A DNA stretch of 64,000 nt, taken from Balneola sp. EhC07. GTDB taxonomy: Bacteria; Bacteroidota; Rhodothermia; Balneolales; Balneolaceae. The translations under genes were made by a program, and so were the position numbers. The stretch is from positions 186,001-250,000 of the forward strand of contig NZ_LXYG01000002.1 of assembly GCF_001650905.1 (NCBI RefSeq). The letters are read 5' to 3'. Shown here piece after piece: positions 1 through 64,000 of this stretch. The notes beneath the pieces were generated by a model. The model saw only the letters and a list, made by a program, of their open reading frames with translations. It searched no databases and was not told the DNA's origin. Each line of letters starts with the position of its first letter. The stretch's first letter is position 1.

Positions 1-72
1 TTGAAGGAAATATCAAAAGACATCCAGCAAAGTCATCTCGCAGCGTATGCCCGAGATCTGGATCTATTGTAA
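1..72 (+). CDS. C-terminal end of an unidentified protein (partial)
   Basis: The first frame is open from the window edge to a TAA at 70-72 and gives 23 residues ending in ARDLDLL. It is probably the tail of a gene that starts before the window. The fragment is too short to assign to a family. The codons look ordinary for this genome and a palindromic repeat follows about 20 bases later, as expected after a gene end. Confidence 0.35.
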   Translation: MKEISKDIQQSHLAAYARDLDLL

Positions 73-95
73 GGGCGAGTTTATAATTAAGATTT

Positions 96-116
96 AGATT
101 CCTGCCTTCGCAGGAA
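96..116. repeat. Short palindromic repeat (REP-like hairpin)
   Basis: ATTCCTGC and GCAGGAAT form a perfect 8-bp stem around a CTTC tetraloop. A T-run follows about six bases later, so it could act as a weak terminator for the gene entering the window. A similar dyad, ATTCCT-TGC-AGGAAT, lies near 39900, which suggests a dispersed family. Confidence 0.5.
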
Positions 117-190
117 TAACTAGTTTTTTATACTGGTATGGATTTAGAAATTTAAATAGCTCCATTTCTAAGCATTCATTAACTTTAAAA

Positions 191-1117
191 ATGCCAATTG
201 ACCAAAAATACATACAAGCCATAAAAAATGGCGATGTTGTAGCTTTCCCAACCGAAACGGTTTATGGGCTTGGTGCAGATGCATGGAACTCTGAAGCGAT
301 TGCTAAAGTATTTGAAACCAAAGGGCGACCTTCTGATAATCCGTTGATCGTTCATGTATCAGACTTTGACCAGATCAATGATTTTGCAGCGGAAATACCC
401 GAAGCTGCTCAGTTACTAATTGAGGAATTCTGGCCGGGACCGTTAACGTTGGTTTTCAAAAAAAAGCCTGAAGTATTGGATGCTGTAACAGCAGGATTGG
501 ACACCATTGCTATCCGAATGCCTGCCAATGAAATAGCATTATCACTTATTTTAGAAACTAATCCTCTTGTTGCCCCAAGTGCTAACAGATCCGGAGCTCC
601 CAGTCCTACAAAAGCGAGTCATATAAAGGCTGATTTTGGTTCTTCAGTTTTAGTTATTGATGGAGGTTCAACTCAGGTTGGCTTGGAATCCACTGTACTG
701 GATATTTCTGGAGAACAACCAATGATCTTGCGGCCCGGTGTGATCGGAAAAGATCAAATAGAACAAGTCTTGAACCAAACAGTTCTTATTGATGATAAGA
801 GTTCTGAAAAGCCTAAAAGTCCAGGGCAAAAATATTCACATTACAAGCCCAAAGCCGATGTAAAATGGCTGGATTCTGAAGATGAATTTGAGGATACCTC
901 TTCCCTGTTTTTACTTTTGAATGCAGAAACCGAACAACAAAACATCATAAATTATACTCAGGACTTTGAAAAACTAGCTCGTGAATTATACGATAGATTT
1001 CGTCAGGCTGATTTAGATGGCTATAAGAAAGTGATTATAGAGCCCTTTGATGATCGATATGATTCTTCTGTTATCCCCGCATTACTGAACAGGATTGAAA
1101 AGGCAACTTCCCTTTAA
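191..1117 (+). CDS. L-threonylcarbamoyladenylate synthase, Sua5 type
   Basis: This enzyme makes threonylcarbamoyl-AMP from threonine, bicarbonate and ATP, the first step of t6A modification at position 37 of ANN-decoding tRNAs, in the cytoplasm. The YrdC domain fills roughly residues 5-195 and shows PTETVYGLGADA (20-31), the KGRPSDNPL substrate motif (44-52) and SAN (130-132). The linker SPGQKYSHYKP (210-220) and a Sua5 C-terminal domain follow, so it is the long two-domain Sua5 form and not short TsaC. At 308 residues it is slightly short of the usual 320-350. The ATG at 191 gives the expected short N-terminus before the YrdC fold. It appears to be transcribed alone. Family assignment is very secure. 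Confidence 0.95.
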   Translation: MPIDQKYIQAIKNGDVVAFPTETVYGLGADAWNSEAIAKVFETKGRPSDNPLIVHVSDFDQINDFAAEIPEAAQLLIEEFWPGPLTLVFKKKPEVLDAVTAGLDTIAIRMPANEIALSLILETNPLVAPSANRSGAPSPTKASHIKADFGSSVLVIDGGSTQVGLESTVLDISGEQPMILRPGVIGKDQIEQVLNQTVLIDDKSSEKPKSPGQKYSHYKPKADVKWLDSEDEFEDTSSLFLLLNAETEQQNIINYTQDFEKLARELYDRFRQADLDGYKKVIIEPFDDRYDSSVIPALLNRIEKATSL

Positions 1118-1277
1118 TGAATAGCATTTACCGATTTAATTAACCGTATATTGCTCGGACTTAAGTAGTGTATGGGAATAGGGTTGCTAAGGCACATGTA
1201 TGCTATCTTCAAATTAAACTGAGAAACTTTTCTGAGCTCTATCTTCAACTTTCTCCCCTTCTTTCTTACATATACAT

Positions 1278-2549
1278 ATGAAATTCCGCGATCTTCAAAT
1301 TATTGAACCTATCCAAAAGGCTCTTAAAGAACAGGGCTATGATAAGCCTACACCAATTCAGGAACAATCTATACCAATTTTACTGGCCGGAAAAGACCTT
1401 CTGGGTTGTGCGCAAACCGGTACCGGGAAAACTGCTGCTTTCGCAATTCCGATCCTTCAACATTTATCTGATTCTCATGAACCTGATAATCCCAGGCGCT
1501 CAATAAGATCTCTGGTGATCACTCCAACCAGAGAATTAGCGATTCAAATTGCTGACAGCTTTACTACATACGGACAATATACTGACATCAAAAATACCGT
1601 TATTTATGGAGGAGTTAAGCAGCAAAAGCAAGTTAAACGGCTTAAAGCAGGCGTTGATATACTTGTAGCCACCCCCGGAAGATTGTTGGATCTGATGAAT
1701 CAGGGATTCGTGTCGCTAAAAGATGTAGAGTATTTTGTACTTGATGAAGCCGATCAAATGCTGGATATGGGATTTATTCACGATATCAAGAAAGTAATTG
1801 CCAGATTACCCAAAAAACGACAATCACTATTCTTTTCGGCAACCATGCCTGCTGCTATTGTGAATCTTTCTAAATCCATTCTGGGAAACCCCGAACGAGT
1901 GACTATAACTCCTGAAAAAGCAACAGCAGAAAAAGTAGAACAGCATCTTTTTTATGTCAGCAATGGAAATAAGATCAAATTGCTGATCAATCTTCTTCAA
2001 ACAGATCTAATAACTTCTTCTATTGTCTTCTCCAGAACTAAGCATGGAGCGAATAAGATCGTGAAACAGCTATTAAATGCTGAAATTAGTGCAGAGGCTA
2101 TTCATGGAAATAAGTCTCAACCCGCCCGTCAAAGGGCATTGGAAAATTTTAAAGATGGAACTACAAGAATCTTGGTAGCTACAGATATTGCTGCACGTGG
2201 AATTGATGTAGATGATGTCTCTCATGTTATAAATTATCATCTTCCAAATATTCCGGAAACCTATGTACATCGTATTGGAAGAACAGGCAGAGCCAATGCA
2301 AGTGGTATAGCTCTCTCCTTCTGTGCTGTTGATGAACGTCCGTTTTTACGGGATATTGAGAAATTAATTAATCAGAAAATTGAAGTAATTTCTGAACATC
2401 CTTATCCTGATGACTCAGAGGAACCGGCTAAACCTGCATCAAAAGGATCTAACAGAAGCAGATCTAAGAGCAATGGTAGTAGAAATTCCAGAAGGAAAAA
2501 CACTAGTAGCCGAAATAACCGTAACTCGAGATCACGAAATAGAAACTGA
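1278..2549 (+). CDS. rhlE: DEAD-box RNA helicase, RhlE-like
   Basis: ATP-dependent RNA helicase expected to act in ribosome assembly or RNA turnover. Visible motifs are the Q motif PTPIQEQ (25-31), AQTGTGKT (45-52), PTRELA (83-88), TPGR (132-135), DEAD (156-159), SAT (187-189), ARGIDV and HRIGRTGR (about 320-330). After about residue 377 the protein ends in a low-complexity tail rich in Ser, Arg and Asn, probably an RNA-binding extension. At 423 residues it matches the RhlE subgroup. Its stop codon is the first three bases of a TGATAGC heptamer array, and a YwbE-like gene follows 39 bases later. Distinguishing RhlE from other DEAD subfamilies rests on length and the basic tail. Confidence 0.92.
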   Translation: MKFRDLQIIEPIQKALKEQGYDKPTPIQEQSIPILLAGKDLLGCAQTGTGKTAAFAIPILQHLSDSHEPDNPRRSIRSLVITPTRELAIQIADSFTTYGQYTDIKNTVIYGGVKQQKQVKRLKAGVDILVATPGRLLDLMNQGFVSLKDVEYFVLDEADQMLDMGFIHDIKKVIARLPKKRQSLFFSATMPAAIVNLSKSILGNPERVTITPEKATAEKVEQHLFYVSNGNKIKLLINLLQTDLITSSIVFSRTKHGANKIVKQLLNAEISAEAIHGNKSQPARQRALENFKDGTTRILVATDIAARGIDVDDVSHVINYHLPNIPETYVHRIGRTGRANASGIALSFCAVDERPFLRDIEKLINQKIEVISEHPYPDDSEEPAKPASKGSNRSRSKSNGSRNSRRKNTSSRNNRNSRSRNRN

Positions 2550-2577
2550 TAGCTGATAGCTGATAGCTGATAGCTGA
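2547..2577 (+). repeat. Heptanucleotide tandem array (TGATAGC)x4
   Basis: Four perfect copies of TGATAGC followed by TGA. The first TGA is the stop codon of the upstream helicase. Because seven is coprime to three, the array places TGA in all three forward frames. It is one of several 7-bp-period arrays in the window with unrelated unit sequences. Confidence 0.9.
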
Positions 2578-2588
2578 ATTAAAAAAAT

Positions 2589-2780
2589 ATGGACGGAACT
2601 CAAAGAAAAGACATTCAAGTAGGTAGTTCAGTCGAAGTAGTTCAGAAACACCACCAACGAAGTGGAGAACTAACTTCAGGGGTGGTAAAACGATTGCTTA
2701 CCAAATCCCCAACCCATCCTCATGGTATTAAAGTGATGCTGGAATCCGGAATTGTTGGGAGAGTTAAGAAAGTAAATTAG
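2589..2780 (+). CDS. YwbE family protein (DUF2196)
   Basis: A 63-residue protein with the YwbE-family pattern: a short polar N-terminus, then RKDIQVGSSVEVVQK, GELTSGVVKRLLT and a C-terminal GIVGRVKKV strand. The family is small, widely conserved and of unknown function; the fold looks like a compact beta barrel, possibly nucleic-acid binding (inference). It lies 39 bases behind the RhlE-like helicase on the same strand, separated by the heptamer array, so cotranscription is likely. Length is typical. Confidence 0.85.
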   Translation: MDGTQRKDIQVGSSVEVVQKHHQRSGELTSGVVKRLLTKSPTHPHGIKVMLESGIVGRVKKVN

Positions 2781-2868
2781 AGTTCTGTACTATCTCTCAG
2801 TAACCAAAATAAAGCGAAACCTTTATGTTGATTTAGCCGTGTAGAACAGACACGAAAAAGGAGGAAAA

Positions 2869-3120
2869 ATGGGTATTTGGGCTGAATCTGCAAAAACACT
2901 TAAGTTCAATAATTCAATGCTTAGAGGAAAAACCCTCTTCAAAACATTGAGTGAAAATTCCAGATATAACATCCTTCAATCCGAAATTGATCCTGAAAAA
3001 ATGAACTTCGGATTAGATTTTGTTCAAAAAAGAAAGAACAGAAGAAATCTAATATTCTTTCTTCTTATTTATCCAATTGCTATTTCTGCATTTGTATTCT
3101 GGATACTTTCAATTATTTGA
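2869..3120 (+). CDS. Small predicted membrane protein, unknown
   Basis: An 83-residue product I do not recognise. The first 55 residues are polar and basic; residues about 60-82 form one hydrophobic helix (LIFFLLIYPIAISAFVFWIL), preceded by KKRKNRR-like charges, which suggests a tail-anchored inner-membrane protein with a cytoplasmic N-terminus. The ATG is preceded by a perfect AGGAGG about five bases upstream, unusually strong for this window, and this supports translation. Its stop is directly adjacent to the convergent M42 peptidase stop. No domain can be named. Confidence 0.6.
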   Translation: MGIWAESAKTLKFNNSMLRGKTLFKTLSENSRYNILQSEIDPEKMNFGLDFVQKRKNRRNLIFFLLIYPIAISAFVFWILSII

Positions 3121-4203
3121 TCAATCTTCAAAAACTCCAAACGTCTGATCCGGTCGCATAGCTAGTACAGCTTCAACCATTAAATTGATCAAGTCTTCTA
3201 CATCATTCACATTGCAAGTTTCTACAGGTGAATGCATATACCTGAGTGGAAGTGAAATCAATGCGCTTGGTATTCCTGTCTGCTGATAAAAAATACTATC
3301 GGTATCGGTTCCTGTTCTTACACTGGTAGCTTCATGCTGAACTTCGATTTTAGCTTTCTTACAAACATCTTCTAAGAAATCGACGACCTTCGGGTGGTTA
3401 GCCCCTCCGTGTTGAATAGCAGGACCTTTACCCATTTCTACTGTTCCGTGCTGTTTCTGATCAATTCCGGGAGTATCAGTCGCATGCGTTACATCAGTTA
3501 CCAATGCAACATCCGGCATAAACCGGTAACTCATCATTCGGGCACCAAATCCGCCCACTTCTTCCTGCACAGAATTCAATGCAATTACATTTACTTTAAG
3601 ATCTTTCTTTCTCTCGCTGATCTTTCGAAGTGCTTCTGCAATAATATACCCACCTATTCTATTATCAAGTGCGCGTCCTGTTAAAATATCGTCGTTCAGA
3701 TATTCCAGATCCGAAGAATACGTGATCGGATCACCCACTTGTATCAACTCAAGAGCTTCTTCTTTTGAACTAACGCCGATATCAACGTAGATGTCTTTCC
3801 AGGCAGGCTGTTTGCCACCACCGTTTTTAGTGTCTTGCAAATGAATAGCTGTATTTCCTGTCACCCCAACAACTCTGCCTCTTTTGTTGTGGATGAATAC
3901 TTTCTTAGCACGAGCTATAGTAGAATCGCTGCCCCCAAGCTTGTTGATATATACAAATCCCTGATCAGAGATATGCTGAACCACCATTCCGATCTCATCA
4001 CAATGAGCTTCCAATAAAACCGTAGCTACATCACCGCTTGTGTTAATTTTTCCTGCAGCAGATCCGTAGGCATCCGTTACCACTTCATCCGAAAACTGAT
4101 CTACGTAATCTTTCCATACTTTAACTCCTGCTTTTTCAAATCCGGTTGGACTCGGAGTGATGAGTAGATCTTCTAAAAATTGTTTACTGGAACTGTTAGC
4201 CAT
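3121..4203 (-). CDS. M42 family metallopeptidase (glutamyl aminopeptidase type)
   Basis: Cytoplasmic dizinc aminopeptidase that would trim peptides into amino acids. The five ligand and catalytic positions of the M42/M20 fold are visible: H67 and D69 in EAHCDEIG, D180 in ALDNRIGG, E214-E215 in EEVGGFG, D237 in TDVTHATD and H324 in RYMHSPVE. The 360-residue length is normal. Substrate preference cannot be read. It converges with the small membrane gene (stops adjacent) and is divergent from the thioesterase gene. Confidence 0.92.
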   Translation of the reverse strand: MANSSSKQFLEDLLITPSPTGFEKAGVKVWKDYVDQFSDEVVTDAYGSAAGKINTSGDVATVLLEAHCDEIGMVVQHISDQGFVYINKLGGSDSTIARAKKVFIHNKRGRVVGVTGNTAIHLQDTKNGGGKQPAWKDIYVDIGVSSKEEALELIQVGDPITYSSDLEYLNDDILTGRALDNRIGGYIIAEALRKISERKKDLKVNVIALNSVQEEVGGFGARMMSYRFMPDVALVTDVTHATDTPGIDQKQHGTVEMGKGPAIQHGGANHPKVVDFLEDVCKKAKIEVQHEATSVRTGTDTDSIFYQQTGIPSALISLPLRYMHSPVETCNVNDVEDLINLMVEAVLAMRPDQTFGVFED

Positions 4204-4289
4204 GCCTGTATCGTTGTAATTATCTTAAATTATTTAGGCATCGAATATAACGAAAGAAGTATACAATATTGAATATGGATAATAGAATA

Positions 4290-4343
4290 AAAGACAGGAA
4301 TTATATTCCTTTATTCCTAATTCCCTTATTCCTAATTTAAAAG
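4290..4343. repeat. Degenerate heptamer-type intergenic repeat
   Basis: The gap between the M42 peptidase and the thioesterase holds AGGAAT-TAT-ATTCCT and then TTATTCC/TAATTCC/CTTATTCC/TAATT units with a period close to seven. The same TTCCTAATTCCC wording recurs at about 33058-33110. It resembles a worn heptamer array. Confidence 0.55.
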
Positions 4344-4344
4344 T

Positions 4345-4791
4345 ATGATCAAACCTGACTACGATTCCGATTTCTTTTACCATTGGCATGAACTAACTGT
4401 ACGATTCAGCGATGTAGATTCACTTCAGCATGTCAATAATGCAACATTCAGTACTTATTACGAAGAGTCCCGATTACGTTTTCTGGGTGAATATTTCGAG
4501 ATGAGTAAGGAATATTACGAAGGGCGTTCTTTTGTGATGGTTCGTTCTGAAATTGAATATCTCGGTCAGATCAAATTTCCGGATTCTATTTTGATCGGAA
4601 CCGGCATTCTGAAAGTCGGTAATTCCAGCCTGGATACCTATCAAGCTATATACAACAAAGAATCTAAAAAGCTCTTGAGTGTTGCTCAAACTACAGGCGT
4701 TTGGTTCGATCTGAACAAACAAAGACCGGTAAAACTACCTGAAATTCAGAATCTCGAAGCCATGCTCATAAAAACTGATCAAGATGGATAA
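4345..4791 (+). CDS. Acyl-CoA thioesterase, hotdog fold (4HBT/YbgC type)
   Basis: A 148-residue single hotdog domain. The N-terminal signature VRFSDVDSLQHVNNATF (19-35) carries the catalytic Asp and the HVNN turn of 4-hydroxybenzoyl-CoA-type thioesterases, followed by YYEESRLRFL on the central helix. It would hydrolyse acyl-CoA esters in the cytoplasm; the acyl chain cannot be predicted. The 3' end overlaps the next gene by eight bases, which suggests translational coupling. Confidence 0.88.
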   Translation: MIKPDYDSDFFYHWHELTVRFSDVDSLQHVNNATFSTYYEESRLRFLGEYFEMSKEYYEGRSFVMVRSEIEYLGQIKFPDSILIGTGILKVGNSSLDTYQAIYNKESKKLLSVAQTTGVWFDLNKQRPVKLPEIQNLEAMLIKTDQDG

Positions 4792-6034
4792 AAGCACCAG
4801 GTACAAAATTTTCAATGATCCTGTACACGGATTCATCACTGTACCAAAAGGGATCATTCTAAGACTGATCGATCATCCCTACATCCAGAGATTGCGCAGA
4901 GTTCGTCAGCTTGGACTTGGGTACCTGGTTTTTCCAGCAGCGGAACACTCCCGCTTTTCTCATGCACTGGGAGCACTTGAACTTGCCAAAAGAGTGTTGA
5001 ATAATTTACTGGAAAAAGACACTACCATCACCAAAAAGGAATATGAAGGCACTTTAATTGCGATATTGCTTCATGATGTTGGTCACGGACCTTTATCCCA
5101 CACTTTAGAACACACTTTGATCAAAGATTTCAATCATGAGCAAATGAGTTTGGCTATCATGAAAGAACTCAATAAAGAATTCGACGGAGAGCTCGATACC
5201 GCAATAGCCATATTCACGAATCAGTATAAAAAGAAGTTTCTACACCAGCTTATCTCTTCCCAGCTTGATCTGGACAGGTTGGATTATCTGAGCAGAGACA
5301 GTTTCTTTACTGGTGTTTCGGAAGGACGTATTGGTATAAATAGAATTCTGAAAACGATGCGTGTCCATAAAGGAAACATTGTAATAGAGAAAAAGGGAAT
5401 TTATGCGATTGAGAACTACATCATAGCCCGAAGATTGATGTACATGCAGGTCTATTTGCACAAAACAGTACTAAGTGCTGATGCCTTAATCAGAGCTGTA
5501 TTTAAAAGGATCAGAGATTTGCTAGATTCTGGTTACGAACTGGATTTTGCCTCTGATAGTCTGCGATATTTTATGCAAGATCAGCCTTCTGCTAAAAAAC
5601 AGATCACCGGAAAGATGATCAAAGCATATACTTCCCTTGATGACTACGATATCTACTTAAATATAAAGTTCTGGACTCAAAGCAATGATAAGATCCTTGC
5701 TGAACTCTGTAACCGCTTTTTGAATCGGAGTTTGTTCAGAACCACTTTCTTTGAAAATACCCCCTCTGAAAAAGATCATGAGGAAATAAAAAGACAGACT
5801 AAATTGAGTTTAAAAAAACTGGGTTTACCACATGATGATGTGTCCGCATCTTATTTTTACAGTTTTGATCAAAGCTATTCCGAAGCTTATAAATATCAGA
5901 ATGAGAGCATCTGGATCTTGGAAAACGATAATGCAGTTGAATTTTCCAAAGCTGCGGACACTAAAAATATAATCGCTTTAACTGAACCTGTTGTCAAAAA
6001 CTATTGTGTTCACTTAAAACAAGTTAAGATCTAG
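4784..6034 (+). CDS. HD-domain phosphohydrolase (dNTPase-like)
   Basis: A 416-residue protein of the SAMHD1/dGTPase-like HD superfamily. The metal-binding residues lie in HSRFSHALGALELA (55-68), the HD pair in LLHDVGHGPLSHTLEH (96-110) and the distal Asp in LDLDRLDYLSRDS (about 160-173). The early NDPVHG motif (11-16) is typical of this HD family. It is expected to hydrolyse deoxynucleoside triphosphates or related phosphates in the cytoplasm; the real substrate is unknown. It starts inside the thioesterase gene (eight-base overlap), so the two form a small operon. Confidence 0.88.
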   Translation: MDKSTRYKIFNDPVHGFITVPKGIILRLIDHPYIQRLRRVRQLGLGYLVFPAAEHSRFSHALGALELAKRVLNNLLEKDTTITKKEYEGTLIAILLHDVGHGPLSHTLEHTLIKDFNHEQMSLAIMKELNKEFDGELDTAIAIFTNQYKKKFLHQLISSQLDLDRLDYLSRDSFFTGVSEGRIGINRILKTMRVHKGNIVIEKKGIYAIENYIIARRLMYMQVYLHKTVLSADALIRAVFKRIRDLLDSGYELDFASDSLRYFMQDQPSAKKQITGKMIKAYTSLDDYDIYLNIKFWTQSNDKILAELCNRFLNRSLFRTTFFENTPSEKDHEEIKRQTKLSLKKLGLPHDDVSASYFYSFDQSYSEAYKYQNESIWILENDNAVEFSKAADTKNIIALTEPVVKNYCVHLKQVKI

Positions 6035-6055
6035 ACCAATCTGTCTCCGTTGAAT

Positions 6056-6895
6056 TCAGGATGTATGGAAATCAACCAATCTATCAAGGGGTTTGCGTAC
6101 TACTATGGAAAGATCCATCCCCCGCTCTGATAGTACCTCTTCAAGTATTTCCTGATAAACCGAAGCTATTGAGCCAACAAAGCCTATCTCCTTTTCTTTT
6201 GATTCTTCGAAATAGCCAAGTTGTTTATCAGCAAAAGCTTCGAATCCTTTTCTTACCATATTCTTTATGAAAGGATGATCCCTGTAATCACCTAATATCT
6301 TTGAGAAGGATGCCACGAATCTGTTGGCCTGAGGCTCTTCATAGATCTTATGAAGAACACTTTCTAACGACATATCGCTTGTTTCTTCCAAAGCGTTTCT
6401 CAGATCTTCCGGCATAGTTTTATAGTAATATGCATTCAGAATTCGTTTTCCGAAATATCCACCGCTTCCTTCATCTCCAAAAACAAATCCAAGCGAAGGA
6501 ATTGACTTCACGATCTTTTCGCCATCATATACACATGAGTTAGAACCCGTTCCCATTATGCATGCAACTCCCTCCTTTTTACCAAAACAAGCAATAGCTG
6601 CGCCTAACATATCGCTTTCAATATGAATTTCAGATTCAGGAAAATTCTCTCTTATTGCATTCTGAAGTATTGCCTTTCTGGATTCATTCCCACTTCCTGA
6701 GCCATAGAAGAAGATCTCATCAACCTGAGTGTTTTTTAAACTGTTTTTAACCCCGTTTTTAATAGCTTCAGAAAGCTGCCCGTGTGTCCTGAAATAAGGA
6801 TTTAAGCCATCACTTTTAAAGAATTCTTTACTCTCTTTATTTACTAAAACCCATTCTGTTTTTGTGGAACCGCTGTCAGCTATTAAAATGCTCAT
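6056..6895 (-). CDS. BadF/BadG-type amino-sugar kinase (GlcNAc or MurNAc kinase)
   Basis: ASKHA-fold cytoplasmic kinase of 279 residues. DSGSTKTEW (7-15) is the phosphate-1 loop, MGTGSNS (115-121) the phosphate-2 loop and GDEGSGGYFGK (141-151) the sugar-binding segment seen in eukaryotic-type GlcNAc kinases and in the MurK kinases of Bacteroidota. It would phosphorylate GlcNAc or MurNAc at O6. The divergent neighbour encodes a DUF5009 membrane protein, the same partnership as reported from memory for Tannerella MurK and MurT. Sequence alone does not settle GlcNAc against MurNAc. Confidence 0.87.
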   Translation of the reverse strand: MSILIADSGSTKTEWVLVNKESKEFFKSDGLNPYFRTHGQLSEAIKNGVKNSLKNTQVDEIFFYGSGSGNESRKAILQNAIRENFPESEIHIESDMLGAAIACFGKKEGVACIMGTGSNSCVYDGEKIVKSIPSLGFVFGDEGSGGYFGKRILNAYYYKTMPEDLRNALEETSDMSLESVLHKIYEEPQANRFVASFSKILGDYRDHPFIKNMVRKGFEAFADKQLGYFEESKEKEIGFVGSIASVYQEILEEVLSERGMDLSIVVRKPLDRLVDFHTS

Positions 6896-6995
6896 TTATA
6901 TTTTTTGTTAAATTTTATTGAAGATACTTAACACAATATTTCATTACCACATTAAGAATAATTTTTAAGTACATTCCGAAAATAATTTAATTTAT

Positions 6996-8156
6996 ATGAC
7001 CTCAATCAGCGGTATTTCTTCGGGTAAACGATTAGTTTCTTTGGATTTTTTCAGAGGTGCTACGGTAGCTGCCATGATACTGGTAAACAATCCGGGATCA
7101 TGGTCTCATATCTATGGACCTTTAAAGCATGCACCCTGGCATGGCTGGACTCCAACAGATCTGATCTTTCCTTTTTTCTTATTCATAGTAGGTGTTTCCA
7201 TTGTGCTGGCATTTACCAAAGCCAAAAATAAAGGAGCTCAAGATTCTGACCTTTTAAAAAAGACTTTAATAAGAGCTGCCAAAATATTTGGATTAGGTCT
7301 GGCTTTAACGGCATTTCCTTATTTGACATTTTTACCTGATTTCGGACTTCATTCAAACCTGATCGATATAAGAGTTCCCGGTGTTTTGCAAAGAATTGCT
7401 ATTTGTTATGCTATCGGAAGTGTTTTATTTCTTTATACCAAACCAAAAACCCAAATGTACACCCTAGCAGGGCTATTGATAGGCTATTGGATCTTAATGA
7501 TCGGTATACCTGTTCCGGGATTCGGAGCCGGAGCCATTGACAGCCCCGAAGGAAATCTTGCAGCTTACATTGATCAACTTACTTTATCCGGACATACCTG
7601 GAAAGAAAACTGGGATCCTGAAGGATTACTAAGCACTCTTCCTGCAATTGGAACTACTCTGATAGGAATTTGGACAGGCAGAATATTGATGAACGATCAC
7701 GAATCCGAAAGTTCAAGAACACTTCAGTTCTTTATTTGGGGATTTGTTCTAATCATAATTGGATACATCTGGAGTTGGGTCTTCCCTATCAATAAAAATA
7801 TCTGGACCAGTTCTTATGCACTTTTCACCGGTGGACAGGCAATGTGTATTTTTGGATTATGCTACTGGTTTTTAGATGTGAAAGAAAATCAAAAATTCAC
7901 TGACTGGGGAGTCGCTTTTGGTTTAAATGCGATTACCGTTTTCTTTCTGAGTGGTGTAATAGCTCGTGTTTTAAGCATGATCACTTTTACTTACAATGAG
8001 ACCACTTATTCTGTAAAAGGATGGATCTATGAAGTTGTACTCAAGTCAATTGCTTCACCAATAAATGCTTCAATCTTATATGCCATCATGTGGATACTTC
8101 TTTTTTGGGGATTAGCTCACTGGATGAAGAAAAAGAATATTATTATTAAAGTATAG
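6996..8156 (+). CDS. DUF5009/HGSNAT-like multi-pass membrane protein
   Basis: A 386-residue polytopic inner-membrane protein with about ten hydrophobic segments. The N-terminus RLVSLDFFRGATVAAMILVN (12-31) is the hallmark of the COG4299/DUF5009 group related to heparan-alpha-glucosaminide N-acetyltransferase, with HGWTPTDLIFPFFLFIVG following. The family contains acetyltransferases, and Tannerella MurT of this group is reported as a MurNAc transporter (recalled, not checked). The gene is divergent from the sugar kinase with 100 bases between starts, so a shared regulatory region is likely. Transport or transacetylation of amino sugars is the best guess. Confidence 0.82.
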   Translation: MTSISGISSGKRLVSLDFFRGATVAAMILVNNPGSWSHIYGPLKHAPWHGWTPTDLIFPFFLFIVGVSIVLAFTKAKNKGAQDSDLLKKTLIRAAKIFGLGLALTAFPYLTFLPDFGLHSNLIDIRVPGVLQRIAICYAIGSVLFLYTKPKTQMYTLAGLLIGYWILMIGIPVPGFGAGAIDSPEGNLAAYIDQLTLSGHTWKENWDPEGLLSTLPAIGTTLIGIWTGRILMNDHESESSRTLQFFIWGFVLIIIGYIWSWVFPINKNIWTSSYALFTGGQAMCIFGLCYWFLDVKENQKFTDWGVAFGLNAITVFFLSGVIARVLSMITFTYNETTYSVKGWIYEVVLKSIASPINASILYAIMWILLFWGLAHWMKKKNIIIKV

Positions 8157-8194
8157 ATATTGAAAACTTGGATTAAGCACTTTTCTATTTAACA

Positions 8195-10627
8195 CTACTT
8201 GATCAAAGTCATTCTTCGTGTAATGGTAGTCCCTTTGGAACTCAGCCGGTAAATATAAATACCGGATGAAAGATTAGAGCCATCAAAAGAAATATCATGT
8301 GATCCTGAGCTCATATTTTCATTCAGAAGTGTTGCAACCTCTCGCCCCAGGATATCATATACTTTCAGTGTAGTAAACCCGCTTTTCGCAATACTGAAAC
8401 TGATCACAGTAGTTGGATTGAATGGATTTGGATAATTTTGGTCTAATCTGCTTTCCGAAGGAATATCTGGTATTTCTTCTATCGACACGTTTAAATTTTT
8501 CGGATAGCTTAACCTCATATTGTCAAAATAGATCGAGCCTGAATAGGTTTCTCCTGTTTGCTGCTCAGACTTTAATTTGATTCCAATACCCGTAATTGTA
8601 ATAGGATAGTAATAGCTGCTAAAAGGATCCGTAGCTTGAACACTTTCCATAGAAAGGTAATACTCTTCAAAATCTGTATTATCTGCATATCTTTTAAGCC
8701 TGATCGTAAACTCTTCACCATTATCATCAGTCAGGATAGCGTCGATCAAGTGCTGTTTTCCATCAGTAAGCCCATCAATTATAATCGTATCAGGAACTCC
8801 AAAAACAGGGATATTGGTTCTTACATACGCCCATGTGCTTGGCGTACCTGCGTATGTAAACTGATAATCGATTTTTAAAGCTTTCTCGCCTTCTGAAAAT
8901 GTGTTTTCTGCGGTACTGACCGATGAATTAGAAAGGTCTATATTTTCGCCATCTAGTGAAATCCCTTCAATACTTTCAAAGTCTTCGATCTGTGTTATAC
9001 CGCTCCCGATCTGTACCTCAACTTGAGATGTATCCGAGACACCATCAAAAGTGCCTATAACATTTGTTACTCCTTCTGCTAACCCTTTGAAAACGTCATT
9101 TTCTATGGTTCCTATGTTCTCATCCTCAACTTCCCAATTTACATTAGCATTAGAAACGGATTGGGATATCCCATCGCTGTCATATGATTTATTAAAAAAT
9201 ACAAGATCCTGATTATCATCAGTTACAGCTTTTTCCGGAAATAAATTAAAACTCATTATCCCTTTGATCTCAACCAACGATGAATCTTTATAGCCATTGT
9301 ATTCCACAAACACATAACCTGTATCAGGATTGTTACCGGCTGTAAAGAGACCTGTATCAGAAATTTCAGCATCGAAACCTTCACTTAGAGAAAATGTGAG
9401 TTCCTCTGTATTTAAGTTCACCGGAAAGTAGTTTTCATCTGTACCTTCCACTTTATATGTGAAACTTTGATCTCTGTATATCTTTTTGATTGAAGGGTCA
9501 ATATTTAACCGATGAAGGCTCCCAATTTTTTGTTTATTCGAAACTAACATCAAAGCATTAGCTACCGATCTTTCGCCGGCTCCATCTGAAGGTGAATTGG
9601 CGACCTCATTGTGAACTACCAAAGTGGTTGACCCCCCTCCGTCAAGATTCAGAGCGTTATGAGCTCCAATACCTAACATAAAATCACCTAGTTCTGTAAG
9701 TGTCATACCGGCACTGGTCGATTGCCTGCCATCAACAGTAACCAAATAGAACTTGGTTGTATCCGCATTAAACCCGAGTGCAGATCTGGGATGTCTTTCC
9801 GGCCAGTTTCCTTGATTTACTCCGTCGTTCAGGAACTTAGCACTTCCACCAACAGCTTCTGTTATAGCATCAGTAGCAGGAGAAACTTTGTGATTGATAG
9901 TTAATGTATCTCCGATAGAAACTCCATTTAAAGTAGTTGCACCGGCTCCATGTCCCGAAAGTACGAAAGTAGAATCCGTGAGACTAGAGTTTCCCTCATT
10001 TACAGACTTAGAAACTACAACTGTACGTACTTCTCCGTTAACGATCCAGGGATCAATAGCCTTTAAAGTTAATTCCGTTCCGAAATTATTAGTAGCAGTA
10101 CTAGATCCAAAAAAATGATTGTAGAAAATTATTTGATTGCTATTTCTTACTCTGTTTACATTGCTGATAGAATTAGTGGCCTCACCAATTTTCAAAACAC
10201 CATCATAACTAGTGGTATTTATAAACATTTCCGAATTGCCTGAATAACCGAATACTTCTCTATTGATAGGTCTTGTCAGGATTTCACCTTTCAGAACCTG
10301 TAAATTTGTAGGAGTTCCACCACTATAGAAATCTCCGTTAATAGCCGCAATTACTTCATGGCCTGAAACAGACTTTCGGGCAGACATAGAGCTTGTTTTC
10401 TCATATGCTGCCAACCTATCCTGGGCTTTTACAGTTTCCAAACTATAAATACCATTAGTCAGGTCGAACTCAATTACTTCCAGAGTCCATGGAACTGATG
10501 AAGCAATAATAGAGTAATGAAATGCTCCTTCCCCAATTTGCTTAACGTTTACAGTATCGAATTTAACCTGCGAAAAAACAGATGCAGGAATCAATAAGAA
10601 AATTAACAGGCATAGAAATTTATTCAT
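8195..10627 (-). CDS. Secreted phosphodiester glycosidase (NAGPA domain) with type IX sorting domain
   Basis: An 810-residue exported protein. Residues 1-19 form a signal peptide ending near VFSQ. The NAGPA/DUF2233 domain spans about 60-360, with VIAAINGDFYSGG, a DGRQSTSAGMTL segment and the LNLDGGGSTTLVV motif characteristic of GlcNAc-1-phosphodiester alpha-N-acetylglucosaminidase and bacterial relatives. Ig-like (BIG2-type) repeats follow at about 370-540, then a beta-sandwich region possibly binding carbohydrate. The last 75 residues are a type IX sorting domain (NPFNPTT, LKVYDILGREVATL, SGIYIYRL). It would cleave sugar-1-phosphate diester links outside the cell. The downstream convergent gene is the DUF5009 protein. 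Confidence 0.88.
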   Translation of the reverse strand: MNKFLCLLIFLLIPASVFSQVKFDTVNVKQIGEGAFHYSIIASSVPWTLEVIEFDLTNGIYSLETVKAQDRLAAYEKTSSMSARKSVSGHEVIAAINGDFYSGGTPTNLQVLKGEILTRPINREVFGYSGNSEMFINTTSYDGVLKIGEATNSISNVNRVRNSNQIIFYNHFFGSSTATNNFGTELTLKAIDPWIVNGEVRTVVVSKSVNEGNSSLTDSTFVLSGHGAGATTLNGVSIGDTLTINHKVSPATDAITEAVGGSAKFLNDGVNQGNWPERHPRSALGFNADTTKFYLVTVDGRQSTSAGMTLTELGDFMLGIGAHNALNLDGGGSTTLVVHNEVANSPSDGAGERSVANALMLVSNKQKIGSLHRLNIDPSIKKIYRDQSFTYKVEGTDENYFPVNLNTEELTFSLSEGFDAEISDTGLFTAGNNPDTGYVFVEYNGYKDSSLVEIKGIMSFNLFPEKAVTDDNQDLVFFNKSYDSDGISQSVSNANVNWEVEDENIGTIENDVFKGLAEGVTNVIGTFDGVSDTSQVEVQIGSGITQIEDFESIEGISLDGENIDLSNSSVSTAENTFSEGEKALKIDYQFTYAGTPSTWAYVRTNIPVFGVPDTIIIDGLTDGKQHLIDAILTDDNGEEFTIRLKRYADNTDFEEYYLSMESVQATDPFSSYYYPITITGIGIKLKSEQQTGETYSGSIYFDNMRLSYPKNLNVSIEEIPDIPSESRLDQNYPNPFNPTTVISFSIAKSGFTTLKVYDILGREVATLLNENMSSGSHDISFDGSNLSSGIYIYRLSSKGTTITRRMTLIK

Positions 10628-10682
10628 ATTTATGAAATAAGAATTTAAAGAGCTTCATTTAGAATAGAATTCGTCAGAGAAA

Positions 10683-12671
10683 CTATTTGATCAAAGTCAT
10701 TCTTCGGGTAATTGTATTCCCTTTGGAACTCAACTGATAAATATAGATACCGGAAGAGAGATTAGAACCATTAAAAGAAACATCATGTGTCCCTGAGGTC
10801 ATATTCTCATTCAACAGAGTTGATACTTCCCGACCCAACATATCATATACTTTCAGTGTAGTAAATCCACTTTCCGCCAACCTGAAATTTATCACTGTGG
10901 TTGGGTTAAATGGGTTAGGATAGTTTTGAGATAACTGAAATTCTTTTACCATTTCAGATTCTTCCTCATTTGATACAACTATTCCGGCCTCTTCTGCAGG
11001 GGTAGGATCACTTTCTACATTATTTCTGCTCGCAGCGGTTACAAAATACCAGTACCCATTTTCCGATGGCGGAGTAATGTCTGTAAAAGTAGTATCCCCG
11101 GTAACTTCAATAAGGTTATAATACTTAGTCATTTCCTCTGTTTCATCTGGAGCCGTTCCTGAATCTACTCTGTAAACAGCATATTTAACCAATGTGTCTG
11201 TATGACTACTTGCGCTGGATTTAGCAATCTGATCTATAGACGAAGGACTCCAGGAAATATTAAAAATATACTCTGTCTCCGAATCTCTGTTCACTACGAG
11301 GTTTTCTGGAGTTTCCGGCTTAGCCATACTTTTCCAATCCATAATAGGCTGAAGGGCGTCATACTTATAAAAATTATTTCTTAATGAATCTGCAAATCCT
11401 TTAGATGAAAACCCTGTTAGATTTTTTTCTCTGAAGAATACACTTCCTTGAATTTTAGGATTACCCCGGTTAATTCGAACCTGTTTTGGAACTTCATTTG
11501 CTGCAAATAAACTGTTCGAGTAAGTGTTTGAATCTGAGCGATATAAACCGTGTCCCGGATACATATGTCTCTCATTAGCCGCTGCACTATCAGCCCACCA
11601 ATTTGCAAGAGCTTTATAATCCTGACCGAATGGACCAAATCTGTTTATCTCCCAATAGAGTTGAGGGGTTATATAATCAACGGTTCGATCGTGTAGCCAC
11701 GCAATTCCATCTCCGTAAATAACTTCATACGCATTCATTCCACTTATTCCGTCCGGGGTACCACTTTTCCAAATTCCAAACGGACTGATCCCAAACTTGA
11801 CCCATGGTTTAACAACCTGCATGCTGTCATAAAGCCCTTCTACAAAAATATCGATATTATTTCGTCGCCAGTCATCTTTATCAGTAAAACCTCTGGGATA
11901 TTTTATAAAAGTGCTATCATCTAAGGATTCATTATTATTGGATGCCATATGATTTGGCGGATAAGGATAGAAATAATCATCGAAATGAATCCCATCAACG
12001 TCATATCTGTTCACTACATCCATTACAACCTGAATATTGTAGTCAATTACTTCCGGTAAACCCGGGTTCATAATTGCAATATTATCGTTCATTACAAACA
12101 GCCATTCAGGATGTGTATTTGAAACATGTTTTTCATCTCTCTGGCTGGTATCAAACTGTTTTCTTTTACCCTTTTCATATTCTTTTTGAAGAAATGGCTT
12201 TAAACTTTCATCTACATCTTCTTCTGTCGCATTTCCGGGTAAAGACTTTTGTGTGAAGTCACTTGGTATAGTTCTCATTGCTCTGTATGGATTTAACCAT
12301 GCATGTAATTCCATTCCTCTTTTGTGAGCTTCATCAATAGCAAATTCTAATGGATCCCAATATGGATCAGGGGCCTTCCCTTCTTCACCAGTAAGATATT
12401 TAGACCATGGTTCGATTGGAGAATCATAAAGTGCATCTCCTTCTGTCCTGATCTGGAAAAAAACTATATTAATTCCTATCTCGTCAAGTTTATTTAATTT
12501 GTTGATAAGATCTTCTTTTTGAAATCTAACCGGTACTCCACCTGCTTGGGGCCAATCCAGGTTAATAACAGTAGCCATCCATGTACCTCTGAACTCATAT
12601 TTAGGTACATCTTCTTGGGAGAATGCGATAGCCGGAGCTAAAATAAATAACAGGATAAATAGCTTTTTCAT
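10683..12671 (-). CDS. GHL10-like glycosyl hydrolase (DUF187/DigH type) with type IX sorting domain
   Basis: A 662-residue secreted enzyme. Signal peptide 1-18 (AIAFSQ), then a TIM-barrel GHL10 domain at about 25-430 recognisable from FRGTWMATVINLDWPQ, HAWLNPYRAM, HPEWLF, DGIHFDDYFYPYP and KFGISPFGIW. A fibronectin-III-like domain occupies about 460-575 and a type IX sorting domain the last 75 residues. GHL10 relatives such as E. coli DigH/YddW cut denuded peptidoglycan glycan strands (established for that protein), so a role on peptidoglycan-like glycans is plausible here. It lies 55 bases upstream of the phosphodiester glycosidase on the same strand; probably one transcript. Confidence 0.87.
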   Translation of the reverse strand: MKKLFILLFILAPAIAFSQEDVPKYEFRGTWMATVINLDWPQAGGVPVRFQKEDLINKLNKLDEIGINIVFFQIRTEGDALYDSPIEPWSKYLTGEEGKAPDPYWDPLEFAIDEAHKRGMELHAWLNPYRAMRTIPSDFTQKSLPGNATEEDVDESLKPFLQKEYEKGKRKQFDTSQRDEKHVSNTHPEWLFVMNDNIAIMNPGLPEVIDYNIQVVMDVVNRYDVDGIHFDDYFYPYPPNHMASNNNESLDDSTFIKYPRGFTDKDDWRRNNIDIFVEGLYDSMQVVKPWVKFGISPFGIWKSGTPDGISGMNAYEVIYGDGIAWLHDRTVDYITPQLYWEINRFGPFGQDYKALANWWADSAAANERHMYPGHGLYRSDSNTYSNSLFAANEVPKQVRINRGNPKIQGSVFFREKNLTGFSSKGFADSLRNNFYKYDALQPIMDWKSMAKPETPENLVVNRDSETEYIFNISWSPSSIDQIAKSSASSHTDTLVKYAVYRVDSGTAPDETEEMTKYYNLIEVTGDTTFTDITPPSENGYWYFVTAASRNNVESDPTPAEEAGIVVSNEEESEMVKEFQLSQNYPNPFNPTTVINFRLAESGFTTLKVYDMLGREVSTLLNENMTSGTHDVSFNGSNLSSGIYIYQLSSKGNTITRRMTLIK

Positions 12672-12703
12672 AAAACGTGTTGTGCTCTCTAATATGGATA
12701 AAA

Positions 12704-12728
12704 AAAAGGCAGCACAAGGCTGCCTTTT
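12704..12728 (-). terminator. Rho-independent terminator after the outer-membrane operon
   Basis: AAAAGGCAGC and GCTGCCTTTT form a perfect 10-bp stem with a five-base loop. On the minus strand the hairpin is followed by an uninterrupted T-run. It lies 16 bases past the stop of the beta-propeller gene and just before the GHL10 start, so it separates the five-gene operon from the glycosidase pair. Confidence 0.9.
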
Positions 12729-12743
12729 GTGTTAAATAATTGC

Positions 12744-14138
12744 TTATTTGATTAAAGTCATACGATTAGTTAAACGTACGCCATTTGCTTGTAGTGTATA
12801 GATATACACACCGGAAGCAAGATTTGTAGCATCGAAAGTAACAGTATGATCACCTGCATTCTTTCTGTTGTTAACTAGAGTTGCAACTTCTCTACCTGTA
12901 ATATCATAAACTCTCAATGTCACTAAACCAGCTTGATCAATTGTGTAGTTGATATTAGTAGTTGGGTTAAATGGATTAGGATAGTTCTGACCCAATTTAA
13001 ATCCTTCAGGAATTTCATTTATGTCGCCTTCATTTGAAGTATAAACTTGTGTTGTAGTGAACTTCTGAAGATCATATGGAGTATCTCCACCACTAAAAAC
13101 ACCAACATAAGCAACTGTACCTTCTGCTTCGAAGTCCAGAGCTCTAGGACGACCAGCATCAAATTCACCTGTGAAATCAGGGTTCCATGCACCGGCAGAC
13201 CAACGGATACTATCCAAAGGTTCTTCGCTAGCTGTTCCAAGAGCATCATAATCAAAAGCATACCATGTTTGTGGAGTATATGGTGCATCAGGAACATCAT
13301 TTAATGAACCTGCTCCAACCCATAGGTGCTTAGTTTTAGGATGAAGATCAAAACTCTCTGCTCTGATTCCTCTTAACACAGTATCAGGTACACCGAATCC
13401 ACTAAACTCGTCCGGCTTTTGGTATCTTAATACAAAACCATTTGTATAACCAGCCCACCAAATAGTTTGTCCATCAGCTGAAACTTGTACATCTCTTGAG
13501 AAACTAGCAGTTGTAGTTATAACCACTTCTTCGTTTTCAAGATTGCTGTCATATTTATAAATAGGAGCGTCGGTTCCCACCACACATCCTACATAAATAT
13601 TTCCTTCAGCATCAGTAGTAGCTTCTCCTAATGAGCAACCTGATGTAGGATCTACCATTGCAAGTCCCTGACCGGTTTTATAATCGATCTTATAGAGTCT
13701 GTTGAACTGAGAAATAATAATATTTCCGTCTGCTACACTGGCTTCAATTCCTCTACCGGAATAACCTTCATAAGCATCACCTGTCCAAACTTGACCTAAA
13801 GTATCATTTGGAGTGGTTCCATCAGCGTATTCTATAACACTAAGTGGTGAAAAGCTGGCTGGAGTACCATCTGCGTTATATACATAGACTACTCTTGTAG
13901 TAAGAGTATCAGGGTCTCCGTTGTTTCCGTCTCTACTTGTAATTATAGTTTCAGTAGCTGAAAATGGTTGAACCCAAACCTTTCCATCAGGATCTACTGC
14001 TACACCGTGTACCTCAAAAAATAAGTCACTTGTATTAGCAGTATCCGGTAAAAATGTATTATCGAATGTCCATTGAGCATTTGCTAACATAGGTGCAAGC
14101 AAAAAACCCAAAAGAATTAATAGTTTGTTGTTTTTCAT
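12744..14138 (-). CDS. Secreted beta-propeller protein with type IX sorting domain
   Basis: A 464-residue exported protein. Signal peptide 1-21 (LANAQ). Residues about 30-360 contain repeated short beta segments with GKVWVQP, GNIYVGCV and KHLWVGAG-like blades, indicating an NHL/YVTN-like propeller. The C-terminus is a type IX sorting domain (NPFNPTT, LRVYDITGREVATL, SGVYIYTL). No catalytic motif is visible; binding or structural duty is likely. It is the last gene of the operon headed by the TonB-dependent receptor and ends at a strong terminator. Its sorting domain differs more from the two glycosidase domains than they do from one another. Confidence 0.8.
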   Translation of the reverse strand: MKNNKLLILLGFLLAPMLANAQWTFDNTFLPDTANTSDLFFEVHGVAVDPDGKVWVQPFSATETIITSRDGNNGDPDTLTTRVVYVYNADGTPASFSPLSVIEYADGTTPNDTLGQVWTGDAYEGYSGRGIEASVADGNIIISQFNRLYKIDYKTGQGLAMVDPTSGCSLGEATTDAEGNIYVGCVVGTDAPIYKYDSNLENEEVVITTTASFSRDVQVSADGQTIWWAGYTNGFVLRYQKPDEFSGFGVPDTVLRGIRAESFDLHPKTKHLWVGAGSLNDVPDAPYTPQTWYAFDYDALGTASEEPLDSIRWSAGAWNPDFTGEFDAGRPRALDFEAEGTVAYVGVFSGGDTPYDLQKFTTTQVYTSNEGDINEIPEGFKLGQNYPNPFNPTTNINYTIDQAGLVTLRVYDITGREVATLVNNRKNAGDHTVTFDATNLASGVYIYTLQANGVRLTNRMTLIK

Positions 14139-14221
14139 AGTTCTCCTTTTTGTATCCGTGTTTCTATAAGTATTATTTAATTGTTTAGTGTTGTTAAACA
14201 GTCTGCACTGTGTAAGTTTTC

Positions 14222-15487
14222 TTAAAACCCAAATATTCCAGCCCGCGTGCGATCATACATATCCATAAAATTCACACTGGCGTCATCTCCTTCAGTTACT
14301 ACCACAGCAATTTCGTCATCTCTCCAAGTAATTCCAAAAGTTCCTTGTTTAATCATACCGGGATAAAACGGTTCGTGGCTCAATGATGGATAAACTCTGA
14401 CAATACTAGTCTCACCGGAGTTGCCAACCAATAATTCACCATTTGAAGCTAAAATCAAGGAAGTAATAGCACCATCATAATTTGCTCCGTAATCAAAGTA
14501 TAGTTCACCGGCATTTAAATTACCACCGCCATTAATACTAAACTTCCAAATTTGTTGGCTACCATTTATAAGCCCTCCTACAAACAATTCATTGTTGTTA
14601 TCAAAATAGGCTACCGAATTGAATTGTCCGGTAAATGGAAACTTGGTTTCTGCTCTTGATGCAGCATCAAATCTGTGAATCTGATCACTATCAAGTCCCA
14701 CTACCCAAAGAAAACCGTTATCATCAAAAACCATGTCATTGATTTTAAGATTTCCTGATGAAGATGCCGCCCATACTGAATCTCTTACATCTGATCCAAA
14801 AGTTTTAAAGAATATAGCTCTGATACTTTGCTGGGATGTAAACATTTTCCCTCCAGGACCTATTTCAAGGTCACTGAAAGATGTAAATCTCATAGTACTA
14901 TCTCCCGGATAAGGTCTTGTGTCTTCAGGATCAGGTCTGGGTTCACCCGGATATTTAACCTGATCTCTGGTAATGGTTCCATCCGGAGCAATTCTGGTAT
15001 ATCTAATTACACCGTTGCGATTTATAATAGTGTATACATTGTTATTACCATCAACTGCAATTGGTGTTGTAGGAACAGAATTGTTATCAGTACCCGGATA
15101 AAATCCCTGAGGCTGTATTAAAGTATATGGAACACTCTCGCTTAAAAATTCAGCTCCTCTTCTTGAAACTATTACAGGAAGGTCCGTTCCGGAAATAACA
15201 CCAGGTCTTACTATTAGCTGAGTTTCAGAAGCAGCTTTTACAACTCCCGGGGAACCCCCAAAATTGATTGTCATTTCATCAACTTCGGTTGAGAATCCTT
15301 CCCCTGTAACAATTACAGAATCTACTCCTGCTAAATATCCATTTACAGGAGAAATACCGGTAATAACAGGTCTAGCCTCCGGAGATTCATAGTCGGGATC
15401 AAAAATGCTATTATCATCCTTACAAGTGGTAAACACTAAAGCAAATAGCAGTAAAAAAACAGGTAAAAGTTTAATTTTGACTTTCAT
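14222..15487 (-). CDS. IPT/TIG-domain lipoprotein with propeller-like repeats
   Basis: A 421-residue lipoprotein: the N-terminus KVKIKLLPVFLLLFALVFTTC places the lipidated Cys at 22. An IPT/TIG immunoglobulin-like domain lies at about 42-115 (PVITGISPVNGYLAGVDSV, VIVTGEGF). Residues about 125-420 are beta-rich with propeller-like repeats (NNVYTIINRNG, GKMFTSQQ, GFLWVVGL, NELFVGGL, GELLVGNSG). No enzyme motif is seen. It follows the PorV-like gene by 15 bases, in an operon order reminiscent of SusC/SusD plus surface lipoprotein arrangements, so surface binding is likely. Confidence 0.78.
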   Translation of the reverse strand: MKVKIKLLPVFLLLFALVFTTCKDDNSIFDPDYESPEARPVITGISPVNGYLAGVDSVIVTGEGFSTEVDEMTINFGGSPGVVKAASETQLIVRPGVISGTDLPVIVSRRGAEFLSESVPYTLIQPQGFYPGTDNNSVPTTPIAVDGNNNVYTIINRNGVIRYTRIAPDGTITRDQVKYPGEPRPDPEDTRPYPGDSTMRFTSFSDLEIGPGGKMFTSQQSIRAIFFKTFGSDVRDSVWAASSSGNLKINDMVFDDNGFLWVVGLDSDQIHRFDAASRAETKFPFTGQFNSVAYFDNNNELFVGGLINGSQQIWKFSINGGGNLNAGELYFDYGANYDGAITSLILASNGELLVGNSGETSIVRVYPSLSHEPFYPGMIKQGTFGITWRDDEIAVVVTEGDDASVNFMDMYDRTRAGIFGF

Positions 15488-15502
15488 TACTCTTCTAAAA
15501 TT

Positions 15503-16504
15503 TTAAAATCCTAATTGAACACTTATTCTATTTACTTCACCAAATACACCGAATTGTGTATAAGAATAATCTACACCCAGATCAAAACCTCCAAGTGGTT
15601 GTTTTATACCTATACCAAGTGCAATCTCTTCCTCATCTTTTGGAAATCCATATCCACCTCTCAATATAAAGCGATCTATGAATGTATATTCTAATCCAAA
15701 CAGTAGTTGTTCATCATAATCTCTTGGACGATTGGCATCTATACTTACCAATAATGAATGATCCTCAAGATCAGTTAAGTCTAACACGTCCATGGAAATA
15801 CCAATCTTGAACGTAAGAGGTAATTCTGAATTTTCAGTGTCATATGATACTTCCGGAGAAAAATTTCTGAGAGCCATTGCAAAGTTCAGACTTTCAAATC
15901 CCGTTTTATACAAAATCCCGAAATCCAGAACCGTGGTTGATGCCGAATATGATTGAGTGGTAAATCCACCTGCTCCGTCAGAACCTGTAGTTACTGAACC
16001 CAGATCCTGAGTAGCATATCTGAAATTCGCTCCAACAGAAAACTGATCCGTTATTGCGTTGGCGTAAGAAAGTCCAAATACCATTGCAGTTGGATTAATG
16101 AAGCCAATATCTCTATATCCTTTGTCTTCACTTTCATCTACTACTGTAGAAATGATATCTCCATAGTCTACTGAAATAGCATTTAATCCAAAAATACCAT
16201 ACTTACCATCAGAAGGCCTGTATATAAGTGAAGCTGAATTATGATTGATATCAGTGATCCATTGAACTGAACCAACGGAAGCAGAATATTTTGATTTAAT
16301 ATTGACCATTGTGGCCGGATTATAAAAAGCACTGTATGCACCCATCTCAACTGAAGTAACCGCATCTGATAATCCCGATGCCCTAGCTGATGGAGAAACA
16401 CTTAAGAACTTCATACTTGTTTGTGCTCTCTTCTTTTGGCCATGTACCTGAGTACTTGTTAGAAGTAAAGCCAGACCAAATAAAATTAACTTACTTATTC
16501 TCAC
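15503..16504 (-). CDS. PorV/PorQ-family outer-membrane beta-barrel protein
   Basis: A 333-residue exported protein with signal peptide 1-22 (TSTQVHGQ). The opening of the mature region, MKFLSVSPSARASGLSDAV, followed by AFYNPA, is the PorV/PorQ signature. The remainder has alternating amphipathic strands and ends in aromatic ISVQLGF, as expected for a barrel. PorV shuttles type IX cargo from SprA/Sov to the attachment complex, and PorQ-like paralogues are common. Here it is embedded in a TonB-receptor operon instead of beside core secretion genes, so it may be a dedicated paralogue and not the housekeeping PorV. Confidence 0.85.
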   Translation of the reverse strand: MRISKLILFGLALLLTSTQVHGQKKRAQTSMKFLSVSPSARASGLSDAVTSVEMGAYSAFYNPATMVNIKSKYSASVGSVQWITDINHNSASLIYRPSDGKYGIFGLNAISVDYGDIISTVVDESEDKGYRDIGFINPTAMVFGLSYANAITDQFSVGANFRYATQDLGSVTTGSDGAGGFTTQSYSASTTVLDFGILYKTGFESLNFAMALRNFSPEVSYDTENSELPLTFKIGISMDVLDLTDLEDHSLLVSIDANRPRDYDEQLLFGLEYTFIDRFILRGGYGFPKDEEEIALGIGIKQPLGGFDLGVDYSYTQFGVFGEVNRISVQLGF

Positions 16505-16512
16505 TGTTTCAC

Positions 16513-18708
16513 CTATAAAATGATTACAATTTTTCTTATCGCTACTTTACCAAAATCGTCGTCGTTAGGATCTTCATTAATGATCCTTGCAATGTAAATT
16601 CCGCTAACTACTCGTTGTCTGAAATCTGTTCTAAGATCCCAGAATTCATCACCACTCCCATTATCATGTTCAATAGTTCGGACCAGTTCACCAATTTCAG
16701 TATATATTTCTATAGTACATATACCCGGAATCTCATAGAAAGCAATTCTGTCTCTTCCATCCTGATCCAGCAATAAAGATCTGTCAACATTTGGGTTGTA
16801 AGGATTAGGAACTACTCTGATATCTTCCATTACTTCTCCTGCAGCCCTCAATAGCCTGGCAGGATCATAAGACTGTGAGTAATAACGATTGCTTTTAAGG
16901 CTTGTGCCTGTTGGCGTTAATCCTGTTCCATCATTATTAGGCTCTCCTACACTCACTATATAATAGTAGTAATCTCTTCCTCGGATCGGAGTGTCTAACA
17001 GATATTGAGCTTCATTTCCGATTCGGGCGGCATCTCCATCACTAAATGTATAAAGTTGATCACCGGTTGCCGGAACCTCGGCTAATAATCTATATGTGCT
17101 GTCTACTCGACTTGAAGCTCTATAAATCTCAAAACCTTGTACTCCAGCCTCATCGCCGTATTCCCATTCTAATGTTATTCCATCTCCTGCTGATGTAACT
17201 ACAAAAAAGCTTGGTGGTAGTGGTGCTTCAGGTATTAAATAACCAGAATTGAAATTAGCAATTGCTCTTTCAAATGTCTGAAAAAGAGAGTCTCGTCCTG
17301 TGAAAACCCATTCATTTTTTGTCATACTCAAAGTCTGACCATTTACCTCTGCATCAATATCCTCATAATCACCAGAACCGGGATCTAATACATCCTCTTT
17401 AAAACTTCTGCCTATTTGCTCTGCTAATTCTCTAGAAATACCTGCAGACGCCTCAGCTATTACTATTCGGACGCTTTCTCCCGGAGCCAAAGTATAAGGT
17501 CCGTATCCATAATTGTAAGCGAAACCTCCGTCATTGTTTCCTAGCTTAGGGTCATTAGTTGGTTGAATAAACCCATCATAACCTGAAGGCTCAACCTGAT
17601 ATGCATGCCGGGTAGAACCTCGCCCTTTAGTCATCATATTATATTCTCCGGCCATTTTGGTTGCATTAAATGCACTGTTATTGGCATACAAAGCATCATC
17701 ATTATGCTCTTCGGCCATGGTAAATGGCTGTGCCGGATCATCGGAATCATCATTTGCTGAAGCATCCGCATGTAGGGTAACAGTTCCAACAAAATGATAT
17801 GCTTCTAATCGGCCGGTAGTATCATCTGCTGTTAAGTAACCATCTGCAACTGTAGATGGACTAGGTTCATAAATCGGTGCCCCGATATTATCGTAATTAG
17901 CTGTGGCGAAGCCGGGAAAATAACCATGCCATGCAAACTGAGCTCTGAAATTTTCAGTCTCTTCGGGTCTTTGACCGTCTCCTCTTCTGTCATTCATTGT
18001 ATTAACTCCCCAACCTGTACCATTACCAATGGTATGTCTGGAAGCCTTAACAGGAGCCATACGATTTAAGAAATAAGGCACAAACCCTTCTACTGTTCTA
18101 TTTGGAAACTCTATTTCGGCATCGTCATCCACGTTTCCGGTATTGGTAAATATATATTCGATTACATGGTAGTTATCATGATATTCCTGACTGAACTGCA
18201 TTGCAGTTCTTTGCACTGTAATTCCCAATAAAGTATTAGTTACTGCAACAATCTTTCGGTCAGCTTTCATACTTGGATCTACTTCATCATTAGTAACACT
18301 TTTGCTAAAGGAGACCAATCCATCCACACTAACTTCAGGAGGATCGAACTTACTAACTGTTTCCATCGATATCGGATAGAACTCTCCAAGACCGGTAACT
18401 CTAGGGCCAACGTGAACTACACGATAATTCCAGGTTTGTTGTTCGTCAGTAAAATTGGTTGCACCTAACCAAAGAGCTTTCATTGCCTGAGCATCCTGCC
18501 CTCTGTAAATAGCAGGCCATTGCCAACCACCTTGTTGCTCATTAATAAAACCCTCTTCTATCTCCGAGCCCAAACTGGAATAGAAATTATGAAATGAACC
18601 TGCTGACAGCCATCTATACTCGACTTGAGCGTTACTATCCTTAAAAGGATAAAAACACAATGCTATTAGCAGTAACCAACTAAATTTATAAAAATATTTT
18701 TTTGACAT
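16513..18708 (-). CDS. Large exported protein with Fn3-like and FlgD-like C-terminal region
   Basis: I chose the ATG at 18708 over an upstream in-frame ATG at 18747 because it begins a normal signal peptide (MSKKYFYKFSWLLLIALCF ending DSNAQ) and leaves a 16-base gap after the TonB gene instead of an overlap. The product is 731 residues. The first 480 residues carry no domain I can name. A fibronectin-III-like segment lies near 500-610, and the end has RVVPNPYNP followed by IEIYTEIGELVRTIEHDNGSGDEFW-type strands, which resemble a FlgD-Ig/type IX sorting module in diverged form. It is the second gene of the outer-membrane operon and ends eight bases before the PorV-like gene. Confidence 0.75.
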   Translation of the reverse strand: MSKKYFYKFSWLLLIALCFYPFKDSNAQVEYRWLSAGSFHNFYSSLGSEIEEGFINEQQGGWQWPAIYRGQDAQAMKALWLGATNFTDEQQTWNYRVVHVGPRVTGLGEFYPISMETVSKFDPPEVSVDGLVSFSKSVTNDEVDPSMKADRKIVAVTNTLLGITVQRTAMQFSQEYHDNYHVIEYIFTNTGNVDDDAEIEFPNRTVEGFVPYFLNRMAPVKASRHTIGNGTGWGVNTMNDRRGDGQRPEETENFRAQFAWHGYFPGFATANYDNIGAPIYEPSPSTVADGYLTADDTTGRLEAYHFVGTVTLHADASANDDSDDPAQPFTMAEEHNDDALYANNSAFNATKMAGEYNMMTKGRGSTRHAYQVEPSGYDGFIQPTNDPKLGNNDGGFAYNYGYGPYTLAPGESVRIVIAEASAGISRELAEQIGRSFKEDVLDPGSGDYEDIDAEVNGQTLSMTKNEWVFTGRDSLFQTFERAIANFNSGYLIPEAPLPPSFFVVTSAGDGITLEWEYGDEAGVQGFEIYRASSRVDSTYRLLAEVPATGDQLYTFSDGDAARIGNEAQYLLDTPIRGRDYYYYIVSVGEPNNDGTGLTPTGTSLKSNRYYSQSYDPARLLRAAGEVMEDIRVVPNPYNPNVDRSLLLDQDGRDRIAFYEIPGICTIEIYTEIGELVRTIEHDNGSGDEFWDLRTDFRQRVVSGIYIARIINEDPNDDDFGKVAIRKIVIIL

Positions 18709-18724
18709 ATTTAACGAACTACTC

Positions 18725-21700
18725 TTAAAATGAAAATCTGATTCCAAATCTTATTGTTCTTGGATCTAAGAAATTAAAAAATCTTTGATTTGGCATATTA
18801 ATATATGCTTTCTCATCTAATACTTTATTTACATATTTGCTGTCTGCATCAACAAATGCACCCCCATCCCACTGATAATATTTACCTTCTGTAGTATTAT
18901 AATAAAGAGCTCTTGTATTTCCACTCGCAGGTAACGTTGTTGCCACTTCAATAGGAACATATGTTACATCTGCCGGTCTGTAATCACCCGGCTTATCATC
19001 TCCCGGAACTCTTTGATTCAATAGTCCTATTTCGTCTAAAACATCTTTAGGGAGGTGAAGTGAACCCATGTAATCTAAAAAGTCAGTACCGTCAATAGAT
19101 CCGGAATTATATGGATTAAAGTCTCTTCTGTTGATCACATTTGAGACATCTGCAAAGAACTTAACCGAACTTCCACTATTTAATCTAATATCCTTAGTGA
19201 TTCTTAAGCTTGTGCCCCATGAATCTCTAAGCTGTAAATTATCTATAACTCCCGGTATGGAACCACCACCAGTATAGGTTATTTTAGCACCGGCTCTCCA
19301 GGAAACAAGAGGTACAATCTGCCAATTAGCTAATGGTTTTGTCCCTAATAGTTCCGGTCCAAAATCCCTCGGAGACTGTAAGTATAATTGCAATCTTGCA
19401 AATGGTTGTGGAACAGGTCGGAATATATCATTATCGCTGGTTGTTCTTTCGTAGTTACGTTGATCGAATGGGTTCTCATAGTTTTCCAGAGTACCAAACA
19501 GACCTCTTGAAGCAATACTATAGGTATAGTTTACTTCTCCCCAGAAATATTTTCCCCTTTGTTTTCGGAAAGTAAATTCAAACCCACGAATATCTTCATA
19601 TTGAAAAGGTCTGCTTACCGTGTAACTGTTGTTATCTCTACTTGTGAATCCAACTTGAATTGGTTGATCACTTAAGTCTTTATAATAACCACTTATTCTA
19701 ACTAAATAGTTTTCGAGAATATTATGCTCATAGCCCAACTCATAACTAACTGTTCTTGGAAGCTTATTACTAGGAGAAGCCACTCTTACTACTGTATTTG
19801 TAAAAGGCTCTACTCGAGTTAAATAGAGGTTTTCAGGATCAGGTAATTGAACTTGATGACCGTAGTTGAAGAAAAATTTACTCTGTTCAGTAATAGGGAA
19901 TGATACACCTAATCTTGGCTGTAATATAATTTGTGGTTTTACATCTGATGTTGCTGCTGTATCTAATGCTGATGCATTTCCAGTATCGAACAGATCGGTA
20001 AATGGTTCGTAATCATACCAACTTATATTAGGATCAGAATAGGTTAATCGTAATCCAAGATTTGCGATCATACCATTAAACTCCAACTTATCCTGAACAA
20101 AAGCTGCCATTCTGATAGGGGTAGTATTCCAGACTGACCTTGTTCTACCGGAAGGTAACACTTTATCAAATGAGCCATAGTTCACCATACTGTTAGTTCG
20201 GATGAACTCAAATCCTGCTTTTACTTCATTTACTCTGTCTAACTGACTTGTAATTTTAAAGCTGGCACTTAATACAGAAACCTCACTACTATCCCTCGCT
20301 GTACTCATACCTACTCCCATCCTCATTCCTGAAGCCAAACCAAATGAAGTTTCATCAAAGAAGCCATATGGCCCTTCATCAAATCCAACTCCACCAAAGA
20401 ACATTACATCTGATGTATCTCTTAAAGCACTTGGGTTGGTAGAATTTGTAGAAATGTAATTATTGACCTTTACTTCGTAGAAAGTAGTATTCGAAATGGA
20501 GTGCGTGAATTGAGCACCCAAGTTAAAAGTAGTTTGCTCCGTTGGCGCCCAATAATCTGTCGCAAAAATTCTTGATTCAATGAAACTTACATTATCCATA
20601 TTTGACGCAATACCAGATGGAGAAACAAAGAATCCGGGGTTACCAGCTTGACTTGCTGATGTTCCTGTTTCCCTACTGTAAAGTCCGTCAATAGATAATT
20701 TCATCCCTGAAGCGACATTACTCGTTACTTTACTTTGAAAAGTTGTTTGCTTGTATCGATCGCGAGATAACGGAACCATATATATAGTTTGAGTTTCTCT
20801 AAAAGAAGTTGAAAACCTCAGATCCCCAAATCTTTTGCTAATGTATGGAACAGGGCCTCCAAAGGTAAAATCTATTTCATAATCAGGATCTGAAATTGCA
20901 AAATTCTTTCTATGCTGCCATAAGAAAGCCTGTTGTGCTGCTTCTGGGGAAAGATCATCATCATAGGTAGAAGGATCATTAGGATCATTATTAGCTAGTG
21001 TAGACTGTGAAAAAGCATTCCATCCTTGAAAGCTTGGATATTCCTCTTGGGTATAAGAATCCCAAGCTCCATTATCGGTTCCCGTCCAAGCCACTTCATC
21101 ATCTAAATAAGGTCTTAACCAATAAGAATTTGGGTCGTTAACAGATTGACCTACATTTTTTTGCTGGGGAGGAGTAATTCTAACTAAACCATCAAGGGTG
21201 TAACGGTCTCTTTCTCCTTCTTTGCTAGTTACATTTATCAAACCGGATCTTAAGTTTCCATACTCTGCGCTAAAACCACCAGTTTGTACCTGAACATTTT
21301 CAATTGAAGTAATACTTATTCCTGTAAATGGAGAGTTACTTCTTTCTGAACGTAATGTAAATCCATTTAAATTAAAGGATACTTCATCACTTCCACTACC
21401 TCTAACGCTCAATCCTTCAACCCCGGCTTGTAAACCAACCGCAGCTGTTACACTTGTTATAGGTAGTGCATCCAGACTTTCCTTACTTATATTAGACTGA
21501 CTTGAAGCAACGTCCTTTTGAACAACCGGGCGCTCTGCTATTACAACAATTTCCTCACCTTGAAAAGTCTCCTCCCTCATTGTAATATCGATATTGGTCG
21601 TAAGATCAATATTGATCTCAACGTTTTCGATCAGTACCGGAGCAAAACCAATGTAGGTAGCTTTTAATGTATACGTTCCCGGCTTAACGTTCAGAATTTG

Positions 21701-21880
21701 ATAGAACCCATCTGCCTGAGCCGCTGATCCTTGTAAAGTACCTTCAATTACAACCGTTGCTCCCGGTAAAGGCTCACCGGATGAATCTTTAATGAATCCA
21801 TTTATCTTACCTGATTGAGCAAAAAGGGTTGATGAAAGTAAAGTAAAGATTAAAAGAAGTAGTAGCTGTTTTAAACCCAT
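18725..21880 (-). CDS. TonB-dependent receptor with carboxypeptidase-regulatory-like N-domain
   Basis: A 1051-residue outer-membrane receptor. Signal peptide 1-21 (TLFAQ), then a CarboxypepD-reg-like beta sandwich at about 25-110 (GKINGFIKDSSGEPLPGATV), a plug domain at about 115-230 (LSVRGSGSDEVSFNLNGF, GLINVTSKEG), and a 22-strand barrel to the terminal aromatic RFGIRFSF. The substrate is unknown. It heads the five-gene minus-strand operon that continues through the FlgD-like protein, PorV-like barrel, IPT lipoprotein and type IX beta-propeller, a composition that recalls SusCD-type systems but has no SusD homologue I can see. Confidence 0.87.
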   Translation of the reverse strand: MGLKQLLLLLIFTLLSSTLFAQSGKINGFIKDSSGEPLPGATVVIEGTLQGSAAQADGFYQILNVKPGTYTLKATYIGFAPVLIENVEINIDLTTNIDITMREETFQGEEIVVIAERPVVQKDVASSQSNISKESLDALPITSVTAAVGLQAGVEGLSVRGSGSDEVSFNLNGFTLRSERSNSPFTGISITSIENVQVQTGGFSAEYGNLRSGLINVTSKEGERDRYTLDGLVRITPPQQKNVGQSVNDPNSYWLRPYLDDEVAWTGTDNGAWDSYTQEEYPSFQGWNAFSQSTLANNDPNDPSTYDDDLSPEAAQQAFLWQHRKNFAISDPDYEIDFTFGGPVPYISKRFGDLRFSTSFRETQTIYMVPLSRDRYKQTTFQSKVTSNVASGMKLSIDGLYSRETGTSASQAGNPGFFVSPSGIASNMDNVSFIESRIFATDYWAPTEQTTFNLGAQFTHSISNTTFYEVKVNNYISTNSTNPSALRDTSDVMFFGGVGFDEGPYGFFDETSFGLASGMRMGVGMSTARDSSEVSVLSASFKITSQLDRVNEVKAGFEFIRTNSMVNYGSFDKVLPSGRTRSVWNTTPIRMAAFVQDKLEFNGMIANLGLRLTYSDPNISWYDYEPFTDLFDTGNASALDTAATSDVKPQIILQPRLGVSFPITEQSKFFFNYGHQVQLPDPENLYLTRVEPFTNTVVRVASPSNKLPRTVSYELGYEHNILENYLVRISGYYKDLSDQPIQVGFTSRDNNSYTVSRPFQYEDIRGFEFTFRKQRGKYFWGEVNYTYSIASRGLFGTLENYENPFDQRNYERTTSDNDIFRPVPQPFARLQLYLQSPRDFGPELLGTKPLANWQIVPLVSWRAGAKITYTGGGSIPGVIDNLQLRDSWGTSLRITKDIRLNSGSSVKFFADVSNVINRRDFNPYNSGSIDGTDFLDYMGSLHLPKDVLDEIGLLNQRVPGDDKPGDYRPADVTYVPIEVATTLPASGNTRALYYNTTEGKYYQWDGGAFVDADSKYVNKVLDEKAYINMPNQRFFNFLDPRTIRFGIRFSF

Positions 21881-22193
21881 ATATTTTCAAATTGAATAAA
21901 AGAAAACTTTCCCTTGGAAGGGCTTTTTTCATTGAGTTAACATTTTAATAAAAAAAACTTATTGTTAAAAAAAATTAGTGATCGGATAACATTTTTTGAT
22001 AGAAAACACTGAAACCTTCTTAGAACAAAATTGAGACCCTTTTTTTACTATAAAACCCGATAAATACGCTTTTCGAGTTATTCAAATACATATGTACATA
22101 ATAAACACAATCTATTTTCTTTGAGAGTGTGACCAACAAATGTTCTAAGAAAATTATTCGATTACTTTTTTAGGAACCGATATTCATATCAAA
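21881..22193 (-). promoter_or_regulatory. Leader and promoter region of the TonB-receptor operon
   Basis: A gene-free AT-rich stretch of 313 bases between the Bax-inhibitor gene terminator and the receptor start. It contains a small dyad TCCCTTGGAAGGG near 21909-21921. I could not identify a convincing promoter box or riboswitch. The length leaves room for a long 5' leader. Confidence 0.4.
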
Positions 22194-22216
22194 AAAAAGC
22201 CCTTTAAAAAGGGCTT
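22194..22216 (-). terminator. Rho-independent terminator after the Bax-inhibitor-1 gene
   Basis: AAAGCCCTTT and AAAGGGCTTT pair around a short A-rich loop. On the minus strand the hairpin is followed by eight T residues. It lies 16 bases beyond the stop codon of the minus-strand gene at 22232. Confidence 0.88.
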
Positions 22217-22231
22217 TAAATCTGAAACTTT

Positions 22232-22939
22232 TTATCGTCTGCTTCCAAAAATTCTCAACAGAAAAATAAACATATTTATAAAGTCCAGGTACAAAGCTAA
22301 AGCTCCCATCACCGCACCCTTTTTACCTTGCTCAGAATCTGCATCTAACTCCAGGCTCATATTCTTTATCTTTTGAGTATCGTAAGCTGTTAAACCAATA
22401 AAAATGGCTACACCTGCATAACTAATGATCCAATACAGGGTTGAACTGGCCAAGAAAATATTAACGATGGTTGCTATGATAACCCCAATCAATCCCATAA
22501 ATAGAAATCCACCTATTGAAGTCAGGTCTTTCTTTGTGAAATATCCATAAGCACTACAAATACCAAAAGTACCGGCCGTAATAAAAAATGTGGAAGCAAT
22601 GGACGCACTGGTGTACACATAAAATAGCACTGATAAAGTAACTCCATTTAACGCAGAGTATAGAATAAATAAAGCTGTGGCAAAACCCGAGCTCATTGAA
22701 TCTATTCTGGACACCATCCACCAAACAAGCCCCAATTCAATAGCAATGAGTATATAAAACGGCATTGCACTAGAAGCGCCGGTAAACATCCCCATAAATG
22801 TACCCGAATCTGCAACTCTCATTGCTACAATTCCGGTGATGGTTAAAGCCAGTCCCATCCAGACATATACTTTGTTGACAAAACTTGTCTGTATACTTTT
22901 TACTTCTTCAGCGGTAAGATTTTGAACCTGATTTTGCAT
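22232..22939 (-). CDS. Bax inhibitor-1/YccA family membrane protein
   Basis: A 235-residue inner-membrane protein with seven hydrophobic segments, typical of the BI-1/YccA/TMBIM family (calcium-leak channel and protease-modulator relatives). The signature AYDTQKIKNM lies near residues 185-194, and the cytoplasmic acidic and basic tail ends FGSRR. Length and topology are ordinary. It is a single-gene unit with its own terminator; the start at 22939 begins the expected polar MQNQVQNLTAEEVKS tail. Confidence 0.92.
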   Translation of the reverse strand: MQNQVQNLTAEEVKSIQTSFVNKVYVWMGLALTITGIVAMRVADSGTFMGMFTGASSAMPFYILIAIELGLVWWMVSRIDSMSSGFATALFILYSALNGVTLSVLFYVYTSASIASTFFITAGTFGICSAYGYFTKKDLTSIGGFLFMGLIGVIIATIVNIFLASSTLYWIISYAGVAIFIGLTAYDTQKIKNMSLELDADSEQGKKGAVMGALALYLDFINMFIFLLRIFGSRR

Positions 22940-23011
22940 TTACGATAAAATTAATTTCATATTTAAACTACTTTACCAAAATACAAAATCCGATATCAAT
23001 AAGTAAGTAGC

Positions 23012-25795
23012 TTACCCACCGAACCAATAACTAAATTTAACTAAAAATACATTGGTTGGCTCCGGATCTAGCAGGTTCCCAAAATCGTTTCCAAAATTAA
23101 ATTCACCATTAGGTCTGAATCCACTTCTTTGTTGTTGCCACACTAAAAAGAAAGTCGACCCGGGACTGTACTCCCATCTGAATACGGCGTTACCTTGCAG
23201 AGATGACACGTTAAAATCTAACGGTCTTACCGTAAACTCATCTTCACCACCGGCTCCGTCGGGGTCAATGCTATAGCTTCCGTCAGCGTTTTGAGTAACC
23301 GAACCTTTATCCTCACCATATACATCAAAACCGAAACCGCCAGGGTTGTTAAACTCTTTAAGTTTTGAATATTTACCTGATGCAATGAATGGCCTTATAT
23401 AAGTTTGCAAACTCATCTTAGTATTAAATGTCCAGTTCAATCTAAGTGAAGTAGAGAAATCAGTCTGTTTTATATCAGAAAATACATATCTGTTTCCAAA
23501 CGTTTGATTCTCATCTAAAGCATTTTCAGATTGCTCCCTGATAAGAATAAATTGATCCACATCATTTTGATAACCAAACTCAGGTTCAACTGAAATCTGA
23601 ATAAATGTTGTAGGTCTGTAAGACAAATACCCCCAGAAATAATGATCGTATTCTCCTACCCTGTCTTCTCTGTGAAATTGCCCTATTCCACCTGACAATC
23701 TCTTTGAACTGTTCGAATTAATATTGAAGTTAAAATTCCAGCTTCCGGGCATTAGAAAAGTTGGCCCACCTCTGGTTACTCTGTCTGAAATAGTATCAAA
23801 GTTTGCATTACCATTTATATTGAAAGACCACAGGTTTTTAAATTGGAAATACCCACCTGCATTATAACCACGAGAAATCAGATCGTTATCAAAGTTCCAT
23901 GCGTGAGTTGTATAGCTCCATAAATTAATAAACTGTAAGAATTTGGGGTCGTTTTCCTGATACTGAATCCCCGTTGACACAGCCCTGTAATCCGCTCTGT
24001 TCTGAAAACCAATATCATTCGTTTCGTAACCCGGAGTAACCATAGATCCGGTTACAGACCATGTCCAGTGTTCCCCACTCGCTTTTTGTAAACTCAACTC
24101 TGAAGCTAATCCATTCAAACTCGTTTTATTGGTATCAACGGAAAGACCCTCGGAGTCTATTCTTTGATAGTATCTTTGAGGAGCATTCTGGGTTCTTGTG
24201 ATCGCATCGGTTGTACCGAATACAGAACTAACTGATGCCGTACCACTCACGATCCATGAACGGTCATTCCAACCATGCTCAAAATCGGCTCCGGTAATAA
24301 ACGCTGAATTATGAAGTCTGTTTTCAAAATAGGTTCCATCAATATCCCGATTCATTCCACTAAAGAACCCACCTACCACAGTATTCCCACTGTTAAAATC
24401 CTGCTTTAATCTGCTCACAAGGAAATTATTGGAAGGTTGAGCTATAAAATTACCTTTTGTGGTATTCCCATTATCCAGATTTGCCGTATAATTTGATCTT
24501 TCTTCCAATGTTCTTGCATAAAGAGTTCCAACTGATAAACCCGACTTTGTTTTACCACTTAATTTAGCAGCTCCTAGAATTTTCGTTTGATTAGGTGTGT
24601 TTGTAAAAATTGAATTCGTTTGAGAGGGATCATATAAATTATTTCCACTAAACCGATTAGCTTCTGATAAATTACCCTGAGGAGAACGGCCTATCCTTCT
24701 TGAGTAAAAAGTATTCGGATTACCGTAATTGTTAAATGACTTTGTGCCCCCAAATCTGAATATCTCATTTCCTTCTAAGAAAAATGGTCTTCTTTCTGAG
24801 AAGAACTGTTCGAATTGAGAAAGATTTATTGTAGCCGGATCTGCTTCAACCTGTCCAAAGTCGGGGTTTATGGTAGCTGTCAATGTCAGATCAGAAGTAA
24901 CACCATATTTAATATCTCCACCAATATTGGCGTCCAATTCATTTTCATTATAGTATGGGTTGTTTGGATTACCGGGTGCTCTTTCTAAAACGGATGATAC
25001 ATAAGGTGTGATTTCCAATCTTCTGGGCTCTTCCAGATCTCTGATACCATTTAATCGTCCGAATAAAGAAACACTACCGGAAGCAGATTGTGAAGTTGGT
25101 GCCCAATAATTATACTCCTGATGTCTCGCTATTCTCCGTTGAAAGTTAACTCCCCATGATTTTATATCATCTTTGGAGCTAAAGCGTAATTGTGACATTG
25201 GGATTCTCATTTCTACAGACCAGCCACCTTCAACCATCTTTGCTTCAGCTTCCCAAACGGCATCCCATAACACATCCTCGCCTCTGTCATCAAAATACAG
25301 GATATCTTTTTGAACACCTCGTGGGTTTACTGCAAAAGTAAAAGCAGTTCGCTTATCATTATAACTGTCTAAACTCACATACACCCAGTCACTGGTTTCA
25401 TTTCCATCTCTTCTGAATAATGAGGCAATCACGGAATCAGGAGATGTATCATAAGCCATTATACCTACATAAACTTCATTATCTGTATATAAGATCCTCG
25501 CTTCTGTTTTCTGGGATGGGTTTCCTCCGTCACGTGGAGATCTTTGCGTGAAACCCGTGGCTACCGGAGCCGTGGCCCAAATAGCTTCACTAAGTACCCC
25601 ATCCAGTTGAATATTTTGTCCGGAAATTCTTACAGCTTCCATTGTAGGATTCTGTGCGTATCCGAAACGATAGTCTATATTATCTTTTTTAAGACTTATG
25701 CTTCTCAGTTCTTCTCTTTCTTCCGGCTCATTTTCTTGTGCTTGAACTCCAAAATTTAGACATAGCAATAGTAAGGTAATGGTAAATTTCCGCAT
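23012..25795 (-). CDS. DUF5916 outer-membrane protein with CBM9-like N-domain
   Basis: A 927-residue exported protein: signal peptide 1-19 (GVQAQ). A CBM9-like domain occupies about 55-235 (QLDGVLSEAIWATAPV, ARILYTDNEVYVGIMAYD, SWGVNFQRRI). The DUF5916 region then runs to the end with many alternating strands, the FFSERRPFFLEGNEIF motif near 335 and a terminal KFSYWFGG, consistent with an outer-membrane barrel. Function of the family is not established. The gene lies downstream of the ECF sigma operon on the same strand, but a perfect inverted repeat at 25826-25858 separates them, so read-through is uncertain. Confidence 0.83.
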   Translation of the reverse strand: MRKFTITLLLLCLNFGVQAQENEPEEREELRSISLKKDNIDYRFGYAQNPTMEAVRISGQNIQLDGVLSEAIWATAPVATGFTQRSPRDGGNPSQKTEARILYTDNEVYVGIMAYDTSPDSVIASLFRRDGNETSDWVYVSLDSYNDKRTAFTFAVNPRGVQKDILYFDDRGEDVLWDAVWEAEAKMVEGGWSVEMRIPMSQLRFSSKDDIKSWGVNFQRRIARHQEYNYWAPTSQSASGSVSLFGRLNGIRDLEEPRRLEITPYVSSVLERAPGNPNNPYYNENELDANIGGDIKYGVTSDLTLTATINPDFGQVEADPATINLSQFEQFFSERRPFFLEGNEIFRFGGTKSFNNYGNPNTFYSRRIGRSPQGNLSEANRFSGNNLYDPSQTNSIFTNTPNQTKILGAAKLSGKTKSGLSVGTLYARTLEERSNYTANLDNGNTTKGNFIAQPSNNFLVSRLKQDFNSGNTVVGGFFSGMNRDIDGTYFENRLHNSAFITGADFEHGWNDRSWIVSGTASVSSVFGTTDAITRTQNAPQRYYQRIDSEGLSVDTNKTSLNGLASELSLQKASGEHWTWSVTGSMVTPGYETNDIGFQNRADYRAVSTGIQYQENDPKFLQFINLWSYTTHAWNFDNDLISRGYNAGGYFQFKNLWSFNINGNANFDTISDRVTRGGPTFLMPGSWNFNFNINSNSSKRLSGGIGQFHREDRVGEYDHYFWGYLSYRPTTFIQISVEPEFGYQNDVDQFILIREQSENALDENQTFGNRYVFSDIKQTDFSTSLRLNWTFNTKMSLQTYIRPFIASGKYSKLKEFNNPGGFGFDVYGEDKGSVTQNADGSYSIDPDGAGGEDEFTVRPLDFNVSSLQGNAVFRWEYSPGSTFFLVWQQQRSGFRPNGEFNFGNDFGNLLDPEPTNVFLVKFSYWFGG

Positions 25796-25825
25796 GACAG
25801 TAGTGTTTTAAGGCTTTGGTAAGAA

Positions 25826-25858
25826 ACTGCAAATCATTCTCTCCAAACGATTTGCAGT
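25826..25858. repeat. Perfect 10-bp inverted repeat with 13-base spacer
   Basis: ACTGCAAATC (25826-25835) and GATTTGCAGT (25849-25858) are perfect complements. It lies between the second DUF4097 gene and the DUF5916 gene. The T-run after it is stronger on the plus strand (ATTTTTATT) than on the minus strand, so it fits an operator or processing hairpin at least as well as a terminator for the minus-strand operon. Confidence 0.6.
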
Positions 25859-25916
25859 ATTTTTATTAAACTCTGATAGTTAGACGAGCGTAATTTTAAT
25901 TCGTTACTCTGATTTA

Positions 25917-26720
25917 CTAGTTTTTACGAATTGAAATATCTCCATGGAGTGTTTTGAATAAATATTCAGGACCTCCTCCGTTAACTGTACCGTAAACCCA
26001 TTTATTAATAGATACTTTGTACTGACCTTTTTTAGACGAGACTTGAGTATCCGTTGGGTTACGTTCGATATCCATATCAAAGTTGGTATACACATCTCCC
26101 CAGTCTGTTTTCATTTTCGCTGAGAACTTAGCGCTCTCAGGTAATGCGATCTCAATATCTCCATTTACACCTGTAAACGACATTGGTGCATTGGGATCGA
26201 TCTTTACAAAACTGACTTCGATATCTCCGTTTACACTGTTTACTAATGCCGAGCCGGATATATCCATTACTTCTACGTCACCATTTACAGATTCGATCTC
26301 CACTTGCCCTTCCAGACCTCTTACTTCCACGTCACCATGAACAGCATTCAGTTTTAGAGAAAAGTTTTTGGGAACGTAGACGGTTAGTTCAAGGTCATTG
26401 TGTTGTGGCTGACTATTTATTTTAACCACGTTATTGTCTTCTGTGATCTCCAGGCTTAAACCTCCTGATGATATTCTCCTCAAACCATTTTTACGATTAT
26501 TCCAGTTATCGTCGTCGTCATCACCGTTATATTTTACGATAACATCCTGACGATCATGCGTTTGTACTATTATATCGTCAGCATAAACCAGATCGATTCG
26601 CAACATGCCCTTTTGTCCGGGTTTGGATAAAGGAACAGTTATATCATCCTGAGCTGTTAAAGGATTTGATACAATCAACACAAGCAATGCACTAAATAGG
26701 GTAATTATTATTTTTTTCAT
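25917..26720 (-). CDS. DUF4097 family beta-strand-repeat exported protein (copy 2)
   Basis: A 267-residue protein with signal peptide 1-23 (PLTAQ). The mature part is a right-handed beta-helix-like DUF4097 repeat: VEVRGLEGQVEIES, VNGDVEVMD, VNGDIEVSF, VNGDIEIAL and HGDISIRKN. The family is often called putative adhesin but its function is unsettled. It is the fourth gene of the sigma operon, 20 bases behind a paralogue, so both are likely outputs or modulators of that sigma circuit. Confidence 0.85.
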   Translation of the reverse strand: MKKIIITLFSALLVLIVSNPLTAQDDITVPLSKPGQKGMLRIDLVYADDIIVQTHDRQDVIVKYNGDDDDDNWNNRKNGLRRISSGGLSLEITEDNNVVKINSQPQHNDLELTVYVPKNFSLKLNAVHGDVEVRGLEGQVEIESVNGDVEVMDISGSALVNSVNGDIEVSFVKIDPNAPMSFTGVNGDIEIALPESAKFSAKMKTDWGDVYTNFDMDIERNPTDTQVSSKKGQYKVSINKWVYGTVNGGGPEYLFKTLHGDISIRKN

Positions 26721-26740
26721 GATTCTCTTATTTCTTGATT

Positions 26741-27619
26741 TTAGTTTCTTTTTCGGATGTAGGCACTTCCGTTAACCGTTTCGAATTCCATTTTTGCACC
26801 ACCGTCTCCAATTTGGATTGGAGTGGATTTACCGATACGATATCTGTAACCTTTTCCGTCTTTTTCCTTGTTCAATTGGGCTTTAAGTCGAGTTACTTGT
26901 TCAAAATCTGTATAGAGATCACCGTGTAAACTTTCAAAAGTTACTACAGCTCCTAAATCATTTGGGGAATAAATTTCCATGCTTCCGTTTACAGTATTAA
27001 ATCGTGAATCATCTGTCGGGCTTTCAGCAAAATATACTTCAATATCTCCATTTACAGTATGAGCATTAGTTTTACCCGCCACTTCTTTTAAAACTACATC
27101 TCCGTTTACATTTCCGGCGTCCACTCCATTCATCATATTCTCAACGATGAGCTTTCCTCCGTTTACAGTCGATGCTTTTACCATCATGCTTTCCGGCATC
27201 TTTACTTCGATATTGAATTCAAAGTGAATCTCGTCGTAATCATCCCATCTGTTTCGATTCCAGTTCATGGAATGTCTCATTTTCCCATCTCTGAATTTTA
27301 CTTCAACTCCGGGAGCCTGAACATATACATAAATTTTTCCTTCATGCTCTTCCTGGCGAAGGTAGATCTCGTCTATGGTTTTTTGGTCCAGCTCTCCTCT
27401 TTTCTTTCGGATGGTTTTGGAGCCTGTAATAAGGATCTCATCTCCGTCATAACCTGATACTTTCAGATCACCATTTATGTTTTTTATGATAAACCCATCA
27501 ATGGATGACAATGCGCTTTTTTTGATCTGAATGTCGATGCCTTCAGTTACTCTTTTATTTTGAGCCGTTACCTGAACTGTTAATAGTCCAACCAATAGTA
27601 TTCCTATGATCTTTTTCAT
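26741..27619 (-). CDS. DUF4097 family beta-strand-repeat exported protein (copy 1)
   Basis: I chose the ATG at 27619, which begins a clean signal peptide (MKKIIGILLVGLLTVQVTAQ) and has an AAGGAAGGAAG ribosome-binding sequence; the longer frame from 27646 would overlap the anti-sigma gene and add nine charged residues. The 292-residue product has DUF4097 repeats (INGDLKVSGYDGDEI, VNGGKLIVEN, VNGDVVLKEV, VNGDIEVYF, VNGSMEIYS, VNGSAYIRKRN). It is paralogous to the next gene downstream, probably by tandem duplication, with strong divergence outside the repeats. Confidence 0.85.
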   Translation of the reverse strand: MKKIIGILLVGLLTVQVTAQNKRVTEGIDIQIKKSALSSIDGFIIKNINGDLKVSGYDGDEILITGSKTIRKKRGELDQKTIDEIYLRQEEHEGKIYVYVQAPGVEVKFRDGKMRHSMNWNRNRWDDYDEIHFEFNIEVKMPESMMVKASTVNGGKLIVENMMNGVDAGNVNGDVVLKEVAGKTNAHTVNGDIEVYFAESPTDDSRFNTVNGSMEIYSPNDLGAVVTFESLHGDLYTDFEQVTRLKAQLNKEKDGKGYRYRIGKSTPIQIGDGGAKMEFETVNGSAYIRKRN

Positions 27620-27632
27620 AATTCTTCCTTCC

Positions 27633-28412
27633 TTAAAGCGACGCAATGGTGCTTTCCAGTTTCTCTTTTACATTGATGTTTAAATTTCTTTCCTGTATCA
27701 GGTTTTCAAACTCAGACTTTGAGTTTTGTAATCCCATTTCAACCATGGCATCTGCCAAGGCAATGATCACCACATCAGAGTTTTGAGCTCCGATGGCGCT
27801 AACCAACCCTTCGCGAACAGTCTCATCTTCACCCCACTTCTTTAAGGTTTCGATGGTTTGAACTCTTACGTTCACGCTTTCATCATTATTGAGTGTGAAT
27901 AACAAAGCTCTTACCGCTTTTTCATCAGCTATCGGTAATTCTGCACTTATATTCACCGCTCTTAACCGGTCTGTTGTGGATGCGCCTTCCAGCATACTAA
28001 CGATCATCATTTCTCTCATATCCTGCATTTGGTCTGTTAATTCATTGATCTGAGAATCGTTGCTGCCTACTTGTGCACCGATAAATCCACCGACTATCAA
28101 CAGCACAAAGGCATATGCCAATCTTGGCATTGTTAATGCTGCAAACAGTTCGTTCAACTTTTCTGAAATATTGAACGTTGGTTTGGCGGAAGCTTTTTCT
28201 TCTTCCAACATCGCATAAAACCTATCACTCATTTCCGAAGATGGCTCCGGAGTAGAAACTATTTCCAACTCATTGTGTAATTGTTCCATCGCCTTAAAAT
28301 CGATCATATCAATCTCACCGCCGGCAATAAGAGCTTCAACTCTTGCTGTTTCTTGTTCATCTAATTCGCCGTTCAAATATTCGGCGATCAGTTCTTCATA
28401 TTTTTTATTCAT
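27633..28412 (-). CDS. Membrane-anchored anti-sigma-like protein with HEAT repeats
   Basis: I prefer the ATG at 28412 over the GTG at 28427; GAGGAA sits eight bases before it. The product is 259 residues. The N-terminal 45 residues (YEELIAEYLNGELDEQE) resemble the zinc-less anti-sigma helix bundle, a single transmembrane helix lies at about 104-122 (AYAFVLLIVGGFIGAQVG), and the C-terminal 120 residues form HEAT-like helical pairs (AVRALLFTLNNDESVNVRVQ). It overlaps the sigma gene end by eight bases, the usual translational coupling for sigma/anti-sigma pairs. The periplasmic HEAT domain is presumably the sensory part. Confidence 0.8.
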   Translation of the reverse strand: MNKKYEELIAEYLNGELDEQETARVEALIAGGEIDMIDFKAMEQLHNELEIVSTPEPSSEMSDRFYAMLEEEKASAKPTFNISEKLNELFAALTMPRLAYAFVLLIVGGFIGAQVGSNDSQINELTDQMQDMREMMIVSMLEGASTTDRLRAVNISAELPIADEKAVRALLFTLNNDESVNVRVQTIETLKKWGEDETVREGLVSAIGAQNSDVVIIALADAMVEMGLQNSKSEFENLIQERNLNINVKEKLESTIASL

Positions 28413-28968
28413 CACTGTATTCCTCACTTAATGTGTGTACAATGTTTTTTAAATCTTTCATTGCCCTAAAGAATCTTACTTTTACTGCGCTTTCGGTCAC
28501 TCCCTGGATCTCGGCGATCTCTGCATATTTTAAACCTTCGTACCGGCTTAAGATCACCACTTCTTTTTTATCTTCATCAAGTTGATCGAGTGCTTGTTCA
28601 AGTATCTTCTTTCGTTTTGTTCGCTCGTCCATTTCACCAAATTCAGGAGAGGCACCACCCATTCGATCTTCATCAAGCTCTTCTTTTTCATTATGCTTTT
28701 TGTTTTGGCGATAATGATCAATATGCGCATTACGAGCTATGCTGAACATCCATGTTGTAAATGCCCCTGATCCTGAATAGGTGCTTCGATATTTGAGCAT
28801 GCGCTCGAACACCGATTGAACAAGATCTTCACTCACATCGGTTTGAAACGTTTTCTTGTAAAAAAAACTGTAAAGCGGTCGATTGTAGCGTTCGAATAAA
28901 AGGCCCAGTTTATCCAGGTCTCCATCCTTCACTTTCATCATTAAAGCTTTATCTGTAGTTGAGTTCAC
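28405..28968 (-). CDS. ECF-type RNA polymerase sigma factor
   Basis: A 187-residue sigma-70-family factor. Region 2 spans about 20-90 (LVQSVFERMLKYRSTYSG, FTTWMFSIARNAHIDHYRQ) and region 4 about 125-180 (VVILSRYEGLKYAEIAEIQG, SAVKVRFFRAMKDLK). An acidic linker joins them. It heads an operon with the HEAT anti-sigma and two DUF4097 genes. A TGTAACCTTTCCC motif lies about 60 bases upstream and may be an autoregulated promoter element shared with the serine hydrolase gene. Confidence 0.92.
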   Translation of the reverse strand: MNSTTDKALMMKVKDGDLDKLGLLFERYNRPLYSFFYKKTFQTDVSEDLVQSVFERMLKYRSTYSGSGAFTTWMFSIARNAHIDHYRQNKKHNEKEELDEDRMGGASPEFGEMDERTKRKKILEQALDQLDEDKKEVVILSRYEGLKYAEIAEIQGVTESAVKVRFFRAMKDLKNIVHTLSEEYSDE

Positions 28969-29024
28969 TTATTTACCGTCTCAATGCCCGAAGTTTCGTG
29001 TTCTGTTAGTTACACTTGGTATTT

Positions 29025-29040
29025 GGGGAAAGGTTACATG
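29025..29040 (-). promoter_or_regulatory. Candidate ECF promoter -35 element upstream of the sigma gene
   Basis: Read on the minus strand, CATGTAACCTTTCCCC includes an AAC core as in many ECF -35 boxes. The same 15-base wording occurs upstream of the serine hydrolase at 30284-30298, at a comparable distance from the start codon. No -10 box could be fixed with confidence. It could alternatively be just part of the larger direct repeat. Confidence 0.45.
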
Positions 29041-29043
29041 TTT

Positions 29044-29101
29044 TTAGTATCGAACTTTTAGTACTTAGTATTTAGCAACTCGATACTAAATACTAAGTAC
29101 T
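29044..29101. repeat. Heptamer-derived palindrome, copy A
   Basis: AGTACTTAGTATTTAG (29060-29075) pairs with 29086-29101. An alternative 10-bp pairing joins TTAGTATCGA (29044-29053) with TCGATACTAA (29080-29089); the two hairpins share bases and cannot form together. Underlying units are variants of TAGTATT with a 7-bp period. Copy B lies at 30303-30360. Confidence 0.8.
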
Positions 29102-29104
29102 CAA

Positions 29105-29156
29105 AACAATCAAACAGGCAACCCCTCCTATATAATTATTTCAAACTCATCCGGAC
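29105..29156 (-). pseudogene. Remnant of a MutS-like gene 3' end
   Basis: On the minus strand this segment encodes SPDEFEIII-stop-EGLPV-stop, aligning with the last residues STNALEIMRIEGLPV of the intact MutS-like gene that ends at 30369. The DNA shares GGGTTGCCTGT exactly and is about 70 percent identical by eye. An internal TAG shows decay. It forms part of a direct repeat that brackets the serine hydrolase gene. Confidence 0.65.
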
Positions 29157-29162
29157 TTGTTA

Positions 29163-30239
29163 TTAAAGTTTAGCTTCAAAAACCAGATCTATCATTGTAA
29201 GCAGATCATTTCCGGTAAAGGTGTATTCTTTTTCTGTATCTACTCTGTGAACAAGCACCATTTTTGAAGACGGGTACACTCCGAGCATATGAACTCCTGT
29301 TCCTGTATGATAAAAAGAACCGCCTGATCTGTTTTCTGTTGGCGCAAGAACATTCCAAAGCATTCCGTAAGCTAAACCAAATCGTTCATTATAAATGGAA
29401 TGTGGTTTTGTGCTTTCTTCTATCCAGGATTCCGGAATGATCTGAGTACCGTTCCATTTTCCTTTGTTCAAATAAAGTTGTCCATACAACGCCATATCTT
29501 TTGCAGACATCCTAAAGTGGTACGCCGGATATTTTGATTTAGATCTTTCGTACTGATAGAATCCACCCGTTAAAGGTAGTTTAAAATCATATTCATTTTG
29601 AATGGTATCCGCATCAAAAGACTCATAACGCCCATCAAAATGATGCATACCCAATGGTTTTGCAATCTGTTCATTATATAATTCGAAAATACTTTCTCCG
29701 GTTTTCCCTTCCAGAATATATCCCAGCACATTAAAATCCCAGTTGTTGTAGTAATAATGAGATCCGGGTTCTTTAGAATTTCTTTCCGGTTTCCCTCTTA
29801 GCATGCCTTCAGAAACGGCAGCTGCAGAATGATAAACTCCTGATCTTGATTTCAACAGATCTGCGACCCGTGCACTTTTCTCTAGCTCAGTTAACCCTTG
29901 TATATCATCGATTCCAAGTTCAGAGAGTGTAGCATTGGTATCTATCAAACCATCATGTACAGCAATTCCAAAAATGGAATTCAGCATTGATTTCCTGATT
30001 GAGTGAATCGTATGAACTTGTTCGGTATCACCCCATTCAAAAACGATCTTTTCATCAATCATTAAGATCATGGATGATGAGCCTTTGTCTTCTAAAAAAG
30101 CAGATAAAGAATCCAATCCTGATTGTGAAAACCCAAGATCCTCCGACTCCGCATATTCAAAGGTATATTTTTCATGGTTTGTTGTACAAGCAAAGATCAG
30201 AAATACGAGAAATAGAATTGATGCGCGAAAAAATGTCAT
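29163..30239 (-). CDS. Serine hydrolase, class C beta-lactamase/DD-peptidase fold, lipoprotein
   Basis: A 358-residue protein with a lipobox near residues 15-18 (LIFAC). The SxxK nucleophile motif is SIRK at 80-83, YYYNNWDFN contains the Tyr-x-Asn motif, and HTGTGVH near 318 matches the third HTG box. Such proteins act as esterases, D-amino acid amidases or low-level DD-peptidases in the periplasm; substrate unknown. The gene is bracketed by about 120-base direct repeats (29021-29156 and 30280-30420) containing MutS-like 3' sequence, a heptamer palindrome and a TGTAACC motif, so it looks inserted between the MutS-like gene and the sigma gene. Confidence 0.85.
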   Translation of the reverse strand: MTFFRASILFLVFLIFACTTNHEKYTFEYAESEDLGFSQSGLDSLSAFLEDKGSSSMILMIDEKIVFEWGDTEQVHTIHSIRKSMLNSIFGIAVHDGLIDTNATLSELGIDDIQGLTELEKSARVADLLKSRSGVYHSAAAVSEGMLRGKPERNSKEPGSHYYYNNWDFNVLGYILEGKTGESIFELYNEQIAKPLGMHHFDGRYESFDADTIQNEYDFKLPLTGGFYQYERSKSKYPAYHFRMSAKDMALYGQLYLNKGKWNGTQIIPESWIEESTKPHSIYNERFGLAYGMLWNVLAPTENRSGGSFYHTGTGVHMLGVYPSSKMVLVHRVDTEKEYTFTGNDLLTMIDLVFEAKL

Positions 30240-30283
30240 TACAAATAAAAGTTTAGGTTCAGCTTCTACCTACTTACAGTTTT

Positions 30284-30298
30284 GGGAAAGGTTACATG
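30284..30298 (-). promoter_or_regulatory. Candidate ECF promoter -35 element upstream of the serine hydrolase
   Basis: CATGTAACCTTTCCC on the minus strand, 45-60 bases before the ATG, identical over 15 bases to the element before the ECF sigma gene. Its position suggests that the serine hydrolase could belong to the same regulon. Confidence 0.45.
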
Positions 30299-30302
30299 TT
30301 TT

Positions 30303-30360
30303 TTAGTATCGAGTTGTTAGTACTTAGTATTTAGTAACTCGATACTAAATACTAAGTACT
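30303..30360. repeat. Heptamer-derived palindrome, copy B
   Basis: The 18-base arm at 30319-30336 is the perfect complement of 30343-30360, with a six-base loop. A competing 13-bp hairpin joins TTAGTATCGAGTT (30303-30315) with AACTCGATACTAA (30336-30348). It lies eight bases past the stop codon of the MutS-like gene and could act as a terminator or switch on the minus strand, though no T-run follows. Confidence 0.85.
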
Positions 30361-30368
30361 AAAAGCTA

Positions 30369-32183
30369 TCATACAGGCAACCCTTCTATTCTCATTATTT
30401 CCAGAGCATTTGTACTTGGACATGGACCTGATTTCAGCTTGTATTCAAAACTCATTTTTCCACCTTCTATAGATTCCACGAAATGCCAATTGCTCAATGC
30501 CTCGATTTCAGATTCCAGATCAGCAAGTTCCAGATCATGTGTGGAAACCATTCCAATTCCATTCTTCCCCGCTACTTCCCTTAGAAAAGCTGCACTACCG
30601 GCGTAACGCTCTTTGTTATTTGTGCCTTTATAGATTTCATCCACAAAAAAGAACAATGGCTGATCTTCATCTTTGTTTAGCTCGTCCAGTAATTCCCGAA
30701 GACGCTTTACTTCAGCGTAAAAATGAGACAAACCGTCACCCAGCGAATCATTCACATTGATGCTGGTAAAGATTCTGTATAAACCTGTGTTTAATGATCT
30801 AGCATTTGCAGGCGCTCCGGAATAAGCCAAAACTAAATTGATTCCCACCGTTCTGAGGAATGTACTTTTACCGGCCATATTCGAGCCTGTTATCAAAAAC
30901 AGATCTTTTCCTGGATACACTTCGAAATCGTTAGCTACTTTTTGGTCTTCAGGAATCAACGGATGACCAAGTTCTTCTGCTTTAAACAAAGCCCCGGTAT
31001 CTTTATCGAATGTTGGGAAAGAATAATCGCCATTAAGAAAAGCAAAATTAGCCATCGAATTTAAGGCTTCAAGTTCGTAAAATTTATCGAGCCATTTTGT
31101 GATTTTTGGCTCCAGTTCCACTTTAAGGTTTTCCAAACGCATCGAAAAATACAGATCCCAGGGAATAACTAAGTTCATAAGCGGACCTAATACCTGATTT
31201 TTTTGTACAGAGGCTGCGATAGCAAATCTCCTCACTTTTTTCAGGATCACAGACGGCTTTTCATCCTCTTTCTGATATACTTTTAAGAATTGTGATATTT
31301 CTTTGTCATCACTCGCTTTAAATCGTTCAACATGACTCAGAATATTACTAAAGCTTCCTAATAACTTTTCCATTTGGAACGCAGCGTCAAACAATCCTTT
31401 TACCTTATCACTGGTAAACTTAAGAGCGGTAAGATAACTGACAAACGAGATCACAACATATACACTGCTGAGTTTACCGACCATTGCTAAAATTCCTAGT
31501 GTCACATTTGATACCGAAAGAATAACCATGATTACTAGGGGAAGAATAAAACCCGTTTTCTTTGGAAGTCGGAGCCAGTCCAACATTTGCTCCATACTCC
31601 ATTCATATCTACCGGTTTTACTTTTAGTAAATAAAGCCTCTACTCTCAGTTTGTCTCTGAATAATTGCAGTGGAGCTAATTCCTGTATCAATTGCTGTCG
31701 TTTTTTTATTGATTCTACTTCTCTGGATTGATTCAACAGCAAACCGGAAAGCACATTTGAACTGCCTTCATAGATCGATGTATCCATCAACTGAAACAAT
31801 GATCTTTTCCCGATTATATTTAAGTCCTGGGAGTAAGGATGGTTCAAATATTTATCTCTGTTTATATTTCTGAAGGGTATTCCATCCCAGTTCAGTTCCA
31901 GACGTGCAATTTGCTCTTTCTTGATTTGCTTCAGAAACCCAAGTTTCTCAATGAATTGCTCAACTTTTTTATGTCTGCCCATGAGATTCAGAAATGCAAT
32001 TACTGCTCCGATCAAGATCACCGAATAAACTAAATCATGTAAACGACCACTTGCCAGAAAAGCGAAAAGCAAAGTCAACATAAAGATAGTTAACCGTGCT
32101 CCTGATATTCTACTGCTCAACTTAGTATACAACTCGATCTTTCTGTCAATACGAGCTATATGTTCTTCAAATAATTTCTTCAA
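30369..32183 (-). CDS. Membrane-anchored MutS-family ATPase
   Basis: A 604-residue protein. Two hydrophobic helices lie at about 30-68 and two more at about 210-255 (LPLVIMVILSVSNVTLGILA). The C-terminal third is a MutS domain V ATPase: Walker A GSNMAGKSTFLRT near 430, Walker B LFFFVDEIYKGTN and the switch STHDLELA. The N-terminal mismatch-recognition domain I and connector domain of MutS are absent. This matches the uncharacterised MutS-like group common in Bacteroidota, probably not canonical mismatch repair. An Smr-domain gene lies 129 bases upstream on the same strand, so the pair together resembles a split MutS2. Confidence 0.85.
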   Translation of the reverse strand: MKKLFEEHIARIDRKIELYTKLSSRISGARLTIFMLTLLFAFLASGRLHDLVYSVILIGAVIAFLNLMGRHKKVEQFIEKLGFLKQIKKEQIARLELNWDGIPFRNINRDKYLNHPYSQDLNIIGKRSLFQLMDTSIYEGSSNVLSGLLLNQSREVESIKKRQQLIQELAPLQLFRDKLRVEALFTKSKTGRYEWSMEQMLDWLRLPKKTGFILPLVIMVILSVSNVTLGILAMVGKLSSVYVVISFVSYLTALKFTSDKVKGLFDAAFQMEKLLGSFSNILSHVERFKASDDKEISQFLKVYQKEDEKPSVILKKVRRFAIAASVQKNQVLGPLMNLVIPWDLYFSMRLENLKVELEPKITKWLDKFYELEALNSMANFAFLNGDYSFPTFDKDTGALFKAEELGHPLIPEDQKVANDFEVYPGKDLFLITGSNMAGKSTFLRTVGINLVLAYSGAPANARSLNTGLYRIFTSINVNDSLGDGLSHFYAEVKRLRELLDELNKDEDQPLFFFVDEIYKGTNNKERYAGSAAFLREVAGKNGIGMVSTHDLELADLESEIEALSNWHFVESIEGGKMSFEYKLKSGPCPSTNALEIMRIEGLPV

Positions 32184-32258
32184 CTTTGGATAGATTTAGA
32201 TAGTTATCACTTTTCAAATTTAAGGACCCTATTTTTTAAAGATTACAGGTTTAACCAA

Positions 32259-32318
32259 AGTTAATAGTTATTGGTTATTAGTTTTTTGCTCACCACTACT
32301 CCCAAATAACTATTAACT
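32259..32318. repeat. 14-bp inverted repeat, heptamer-like
   Basis: AGTTAATAGTTATT (32259-32272) and AATAACTATTAACT (32305-32318) are perfect complements with a 32-base spacer. The left side continues as GGTTATTAG, giving a 7-bp period. The right arm overlaps the stop codon of the Smr gene. Confidence 0.7.
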
Positions 32319-32579
32319 ATTTTTAAGCTCCACCAATGTAGCTCCCCAACTACTTCTGTCATCCGCTAAACGATAGGAAACAACAAACTCATTTTTATCC
32401 AACAAACTATGAACCGTTCTGCGAAGCACCCCCTTCCCTTTTCCGTGAATGATCCGAATGGAATAGATCTCTTTCTCTAAACAAGCTTCAATGTAATCCG
32501 GAATCAAGTCTCCCAATTCTTTAGGACTGAAAAGATGCAGGTCTAAAATTCCGTCAATAGGCAATTCAACAGGTTCCAT
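32313..32579 (-). CDS. Smr-domain protein
   Basis: An 88-residue single Smr domain. LDLHLFSPKELGDLI (12-26) contains the LDLH motif and IIHGKGKGVLR (43-53) the HGxGxG loop associated with nuclease activity on DNA or RNA in MutS2 and related Smr proteins. It lies upstream of the membrane-bound MutS-like ATPase on the same strand. Canonical MutS2 carries both parts in one chain, so the adjacent genes may be functionally linked; this is inference. Length is typical for a free-standing Smr protein. Confidence 0.85.
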   Translation of the reverse strand: MEPVELPIDGILDLHLFSPKELGDLIPDYIEACLEKEIYSIRIIHGKGKGVLRRTVHSLLDKNEFVVSYRLADDRSSWGATLVELKNS

Positions 32580-32582
32580 TCT

Positions 32583-32619
32583 AGTTATGAGTTATGAGTT
32601 ATGAGTTATGAGTTATGAG
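32583..32619. repeat. Heptanucleotide tandem array (AGTTATG)x5
   Basis: Five perfect copies of AGTTATG plus AG. It lies directly upstream of the Smr gene start and includes TGA in all three forward frames. It is the cleanest heptamer array in the window together with the one at 2547. Confidence 0.92.
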
Positions 32620-32640
32620 TTTTTAGTGTTGAGTTCTCGC

Positions 32641-32661
32641 TTCACTTTTCACTTTTCACTT
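32641..32661. repeat. Heptanucleotide tandem array (TTCACTT)x3
   Basis: Three perfect TTCACTT copies ending exactly where the stop codon of the Dabb gene begins (minus strand). The array is 22 bases from the AGTTATG array, so two different heptamer families sit in one 80-base gap. Confidence 0.85.
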
Positions 32662-32967
32662 TTATACATAATCAACTACTCTTCGCTCATTCACCACCTT
32701 CTTAATAAACTGGACTACTTTTTGATGGTCAGGATGTTCTGCATACGCATTTAAAGCTTCCGCATCTTTACAAATCGTTGTCAGAACTACATCACAAATA
32801 GCTTCATCATCACCACTCAAAATATTGATCCCAACTTCTGCCGAATCCAATTCTTCGATTTTTGCAGGTAATCCTTCCAGTAATTCTTTCATGATCTCAG
32901 CGTTTTCCTGTTTGGTTTTCCCTTCAGCAACCGGTTTCAGTTTCCACATTACAATGTGTTTTATCAT
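32662..32967 (-). CDS. Dabb (stress-responsive A/B barrel) domain protein
   Basis: A 101-residue ferredoxin-like barrel protein. IKHIVMWKLKP at the start and LNAYAEHPDHQKVVQFIKKVV near the end are the Dabb signatures. These proteins form dimeric barrels and some are cyclases or stress proteins; this one cannot be assigned a substrate. It stands in a minus-strand string with the Smr and MutS-like genes, separated by the heptamer arrays. Confidence 0.88.
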   Translation of the reverse strand: MIKHIVMWKLKPVAEGKTKQENAEIMKELLEGLPAKIEELDSAEVGINILSGDDEAICDVVLTTICKDAEALNAYAEHPDHQKVVQFIKKVVNERRVVDYV

Positions 32968-33039
32968 ATTTTATAGTAGTTAGATTTTAGATATAAGATG
33001 TTAGACTTCAGAATATCCAACTTCCATCAGGGAATAGCC

Positions 33040-33127
33040 AATATCCATTTACACAAATTCCTAATTCCCATATTTACTTATTCCCAATTACTCAATTATT
33101 CCTAATTCAACTATTCGTAATTAACCA
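33040..33127. repeat. Degenerate heptamer-type intergenic repeat
   Basis: The gap between the Dabb and folE genes holds repeated TTCCTAA/TTCCCAA/TTACTCA/TTATTCC words with a loose 7-bp period, matching the wording at 4290-4343. It appears to be a decayed array and probably also lies near the folE promoter. Confidence 0.5.
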
Positions 33128-33204
33128 CAGGAACCCTTAACTTTAAAATTCGGTTTTAAGCAACCTAAACGGCTTAATAATCAATAAAGAAAATCCCTTT
33201 ACAC

Positions 33205-33885
33205 TTGGATAACTTAGACTTAGACAAAATTACCGCTGAAGACCTTGGCGAAGCGCACATTGGTACTTCAGAACTTACTCCGCTCCGTGATGATGCTTTT
33301 GATCTTTCAGATTCAGAAAAAATCGACATCATTCAGGATCATTTCAAAGAGATCATGGAAACTCTTGGTTTAGATCTCAATGACGACAGCCTTAAAGGAA
33401 CTCCATATCGGGTTGCTAAAATGTTTGTGAAAGAAATTTTTAACGGACTTGATCCGAAAAACAAACCTGAAGCCCGCACCTTTAGTAATAATTACGATTA
33501 CAACGATATGGTGATGGAGAAGAACATTCAGGTGACTTCTTTCTGTGAGCACCATTTTCTTCCGTTTATCGGCAAGGCTCATGTAGCTTATATTGCATCA
33601 GGAAAAGTGATCGGGTTGTCCAAGATAAATCGTCTGGTAGATTACTTTTCACGCAGACCACAGGTTCAGGAACGCTTGACGCTACAAATTGCCGATGCTC
33701 TTTCTGAAGCAATGGAAACCGATGATGTAGCTGTTTTTATCGACAGTAAACATTTGTGTGTATCAACCCGTGGAATTCGTGATGTAAGCAGCAGCACCAT
33801 TACTACCGAATTCAGAGGTGCTTTTAAAGAAGAAGCCACTCAAAGAAAATTCATTGATTTCATCAAAACTGAAACTGAACTCTGA
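33205..33885 (+). CDS. folE: GTP cyclohydrolase I
   Basis: Converts GTP to 7,8-dihydroneopterin triphosphate, the first step of folate or tetrahydrobiopterin synthesis. Zinc ligands C114, H117 and C185 lie in SFCEHHFLPF and HLCVSTRG; IGLSKINRLV and FSRRPQVQERLT are active-site signatures. The reading begins at a TTG (33205); the next in-frame ATG, near residue 51, would truncate the family's N-terminal helix, so TTG is the better start. The 226-residue length is typical. cysS follows after five bases and yidD overlaps that, giving a folE-cysS-yidD operon. Confidence 0.95.
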   Translation: MDNLDLDKITAEDLGEAHIGTSELTPLRDDAFDLSDSEKIDIIQDHFKEIMETLGLDLNDDSLKGTPYRVAKMFVKEIFNGLDPKNKPEARTFSNNYDYNDMVMEKNIQVTSFCEHHFLPFIGKAHVAYIASGKVIGLSKINRLVDYFSRRPQVQERLTLQIADALSEAMETDDVAVFIDSKHLCVSTRGIRDVSSSTITTEFRGAFKEEATQRKFIDFIKTETEL

Positions 33886-33890
33886 TTGTT

Positions 33891-35345
33891 TTGTCTGAAC
33901 AAAAACTTCAAGTTTACAATACACTTACCAGAAAAAAAGAAGACTTTGAGCCACTAAACCCTCCGTTTGTGGGGATGTATGTGTGTGGTCCAACCGTTTA
34001 TGGTGATGCCCATCTCGGTCATGCCAAGAGCTATGTTTCTTTTGATCTGGTTTTGCGTTACCTGCGTTATCTCGGTTATAAAGTTCGCTACGTTCAGAAT
34101 ATTACAGATGTAGGACATTTAGTTGGCGACGGTGAAGAAGGCGAAGACAAACTTGGTAAGCAAGCTCGTTTAGAGCAAGTCGATCCAATGGAAATCGCTG
34201 AAAAGTACACATACACTTATTTCCGTGATATGGATGCTTTGAATGTCCTCCGCCCTGATATTGCTCCACGTGCAACCGGACATATTCCTGAGCAAATTGC
34301 TATGGTTCAGAAACTCATTGAAAAAGGACACGCTTACAATGTAGATGGCAACGTCTATTTTGATGTGCATTCTGATGAAGATTATGGAAAACTCAGTGGC
34401 AGAAAAACTGACGAAGCTGAATCCGGTACTCGTGTAGAAACCGCTTCAGACAAAAAGAATCCAGCTGATTTCGCTCTTTGGAAAAAAGCTGAAGATGATC
34501 ACTTAATGAAATGGGACTCTCCCTGGGGAGTTGGTTATCCCGGATGGCATATTGAGTGTTCTGCTATGAGTACCAAATATTTAGGTGAAAGCTTTGATAT
34601 CCACGGTGGTGGATTAGAGAATCAATTTCCGCATCATGAATGTGAGATCGCACAATCAGAATGTGCACATGATTCTCAGTTTGTAAAGTACTGGATGCAT
34701 AATAACATGGTTACCCTTGAAGGACAAAAAATGGGTAAGTCATTAGGGAATGCGATCAACCTCCATCAATTTTTTACTGGAGAACACAAGCTTTTAACCA
34801 GAGCATGGGATTCTCAGGTAATCCGATTCTTCTTGCTTCAAAGTCATTACAGAAGTACTACAGATTTTTCTGAAGATGCGTTGGAAGCTTCAGAAACAGG
34901 GCTGAAGAATCTTCATTCAATGATCTCAACTATTGAGAAAGTAGAAAATGCTTCCGGAGAATCGTTCGATATCGAAGGCTTTAAGTCCTCTTTTGAGAAA
35001 GTAATGAATGATGATTTCAATTCAGCAAAAGCAATTGCAGTTGTTTTTGAAAAACTGAAAGAACTCAGAAAATTGATCAACGACCAGAAGACTCCTTCAA
35101 ATATAGAAGAAGTTAAGTCTGTGATCAAAACATTGGTTGATGATGTACTTGGTATCTGGCCGCAGGAAAACGCCGGTGGCAATGAGGAATTGACCAAAGG
35201 ACTTGTGGAACTTCTTATCGAAATCAGAAAAGAAGCCAGAGAAAACAAGAATTTTGCACTCTCGGATAAAGTCCGGGATGACCTGAAAGAGCTTGGCGTA
35301 CAGCTCATGGATGGAAAAGAAGGTACTTCCTTCGAAATTGACTGA
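33891..35345 (+). CDS. cysS: Cysteinyl-tRNA synthetase
   Basis: Class I aminoacyl-tRNA synthetase that charges tRNA-Cys. HLGH (41-44) is the HIGH motif and KMGKS (280-284) the KMSKS loop. Zinc ligands are C32 in VCGPTVY, C223 in IECSAMS, and the His/Glu in FPHHECE. The C-terminal helical anticodon domain is complete (484 residues). Translation appears to start at TTG (33891), five bases after the folE stop; no earlier ATG fits. It overlaps yidD by one base (TGATG). Confidence 0.97.
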
Positions 35346-35614
35346 TGAACCTGCTGAAAACCATATTCAGCAAGTTACTCATCGGACTTGTACGTTTTTA
35401 TCAGCTTGCTATTTCTCCATGGTTGGGAAGTAGCTGCCGATACTCCCCCACTTGTTCTCAGTATATGATTGATGCTGTGAAGGAATGGGGACCATTAAAA
35501 GGATTTTGGCTGGGAATTAAGAGAATTGGCCGGTGTCACCCCTGGGGCGGCGATGGACATGATCCGGTTCCGGAAAAGCCAGAGAAGAAAATAATTAACG
35601 ATTCGTCATCCTGA
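35345..35614 (+). CDS. yidD: Membrane protein insertion efficiency factor YidD
   Basis: An 89-residue small membrane-associated protein. The family signature is seen as [20 protein letters not shown] (18-37) and [15 protein letters not shown] (61-75). YidD helps YidC insert inner-membrane proteins. The ATG overlaps the cysS TGA (TGATG), so it is translationally coupled to cysS instead of standing with yidC/rnpA, where it is often found. Confidence 0.93.
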
Positions 35615-35682
35615 GGATACTTCCGAAGGATCTGCACTTATATTTATTTGTGAAGATTCATCGCTATCGCTCTGAATGACCT
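35608..35682. repeat. REP-like repeat, copy 1
   Basis: Outer ends GTCATCCTGAGG and GCTCTGAATGAC are imperfect inverted repeats. The right arm, read on the minus strand, matches the left arm of the repeat at 45710-45798 over about 30 bases (GTCATTCAGAGCGATAGCGA then GAATCTTC). It lies just past yidD. Confidence 0.7.
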
Positions 35683-35694
35683 AAAAGTAAATAA

Positions 35695-36177
35695 ATGTCA
35701 GAAATCACATTCAAAGAAAGACTATCCGTAGAACAAGTAGAAGAAGCCAACGATCTGGCTCCAAAATTTCAGGAAGATGGATTAATTCCTGTAGTAACCA
35801 CTGATTATACTTCCGGTGAATTGTTGATGCATGGTTATATGAATGAAGAAGCATTTAAGAAGACCATTGAACTAAGCGAAGCCGTGTATTACAGCCGAAG
35901 CAGAAAAACTTTATGGCATAAAGGCGCGACTTCCGGTTTGACACAGATCGTTAAAGAAATGAGAATCGACGACGATCAGGATTGTGTTTGGCTACGTGTT
36001 GAAGTTCAGGGAAATGGTGCCAGCTGTCATGTTGGATATCGTTCTTGTTTTTACAGAAGCGTACCAACCGGTGATGCATTCTTTGAAAAAAACGGCGAGT
36101 TAGCCTTTGAAGAATCAGAAAAAGTATTCGATCCTAAGGAAGTTTATGGTGATGCACCGAATCCAACGAAGCTTTAA
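35695..36177 (+). CDS. hisI: Phosphoribosyl-AMP cyclohydrolase
   Basis: Opens the purine ring of phosphoribosyl-AMP in histidine synthesis. The 160-residue protein is the cyclohydrolase only; no HisE pyrophosphohydrolase domain is fused. Conserved elements are [42 protein letters not shown] and the metal-binding [14 protein letters not shown]. It stands alone, with no other his gene in the window. Length is longer than the usual 110-130 due to a helical N-terminus and a short C-terminal tail. Confidence 0.92.
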
Positions 36178-36179
36178 GA

Positions 36180-36312
36180 TCTCCCTTCGAAGGGAGACCG
36201 ATCGAACACTTGTGTGATATCAGAGTGATGTTGTGAAGTTTATGAGTTTCTAAACTTCACAACATCCTCCGTCCGCCAGTCGGCGGACACCTCCTTCGAA
36301 GGAGGATTTTTA
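36180..36312. repeat. Composite of four consecutive palindromes (bidirectional terminator region)
   Basis: In order: TCTCCCTTCGAAGGGAGA (36180-36197); a perfect 16-bp stem at 36227-36242 with 36251-36266, loop eight bases; GTCCGCC-AGTC-GGCGGAC (36271-36288); CCTCCTTCGAAGGAGG (36290-36305) followed by a T-run. It lies between hisI and the convergent SRPBCC gene and can serve as a terminator for hisI. The two TTCGAA-centred palindromes look like ends of one mobile repeat. Confidence 0.85.
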
Positions 36313-36395
36313 TTCTTGCCTTATAATTTATGTTTCCGAAATTAGCCGTTGTTTGTTGATTGAGAATAACCAATAACTAAATCTCTAATCACTAC

Positions 36396-36896
36396 TTAAG
36401 CATTAAAAACTCCTTTCAAACTCTCGTCTTTATTTCGAAGATCAATTCCTCCCTCCAGAATTGATTTCAAATTGGTCATATAGAACAACCATCCTTCTCC
36501 ACAACCTACATACAAATTTTTCTTCGGGTCTTCTTCTATTGGAATATTATGCTGAGACAGCTCCACCATCACATGCTCATCATTGATCTGCGATAGTTTT
36601 ACTTCCACATCACACTGATCCGTAAACATAAAACGGAAGTAATCTTTTCCATTTAATTCCAGCACTTCTCTTTCTTCATATACAGAATCAGGATAACCGT
36701 ACCACATCCAGTAAAACATATCTCCGGGTTCGTAGTGTTCATCTGCAGGACGTTTACTTCCATCCTTTTTTGTTGCTCCGGCACTTCTCAGAAACCAACT
36801 TTCAAGTCCTTCCTGAGTAGTCCATGCATCATAAATTTTCTGCATTGGTGCTTTGATAGCTATTTTTTTAGTAAAGCTTTTCCATTGATCATTCAT
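36396..36896 (-). CDS. SRPBCC/AHSA1-like protein
   Basis: A 166-residue START-superfamily protein of the AHSA1 type: FTKKIAIKAPMQKIYDAWTT at the beginning, GLESWF, a central EPGDMFYWMWYG strand and the terminal helix GWLFYMTNLKSILEGG. It forms a hydrophobic cavity; ligand unknown. It is convergent with hisI and divergent from the DUF1801 gene. Members are common in small accessory clusters of Bacteroidota. Confidence 0.85.
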   Translation of the reverse strand: MNDQWKSFTKKIAIKAPMQKIYDAWTTQEGLESWFLRSAGATKKDGSKRPADEHYEPGDMFYWMWYGYPDSVYEEREVLELNGKDYFRFMFTDQCDVEVKLSQINDEHVMVELSQHNIPIEEDPKKNLYVGCGEGWLFYMTNLKSILEGGIDLRNKDESLKGVFNA

Positions 36897-36968
36897 AGTG
36901 CTAATAAATTGGTGAACAAGTAATTAAGTTGAATCTGTAAATATGTGCAAGTTGTATTATTTTAAATC

Positions 36969-37361
36969 ATGGATTCGAAAATCAAAGCATATCATGACAA
37001 GCAGACTGAATCAGATAAAAAGATCTGCGATCTACTTTACAAGGAGATCAATAAAACCCTTACTGAAGCAGAAAATAAGATGTGGCATGCCCATCCTGTT
37101 TGGTTTTTGGATGGAAACCCGATTGTGGGATATAGTAAACTGAAAGACTGCATTAGATTGATGTTCTGGAGCGGTATGGACTTTGAAGAAGATCAACTAA
37201 AGCCCGGAACCGGAAAGTTCAAAGATGCTTCAATCAGATATACAGATGTTAATCAGATCAATACTAAAGATCTGAAACGATGGCTTGAAAAATCACGAGA
37301 AATTCAATGGGATTACAAAAACATCGTTAAACGAAAAGGAAAGCTGGAACGACTAAAATAA
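36969..37361 (+). CDS. DUF1801 domain protein
   Basis: A 130-residue protein of the YdhG/DUF1801 fold, seen in KMWHAHPVWFLDGNPIVGYS and IRLMFWSGMDFEED. Function is unknown; the fold is a frataxin-like sandwich. The DUF4256 gene follows after nine bases. Another 66-residue frame starts upstream at 36943 but covers the same region out of register and lacks family features. Confidence 0.82.
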   Translation: MDSKIKAYHDKQTESDKKICDLLYKEINKTLTEAENKMWHAHPVWFLDGNPIVGYSKLKDCIRLMFWSGMDFEEDQLKPGTGKFKDASIRYTDVNQINTKDLKRWLEKSREIQWDYKNIVKRKGKLERLK

Positions 37362-37370
37362 GATCCGATA

Positions 37371-37934
37371 ATGGCTACTAAAAAAGAATTGAGTTCTGCA
37401 CTAAAGGAAGAATTGATCAATACATTGAGAACCCGTTTTGAGGGAAATATGCATCGCCATGAAGGTTATGAATGGGATAAAATTCAATCCAAACTGGAAG
37501 CTGATTCTGATAAGCTTTGGTCTCTGAATGAAATGGAAGTCACTGGCGGTGAACCGGACATTGTAAAACTTGGTGATAATGATTCAGAGTATCTTTTTGT
37601 GGATTGCTCCCCTGAAAGTCCGAAAGGCAGACGAAGTCTATGCTACGACCGAGAAGCACTGGAATCCCGTAAAAAATATCCTCCTAAAAGTTCTGTGATC
37701 GATGTCGCTAATGAAATGGGAATTGAGCTTTTGAATGAAGAACAATATTACAAATTACAGTCTTATGGTGAATTTGATACCAAAACTTCCAGCTGGATAT
37801 CAACTCCTTCCGTGATAAGAGAACTAGGCGGTGCACTATTTTGTGATCGGCGTTATAATCAAGTCTTTACGTACCATAATGGTGCAGATTCATATTATGC
37901 AGCAAGAGGGTTTCGTGGATGTTTGAAAGTTTAA
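37371..37934 (+). CDS. DUF4256 domain protein
   Basis: A 187-residue cytoplasmic protein of the DUF4256 family, recognisable from LRTRFEGNMHRHEGYEW, LWSLNEMEVTGGEPDIV and YLFVDCSPESPKGRRSLCYD. No function has been established. It belongs to a short cotranscribed series with the DUF1801 gene before it and the broken SnoaL-like gene after it. Confidence 0.88.
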   Translation: MATKKELSSALKEELINTLRTRFEGNMHRHEGYEWDKIQSKLEADSDKLWSLNEMEVTGGEPDIVKLGDNDSEYLFVDCSPESPKGRRSLCYDREALESRKKYPPKSSVIDVANEMGIELLNEEQYYKLQSYGEFDTKTSSWISTPSVIRELGGALFCDRRYNQVFTYHNGADSYYAARGFRGCLKV

Positions 37935-37949
37935 GAATTACATTTAACC

Positions 37950-38316
37950 ATGAATCTTGAAAAGAATAAACAGAATGCCATTTCCTTCTACAGAACAGCT
38001 TATGAAGGGAACCCTACCAAAGCCATTAAAGACTATGCTGGTAAAGAATACATACAATGTAGCTGATGGTTTACAAGGCTTTATAGATTATTTCGAACGA
38101 ATGCAGAAGGAATACCCTGATAAATCTATTGAGTTTGTACGATGCATTGCTGAAGGAAACTTAGTAGCACTTCATACACATCAAACTTGGCCGGGAAATG
38201 ATCAATATGTGACGATGGATTTCTTTCGGTTTGATCAAAATGGAAAGATCTGTGAACATTGGGATGCCATTCAGCAAATTCCGAAAGAGTCGGCTAACCC
38301 AAATACAATGTATTAA
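37950..38316 (+). pseudogene. Frameshifted SnoaL/NTF2-like protein
   Basis: The N-terminal frame starts at the ATG at 37950 (MNLEKNKQNAISFYRTAYEG) and stops at 38064-38066. The rest of the family domain continues in another frame from about 38059 (VADGLQGFIDYFERM, TWPGNDQYVTMDFFRFD, HWDAIQQIP) to the stop at 38316. The His-Asn-Pro that normally follows Tyr-Ile-Gln in these proteins is missing, consistent with an 11-base deletion at about 38057. The apparent ORF from TTG 37957 is out of frame at its N-terminus. It is either a recent pseudogene or a sequencing error. Confidence 0.8.
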
Positions 38317-38369
38317 AGCAACCCCGCTACGTACATTTCTGATAAAAACTATAAATATCCCTTTTCCAG

Positions 38370-38431
38370 CAGATATTTATAATTATCTGCTTTAGAACCG
38401 ATATTATTGATTATCTGCTCTAGAACAGATA
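38370..38431. promoter_or_regulatory. Putative paired operator upstream of the SatD gene
   Basis: Two near-identical 20-base elements, TATCTGCTTTAGAACCGATA (38384-38403) and TATCTGCTCTAGAACAGATA (38412-38431), spaced 28 bases. Each is a dyad of TATCTG and a CAGATA-like half with an eight-base core. A third dyad CAGATA-N8-TATCTG overlaps at 38370-38389. Placed 20 bases before the ATG of an HTH-bearing gene, they look like autoregulatory sites. Confidence 0.7.
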
Positions 38432-38450
38432 TACTGCTTACTAAAAAGAT

Positions 38451-39050
38451 ATGATTGCTGTTCTTACAGGCGATATTGTAAATTCTCGCAAGGGTGAAAC
38501 AAAGAATTGGTTAACCGCCCTCAAAAATGTTCTCAGTCACTACGGAGCAGAGCCAAAAGATTGGGAAATATACAGAGGCGATAGCTTTCAGTTAAGTGTA
38601 AAACCTGAAAATGCATTTATTGCTGCTATTCACATAAAAGCTGAAATCAAAACAACAACTTCTCTGGATGTAAGACTTGGGATTGGGCTGGGAGAGGAAA
38701 CTCATAAAGCAGACAAAATCACAGAATCAAATGGATCTGCTTATCAATTATCGGGTGAAGGTTTTGATCTACTAAAAAAGCAAACTTTGGCTTTTAAGTT
38801 GCATAATAAAGAACTAACACAGGAATTAAATCTAATGCTGGCGCTTTTACTTTTAACTGCAGACAGATGGAGTAATACAGTTGCTGAAGTAATTAAAACA
38901 GTTATCGAGCATCCGGAAAAAAATCAGCAAGAGATTGCCCAGATTCTAAACAAATCTCAAAGCAACGTAAGCGAAGCACTTAAAAGAGGAGGCTTCGAAG
39001 AAATAATGAATATGAATAAATTCTATCAAGCCAAAATTTCAGTTTTATGA
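38451..39050 (+). CDS. SatD family protein with HTH
   Basis: A 199-residue protein. The N-terminus MIAVLTGDIVNSRKG is the SatD signature; about 60-115 is a nucleotide-cyclase-like sheet (LDVRLGIGLGEE) and about 150-185 a helix-turn-helix (NQQEIAQILNKSQSNVSEAL). SatD family proteins are of unclear role, found with DUF3307 membrane proteins. The next gene overlaps by four bases (ATGA) and encodes exactly that partner. Two operator-like dyads lie 20-80 bases upstream, so it is plausibly its own repressor. Confidence 0.83.
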   Translation: MIAVLTGDIVNSRKGETKNWLTALKNVLSHYGAEPKDWEIYRGDSFQLSVKPENAFIAAIHIKAEIKTTTSLDVRLGIGLGEETHKADKITESNGSAYQLSGEGFDLLKKQTLAFKLHNKELTQELNLMLALLLLTADRWSNTVAEVIKTVIEHPEKNQQEIAQILNKSQSNVSEALKRGGFEEIMNMNKFYQAKISVL

Positions 39051-39760
39051 ACATCCTTGCTCTAAAATTAATAATTGCTCATCTGATAGGTGATTTCACT
39101 TTTCAACCTGATAAATGGGTAAAGGATAAAAAGCAAAAAAAGCAGAAATCTAAATTTCTGTATCTGCATCTTGGAGTTCATGCATTAGCTCTGTTGGTAT
39201 TATTGGAACTTGAATGGAATTATTGGTTCATTTTTGTAACGATTATTTTGAGCCATTTCTTGATCGATCTTATCAAATTAAAACTGGATGGAAAGATAAG
39301 TCCCCGATTGCTTTTTGTGACTGATCAATTAGCACATTTTTCGATTATTGCAGCGCTTGTCTATGGGTATGAACCTTTTCAGATCAATCTCTCAATTCTG
39401 TATTCATATGAATCTCTGATTCTGATTCTATCATTACTAAGCCTAACTTACGTCTCAGCTATAGTTATGAAAATGATAATGAGTACATGGGAAATTGAGG
39501 AAGATAATCTTAAAAACTCGTTGCAAAGTGCCGGAAAATATATAGGAATTTTAGAACGCCTTTTTGTCTTCGGATTTATTCTGTTAGATCAATGGCAGGC
39601 AATAGGTTTACTTATAGCAGCTAAATCCGTATTTCGGTTCGGAGATCTCTCAAGAGCAAAAGATAGAAAGCTTACCGAATATATCTTAATTGGCACTTTG
39701 CTAAGCTTTGGATTAGCAATAACAATTGGTATGGCTTTCAAATATTTTGTAAGCCTATAA
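39047..39760 (+). CDS. DUF3307 membrane protein
   Basis: A 237-residue inner-membrane protein with about six hydrophobic segments. LIIAHLIGDFTFQPDKWVKDK (7-27) is the DUF3307 signature, and SHFLIDLIKL follows the third helix. Function unknown. Its start overlaps the SatD stop (ATGA), so the pair is one unit. The second half (after residue 110) is less conserved and ends in two further membrane spans. Confidence 0.85.
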   Translation: MNILALKLIIAHLIGDFTFQPDKWVKDKKQKKQKSKFLYLHLGVHALALLVLLELEWNYWFIFVTIILSHFLIDLIKLKLDGKISPRLLFVTDQLAHFSIIAALVYGYEPFQINLSILYSYESLILILSLLSLTYVSAIVMKMIMSTWEIEEDNLKNSLQSAGKYIGILERLFVFGFILLDQWQAIGLLIAAKSVFRFGDLSRAKDRKLTEYILIGTLLSFGLAITIGMAFKYFVSL

Positions 39761-39787
39761 AAATAATCTATTAAGTTGAAGAACATT

Positions 39788-39876
39788 AAAAAACTTTACT
39801 CACACTTCTTAATAAACTCTCTACAATTTCCCTCTCTAAATAATCTGCAGCTTCACGATATTCTCTAAACCATAAT
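39788..39876 (-). pseudogene. Remnant of an ATP-grasp gene 3' end
   Basis: On the minus strand the segment translates to LWFREYREAADYLEREIVESL, matching LWFREYPEAADVLAEEVLKRI at the end of the intact ATP-grasp gene that stops at 39984. A stop codon lies immediately before the Leu, so only the last 25 or so codons survive. It sits about 110 bases beyond the intact gene end. Confidence 0.75.
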
Positions 39877-39897
39877 TAACTACTTTAGATATGGAAT

Positions 39898-39975
39898 AAA
39901 TTCCTTGCAGGAATACTTGACTAAAATCAGCCCTATTCAAGTTCTCGAGTCAAGGACTTCAGTCCGCTGGGCTTA
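39898..39975. repeat. REP-like dyads between ATP-grasp gene and remnant
   Basis: ATTCCT-TGC-AGGAAT (about 39898-39912), followed by AAGT-N-ACTT and AGCCC/GGGCT dyads around TCGAGTCAAGG. The first dyad has the same ends as the hairpin at 96-116. No open frame is present. Confidence 0.5.
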
Positions 39976-39983
39976 ACAAAGTA

Positions 39984-40880
39984 CTAAATTCTCTTTAAAA
40001 CCTCTTCCGCCAACACATCCGCAGCTTCCGGATATTCTCTGAACCATAATTCCGGCTCAACTAATTCAACTTCGGAAACAGCTAGTTGATTTTCATTATC
40101 CCACATCACATCTACACGAGCGTACGCAGGTAATGGATTACAAGCATGTACAACTTTTTCTGCGAAAGAAATTTCCTCTGATGAAGCTTCGTAATTCTGG
40201 ACCGTTCCACCAAAATCATCCTGTACTCTGAAATCTCCTGATTTTGCTTTTTTGAGAATAGCATGAGTAAACTTCCCTCCCATCACCATAAACGAAACCT
40301 CGCCTTTTGTGGCAATATTATACTGGAATGGTTGAAGCATCATGTCTTCTTTTGCAATTAGTTCTGCAAAAACTGCTTCGTGATCAACGATATTACCTGA
40401 ATTGAGCTTATAAGTATGGCGAGCGGCTCCGGCAACGGTTGGCTTTAAGATCACCTCTTTCCAACCTGCATCGTTATAAATATCTGAGAGAGATCTACTT
40501 TCCCCTCTTTTGATGTACAACGTCTCTACAATTCTGATACCCTTTTTCTCCAGATCCCGGAGGTAATGCTTATCCATATTCCAGCGGATGGTAGAAACCG
40601 GATTGATCAGTTTTGTTTTAGTTTCAACATGATCCAGCCATTGTTGAAATTCCTCAAATCGATCAAAGTAATCCCAGGTAGTTCTGAAAATGGCGCATTT
40701 GGTAGAAGCCCAATCGAAATCAGGATCTGCCCAATCTTTACGAATCACTTTTAGATCGTGTTTCTCTAAAGCTTTTTTGATCAGTTCCTCTTCCGTTAAA
40801 ATGTTTTGAATGTAGTCATTCACTTTCTCCGGATTCAAATATCTGGATTCTGTTAAAATGACTACATCAAATTCACTCAT
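39984..40880 (-). CDS. ATP-grasp domain protein (RimK/DcsG-like)
   Basis: A 298-residue enzyme of the ATP-grasp fold. An N-terminal pre-grasp domain (VVILTESRYLNPEKV) is followed by WDYFDRFEEFQQWLD, the ATP lid KPTVAGAARHTYKL near 147-160, EVSFMVMGGKFTHAI and the metal-binding ARVDVMWDNENQLAVSEVELVEPELW. It probably ligates a carboxylate to an amine; relatives include DcsG and cyanophycin-type enzymes. Its ATG overlaps the helicase stop by four bases. A diverged copy of its 3' end lies downstream. Confidence 0.82.
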   Translation of the reverse strand: MSEFDVVILTESRYLNPEKVNDYIQNILTEEELIKKALEKHDLKVIRKDWADPDFDWASTKCAIFRTTWDYFDRFEEFQQWLDHVETKTKLINPVSTIRWNMDKHYLRDLEKKGIRIVETLYIKRGESRSLSDIYNDAGWKEVILKPTVAGAARHTYKLNSGNIVDHEAVFAELIAKEDMMLQPFQYNIATKGEVSFMVMGGKFTHAILKKAKSGDFRVQDDFGGTVQNYEASSEEISFAEKVVHACNPLPAYARVDVMWDNENQLAVSEVELVEPELWFREYPEAADVLAEEVLKRI

Positions 40881-42655
40881 TTTCTGCTTCTTTTTCGATT
40901 ACCGCTTTTACGCTTTCCTTTTGGGAAACCGCCATCGTTACTTTTTCTTCTTCCGCCGCCGCTTCTTCCACCACCACCGGAATTGCTCTTTTTATCATCC
41001 TGAGCACGCTCAACAGCAACATCTCTGCCTTCAAATTTAGCACCGGTTACACCGTTTGTCAACGCACCTTCATATCCGGTTTCAACTTCAAAGAATGAGA
41101 AATTATTCTGAAGATCGATCTTACCAAAATCGGGCTTAGAACCATTTAGTTGCTCATTTACCAATCCCATCAAACGAACAGGATTAAGTCCGTCTCGTCG
41201 GCCAACATTGATAAAGAAACGCTCATAACCTGCTTCGGTAATTCCGCGATCTCTACCGCCACTTCTGCCGCCACGATCATTTCTTCCGCCGCGATCGTTA
41301 TTTCTGCTTCCTTTTCGATCATTACCGCCTTGAGCATTCAGATCATTGGAATTAGAATAATAATCCAGAAATTGATTGAACTCTACAGACAGGAATTTCT
41401 TGATCAACGCTTCACGATCCATTTCAGCGAGCTTTTCCATCGCCTGTGGCAAAAACTTCTGTAATTGATCTTCATTAACTTTTGTGTCTTTGATGGTATC
41501 GATAAGATCCAGCATTCGAATTCCGCAGATCTCTTCACCACTTGGTACTTCTTTTTTGATAAAATCTTTACCGGACATCTTTTCCAGGTCGCGAATTCTG
41601 CGAGTTTCTCTGGTGTGGATAATAGAAATTGCAATACCTGAGTTACCGGCACGACCTGTTCTTCCACTTCTGTGGATATATACTTCCAGATCGTCAGGTA
41701 GATTGTAGTTAATTACGTGCGTTAATTCGTTAACATCCAGTCCACGAGCAGCTACATCAGTTGCCACTAATAATTCAAGTTCTTTTGTCCTGAAACGATT
41801 CATCACATCATCACGCTGAGCCTGTGAAAGATCACCGTTGAGCAGATCAACGTCATAACCGTCTTTGTTCAGTTTAGCAGCAATTTCAGAGGTCTCACGA
41901 CGTGTTCTGCAGAAAATGATCCCATACACATCAGGGTTCATATCTACAATTCTCTTAAGAGCTTCGAATCTGTTCTTTGCGTGAACCATGTAGTAATGAT
42001 GCTCAACATTCTTTGCACCCGCATTACGCTCACCAACCTCGATCTCTTCAGGATTGTTCATGTACTTCGCTGACATCTTAGCAATTGCTTTCGGCATCGT
42101 TGCTGAGAATAGAAGTGTTTGTTTCTCACGTGGAGTATCAGCAAGAATTGCATCCAGATCATCCTGGAAACCCATATTCAGCATTTCATCGGCTTCATCC
42201 AATACAAGTGTTCTTACATTGCGAACATCAAGTTTTTTTCTGTTGATGAGATCCAGCATACGTCCCGGAGTTCCGATCACTACCTGACAACCGTTATTAA
42301 GCGCTTTGATCTGAGTAGAGATATTAGCTCCACCGTAAACTGCTACTGTTTTAACTCCTTTCTGATACTTTGCGAAATCCTTAAGATCACGAGCGATCTG
42401 AATGGCTAGTTCACGAGTTGGTGAAAGCACCAAAACCTGAACATTATCAGAATTTGTATCAATTTGATTTAAAGCAGGAAGTCCGAATGCACCGGTTTTA
42501 CCTGTTCCTGTTTGCGCTAGTGCAATAAGATCACGCTGAGAAGCGAGAATAGTAGGTATTGCTAATTCCTGTACTTTTGTGGGTTCTGTAAACCCTAATT
42601 TTTCAACTGCGTCGAGCAGTTCTTGTTTTAAACCTAGTTCTTTGAACGTTGGCAT
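40877..42655 (-). CDS. DEAD-box RNA helicase, DeaD/CsdA-like with DbpA-type RNA-binding domain
   Basis: A 592-residue helicase. Q motif PTKVQELAIP, AQTGTGKTGAFG, PTRELAIQ, DEAD, SATMPKAI, DVAARGLDV and HRSGRTGRAG cover residues 1-370. After an Arg/Gly/Asp-rich spacer (about 440-475) there is a DbpA/CsdA RNA-binding domain (YERFFINVGRRDGLNPVRLMG) and a basic KRKSGNRKRSRK tail. Such proteins act in ribosome assembly and cold adaptation. A long 5' region (about 335 bases) precedes it, as is common for cold-induced helicases. It overlaps the ATP-grasp gene by four bases. Confidence 0.9.
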   Translation of the reverse strand: MPTFKELGLKQELLDAVEKLGFTEPTKVQELAIPTILASQRDLIALAQTGTGKTGAFGLPALNQIDTNSDNVQVLVLSPTRELAIQIARDLKDFAKYQKGVKTVAVYGGANISTQIKALNNGCQVVIGTPGRMLDLINRKKLDVRNVRTLVLDEADEMLNMGFQDDLDAILADTPREKQTLLFSATMPKAIAKMSAKYMNNPEEIEVGERNAGAKNVEHHYYMVHAKNRFEALKRIVDMNPDVYGIIFCRTRRETSEIAAKLNKDGYDVDLLNGDLSQAQRDDVMNRFRTKELELLVATDVAARGLDVNELTHVINYNLPDDLEVYIHRSGRTGRAGNSGIAISIIHTRETRRIRDLEKMSGKDFIKKEVPSGEEICGIRMLDLIDTIKDTKVNEDQLQKFLPQAMEKLAEMDREALIKKFLSVEFNQFLDYYSNSNDLNAQGGNDRKGSRNNDRGGRNDRGGRSGGRDRGITEAGYERFFINVGRRDGLNPVRLMGLVNEQLNGSKPDFGKIDLQNNFSFFEVETGYEGALTNGVTGAKFEGRDVAVERAQDDKKSNSGGGGRSGGGRRKSNDGGFPKGKRKSGNRKRSRK

Positions 42656-42991
42656 ATATTTTTAACCGTTTTTATCCCGTCCAAAAACTGTGCTGTGAGT
42701 ATTCCTGCCCGGGTCATTTTATTATTAGAGGTGAGCTAATGACAAGAGGCAAGCGGGACTGCTTGATTCATAAAAGCCAGCAATGATCTATAAACCTGAA
42801 GGTTGTTACATTTCCAGTCTTATCGCGAACTCACGATTCAGTAAGCTCTGAATATACGGATTAATTATACCAATAATGAGATTCCTACTATAATTCTTTT
42901 TAATGTAAGATTTACTGAATATATGCTCGAACATTCCTAAAGATTTTTTTTATTTTGGCTCAGGAAATTTAAACCGGATATCAAAAATTAC
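42656..42991. promoter_or_regulatory. Divergent intergenic region of helicase and carbonic anhydrase-like gene
   Basis: 336 bases with no supported gene. On the minus strand the portion near the helicase could be a long 5' leader; it contains a 5-bp-stem dyad CAAGC-GGGACT-GCTTG at about 42751-42766. A 15-codon frame behind a GAGGTGAG sequence near 42741 is not convincing. No riboswitch class is recognisable. Confidence 0.35.
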
Positions 42992-43681
42992 ATGTCTGTT
43001 AAAGCACACTATCCAAAAGCACTGCAAATAAGAGAACTGGAACAGAAGATCACAAGTGAGTTAAATCTTCAGGGGTTTATCTTATCCAGAACTATTTGGG
43101 GAACTTCGATCTGCTCTGATGAAGTAAATAACTCATTTAATATTTTCAGCAGATTGTTTGTTGGACCGGGTCCTTTCAGGTTTGGTGGAATTTCGGGACT
43201 ACCTTTTACCGGGAAAACGGGTGTAATGGCTTTTGCCAGTCATATTCCGGATAAAGGAGGAGCTTTTATTTTATACGGTCCACATATTGGAGTATCCAAA
43301 GAAGGTACAGCCGGAGAAATCCTTCGCCAAAGACAAGATAGTAACTCCACTTGTTGCGGCTCTCTCATTGCCGGATTATCTGCAATTCAAAATCCTTCTA
43401 CTATTGGTGAAGAAACCGCATCTGATTATCAACAAGCTCAGGTTGTTAAGATGCTGAATGCCGAAAGAGATCAAATTCTAAGCGCAGACGATCAGATCAA
43501 AGAAGTGACTGAAAAAGCTTATGAAAAAATTCATACCCAAGTGAAAGAGCTTATCCATGATTGCAAAGATGCACTTGTAGGCAAAAAATTATACCTGATG
43601 GGTGGAATTGTGATCAACACCAATTGGGACGAAGAAGATTTTTTCGATATCAGAAATTCAGAAGTGATCGAACTTACTTAA
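42992..43681 (+). CDS. LCIB-type (theta-class) carbonic anhydrase homologue
   Basis: A 229-residue protein that matches the limiting-CO2-inducible B/C family, zinc carbonic anhydrases first known from algae. Residues C41-x-D43-E44 (SICSDEVN), GLPFTGKTGVMAFASHIP with H84, GPHIGVSKEG with H98, and STCCGS with C121-C122 correspond to the family's Cys-His-Cys zinc ligands, Asp-Arg-like dyad region and GKTG loop. It would interconvert CO2 and bicarbonate in the cytoplasm. It is alone on its strand. The assignment is from recalled family motifs; activity is unproven, as some LCIB relatives are inactive. Confidence 0.75.
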   Translation: MSVKAHYPKALQIRELEQKITSELNLQGFILSRTIWGTSICSDEVNNSFNIFSRLFVGPGPFRFGGISGLPFTGKTGVMAFASHIPDKGGAFILYGPHIGVSKEGTAGEILRQRQDSNSTCCGSLIAGLSAIQNPSTIGEETASDYQQAQVVKMLNAERDQILSADDQIKEVTEKAYEKIHTQVKELIHDCKDALVGKKLYLMGGIVINTNWDEEDFFDIRNSEVIELT

Positions 43682-44006
43682 GAAATTTGTCCCAAGGCGA
43701 TTTTTTTGTAAAAGCCCCAATGATCGCAAATATCCAAATTATCAAATGAAATACCAGAAAGTATACCCTATTTATACTATCCGGAAAAAATTGAAATACT
43801 TGAATTAAAAAAGATATAGTTAGAAAAAAAATAATATAGCCAACAACTAAATTACCAACGAAATTTAACACTAATAGCACAGCAGGGTGATATTCTTCAT
43901 CGAGCTTTTTCTGTTTTTCTTTATCAAGCTCTTGGTTGCGGAGATCTAACTCTATCTCACTTTCAAATTCCTTCTGCCCTAATTCTCTTTCTATCTTGTT
44001 TTTCAT
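43674..44006 (-). CDS. Small two-helix membrane protein, unknown
   Basis: I chose the ATG at 44006 (MKNKIERELGQKEF); the longer frame from 44039 adds residues that are translated from a dispersed repeat. The 110-residue product has an acidic, coiled N-terminal half (EIELDLRNQELDKEKQKKLDEE) and two membrane helices (about 46-72 and 80-100), ending KKSPWDKFLK. I do not recognise the family; it resembles generic 2TM-domain proteins. Its stop overlaps the convergent carbonic anhydrase-like gene by eight bases. Confidence 0.6.
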   Translation of the reverse strand: MKNKIERELGQKEFESEIELDLRNQELDKEKQKKLDEEYHPAVLLVLNFVGNLVVGYIIFFLTISFLIQVFQFFPDSINRVYFLVFHLIIWIFAIIGAFTKKSPWDKFLK

Positions 44007-44007
44007 A

Positions 44008-44496
44008 ATCAGGGTTGCCACAAAATCACTGAAGCACAAAATTTTTATAGATTTTGTGTTTTAGTGGATGATCTATATTGTTTTTATTGCTCATATCCCA
44101 AAATAACAAAGTGGACTAATAATAAAAATTCAGTTCATACCCATGGTTTTTAAGTAATCTCTTTTAAAAAGCCAGGTCATCCCGAACTTGTTTCGGGATC
44201 TTACGAAAAGGCTTTAATATTTTTCTTAATTCCTGATCTTTTAATGTTTCATACCAATCCTTTAACACTGGATCATAATTCTTCGATTATTAGTATGAAA
44301 GTATATCTAGCCTTTGTTTAGGGTAATTCAGACAGCTTCAAGAACTATTCCTTACAAAGATCCCGAAACAAGTTCGGGATGACCCTGAGCGGCAACTATT
44401 CTGCTAGTTCCACAGCTGGGCTATGGAACTAGAGCAATCAGGATTGCCACAAAATCACTAATGCACAAAATTTTTAGTGATTTCTTGTTTTAGTGG
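44008..44496. repeat. Nested composite repeat region
   Basis: 60-base direct repeats at 44008-44067 and 44437-44496 (about 80 percent alike; CCACAAAATCACT wording) enclose a perfect 28-bp inverted repeat (44175-44202 and 44357-44384) 154 bases apart, whose arms each contain the dyad TCCCGAA-N5-TTCGGGA. A 9-bp hairpin CTAGTTCCA/TGGAACTAG lies at 44404-44432. No coding frame is convincing in the 430 bases. Confidence 0.85.
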
Positions 44497-44501
44497 CCTT
44501 T

Positions 44502-44894
44502 TTATTCTTCTTCAAACATAAACTCGATCATATTCCCATCAGGATCAGCTATAAATAAGAACCTTCCCTTTTTTCTGTTTGCCGGACCACTCATGATCGT
44601 TACTTCTTTTTCTCTGAAATATTTAGCCAGCTCATCTATTTTTTTAGCCGAATCAACATAAAAACCAAAATGGTCTACTCGAAAGTCTCTGGAAGTTGGG
44701 TCGTAACTGGTTTCCGCTTCAACGATCACCATGGTATCTCCTCCTCCGATGTCATACACAGCCATACTTTGTCCCATAGTTCTTATAACTTCAAAGCCAA
44801 GAATATCTCCGTAAAATTCTTTGGATGCATCAATTCTGTTTACCCGAATAGTAATGTGATTTAAACCTGAAGGCGTAAAATTCATTTTGTTCAA
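44502..44894 (-). CDS. VOC family protein (glyoxalase/dioxygenase fold)
   Basis: A 130-residue vicinal-oxygen-chelate protein with paired beta-alpha-beta modules: LNHITIRVNRIDASKEFYGDILGFEV and VDHFGFYVDSAKKIDELAKYF, ending DPDGNMIEFMFE. Metal-binding residues are His in the two strands and Glu at the end. Substrate cannot be predicted. It follows the repeat-dense zone and faces rsmI divergently with a short gap. Confidence 0.87.
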   Translation of the reverse strand: MNKMNFTPSGLNHITIRVNRIDASKEFYGDILGFEVIRTMGQSMAVYDIGGGDTMVIVEAETSYDPTSRDFRVDHFGFYVDSAKKIDELAKYFREKEVTIMSGPANRKKGRFLFIADPDGNMIEFMFEEE

Positions 44895-44986
44895 TTAAAA
44901 ATTAAGTATTGTTCAATAATCAATATCTTAAGTTAATTCTAAATTGTATAATTTCATTCCGAAATTCTTTCAAATCATTTTTATTC

Positions 44987-45670
44987 GTGTCAACATTTTA
45001 CATTGTAGCTACTCCGATTGGTAATCTTGGTGATCTTTCGCCCCGGGCGGTAGAAGTTTTAAAATCTGTAGATCATATTGCTTGTGAAGACACCCGTACT
45101 TCCGGCAAATTATTAAGCGCCTTTGGGATAAACACTCCGAAATTTTCGTTTCATCTCCATAATGAGCATCATAAAGTAGAACACGTATTAAATATTTTGA
45201 GAGGTGGACAATCGGTTGCTTTAATCTCTGATGCAGGAATGCCGGGGATTTCTGATCCGGGCTTTTTAGCTGTTCGGGCTATTAAACAAGAAGGAATTAC
45301 AGTTACCGTTATCCCCGGACCTGATGCCGTTACTACAGCTTTGGTGGCAAGCGGACTTCCCTGCGATAAATATTGTTTCGAAGGATTTCTTCCACCCAAA
45401 AAAGGACGACAAAAACGACTCAAAGAACTTTCTGAAGAAGAACGCACGATCGTGTTCTATGAAAGCCCGCATCGCATTGTGAAATTACTCAAAGAATTGG
45501 AAGAACATTTTGAACCGGAACGATTAGCAGCCGTTGCCCGTGAACTCACCAAGAAATTTGAAGAAGTGGTACGAGCTCCTATTTCAGAATTGAAAGAAGA
45601 CTTTGAAAACAGAGCCTCCATCAAAGGTGAAATTGCCGTTGTTGTTGCAGGAAAAGGGTATTCGGAATGA
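44987..45670 (+). CDS. rsmI: 16S rRNA (cytidine1402-2'-O)-methyltransferase
   Basis: Adds a 2'-O-methyl group to C1402 of 16S rRNA. A 227-residue tetrapyrrole-methylase fold: FYIVATPIGNLGDLSPRAVE, CEDTRTSGKLL, SDAGMPGISDPG, VTVIPGPDAV and FYESPHRIV. I chose the GTG at 44987, which starts three residues before the FYIVATP strand like other family members; the open frame extends upstream to a TTG at 44909 but that adds a 26-residue hydrophobic piece absent in the family. It is followed by a REP-like repeat. Confidence 0.93.
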   Translation: MSTFYIVATPIGNLGDLSPRAVEVLKSVDHIACEDTRTSGKLLSAFGINTPKFSFHLHNEHHKVEHVLNILRGGQSVALISDAGMPGISDPGFLAVRAIKQEGITVTVIPGPDAVTTALVASGLPCDKYCFEGFLPPKKGRQKRLKELSEEERTIVFYESPHRIVKLLKELEEHFEPERLAAVARELTKKFEEVVRAPISELKEDFENRASIKGEIAVVVAGKGYSE

Positions 45671-45709
45671 TAGGTGGATTTTTAAATTTGAATTTATCTA
45701 AAATTAAAG

Positions 45710-45798
45710 AGTCATTCAGAGCGATAGCGAAGAATCTTCAAGTATTTGTAGAAGCAAATTATAGTCGTGAATATCCCTCGCTATCGCTCTGGATGACT
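45710..45798. repeat. REP-like repeat, copy 2
   Basis: 21-base arms (45710-45730 and 45778-45798) match at 20 of 21 positions as inverted repeats around AGTCATTCAGAGCGATAGCG, separated by 47 bases. The left arm and following GAATCTTCA match the repeat after yidD. It lies between rsmI and lnt. Confidence 0.85.
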
Positions 45799-45838
45799 TA
45801 TATTGTACTAATTTCCAAAATTCGATAAGAAATAATTG

Positions 45839-47398
45839 ATGAACAAATTTCTCGAAAACAAATGGGCGTTATCTATCACAGCCGGAGTTCTGCTCGGATT
45901 AAGCTTCCCTCCTGTTGATCTGTCATTTCTGAGCTTCCCCGCTTTTATACTTTTATTTTTACTGGCTGATAAATGTGATTCTAACAAACAACTGGCTTAT
46001 TACAGTTATGCAGGATTTGTAATCTGGAACTTGATCACAACGTACTGGTTGATGATGGCAAGTCTGGTCGCAGGAATTGCAGCCGTACTGGCAAACGCAG
46101 CTATAATGACCATTCCGCTTGTTCTATTTCGGATTTGTTCAAAGCGATTTGATAAAGCTTGGCTGATCGCTCTTTTGCATGCTTCCATTTGGGTGAGTTA
46201 TGAATTCCTGCACCACAACTGGGATCTTTCCTGGCCCTGGTTAACACTTGGAAATGCATGGGCAAATCAGGTTTCTCTGATCCAGTACATCTCTGCTACG
46301 GGACATCTTGGGATTTCTTTTTGGGTGATCTTTACCAGCTCATTAGCTTTTCTGGCGTTCAAAAATAAAAAGCAATCTATTGCTCTGGCCGCTACTTTTG
46401 CCCTGTTGTTACCATCCGGAATTTCACTCATGATGTTTTTAGGCTCTACTGAAGAACCGGCAGCCAAAACAACCAGTGTAGCAGTCATTCAGCCCAATCA
46501 TGATTCTTATGAAAGTCATGGTGGTTTAGGCAGTCATTCTGTGTTGATGGACAGTCTTTTCAGCATCACGAACAAAGTGATAACCGATGACACCGAACTT
46601 ATTTTATGGCCTGAAAATGCGGTTGATGCAGGAATTTACATGAATTCCAGAACGGCTGTCAGTATCTCAGATTCAGCCCAAGCTTGGAATGCTTCGTTGA
46701 TTACCGGAACCGGTTTATTTGAACTGTATGAAGAGCCTCCAACTTTGTACAGAGATATGGTTAATGGAAGGGCAAGAAATTACTTTAACGCTACTCTTTA
46801 TGTAAATGCTGATGGTGAACGCACCCGTTACGACAAACATAACTTGGTGCCCATTGTAGAACGCTTCCCATTCGTGGAATTCTTTAATGCCATTGATATA
46901 TTTGATTGGTTGGATTGGGGAAACATTGCAGGATTTGGTAAAGGGTTAGAAGCCACATCACTCAAGACAAACGGTTTTACCACTCAGGGATTAATCTGTT
47001 ATGATTCTGTGTATCCATCGTGGATCAGAGAGTTTGTAAAGGACGAAGCTGACTTTATAACCATTATAACCAACGACGGATGGTGGGGAAATACCAGCGG
47101 GCATTATCAGCATTTTGCGTACGCCCGATTACGAGCCATTGAATTTGATCGCTGGATCGTGAGAAGTGCAAACAACGGATTTTCCGGCATCATAGATCCT
47201 GAGGGCAATGTACTCCAGAAAACAAACTACTGGGAACGAACCGGATTCACTTTTGACGTTCCATCAAAATCCACCAAAACTTTTTATACCAAATTCGGAG
47301 ACTGGCTTGGATATTTGTGTTTGATTTTAAGTGTTGGTGGGTTGGGATTCATCTCGTTTACTAAGTTCCAAAACTCTCGCTTTAATCAGGATAATTAA
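45839..47398 (+). CDS. lnt: Apolipoprotein N-acyltransferase
   Basis: Transfers the third acyl chain to the lipidated Cys of lipoproteins at the inner membrane. The first 200 residues hold about six membrane helices; the nitrilase-like domain carries the catalytic triad E259 (WPENAV), K333 (YDKHNL) and C387 (GLICYDSVYP), numbering from the ATG at 45839. A TTG three bases earlier is in frame but less likely. The 519-residue length is typical. One more membrane helix closes the protein (LGYLCLILSVGGLGFISF). It is consistent with the lipoproteins in this window. Confidence 0.95.
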   Translation: MNKFLENKWALSITAGVLLGLSFPPVDLSFLSFPAFILLFLLADKCDSNKQLAYYSYAGFVIWNLITTYWLMMASLVAGIAAVLANAAIMTIPLVLFRICSKRFDKAWLIALLHASIWVSYEFLHHNWDLSWPWLTLGNAWANQVSLIQYISATGHLGISFWVIFTSSLAFLAFKNKKQSIALAATFALLLPSGISLMMFLGSTEEPAAKTTSVAVIQPNHDSYESHGGLGSHSVLMDSLFSITNKVITDDTELILWPENAVDAGIYMNSRTAVSISDSAQAWNASLITGTGLFELYEEPPTLYRDMVNGRARNYFNATLYVNADGERTRYDKHNLVPIVERFPFVEFFNAIDIFDWLDWGNIAGFGKGLEATSLKTNGFTTQGLICYDSVYPSWIREFVKDEADFITIITNDGWWGNTSGHYQHFAYARLRAIEFDRWIVRSANNGFSGIIDPEGNVLQKTNYWERTGFTFDVPSKSTKTFYTKFGDWLGYLCLILSVGGLGFISFTKFQNSRFNQDN

Positions 47399-47444
47399 GT
47401 ATATACGTAATGTGTGTTTATATAAATTGTAAGGCATTTAAAAA

Positions 47445-48173
47445 ATGAAACTGACGATTAAACTCATATTTGCATTGCTTATCATTAATTCTTGCTCGAC
47501 AAAAAACAAGGAGAATGAAAAGGAGCTTCTTCTTCAAGCTGACAGAGAAGCACCAATAGGATGGATTTATTTGAGAATTTATCAAGACAGTACATTTGAA
47601 TTCGAATCTCGTGGTTTAAGAACTTCCACAGTCTATAAAGGGAAAGCTAAAATTGACAAATACCAAATCTCGTTTAATTACAACGACTCAATTCCTAAGG
47701 CAGGAAGTCTAGCGATCTATAACAAAAACACGGTTTACTACACCAATGGAGATTACGCTGAAAGTGTTGGAATAACACTGACAAAACTCGACTCAAGTTT
47801 GTACGATCGATTTTCAATTACAGAAATCAGACAAGTTTTACAGCAAGCAATTGACTTAAAAGAACTTCAGAAATATTTTCATATCGACAGTGACTCTAGC
47901 AGAAAACCATTGAAAATCATAGAATCTGACATGATTAATAGAACAACTCTAATGGGAGTACAAAAATTTAACGAACCTGTTTCTGTTATTAGTAAAAATG
48001 AAGCTGACAAATCAGAAACAAGGGATTACTTGAGCATAGGTGATTGGAGTATTGTAAATCAAAAACTCAGCCTTCAACTACATTATCCTGTGGAAGGAAT
48101 TACAATAAATTATATGTTTAAAAAGGACTCAAATAAATGGGTGCTGATTGACAGTAAATTAATGGAAAAATAA
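47445..48173 (+). CDS. Hypothetical lipoprotein
   Basis: A 242-residue exported protein with lipobox IINSC (Cys 17) after a basic-hydrophobic leader MKLTIKLIFALL. The mature part is rich in Lys, Asp and Ser with beta-like segments (IYLRIYQDSTFEFES, YKGKAKIDKYQISFNY). I do not recognise a family. AT-richness appears to rise here and the same-strand genes that follow look acquired. Confidence 0.7.
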   Translation: MKLTIKLIFALLIINSCSTKNKENEKELLLQADREAPIGWIYLRIYQDSTFEFESRGLRTSTVYKGKAKIDKYQISFNYNDSIPKAGSLAIYNKNTVYYTNGDYAESVGITLTKLDSSLYDRFSITEIRQVLQQAIDLKELQKYFHIDSDSSRKPLKIIESDMINRTTLMGVQKFNEPVSVISKNEADKSETRDYLSIGDWSIVNQKLSLQLHYPVEGITINYMFKKDSNKWVLIDSKLMEK

Positions 48174-48195
48174 AAAGCCCCACATCAACGAATAC

Positions 48196-48277
48196 AGCTT
48201 ATGCCAGATAAACAGCTGTCAGCAAAGTTTTAGCTCCGAAACCGTCACAAGCTATATACAAACCGTTGGCAAAAGCT
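48196..48277. repeat. Imperfect palindrome with attC-like dimensions
   Basis: AGCTTATGCCA (48196-48206) and TGGCAAAAGCT (48267-48277) pair at 10 of 11 positions and bound an 82-base segment that itself holds GTTTTAGCTCCGAAAC and CAGCTG dyads. CCGTTGGC at 48263-48270 resembles the wording of cassette-type junctions in Bacteroidota. The canonical GTTRRRY core is not matched, so an integron site is only a possibility. Confidence 0.4.
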
Positions 48278-48291
48278 AAAAAATAACGTGA

Positions 48292-48762
48292 ATGCCTAAA
48301 ATAGAAATACGTCCATATCATGCTGTCCATCAAAACGAAATAGATGTCATGATAAATGAAATTTCAAACGAGTTTCTTGTTCCAATTTCTAGCGGGAGAA
48401 AATCCACAAGCGTCTTACTTGATAAATATTGGGTTGCGTTTAATGGAAGTGAAATAGTCGGAACAGTTGGCATTTTGAAAACAGATAGCAATTTTTCTGT
48501 CCTGAAAAACATGTTTGTAAAGAAAAAGTATAGAGGTAAAGATTTTGGAACAGCCCAACTGCTGTTAAATAGCGTTTTTGATTGGTCAATTGAAGAAGGT
48601 ATTAGCCGTATTTATTTAGGAACAATGGATCAATTTAAAGCCGCTCATAAATTCTATGAAAAAAATGAATTTCAGAAAATAGGAAAAAGTAAACTGCCGC
48701 TAAATTTTATAAAGAACCCTATTGATGATGTGTTTTACAAAAAAGACCTCAATATGAGATAA
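48292..48762 (+). CDS. GNAT family N-acetyltransferase (1)
   Basis: A 156-residue single GNAT domain: ISSGRKSTSVLLDKYWVAFNG, the acetyl-CoA motif KYRGKDFGTAQLLL (near 78-91) and a terminal IYLGTMDQFKAAHKFYEKNEF strand-helix pair. Substrate unknown. It lies behind the attC-like palindrome and 22 bases before a second GNAT gene. Both look like cassette-borne accessory genes. Confidence 0.88.
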   Translation: MPKIEIRPYHAVHQNEIDVMINEISNEFLVPISSGRKSTSVLLDKYWVAFNGSEIVGTVGILKTDSNFSVLKNMFVKKKYRGKDFGTAQLLLNSVFDWSIEEGISRIYLGTMDQFKAAHKFYEKNEFQKIGKSKLPLNFIKNPIDDVFYKKDLNMR

Positions 48763-48784
48763 CCAGCTATTCACCACATATTTT

Positions 48785-49192
48785 ATGATAACCTATCAAA
48801 TAGAAAACAACCTATCGCCTCAAGAATTTATTGAAGTACTAAATAAATCAACTTTAGGAGAAAGAAGACCTGTAAAGGAACCCGAAAGAATTACCAAAAT
48901 GTTAGAATATGGAAATTTGATTGTTACAGCCAGAGAAAACAATGCATTGATCGGGGTAGCAAGGTCTTTAACGGATTTTATGTATTGCACTTATTTATCT
49001 GACTTAGCAGTTGACCAATCTTATCAAAAAAAGGGAATCGGTAAACAACTAATAAGACGTACTAAATTGGAATCACCCAAAGCAAAATTAATCTTATTGG
49101 CTGCACCTAAAGCAGTAGACTATTATCCTAAAATAGGAATGAAGAAATGGGACCAATGTTATGTAATAGACGACGTAATTGAATTGAAATAA
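48785..49192 (+). CDS. GNAT family N-acetyltransferase (2)
   Basis: A 135-residue minimal GNAT protein: IGVARSLTDFMYCTYLSDLAVDQSYQKKGIGKQLIRR has the acetyl-CoA pyrophosphate loop QKKGIGK, and AAPKAVDYYPKIGM matches the common YitI-like ending. It is unrelated in detail to the GNAT gene before it. A 25-base gap leads to the methyltransferase gene. Confidence 0.88.
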   Translation: MITYQIENNLSPQEFIEVLNKSTLGERRPVKEPERITKMLEYGNLIVTARENNALIGVARSLTDFMYCTYLSDLAVDQSYQKKGIGKQLIRRTKLESPKAKLILLAAPKAVDYYPKIGMKKWDQCYVIDDVIELK

Positions 49193-49217
49193 AAGCCAGT
49201 TACTAACACAAAGACCA

Positions 49218-49820
49218 ATGACAGAATTTTGGGAATCAGCATTTAACGACAAACAAGAAATGTGGGGAATGAACTCTGCAAAATCTGCTGAATTGACAAA
49301 AATCTTCTTCGTAGAAAAATCATTAAAGAACATTCTAATTCCAGGAATTGGATATGGGAGAAATGCTCTACCATTTATTGAAAGTGGAATGAACGTAAGT
49401 GGAGTTGAGATTTCAAAAACAGCCATTGAACTTGCAAAAAAACATTACGGAAATAAAATAAACATTTTTCATGGTTCTGTAACCGAAATGCCTTTTGGAG
49501 ATAAAAAATATGACGGGATTTTTTGTTATGCTCTTATCCATTTATTGGACGGCAAAGAAAGGAAAAAGCTAATACAAGACTGCTACAACCAACTGACCGA
49601 AAACGGATTTATGGTTTTTACTGCCATAACTAAAGAAGCACCGAATTTTAGAAAGGGAAAACTGGTTGGAAAAGACCGTTACGAATTTCACGAAGGTGCC
49701 AAAATATTTTACTACGACCAAGAATCCGTGAAAACAGAATTTAACGCCTTTGGGCTTTTTGAGATCAGCGAAGTAAATGAGAATCAGCCAATGTATTTGA
49801 TAAAATGCAAAAATGAATAA
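49218..49820 (+). CDS. Class I SAM-dependent methyltransferase
   Basis: A 200-residue Rossmann methyltransferase. LIPGIGYGRNALPFIESG (36-53) is motif I, VSGVEISKTAIELAKK includes the acidic ribose-binding residue, KKYDGIFCYALIHLL contains motif IV/post-I and GFMVFTAITKEAPN is motif VI. It resembles tellurite-resistance TehB-like and thiopurine-type enzymes but the substrate is open. Third in a run of small plus-strand accessory genes. Confidence 0.87.
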   Translation: MTEFWESAFNDKQEMWGMNSAKSAELTKIFFVEKSLKNILIPGIGYGRNALPFIESGMNVSGVEISKTAIELAKKHYGNKINIFHGSVTEMPFGDKKYDGIFCYALIHLLDGKERKKLIQDCYNQLTENGFMVFTAITKEAPNFRKGKLVGKDRYEFHEGAKIFYYDQESVKTEFNAFGLFEISEVNENQPMYLIKCKNE

Positions 49821-49903
49821 AAAATACTGTACTCATCAAAACCTATATAAAATACCATCCATGGGGATGCTAGGATACATACAGCAACCTAAACTATAAA
49901 AGA

Positions 49904-50260
49904 TCAGTCGGAATAGTTTTCAACCGCAAAATCTCCCCATTCCGCAATTGATTGAATTAAGGGAATTAAAGTTTTTCCAAAGTCTGTTAATGAATACTCT
50001 ACTTTTAAGGGTGGCTTTGACGTATATACCTTGCGATCAATTAACCCATCTTCTTCCATCGCCTTTAATTGTAAGCTTAAAGTTCTTTCTGTAACAGTAG
50101 GCATCTCTTTTCTTAACTCATTATAGCGAAGCGTTTTATCAATTAAATGATATAAAATTACCGTTTTCCATTTTCCACCAATAATTCCCATAGTGAGACT
50201 TGTACAACAAGGGTACTCACTACCTTTAAATTTCAACTTTTTAGGCTCTTTCGTTTCCAT
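49904..50260 (-). CDS. HxlR family transcriptional regulator
   Basis: A 118-residue winged-helix MarR/HxlR protein: YPCCTSLTMGIIGGKWKTVILYHL (17-40) followed by RYNELRKEMPTVTERTLSLQLKAMEEDGLI. Cysteines in the PCC segment are placed where HypR and other redox-sensing HxlR proteins of Bacillus keep their reactive Cys. It is divergent from the nitroreductase operon, with two dyads between. It likely represses that operon until an electrophile or oxidant modifies it. Confidence 0.9.
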   Translation of the reverse strand: METKEPKKLKFKGSEYPCCTSLTMGIIGGKWKTVILYHLIDKTLRYNELRKEMPTVTERTLSLQLKAMEEDGLIDRKVYTSKPPLKVEYSLTDFGKTLIPLIQSIAEWGDFAVENYSD

Positions 50261-50302
50261 AAATCTATACTATCCTTTTTGACCGTTATTGCAATGATAG
50301 AT

Positions 50303-50338
50303 AACTATACATAGTTTTGCAACTATAATAATTATAGT
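50303..50338. promoter_or_regulatory. Putative HxlR operator pair
   Basis: AACTAT-AC-ATAGTT (50303-50316) and ACTATAA-TAA-TTATAGT (50322-50338) are dyads sharing the ACTAT half-site. They lie in the 94-base gap between the HxlR and nitroreductase starts, as expected for a divergent operator. Confidence 0.65.
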
Positions 50339-50354
50339 ATAAGAAAAAAAGAAT

Positions 50355-51014
50355 ATGAGCTTTATAGAATCAATGAAAAATCGTTATACAACCAAAAAGT
50401 ATGACAGCACAAAAAAAATTGAAGAAGGAAAAATTCATGCGTTAAAAGAAATTCTGCAACTGAGCCCCTCTTCAATAAACAGCCAACCTTGGAAATTTAT
50501 TTTTGTTTCTGACGAAAAGACAAAACAAGCACTTTCAAAAGTTTCTTGGTTGAATACCGATAAGGTTCTTGATAGTGATACCGTTGTCGTTTTTAGCCGA
50601 ATTAGCAACCTTGACTTATTCGAGAAACAAATAGAACATGAACTTCCGGAAGGAGCAGTTAATTATTACAAAGAGTTTATTAAACCTAAACCTGAGGCAG
50701 AAATAAAAGCTTGGTTTGATAAACAAGTTTATTTGGCTTTAGGAGTTTTCTTGAGTGCATGTGCCGAAATGGGTATCGATGCCACACCAATGGAAGGTAT
50801 TGAACCTGAAAATTACGACAACATCCTTAACCAAACTGATTACGCTACCCTAATGGCAGTAGCCATTGGCTATAGAGATACAGAAGATTTCAATCAACCA
50901 AGTAAAAATCCGAAATCAAGAAGAGCTTTTGATACAGTAATAGAAAATATTATAGGAACAGAAAAAGAATCTCTTGAAAAAATTAACCTGAACGAAACCA
51001 CTCAAATTCAATAA
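50355..51014 (+). CDS. NfsB-like NAD(P)H-dependent nitroreductase
   Basis: A 219-residue FMN oxidoreductase: [14 protein letters not shown] at the beginning, [19 protein letters not shown] (34-52) for FMN binding, the helix [20 protein letters not shown], and [12 protein letters not shown]. It would reduce quinones, nitroaromatics or flavins. First gene of a plus-strand operon of four, with the next start one base after its stop. The HxlR gene lies divergently, as for Bacillus HypR/HypO. Confidence 0.92.
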
Positions 51015-51015
51015 C

Positions 51016-51870
51016 ATGTATAAATCGATAGCTTATTTACTAGTAATACTCGGAGTGTTCGTTTCTTGCACAAATAAAAAACAGGAACAACAAAAAACGG
51101 TTTCAGAGAACATCGAAAATCCAACAAATACCGTTTTGTTAAGTTCTGAAATTGAGTGGGAAAAGTTAAATCCTGCAAGAGGAGATCAAAGTCCACAAGC
51201 CGGAACTATTTGGGGAGATAGAAATGGTGAAGTTGCAACAGGATTCCTCGCAAAGTTTGCTAACGGCTTCTCTTCCCCTCCTCACATCCATAATGCAACG
51301 TATAGAGCAGTTGTTATCAAAGGCAGCATCCACAACGACGATCCTGCCGCAGAAAGCATGTGGATGAAATCTGGCAGTTTCTGGACACAACCCAAAGGAG
51401 AATCTCATATTACCGCTGCTCAAGGAGAGGAAAATATAGCTTTAGTAGAAATTTATAGAGGACCTTATTTGGTGCAACCCATCGAGGAAGCATACGACAA
51501 CGGAGAACGCTCCATCAATATTGACGCTTCAAATGTAGTTTGGTTAGACAGTGAAAAGACTAATTGGATAGATGCCAATAGTCAAGCTGAAATGAGTTTT
51601 CTATGGAATGCCAATGGTTCAAAAGGACTTTTTGTAAAACTCCCAAAAGGATTTAAGGGTGACATACAATCAGATGGATCGGTTTTACATTCAGTTGTAA
51701 TTCAAGGTGATCTGAATTATACGCTTCCCCAAGATCAAGAAACAAAACTGTTAGACGCCGGAAGTTCTTTTAGCTCAACAAGCAAAGCCATTCATACCCT
51801 TTCAGCTACTAATAACTATGTTCTTCTTTACATAAGAACCAACGGCAACATTAAAATCCAACAAAGATGA
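51016..51870 (+). CDS. DUF4437 cupin lipoprotein
   Basis: A 284-residue exported protein with lipobox GVFVSC (Cys 18). DUF4437 is a double cupin: [38 protein letters not shown] (first barrel, with HIH metal ligands) and [17 protein letters not shown] (second barrel). The role is unknown; the family appears with redox genes. The SDR gene overlaps by four bases (ATGA), so it is cotranscribed. Confidence 0.85.
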
Positions 51871-52661
51871 GAACAATACTAATCACAGGAAGCACAGATG
51901 GTATTGGTAAACTAGCTGCAACTAAACTAGCTAAAAATGGACATCAAATAATCTTGCACGGAAGAAATTCTGAGAAACTGGAAAACACGATTTCAGAAAT
52001 CAAAGAAATAACAAATAATGATCGTGTCAGTGGTTTTGTATCTGACTTATCTGATTTCGATAGCATCAAGAAAATGATAGCCAACATATCCAATGAGTTT
52101 TCATCTATTGATGTATTGATCAATAATGCAGGAGTTCTCAAGAGTAGCATTGAACAAAACCAAGATGGATTAGACATGCGTTTTGCCGTCAATTATCTTG
52201 CCCCTTACCTCCTTACACATGGTTTGTTGACTATTCTTAAAAACAGCGACTCGCCAAGAATCATCAATTTAAGTTCGGCCGCACAAGCAACCGTTTCAAT
52301 GGATGCATTAGTCGGAAAAGAACATATTTCGAGCAATGAAGCCTATGCTCAAAGTAAATTAGCATTGACGATGTGGAGTTTTTCTTTTGCACAAAATCAC
52401 CCTGAAATAACTACTATTGCTGTAAATCCGGGTTCACTATTAAATACCAAAATGGTGAAAGAAGCTTATGGCAGACATTGGTCATCGGCAGATAAAGGAG
52501 CCGATATTTTAGTTGAATTAGTGGTTTCAGAAAAGCACGCAGCAAACAATGGGAAATACTTTGATAATGACCATGGAGATTTTTCTGATGCTCATACTGA
52601 TGCGTACGATCAAGATAAAATCGATCAATTGATCTCTGTAACCAACAATATTTTGAAATAA
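51867..52661 (+). CDS. Short-chain dehydrogenase/reductase
   Basis: A 264-residue classical [15 protein letters not shown] (7-18) as the nucleotide-binding glycine motif, NNAGVLKSS, the catalytic Ser and YxxxK in [13 protein letters not shown] (YAQSK), and [11 protein letters not shown]. Cofactor is probably NADP. It resembles retinol-dehydrogenase-like enzymes that carry the catalytic Tyr-Lys pair. Third gene of the redox operon; overlaps the gene before and is three bases from the next. Confidence 0.9.
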
Positions 52662-52664
52662 CAG

Positions 52665-53588
52665 ATGAATGTTTATTCTAAAATAGCATCCAAAGATAAA
52701 TTAACCTTAGGATTGGTATTCCCATTAGAAGCATATAGCGGCTCTATCCCAAAAATGGAAAATCAAGAATTACTCGCTAAAAGAGCAGAAGAGTTGGGCT
52801 TTAAAGCACTTTGGTTTAGGGATGTTCCTTTCAATGACCCAAATTTTGGTGATGTCGGGCAACTTTATGATCCTTGGATCTATATGACTCACATAATGAA
52901 TCAGACCAAGGAAATTGCTTTAGGTTCTGCAAGCATCATTCTACCTTTGCGCCATCCTGTGCATACTGCTAAATCAATAAACAGTCTTCAAATACTATCA
53001 AACGAAAGACTAATTTTGGGTGTAGCCTCTGGAGATCGTCCTATTGAATATCCTGCATTTAATCAGCAATTAGAAAACAAATCAGAACTCTTTAGAGATA
53101 GTTTTCATTACATAAAAGCATTGCAAGGAGATTTTCCCAATTACAATTCAAAATTTTATGGCAACACAAATGGAGGAATTGATCTACTGCCAAAGTATTA
53201 CAAGAAAACACCTATGCTTGTAACCGGTCATTCCGGTCAGTCATTAGACTGGATTGCTGAACATTCTGATGGTTGGCTCTATTATCCTAGAGATTTCAAA
53301 ACCTTGGAATTGGTGATGCAACAATGGAGAAATTCACTTTCTAAAATACAAATAGACTGGAAACCCTTTATGCAGTCCCTATATGTAGACGTGACTATAG
53401 ATCCAAAAAGTGCGCCGACCCCTATTCATCTTGGATTCAGATCAGGAACTGAATATTTAAATGCTCACTTGAAATCGTTAGAGTCGTATGGTGTCAATCA
53501 TGTGATCTTAAATTTAAAGTATGGCTCAAGACCAGCAAATGAATTGATTGAAGAAATCGGAGAACATGTGATTCCAAATTTTTCTTAA
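52665..53588 (+). CDS. LLM-class flavin-dependent oxidoreductase
   Basis: A 307-residue luciferase-like TIM-barrel oxidoreductase. KLTLGLVFPLEAYSGSIPKME, ALWFRDVPFNDPNFGDVGQ, LGSASIILPLRHPVHTAKS and LILGVASGDRPIEYPAF are typical of the group; MLVTGHSGQSLDWIAEHSDGWLYYP matches the TIGR03571-type subgroup. It uses FMN or F420; F420 is less likely with the nitroreductase partner. Last gene of the redox operon. Confidence 0.9.
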   Translation: MNVYSKIASKDKLTLGLVFPLEAYSGSIPKMENQELLAKRAEELGFKALWFRDVPFNDPNFGDVGQLYDPWIYMTHIMNQTKEIALGSASIILPLRHPVHTAKSINSLQILSNERLILGVASGDRPIEYPAFNQQLENKSELFRDSFHYIKALQGDFPNYNSKFYGNTNGGIDLLPKYYKKTPMLVTGHSGQSLDWIAEHSDGWLYYPRDFKTLELVMQQWRNSLSKIQIDWKPFMQSLYVDVTIDPKSAPTPIHLGFRSGTEYLNAHLKSLESYGVNHVILNLKYGSRPANELIEEIGEHVIPNFS

Positions 53589-53641
53589 ACTCATGGAAGA
53601 AAGAAAATAAAGCTAGTAGCAAACAATGTGTATAAAACCTT

Positions 53642-53722
53642 ATGACTGATTTACTGGAGAAAAGAAATCAAATCGTAAAGGAATTTGCTGAATCAGATAA
53701 ATGGAAAGAGGTATTGGATTAA
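53642..53722 (+). CDS. Very short open frame, doubtful
   Basis: An ATG-initiated frame of 26 codons (MTDLLEKRNQIVKEF then WKEVLD). It is helical, highly charged, and lies alone between the oxidoreductase and the sprA end. It could be a fragment of a lost gene or spurious. No family seen. Confidence 0.25.
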   Translation: MTDLLEKRNQIVKEFAESDKWKEVLD

Positions 53723-53768
53723 CTCTACATTCATTATTAAATATTCAATATCCGTTATTCACAATCAT

Positions 53769-56700
53769 TTATCTGGACTGAATAGCAATTCTAATATTGA
53801 ATCTAATTTCCTGATTGGTTCTTGGCGGAATGGAAGAGCCTTTTGGTATCACTCTGTTGTAGGTGTACTCAAAGTTAGAATTAATAGTACTGGATATCCG
53901 GTAACCGATCACTAGCGAACCATTATACCGCTTCTGCCCTGTCTCGTTTTGAGGAGTAAAGTCGTAAGCATCTACATCTGTACCATTTTCATTAAAGCTT
54001 TGGAATGCTGTAATAAGATCATTTACCAGAATAAAATTTTGATCTGCATCTTCACTGAAGTTTCCGCTTACTGCCAGATCAATATTGTTTTTAATATTTG
54101 GAAAGATTGGAATGGATACTTTACGGAAGGTATAATTCAGATTTACTTTAAAGCCTTTTGATCGTCTTTCAGATACTGTTTTACTGGATAAAGCAAAGCT
54201 GGTTAGTTTACTTGTCTCATAGCCAAAATCAGTTTTTAAAGAATTTTTCCAGGTTACATTTAATTGGATCAGCGGACTGAATCTTTGATCTATAGTTATG
54301 GAAGCTGGTTCAAATTTATCTCTGTTATCGTTTATGGTAATTCCGCCAATGTTCTGAGAAGTCTCATCACCAAATTGATTTATAAACTGCCACCCAAGTC
54401 GGTAGGTGCCTTTGTAGCTATGGGTCAGGGATGCACGATTCATTTTATCGCCAAGAAACGGAATGATTTTCTCAAAACCCTGCCAGGTAACTCTCCAGTT
54501 TGGTTTTGGGATTGGTGTAAACTGCTTCTGCCCAACTCCGGCTGTGTTTCCTGATAAATAAGAACTCCTGAAGTCATCCTGAAGTGTAACCCTGTTCAAT
54601 ACCGTTCTGCCGTCATTGTTTCCATTTGAATCATCGATCACTCCCCCATCAAGATCCTGAAATGCTGTACTTAATTGTGATCGGAAAAAGTCTTCGTAAC
54701 CAACTCCAAAAGCCCAAACCGAGGAGTTTATATCTCCCGAAGAAATATTCACTGAGTTTATATCACTTGCTCCGGAAAAGGTCAGTGTTTCTGTATTTCT
54801 TTCATCCCACCTGGTAGCCCAGTCCAGATCGATGGAAATATTGTTAAATAGTTTGAGCGAAGTACCCAGCGTCAAATTATCAGTGTACGTTTTATTTATC
54901 GCCAGAGGGTTATTCTCGTTTCGTATCAATTGATCTCTGGTAATATCCTCACTAAATCCTGTTCTGTATCCAAGTGGAGGGGAATAAGAACCGACTCCCT
55001 GGTCTCCAAAAGCATAAAAAATTTGAGATTGCCCTCCATAGCCTTGTTGACTCGAACTTTTCCCTTTTCTATAGCTCAAATCAACATTTTTCATACTAAA
55101 AAGTGCCAAAACTACCTTCCTACCTACAAACTGAGCATCTTTAAAGATATTTATATTTCCGGCAGATGTGGTATCATCGGCAGCAGGTTTACTGTTTTTT
55201 CTTCTGGTGGATTCTTCTTTATCAGTATCCCTCATAGAATTCACAAAACCTATTCCATCAATAATTTTTCCAACGTTAAATTTAACAGTGTTAGTAAGAT
55301 CAAAAGTGTTGGATATTCTGGCACCTAAATTAGATCCGCGCGGACTGTTATTCCACTGAAATCCACCTGAGTAGGATGCATTATAAGAGATCCAGTTAAG
55401 AGCTTTTATATTATTGAGCTTAGGTCTCCAGCTTGCTGTATAAGATTCAGAATAGCTCGACCTTCTACCTGAAACAGAATCCTGAGTGATAATATCATTG
55501 AAAACACTAAAAGTAGGTTTTACATTAAACCTGAGACTATCAACTCCCGTTTGATTTGAGTTTTCAATACCAATATTTGAAAGGTCAAAGTTGGTATTAG
55601 ATCTGAAGGAAGTATTTATAGATGGAGTTAAAGGATAGTTAAACCCAAAATTCGATTTTTGCGTGAAAGAATGCGTTTGCTGTATTGGCAGGATGGTTTC
55701 ATCTCCTAAGATCTTTCTTCTCCTTTCGTCATAGCTGCGGGATACACTGGTGGAAGCGCTGATACTTGAAGGCATGTATCCTACTCTTAAGCCTGATAAA
55801 ACATTTAAACCGGGTAACGATTCCGTAAATTTAAAAGGCCTGAACAGTTTAACTCTGGGGAATGTAAGATTATAGCTAAGCGATGAAGAATAATTCCAGT
55901 TATTCTGTTCATCCAACTGTGGATTTCTGGAGAATCCTTCGTTGTAAACATAACTTAGTTTAAGCTTGTCGATCGTATACTGGGCTAGTTTGCCTTCAGA
56001 ATTCGACTTAGAAATATTTGATACATTTAAAGAGTACCCTTCTGATACTGTTTGGATCTCCCTGATCTTATCATCAATATTTTGTTCTATCTCCGATTGA
56101 GGAATATCAGTTTTAGCTCTTTCAGCGCTTATAAAATCATCAAGTCTGATATCTCCCCTGTCCGGTAAAAACTTTGGAGTAGATGAATTCCTTCTGGCAG
56201 AAACAGTAACCGGGAATGACCATCCATAACGGTCAGGAATAAGTTTATGCAAATTAACCGTCGAGCTGACTGAATATCCCAAGTTATCGGATACACTTCG
56301 CTGCCCCAATCTAGAATCTAATCCACCAAATCCTGTAGTTTGTTTAGTTACGTTTGCATTCATTGTTGCAAAATCAGCCAGTTTTAAACTTGCTTTACCA
56401 TTCGCTGCCCAACCATTTTCGTTATCAAATCCTGAAATTCTTAGCTCATTCACCCAAAACTCTGCATCCAGAACCGGAGTGCCGGGCGAATCCATATCGT
56501 TCATGTCGTGCGGGTTTCTGATCCCGATCGCAAGTTCAGATACTCTGTCTAAAGACGGATTTCCTTTTATTGCTATTTTGGCGCCGGGAGTCATACCTGC
56601 AGGAAGAGCTGTCCTTCCTTCATAGATCTGAGTGGGATCTCCGTTATTATTAATTCTTTCCTGCTTTAGTACATTAAAAGCTGAGATAATGATATTCATG

Positions 56701-59700
56701 CTATTCTCATCATATTTCCATATCTCTTCAGCTTCAGCGTTTAATCTGCCACCTTCTGCAGGATCATAACTCCCAAAGTTAAAGTCCGGATCCGTAGGGG
56801 TAACGGGCTGGCGATACTCATAAAAATCGTTATCCAGATCTGTTCCCATTCTTATTACCAGCTCCGCATCTTCGGCATCCTCATAGCCTTCACCATGAAC
56901 AAACATTCTGATGTTAGAATAATTAAGGAAATTCAATCCACCCGGATAAACCCTTTTAACAAAGTTGATCTCCTGAGAACCCAGTCCTTCTGTTTGTAAT
57001 ACAAGAGATTGCTCGTTAGCCAGAGTTTGTGACTGTGCTCCTCTGTTTACCGCTCTGATCGCACCTTCCGGTTGACGATAAGGAATTGGAGATCTGCTTG
57101 CGTTCTCTTCGATATTTACTGTAGCAACTTTAAAATCTGATGCTGATCCTCTTGACTCCGTAATATTCTCAGCTTCCCTCCACTGGCTACCAACAAATTC
57201 AAAAGTTGCAAAACGCAACGTAAATGGCTCTTTATATCCTGACATCCAAACACGCATATATGAAATGTTTTGAAAGCCATTGATATTTCCAACCTTTCTG
57301 GTAAACTCGCTTAGTGGAATTCGGATCAATCTCCAGGTTCTATCCTGTGAACCACCTCCTACTTTATCAACAATAAAAGTACTATCAGAACCTATCTGAA
57401 GATTATCAAAATCGGCCGGGTTGTAGTTTATCTCATATTGATAGTAGGTGTTTTGAATTTCAACATTTGAAGGTGTGATTAAACCTTCCTTATCAGGTTT
57501 GTTGGTTACGGCTCTCTTATCACCACCGGCTATTGGCGTGTTACCATCGTAATAACCCCGCACTCTATGGAAGCGCTCGTGCAGTTTTAGTCCATCAACT
57601 TTTGATTCTCCGTAGTACACATAATCATCATTGGATGGATCTGATTCAATTTCCTGATACTCAGGACTATTCAGCCCATATGCAGCTTCCATGTCAGCTA
57701 GAAAGCTTGCAAAAAGTACTTTTTCGGTAGTTTCCGGATTGAACCCATCTTCATTAGGAACACCATCCAGACCAACGTCTTCCAGATCTCTGTTTTCATT
57801 AGAAAATTGACCTTGCGGAGGTGTTGGAATGGTTGGAATGTATGATCTACCGGCAGCATCTTTTTCTAAACTTGCAATATTTTGAGCTAAACCATCCTCT
57901 GAGTTTGAAACTTCGTTTGGCACTATATCTTCAGAGATAATTCCGAGATCGATATATATCTTCCCTGCATAGTCTTCATTTATATCCTGTGCATCAGGAT
58001 CTCTGCCTTCCGGTAAAATACTTTGAACCCAAAATTCTAAGAATTCAATATTGTTCTGAGTGAGATCTTCCTGTCCGGTAGGAAGAACCGCTGTCATACC
58101 ACCCCACATATCTTCGGGTTCGTTCTCGAGTTTATTTTTAAGGTCCGGATTATAATTGTATGGACCTCGTTTTGTTGGGTTGTAATAAACATCTAGCGGA
58201 GTAATGATCTCTTCCTGCGGATTGGTTGTTTCCCTTCCTTTGAATACATCTCTCACAAATACAGGACGGGATTCAGGTGTATATTCCACATTTCCGACTA
58301 TACTAGATACATTTCGGGGAATTTCGTACCACACAAATTGAGCTCTTAGATCTGACCTTGCTATTTTTGACATTGCATCAGATGCCGGATTAGTATCCGT
58401 TTCAAAATTTTCATCATGACCAGGAACTGCCGCCGGTGCACTAGGTAAATTCCATCGTGATGCGAATTTAAATGGGATACTAAATTCAGCTCCTTCAAAA
58501 TCATCTATAAAAGATAGTCCGTTCTCTTCGTCTTCGAATAGTATTCCATTGTCAATGGCGTCTCTTACAGCGTTCGTATTTGCAACTCCGGGACGTAATT
58601 GAGCAAATTCTCCACTTACACTAAAATTTGATTCCGCTCTTGTTTGCAACAACGGGATCTTATCAATGAATCGGGTTATCCATGGAGTATCAAATTTAGC
58701 ATTGGCATCCAAACCAATAACAGTGTTGTTAATCGGCTCGTTACCTATTCTTATCTTTTCAGAGAGAGTTTGTTCGTTTAATCTGAAAAATGTACTTCCA
58801 AAACTGATATTGTTGGAGAGCAAATATTCGGCTCTTATCCCCGTAAAGTTTTTCTGACCGATCGAAAAGAACTGATTATTTTCATACTCAACTCTCAGAT
58901 TTTGACCGGAAGCTAAAAACCGATCATTTAATATACTCACACTTCCAAAAGAATAATCAACCTCGTAATCGACCCCTTCTATTAACTCAGCCCCGTTAGC
59001 AAAAATCTTTACTGATCCTTCAACCAAATCCCCAAGGAAAAAAGAACTGGAAACACCACCTTTAGAACTACCACTTATTTCATAAAATCTGTTTTGAGTA
59101 CTTTCAAATGCGATATCTTTTTTAGCTGAATACAAAGAATCAAAAACCAATTCAGATTCATCAGTTGCAAGATCTGATATAAGAGTATCGATTCGGGCAC
59201 CAAATGGCTCGAGATACGGAAACATAATACGCCCGGTAAAAGGATCGAATCTTAGTCCATCAAAATCTATAAGCCCATCTTTTCCTAATGCTTCTTGTGA
59301 ATCCTGAAGATCTAAACCCAGATCTTCCAAAAGAGTTGGGGTTCGTCCAGGAATTCTGTTTATGGACTGATTGTCTTTGGTTATTTCAAAATCCAGAGTT
59401 AACCCTTCTCTTGTGATATTAGTAACACCCAAAGAATAAATGTTCCTCATGGTTAAGTCCCAGGCAAACTTATCAGGAGTTAAATTTCTTGGTCTTAGTA
59501 ACTTCAGGTATGTAATACCACCATCTTTTGGCTCAAGATCCCCCACCTGAACAACTTCTCCGGAGCCATCTAATGAAGTATAAGAAAATGAAACAGCAAG
59601 GGTGGAATTACTACCCACTCTTCTTTTCAGGCTTATTATTCCCAGAGCCCTGTTAAATTCATAATCTTCTCCTTCGACTAACTTAACATAATAACTACCC

Positions 59701-60971
59701 GGCTGAACGCTTCCTTTTAAATTAAGATCATCGGTTTGAACAGAAGTATTGTTTCTTCTGTCCTCCAATTTCTGATCATCAATTCGGTCATTTTCAGGAT
59801 TCGGCGGGTCAAAAGATCCGTCGGGGTTTTCAACAACTCCAAGATCAACAAAAGCATAGGCTCTGAACGATTCACTTGCCGCGGCTCCGGTTGCGTCTTC
59901 AATCCATACATTCATTTGTGGATACTGAAAATCCTGACCGGTTCTTGGAAGGTTGTCAAGCATATTGCTTTCGTACCGTTGCCGATTGTAGAAATCAATA
60001 AAGAAATGCTGGTCATCGTCATAATCTGTTGGCCTCAATTCAAATTGAACTTCCTGTGATCCTCCAGTAATGGATTGAGTTTTGCTTTCACCTTTTTGTT
60101 GAGAAACCACAGAAGTAACTCTCAAAGGGCCTAGCTCAGCTACAGATTTTATTCCGAAAAGAGAACCACCACCTTTTACTAAGGAGTTTCCCGTTTCCAT
60201 AGAAACGTTTCCTAATTGAACACTTTTGATGATCTCATCTTCATAACCGGTATAAGCGATCTTAAGCCTGTTTTGAAAGTCAAAGGCACGTTCTGTATCC
60301 CAATCAGTAGCAATGGTAAGTTTATCACCAATGGTACCCTGAATATTTAATTGCAGATTCTGATTAAAAGTAGGATCTACTCTCTTTTGCTGATCCTCAG
60401 GAATGTTTGGATCTTCCACTTTTTGGATCGATGCTCCAACATTCATATTGGCTGAACCATTAACACGAAGATTTACTTCCGGTTTTCCAAATATCGTTGT
60501 AAAAGCAGAATTCTCACCTCCGGGTATTCTAAGACTGAAATCTAACAATCCTCTACCCTGTTGTTCTTCTTTTTTTCCCTCTTGTATTAGTAGTAAGGCG
60601 AGTTCTTTTTTCTGAATTTCCTTTTTCTGTTCTGCAAAACTATCAAAATTATAGTAACCGGGTATTAGTACTGAAGTACCGCTTATCTTTTGCTGAACTT
60701 TGTAAGTGGAAACAGAATCCCATGTGACTTCCTGATTAAAATCACCTTCTGATAATCTGTATATCTTAGGAACCTTTCTGGTAGTAAAATTACTAAAAGG
60801 TTGTCTTTTAAAAGGATAGTAGAATTTTATCCCGGTCAGAGAAGTATCAGCAACAACTTTCGAGGTGTCAATAACCGCTCTTTGCTGAGCATAGCCAGCG
60901 GGTATATTTAAAAGTACCCCGGCAAAAAGCAAGAACGTTGAAGTAAGTAAAAGCCTGGTAGATAGATTCAA
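53769..60971 (-). CDS. sprA: Type IX secretion translocon SprA/Sov
   Basis: A 2400-residue outer-membrane protein that forms the 36-strand protein-conducting barrel of the type IX system. Signal peptide 1-28 (PAGYAQ). The N-terminal region includes the SprA-type segments around WDSVSTYKVQQ and FGKPEVNLRVNGSANMNVG, repeated paired-strand blocks occur throughout, and the protein ends in aromatic RFNIRIAIQ. Length is in the 2300-2500 range of the family. It is the core proof that the CTD-bearing proteins in this window are secreted by type IX. Divergent from LptF with 209 bases between starts. No frameshift is present. Confidence 0.96.
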   Translation of the reverse strand: MNLSTRLLLTSTFLLFAGVLLNIPAGYAQQRAVIDTSKVVADTSLTGIKFYYPFKRQPFSNFTTRKVPKIYRLSEGDFNQEVTWDSVSTYKVQQKISGTSVLIPGYYNFDSFAEQKKEIQKKELALLLIQEGKKEEQQGRGLLDFSLRIPGGENSAFTTIFGKPEVNLRVNGSANMNVGASIQKVEDPNIPEDQQKRVDPTFNQNLQLNIQGTIGDKLTIATDWDTERAFDFQNRLKIAYTGYEDEIIKSVQLGNVSMETGNSLVKGGGSLFGIKSVAELGPLRVTSVVSQQKGESKTQSITGGSQEVQFELRPTDYDDDQHFFIDFYNRQRYESNMLDNLPRTGQDFQYPQMNVWIEDATGAAASESFRAYAFVDLGVVENPDGSFDPPNPENDRIDDQKLEDRRNNTSVQTDDLNLKGSVQPGSYYVKLVEGEDYEFNRALGIISLKRRVGSNSTLAVSFSYTSLDGSGEVVQVGDLEPKDGGITYLKLLRPRNLTPDKFAWDLTMRNIYSLGVTNITREGLTLDFEITKDNQSINRIPGRTPTLLEDLGLDLQDSQEALGKDGLIDFDGLRFDPFTGRIMFPYLEPFGARIDTLISDLATDESELVFDSLYSAKKDIAFESTQNRFYEISGSSKGGVSSSFFLGDLVEGSVKIFANGAELIEGVDYEVDYSFGSVSILNDRFLASGQNLRVEYENNQFFSIGQKNFTGIRAEYLLSNNISFGSTFFRLNEQTLSEKIRIGNEPINNTVIGLDANAKFDTPWITRFIDKIPLLQTRAESNFSVSGEFAQLRPGVANTNAVRDAIDNGILFEDEENGLSFIDDFEGAEFSIPFKFASRWNLPSAPAAVPGHDENFETDTNPASDAMSKIARSDLRAQFVWYEIPRNVSSIVGNVEYTPESRPVFVRDVFKGRETTNPQEEIITPLDVYYNPTKRGPYNYNPDLKNKLENEPEDMWGGMTAVLPTGQEDLTQNNIEFLEFWVQSILPEGRDPDAQDINEDYAGKIYIDLGIISEDIVPNEVSNSEDGLAQNIASLEKDAAGRSYIPTIPTPPQGQFSNENRDLEDVGLDGVPNEDGFNPETTEKVLFASFLADMEAAYGLNSPEYQEIESDPSNDDYVYYGESKVDGLKLHERFHRVRGYYDGNTPIAGGDKRAVTNKPDKEGLITPSNVEIQNTYYQYEINYNPADFDNLQIGSDSTFIVDKVGGGSQDRTWRLIRIPLSEFTRKVGNINGFQNISYMRVWMSGYKEPFTLRFATFEFVGSQWREAENITESRGSASDFKVATVNIEENASRSPIPYRQPEGAIRAVNRGAQSQTLANEQSLVLQTEGLGSQEINFVKRVYPGGLNFLNYSNIRMFVHGEGYEDAEDAELVIRMGTDLDNDFYEYRQPVTPTDPDFNFGSYDPAEGGRLNAEAEEIWKYDENSMNIIISAFNVLKQERINNNGDPTQIYEGRTALPAGMTPGAKIAIKGNPSLDRVSELAIGIRNPHDMNDMDSPGTPVLDAEFWVNELRISGFDNENGWAANGKASLKLADFATMNANVTKQTTGFGGLDSRLGQRSVSDNLGYSVSSTVNLHKLIPDRYGWSFPVTVSARRNSSTPKFLPDRGDIRLDDFISAERAKTDIPQSEIEQNIDDKIREIQTVSEGYSLNVSNISKSNSEGKLAQYTIDKLKLSYVYNEGFSRNPQLDEQNNWNYSSSLSYNLTFPRVKLFRPFKFTESLPGLNVLSGLRVGYMPSSISASTSVSRSYDERRRKILGDETILPIQQTHSFTQKSNFGFNYPLTPSINTSFRSNTNFDLSNIGIENSNQTGVDSLRFNVKPTFSVFNDIITQDSVSGRRSSYSESYTASWRPKLNNIKALNWISYNASYSGGFQWNNSPRGSNLGARISNTFDLTNTVKFNVGKIIDGIGFVNSMRDTDKEESTRRKNSKPAADDTTSAGNINIFKDAQFVGRKVVLALFSMKNVDLSYRKGKSSSQQGYGGQSQIFYAFGDQGVGSYSPPLGYRTGFSEDITRDQLIRNENNPLAINKTYTDNLTLGTSLKLFNNISIDLDWATRWDERNTETLTFSGASDINSVNISSGDINSSVWAFGVGYEDFFRSQLSTAFQDLDGGVIDDSNGNNDGRTVLNRVTLQDDFRSSYLSGNTAGVGQKQFTPIPKPNWRVTWQGFEKIIPFLGDKMNRASLTHSYKGTYRLGWQFINQFGDETSQNIGGITINDNRDKFEPASITIDQRFSPLIQLNVTWKNSLKTDFGYETSKLTSFALSSKTVSERRSKGFKVNLNYTFRKVSIPIFPNIKNNIDLAVSGNFSEDADQNFILVNDLITAFQSFNENGTDVDAYDFTPQNETGQKRYNGSLVIGYRISSTINSNFEYTYNRVIPKGSSIPPRTNQEIRFNIRIAIQSR

Positions 60972-61180
60972 AAGACAGCTAAAACTGTGGATTTAAAACT
61001 TAGTTTTGTAGCAATTTATTTATAGGCCGTTCAACTTCTTTTAGTATTCGAATTGGCAACGATAATAACATATATTCACTTATCTTAAAAGTATAAATCT
61101 ACAAACCTTTATATATTTTCGTCCAATAATTTCCTTTTCTTTACGTGTAGGATTACAGAATAGTACTTCAAAAATTTTCA

Positions 61181-62602
61181 ATGCTTAAAAAATTTGTCAA
61201 CTCTCTACAAATAGACCTTCTTAAAAAGCATGTAGGGCCATTTTTATTTTGCTTTCTTACCTTGATGTTTTTGTTGTTGATGCAATTCCTGATCCTGCAT
61301 ATAGATCAGTTAATAGGAAAAGATATTCCACTACGGGTTATTTTTGAGCTTATCATAACAAACTTGGCATACATGGTTGTACTTGCCGCTCCCATGGCTG
61401 TACTGGTATCCACATTAATGGCGTTCGGTAAATTTTCAGAGCTGCAGGAACTCACAGCAATCAGGGCATCCGGTATACATCCAATGAAAGTTATACTTCC
61501 TGTTCTGATAACAAGTATTACACTTTGTATTGGGCTTGCCTGGTTTTCAAATGATCTGCTCCCGGAAGCAAATCATAAGTCAAGATCCCTGTTTATCGAT
61601 ATAAGGCTTAAAAAACCGGGCTTCGATCTAAAACCAAACGAGTTTTACGATGGTATAGAAGGATATATCTTCCTTGTCGATAACATTGATAGTGAAACAG
61701 ATAGCCTGTACGGAATAACGTTATTTCAGGAACCTACAAGAAGCGCTGATGAAGCATTTATTAAAGCTGAGAAAGGTTTTTTACTTTCAGAAAACAGTGA
61801 GATGCTTTCATTATACCTGTTTGATGGAAATATGCAGAAGTTTCCGGCTACCCGCAGCCGAAGCAAAACCACCGTTGAAATATCTACATTCAAGGAGCAC
61901 AGGATCACCTTTGATCTTGCTGATCTGGCATTTGAAAAATCGGATCCCAAAAGACGGAACAGAAGTGATCGTACAATGAACATACAGTCTATGAAGATCA
62001 TAGTAGACTCATTGAGCAGAGACATAAACAATCACTTTAAAGATCTGCTGGAACTCAGAAATACTCTTCCCAGTTTAGATGTTTCGGAGTTGGGTTCTGA
62101 ACGCAAAGCAGTTCAAAATGATGATGTACAGGATACAGTTCTTAACACAAATTCATTAGTAGCCAATAATCTGGAAAACATTGCTGAGCAAAAATCACTC
62201 TTTCAGGCTACTGTTACTGATCTAAATAACTACAAAGCATCGCTCCAAAATGTACAGGCCAGCATCAATTTCAGAAAAAAAGCCAGAAACCGTTACCTTG
62301 TAGAGATTCATAAAAAATTCTCAATTCCTTTTGCGTGTATTGTTTTTATCCTACTTGGAGCACCAATTGGTATCATGACAAAAAGAGGAAACTTTGGAGT
62401 AGCAGCAATTATCAGCACCGTTATTTTAACTTTCTATTGGATATCCCTAATTCAGGGAGAGAAACTAGCTGACCGACTTTTTGTAACTCCTTTCATAGGA
62501 ATGTGGACCTTTAATGTAGTTTTCTCTTTCATTGGAATTCTGCTTTTGATTCGACTAACTACTGAGTTCCGATTAAAGGATTTATTCTCTAAAAATGATT
62601 AA
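61181..62602 (+). CDS. LptF/LptG family permease (first)
   Basis: A 473-residue inner-membrane component of the lipopolysaccharide transporter. Six helices in the 3+3 arrangement frame a periplasmic beta-jellyroll-like domain (about 115-265) and a long helical insertion (about 265-370, with alternating charged residues) that is larger than in the E. coli proteins. GKFSELQELTAIRASGIHP (87-105) is the cytoplasmic coupling motif. The second permease gene overlaps by eight bases. Confidence 0.9.
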   Translation: MLKKFVNSLQIDLLKKHVGPFLFCFLTLMFLLLMQFLILHIDQLIGKDIPLRVIFELIITNLAYMVVLAAPMAVLVSTLMAFGKFSELQELTAIRASGIHPMKVILPVLITSITLCIGLAWFSNDLLPEANHKSRSLFIDIRLKKPGFDLKPNEFYDGIEGYIFLVDNIDSETDSLYGITLFQEPTRSADEAFIKAEKGFLLSENSEMLSLYLFDGNMQKFPATRSRSKTTVEISTFKEHRITFDLADLAFEKSDPKRRNRSDRTMNIQSMKIIVDSLSRDINNHFKDLLELRNTLPSLDVSELGSERKAVQNDDVQDTVLNTNSLVANNLENIAEQKSLFQATVTDLNNYKASLQNVQASINFRKKARNRYLVEIHKKFSIPFACIVFILLGAPIGIMTKRGNFGVAAIISTVILTFYWISLIQGEKLADRLFVTPFIGMWTFNVVFSFIGILLLIRLTTEFRLKDLFSKND

Positions 62603-63677
62603 TAAGCTGGACAGATATATTATACTAAGATTGTTATCAATCACATTATTCGTGATAGTAATACTAGTATTCATTTTCATTATGATCCATTTCTCGGAGA
62701 ATAGTGATGATTATTCGGATAAAGGCGCCACAATGGCTGAGATCTGGGGTGACTATTATTTGAATTACACTCCTGAAATGATCCGGCTTATACTACCCGT
62801 AGCGGTATTTACAGCTTGTCTTTTTATAACCGGTCAATTAACCGAGAGATTAGAGATAACCGCTTTGAAAGCAGCTGGTATTAGTCTTTACAGATTGATC
62901 GTGCCTTATTTGTTATTCGCTTTCTTGTGTGCGGCCGCCGTCAGTTATCTGGACTCAAATGTGATCCCAAACTCAAATAAGAAGAAAACTGCTTTTGAAT
63001 CTAAATACCTCAGAAAAAGCAGTGACTCTATCGACAGCAATAATATTTTCAGGCAAGTTTCTAAGAATTCTATTTTGAGCGTAAATTATTACGATGACAC
63101 GCAGAATATTGCTTATAGAATTACGCTTACAAATAGTGATAGTTCTGGCGTAAAAAAAACAATGACTGCTCAACAAATGGCATGGAATGATGAAGAGCAA
63201 TTCTGGAAGTTGAAAGTTGTTCAAATTCGCGATTTCTCAAAGACCGGATATACCGAAACTTCAGTCACTGAAATAGATACCACTTTAAATATCTATCCAC
63301 GAGACCTTTCCAGATCAACATCAGATATCTATCAACTCACTTACAAAGAAGCTGTAGAATATATTGACTCCATAGAACGGAGTGGTGCAGGTAACATCAA
63401 CCTGCCTAAAGTACAATTTTACGGCAGATTGGTTTATCCCCTTTCAATTATCATTGTAATCATTGTGGGCTTTGCCGTTGCTTCCGTTAAACGACGTGGG
63501 GGAAAAGGGATCTATCTTGCATCAGGTCTCGCTATCAGCTTTCTTTATCTTGCATTCATGAAAATCGCAGAACCATTCGGATACTATGGAACCATCAGTC
63601 CTCTGTTAGCCGCTTCAATAGCTCACATATGCTTTTTTATAGTAGGAGTATTTCTGCTGATTTCAGCAAAGAAATGA
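62595..63677 (+). CDS. LptF/LptG family permease (second)
   Basis: A 360-residue partner permease with the same 3+3 helix layout and periplasmic domain (about 105-265). GQLTERLEITALKAAGISLYR (79-99) is the coupling motif. The pair with the LptB ATPase elsewhere would extract LPS from the inner membrane. It overlaps the first permease gene by eight bases, so both are co-translated. Stop is adjacent to the convergent DUF3467 gene. Confidence 0.9.
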   Translation: MINKLDRYIILRLLSITLFVIVILVFIFIMIHFSENSDDYSDKGATMAEIWGDYYLNYTPEMIRLILPVAVFTACLFITGQLTERLEITALKAAGISLYRLIVPYLLFAFLCAAAVSYLDSNVIPNSNKKKTAFESKYLRKSSDSIDSNNIFRQVSKNSILSVNYYDDTQNIAYRITLTNSDSSGVKKTMTAQQMAWNDEEQFWKLKVVQIRDFSKTGYTETSVTEIDTTLNIYPRDLSRSTSDIYQLTYKEAVEYIDSIERSGAGNINLPKVQFYGRLVYPLSIIIVIIVGFAVASVKRRGGKGIYLASGLAISFLYLAFMKIAEPFGYYGTISPLLAASIAHICFFIVGVFLLISAKK

Positions 63678-63998
63678 TCAAGCTTCCGGAACAGGTCCTC
63701 GGTACATTGGAATATCTACCTTCTCTTTGCTAGAGGAAATAGCGCCGTGTTCCTCTTCAAACTTCTTTACATTATCGTTTAAAGCACCGGCTAATCTCTT
63801 AGCGTGATCAGGAGTTAAGATCATTCTCTTCACTACTTTTGCTTTTGGAACACCCGGCATTACTGCGATAAAGTCTAAAATAAATTCTGATGGAGAATGA
63901 GTGATCATTACGAGATTTGAATACGTCCCGGTAGCCTCTTCTTCTTTGAGTTCTATCTCCATTTGTCCCGGGTTCATCGTTTGGTTTTGTTCAGCCAT
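63678..63998 (-). CDS. DUF3467 family protein
   Basis: A 106-residue cytoplasmic protein. YSNLVMITHSPSEFILDFI and KAKVVKRMILTPDHAKRLAGALNDNVKKFEEEHG are DUF3467 features. Function unknown; commonly found in Bacteroidota. Convergent and directly abutting the LptG-type gene. The frame ends right at the window edge but the ATG at 63998 with MAEQNQT fits the family start. Confidence 0.88.
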   Translation of the reverse strand: MAEQNQTMNPGQMEIELKEEEATGTYSNLVMITHSPSEFILDFIAVMPGVPKAKVVKRMILTPDHAKRLAGALNDNVKKFEEEHGAISSSKEKVDIPMYRGPVPEA

Positions 63999-64000
63999 AA

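Follow-up and report, generated by a model that had tools for sequence, protein, structure and literature searches.

The 85-nt gap between two genes of the marine bacterium Balneola sp. EhC07, encoding a stress-responsive A/B barrel (Dabb) protein and a stand-alone Smr domain protein, is probably a single compound array of tandem heptanucleotides, renewed from within by slippage in 7-nt steps, mutation of its units and re-amplification. The gap lies within the 64,000-nt stretch of DNA that we analyzed (the window), in a genome whose intergenic DNA contains period-7 repeats well beyond chance expectation.

An earlier reading of the window from its letters only (the sequence-only reading) had described two unrelated heptamer arrays in this gap, with units AGTTATG and TTCACTT, spaced 22 bases apart. 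Both arrays are present far above chance, with 5.6 and 3.3 perfect copies, respectively (arrays A and B; Table 1). The spacing was close to correct, the perfect arrays being 19 nt apart, but they are not unrelated: both share one continuous heptamer register, and the spacer consists of worn heptamers. Read on the coding strand from the Dabb stop codon to the Smr start codon, the gap parses into 11 words in a single 7-nt register (TAA, AAGTGAA x3, GCGAGAA, CTCAACA, CTAAAAA, CTCATAA x5, CTAGA, ATG). Two of the spacer words, CTCAACA and CTAAAAA, each share five of seven positions with CTCATAA. By composition, a run of 32 lag-7 matches is expected ~1.7e-14 times per 64-kb window and a run of 16 is expected ~2.8e-5 times; on these values, order-3 Markov expectations and Markov resamples, we rejected chance as an explanation. 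We also considered a terminator, a promoter, a known RNA and a structured leader, and rejected each, as signals in the gap are no higher than in shuffled sequence (no Rfam match, no promoter or terminator excess and an RNA structure z score of +0.86). Neither focal unit contains a G-tract.

Table 1. Heptamer arrays and flanking genes in the window
Feature	Position	Strand	Remarks
Array CTGATAG x4.6	2546..2577	+	TGA of first unit is the stop codon of the upstream ORF (2547-2549)
Worn period-7 array ATACTAA x2.7	29083..29101	not assigned	
Worn period-7 arrays TTAGTAC x2.9 and ATACTAA x3.1	30317..30363	not assigned	
Worn period-7 arrays AGTTATT x3.6 and TAACTAT x2.1	32259..32321		Gap downstream of Smr
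Smr gene, downstream	32313..32579	-	88-aa stand-alone Smr domain protein; PF01713, E 3e-18
Array A, AGTTATG x5.6 on + strand	32583..32621	-	CTCATAA/AACTCAT on coding strand; 3 nt short of Smr start codon
Worn in-register heptamers between arrays	32622..32640	-	GCGAGAA, CTCAACA, CTAAAAA on coding strand
Array B, TTCACTT x3.3 on + strand	32641..32663	-	AAGTGAA on coding strand; adjoins Dabb stop codon
Dabb gene, upstream	32662..32967	-	101-aa stress-responsive A/B barrel protein; PF07876, E 1e-23
Worn period-7 array TTAGATA x3.7	32980..33005		Upstream of Dabb gene

Elsewhere in the window, the sequence-only reading had listed further arrays with the same period. That at 2547 is exact, and its unit, CTGATAG, forms arrays at four further loci in the genome. 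Those at 29044, 30303 and, in worn form, 32259 fall in segments with clear lag-7 periodicity (29030-29105, 30303-30365 and 32255-32325), which none of 1000 Markov resamples equaled; the same is true of 32975-33010. Around the worn array placed at 33040, the signal is weaker (33010-33125, p ~0.003), and lag 15 is just as strong. At 4290-4345, where another worn array had been reported, period 7 is unconvincing (p ~0.11) and lags 8 and 15 are stronger. The Smr gene also has as a neighbor a 604-aa protein (30369-32183, minus strand) with MutS domain V as its sole Pfam match. Together, this protein and the 88-aa Smr protein resemble a MutS2 whose parts have been separated. Elsewhere in the genome (C19:293447-295129), an 818-aa frame encodes a MutS-type protein that also matches Smr.

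We located the orthologous gap in related species through the flanking proteins, using one assembly per species. In the four closest sister species, the Smr protein is 97.7-100% identical and the Dabb protein 92-95% identical. Against 85 nt in Balneola sp., three sister species have gaps of 50, 57 and 64 nt; these differences are all multiples of seven, and the alignment shows gaps of 7, 14 and 21 nt. The three gaps contain two, three and four copies of AAGTGAA and two, two and one copies of CTCATAA, the last accompanied by one variant. GCGAGAA has no counterpart in G037, G028 or G017, where AAGTGAA precedes CTCAACA. In a fourth congener, G053, a 51-nt gap with other heptamer words lies between flanking proteins that are 94-98% identical; the words include TGAATAA and CCAATAA (L101 and L130), and wholesale replacement instead of drift is possible at this site. 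More distant family members carry in this gap ATGACCA x9 followed by ACGACTA/ACGAATA, GACCAGT/GACCAAT, CGAATAA x12, and CAGTGAG or CAGTAAG, and in several relatives (G018, G007 and G036) the gap is near zero and has no array. Repeated slippage of short seeds, which the sequence-only reading had offered as one origin, gains partial support from the whole-unit copy change at the focal gap, which favors slippage or unequal exchange. Such whole-unit differences between species, together with an array reaching to within 3 nt of the Smr start codon, could also mark a phase-variable contingency locus, at which copy number tunes Smr expression via the stop-to-start distance or the 5' leader. However, Dabb and Smr are housekeeping-like proteins and not surface antigens, and relatives manage without the array; we consider a contingency function highly improbable.

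Words also change within a register. In G022, ATGACCA x9 is followed in one register by ACGACTA, ACGAATA x3 and ACGAGTA x2, with ACGAAAA last, and in G046 GACCAGT x4 passes into GACCAAT x4. In G053, AGCTGTC gives way to AGCTATC at a locus other than the Dabb-Smr gap, and L130 of the same genome contains AAGACAT x8 followed by AAGATGT x3.8. Such series are what point mutation of a unit and re-amplification of the mutant would leave. The sequence-only reading had judged that one ancestral repeat could hardly account for a constant period with changing words. Drift inside a single register, as in G022, G046 and G053, runs counter to that judgment and resolves most of the puzzle.

Copy number differs at other loci as well, for which orthology was judged from coordinates and selected loci. 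An array of TCAGAAC has kept its position, with 12.3 copies in Balneola sp., 8.3 in G017, and 11 plus 12 in G037. The two arrays of G037 lie ~98 bp apart (L209:1501-1761) where Balneola sp. (G000) and G017 each have a single array, and the pair suggests a local duplication taking in the array. For the 2546 array, the orthologue in G017 is shorter, and none of comparable length was found in the congeners G053, G028 and G037, whose proteins are 94-98% identical. A segment of ~710 bp is present in G028 (L210:804-1512) and missing from Balneola sp. (L050:14736-14739), with the break directly at the AAAGGTG array; a single copy of the array is seen in L210.

To place the focal gap in a genomic context, we tallied intergenic perfect repeats by period, against an order-3 Markov expectation, in 1.86 Mb of the 3.62-Mb assembly (about half; 20 contigs), with genes approximated by long ORFs. 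At period 7, 15 runs of at least 10 were found vs 0.3 expected. The corresponding counts were 2 vs 0.7 expected at period 6 and 0 vs 0.45-0.75 expected at periods 4, 5 and 8, and there were none at periods 9 and 10. The excess is visible from about two copies, as runs of at least 6 numbered 148 at period 7 vs 60 expected, with other periods near expectation. Arrays with a run of at least 12 were intergenic in 13 of 17 cases, vs ~9% of the sampled DNA by these approximate gene calls. Bulk intergenic autocorrelation, by comparison, is 0.285 at lag 7, 0.286 at lag 6 and 0.282 at lag 8; given this small bulk signal, the arrays are discrete loci, and most gap DNA is not recognizably heptameric. The sequence-only reading had proposed such a scan and had named a lack of any excess of period seven over five, six and eight as the finding that would speak against it. 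The scan instead revealed an excess at seven, with the other periods near expectation.

Other members of the family depart from this period. We found three period-8 arrays in 400 kb of G022, and a TGA-spaced period-8 pattern occurs in 24 of 58 family genomes; these pattern searches detect only stop-containing words, and we use genome counts alone because overlapping matches inflate the number of hits. No period-8 arrays were seen in the sampled 1.86 Mb of Balneola sp. itself. Given the period-8 arrays of its relatives, seven is a strong lineage preference and no fixed constant. Seven is thus preferred genome-wide, but the suggested fixing of the length does not hold in absolute terms. A further family member, G014, has 95+41 matches to the reversed AGT period-8 pattern and none to the TGA period-7 pattern, and possibly contains long period-8 arrays.

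In the mechanism we favor, a 7-nt word at or just after an upstream stop codon would be duplicated by misalignment, through either replication slippage or unequal exchange. From the second copy onward, whole 7-nt units would be gained and lost, and a point-mutated unit could be re-amplified in the same register, so that the word changes and the period remains seven. Because steps of 7 nt shift the reading frame in coding sequence, arrays would be confined to gene ends and gaps, where their words would therefore tend to contain stop codons. Positions relative to genes are mixed; array A closely precedes a start codon, and many arrays start at the upstream stop codon. The stop codon in the first unit is that of the upstream ORF in the 2546 array, at C17:389111, and in the CAGTGAG and CAGTAAG arrays of G032 and G055, respectively. 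A coding strand could be assigned to 37 arrays, and the sense unit of 30 of these contains a stop codon, vs 45% of background 7-mers (p 9e-6); the stop is found only in sense in 22 and only in antisense in 5. The bias remains after collapsing to distinct units (23/30, p 5e-4) and after removing arrays that overlap a stop codon (15/19, p 0.003); the arrays in these tests are partly interdependent, and genes were called approximately.

An enrichment of this kind might instead reflect selection for a translational buffer. As 7 equals 1 modulo 3, an array of a stop-containing word presents stops in all frames and would end read-through between co-directional genes. The excess of coding-strand stops accords with such a role, including the bias among arrays that miss the gene's own stop codon, as does the TGA or TAA found in sense in most words of the focal gap and its distant counterparts. 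However, periods 4, 5, 8 and 10 would serve equally well and show no excess, long arrays exist without sense stops (TCACCTT x7.9, CCTCACT x7.4 and AAGGGAA x6), some arrays sit between divergent genes, and G018, G007 and G036 have a near-zero gap and no array. Moreover, seeding at stop codons predicts the same bias: 82% of windows across a stop codon carry a sense stop, so gene-end seeding suffices and selection for stops is unnecessary. We therefore regard the buffer as unlikely.

Within the mutation and re-amplification model, we infer that slippage is the agent and that 7-nt loops escape mismatch repair. MutS recognizes longer loops poorly. MutS1 scored above the cut-off in 8 of 8 genomes of the genus; its presence is in line with suppressed slippage of 1-4 nt and led us to reject loss of mismatch repair as the cause. 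The congeners G043 and G049 yielded no TGA-type arrays in a search limited to stop-containing words, and as both also have MutS1, mismatch repair does not explain the presence or absence of arrays. Further observations count against the model. Escape from mismatch repair should also favor periods 5, 6 and 8, and these show no excess here. Simple seeding predicts that words are used according to their single-copy frequency, yet AGCTATC is of average frequency (129 single copies vs a mean of 132; rank 365 of 1171) and is arrayed at five loci. The model leaves the preference for seven, and the recurrence of a few words at unlinked loci, outside its explanation. Judged from sequence comparison, the between-species data would fit slippage, unequal crossing-over or conversion alike, and cannot separate them.

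The reuse of words extends beyond AGCTATC. AAAGGTG likewise forms arrays at five loci in the Balneola sp. genome, arrays of both words recur in four congeners, and TGAGTTA and TGAAAAG arrays are found in further families of the phylum. A longer mobile repeat carrying the arrays was rejected, as the 300-bp flanks of same-word arrays are without similarity. The reuse of few words points to expansion that depends on the unit, or to words spreading without their flanks. One possible reason for such spread is that words such as TGATAGC, AAGGTGA and AAGTGAA bind a DNA- or RNA-binding protein, and that arrays are dispersed or retained for regulation, an idea proposed for TAACTGA by MacGregor (PMC4679880). 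Identical words at unlinked loci in one genome and its sister species would fit this proposal, as would their reappearance in other families and the failure of single-copy frequency to account for them. Nonetheless, we think regulatory sites quite unlikely: same-word arrays share no flanking sequence, sister species differ in words and copy numbers beside genes that are well conserved, placement relative to genes is mixed, and the focal gap lacks the promoter, terminator, Rfam and structural signals described above. It is very unlikely, in our estimation, that an activity particular to this lineage and working in 7-nt steps (8 in some relatives), for example a word-preferring polymerase or repeat-binding protein, builds and spreads arrays at gene ends. 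If true, it would cover the fixed period as well as the recurrence of a small set of words at unlinked loci, where they would give frame-independent stops.

In most bacterial genomes rich in repeats, the commonest long simple repeats are heptanucleotides; their excess is mainly intergenic, and slippage tied to the contact length of the polymerase on DNA has been proposed (Mrazek et al. 2007, as summarized in PMC4679880 and PMC4692102). Neither of those two papers names Balneola among its genomes. Set against the repeats as summarized there, the Balneola arrays are alike in having 7-nt units beyond chance, mainly intergenic, with whole-unit copy change between species, but differ in an excess visible from two copies, in-register drift and stop-codon adjacency. 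Direct repeats of TAACTGA occur in Beggiatoaceae, Cyanobacteria and some Bacteroidetes, with mixed heptamers in the last; they are intergenic, contain forward-strand stop codons and differ between strains mostly in 7-nt increments (MacGregor 2015, PMC4679880). The Balneola arrays are similarly intergenic and stop-bearing, with 7-nt length steps, but use many words, and their positions are often just behind a stop codon, not solely ahead of a start. TAACTGA is absent from the array units listed for the sampled half of the Balneola sp. genome. In Xanthomonas and Nostoc, GGGAATC and GGGGA(C/T)T form G-rich heptamer repeats near ORF ends (Rehm et al. 2015, PMC4692102). Like these and the cyanobacterial STRR heptamers, Balneola places few words near ORF ends at numerous unlinked sites between genes, and its arrays likewise vary in length and sequence between close species. 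The Xanthomonas and Nostoc heptamers are, however, G-rich and quadruplex-forming, whereas the Balneola arrays lack structure and have an A-rich coding strand. Our literature search found no mention of Balneola, tandem repeats and intergenic DNA together. An excess of heptamers, reuse of units and length variation between species are already known from other bacteria; the taxon, in-register unit drift and the association with stop codons are new here. The arrays are real, non-random and biologically ordinary in kind.

A practical consequence is that heptamer arrays can break assemblies. An AGCTATC array spans the end of contig C1 (L016:16386-16431) and the start of C7 (L022:1-44), and as the two are contiguous in G053 (L211), the assembly broke at the array. 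More broadly, why bacteria prefer seven has been an open question since the 2007 report. The Balneolaceae offer a compact comparative system for addressing it: arrays occupy orthologous gaps whose flanking genes are nearly identical, sister species differ by single units, some congeners lack such arrays and some relatives have arrays of period 8. Comparisons within this family make the ideas of polymerase contact, escape from mismatch repair and selection testable.
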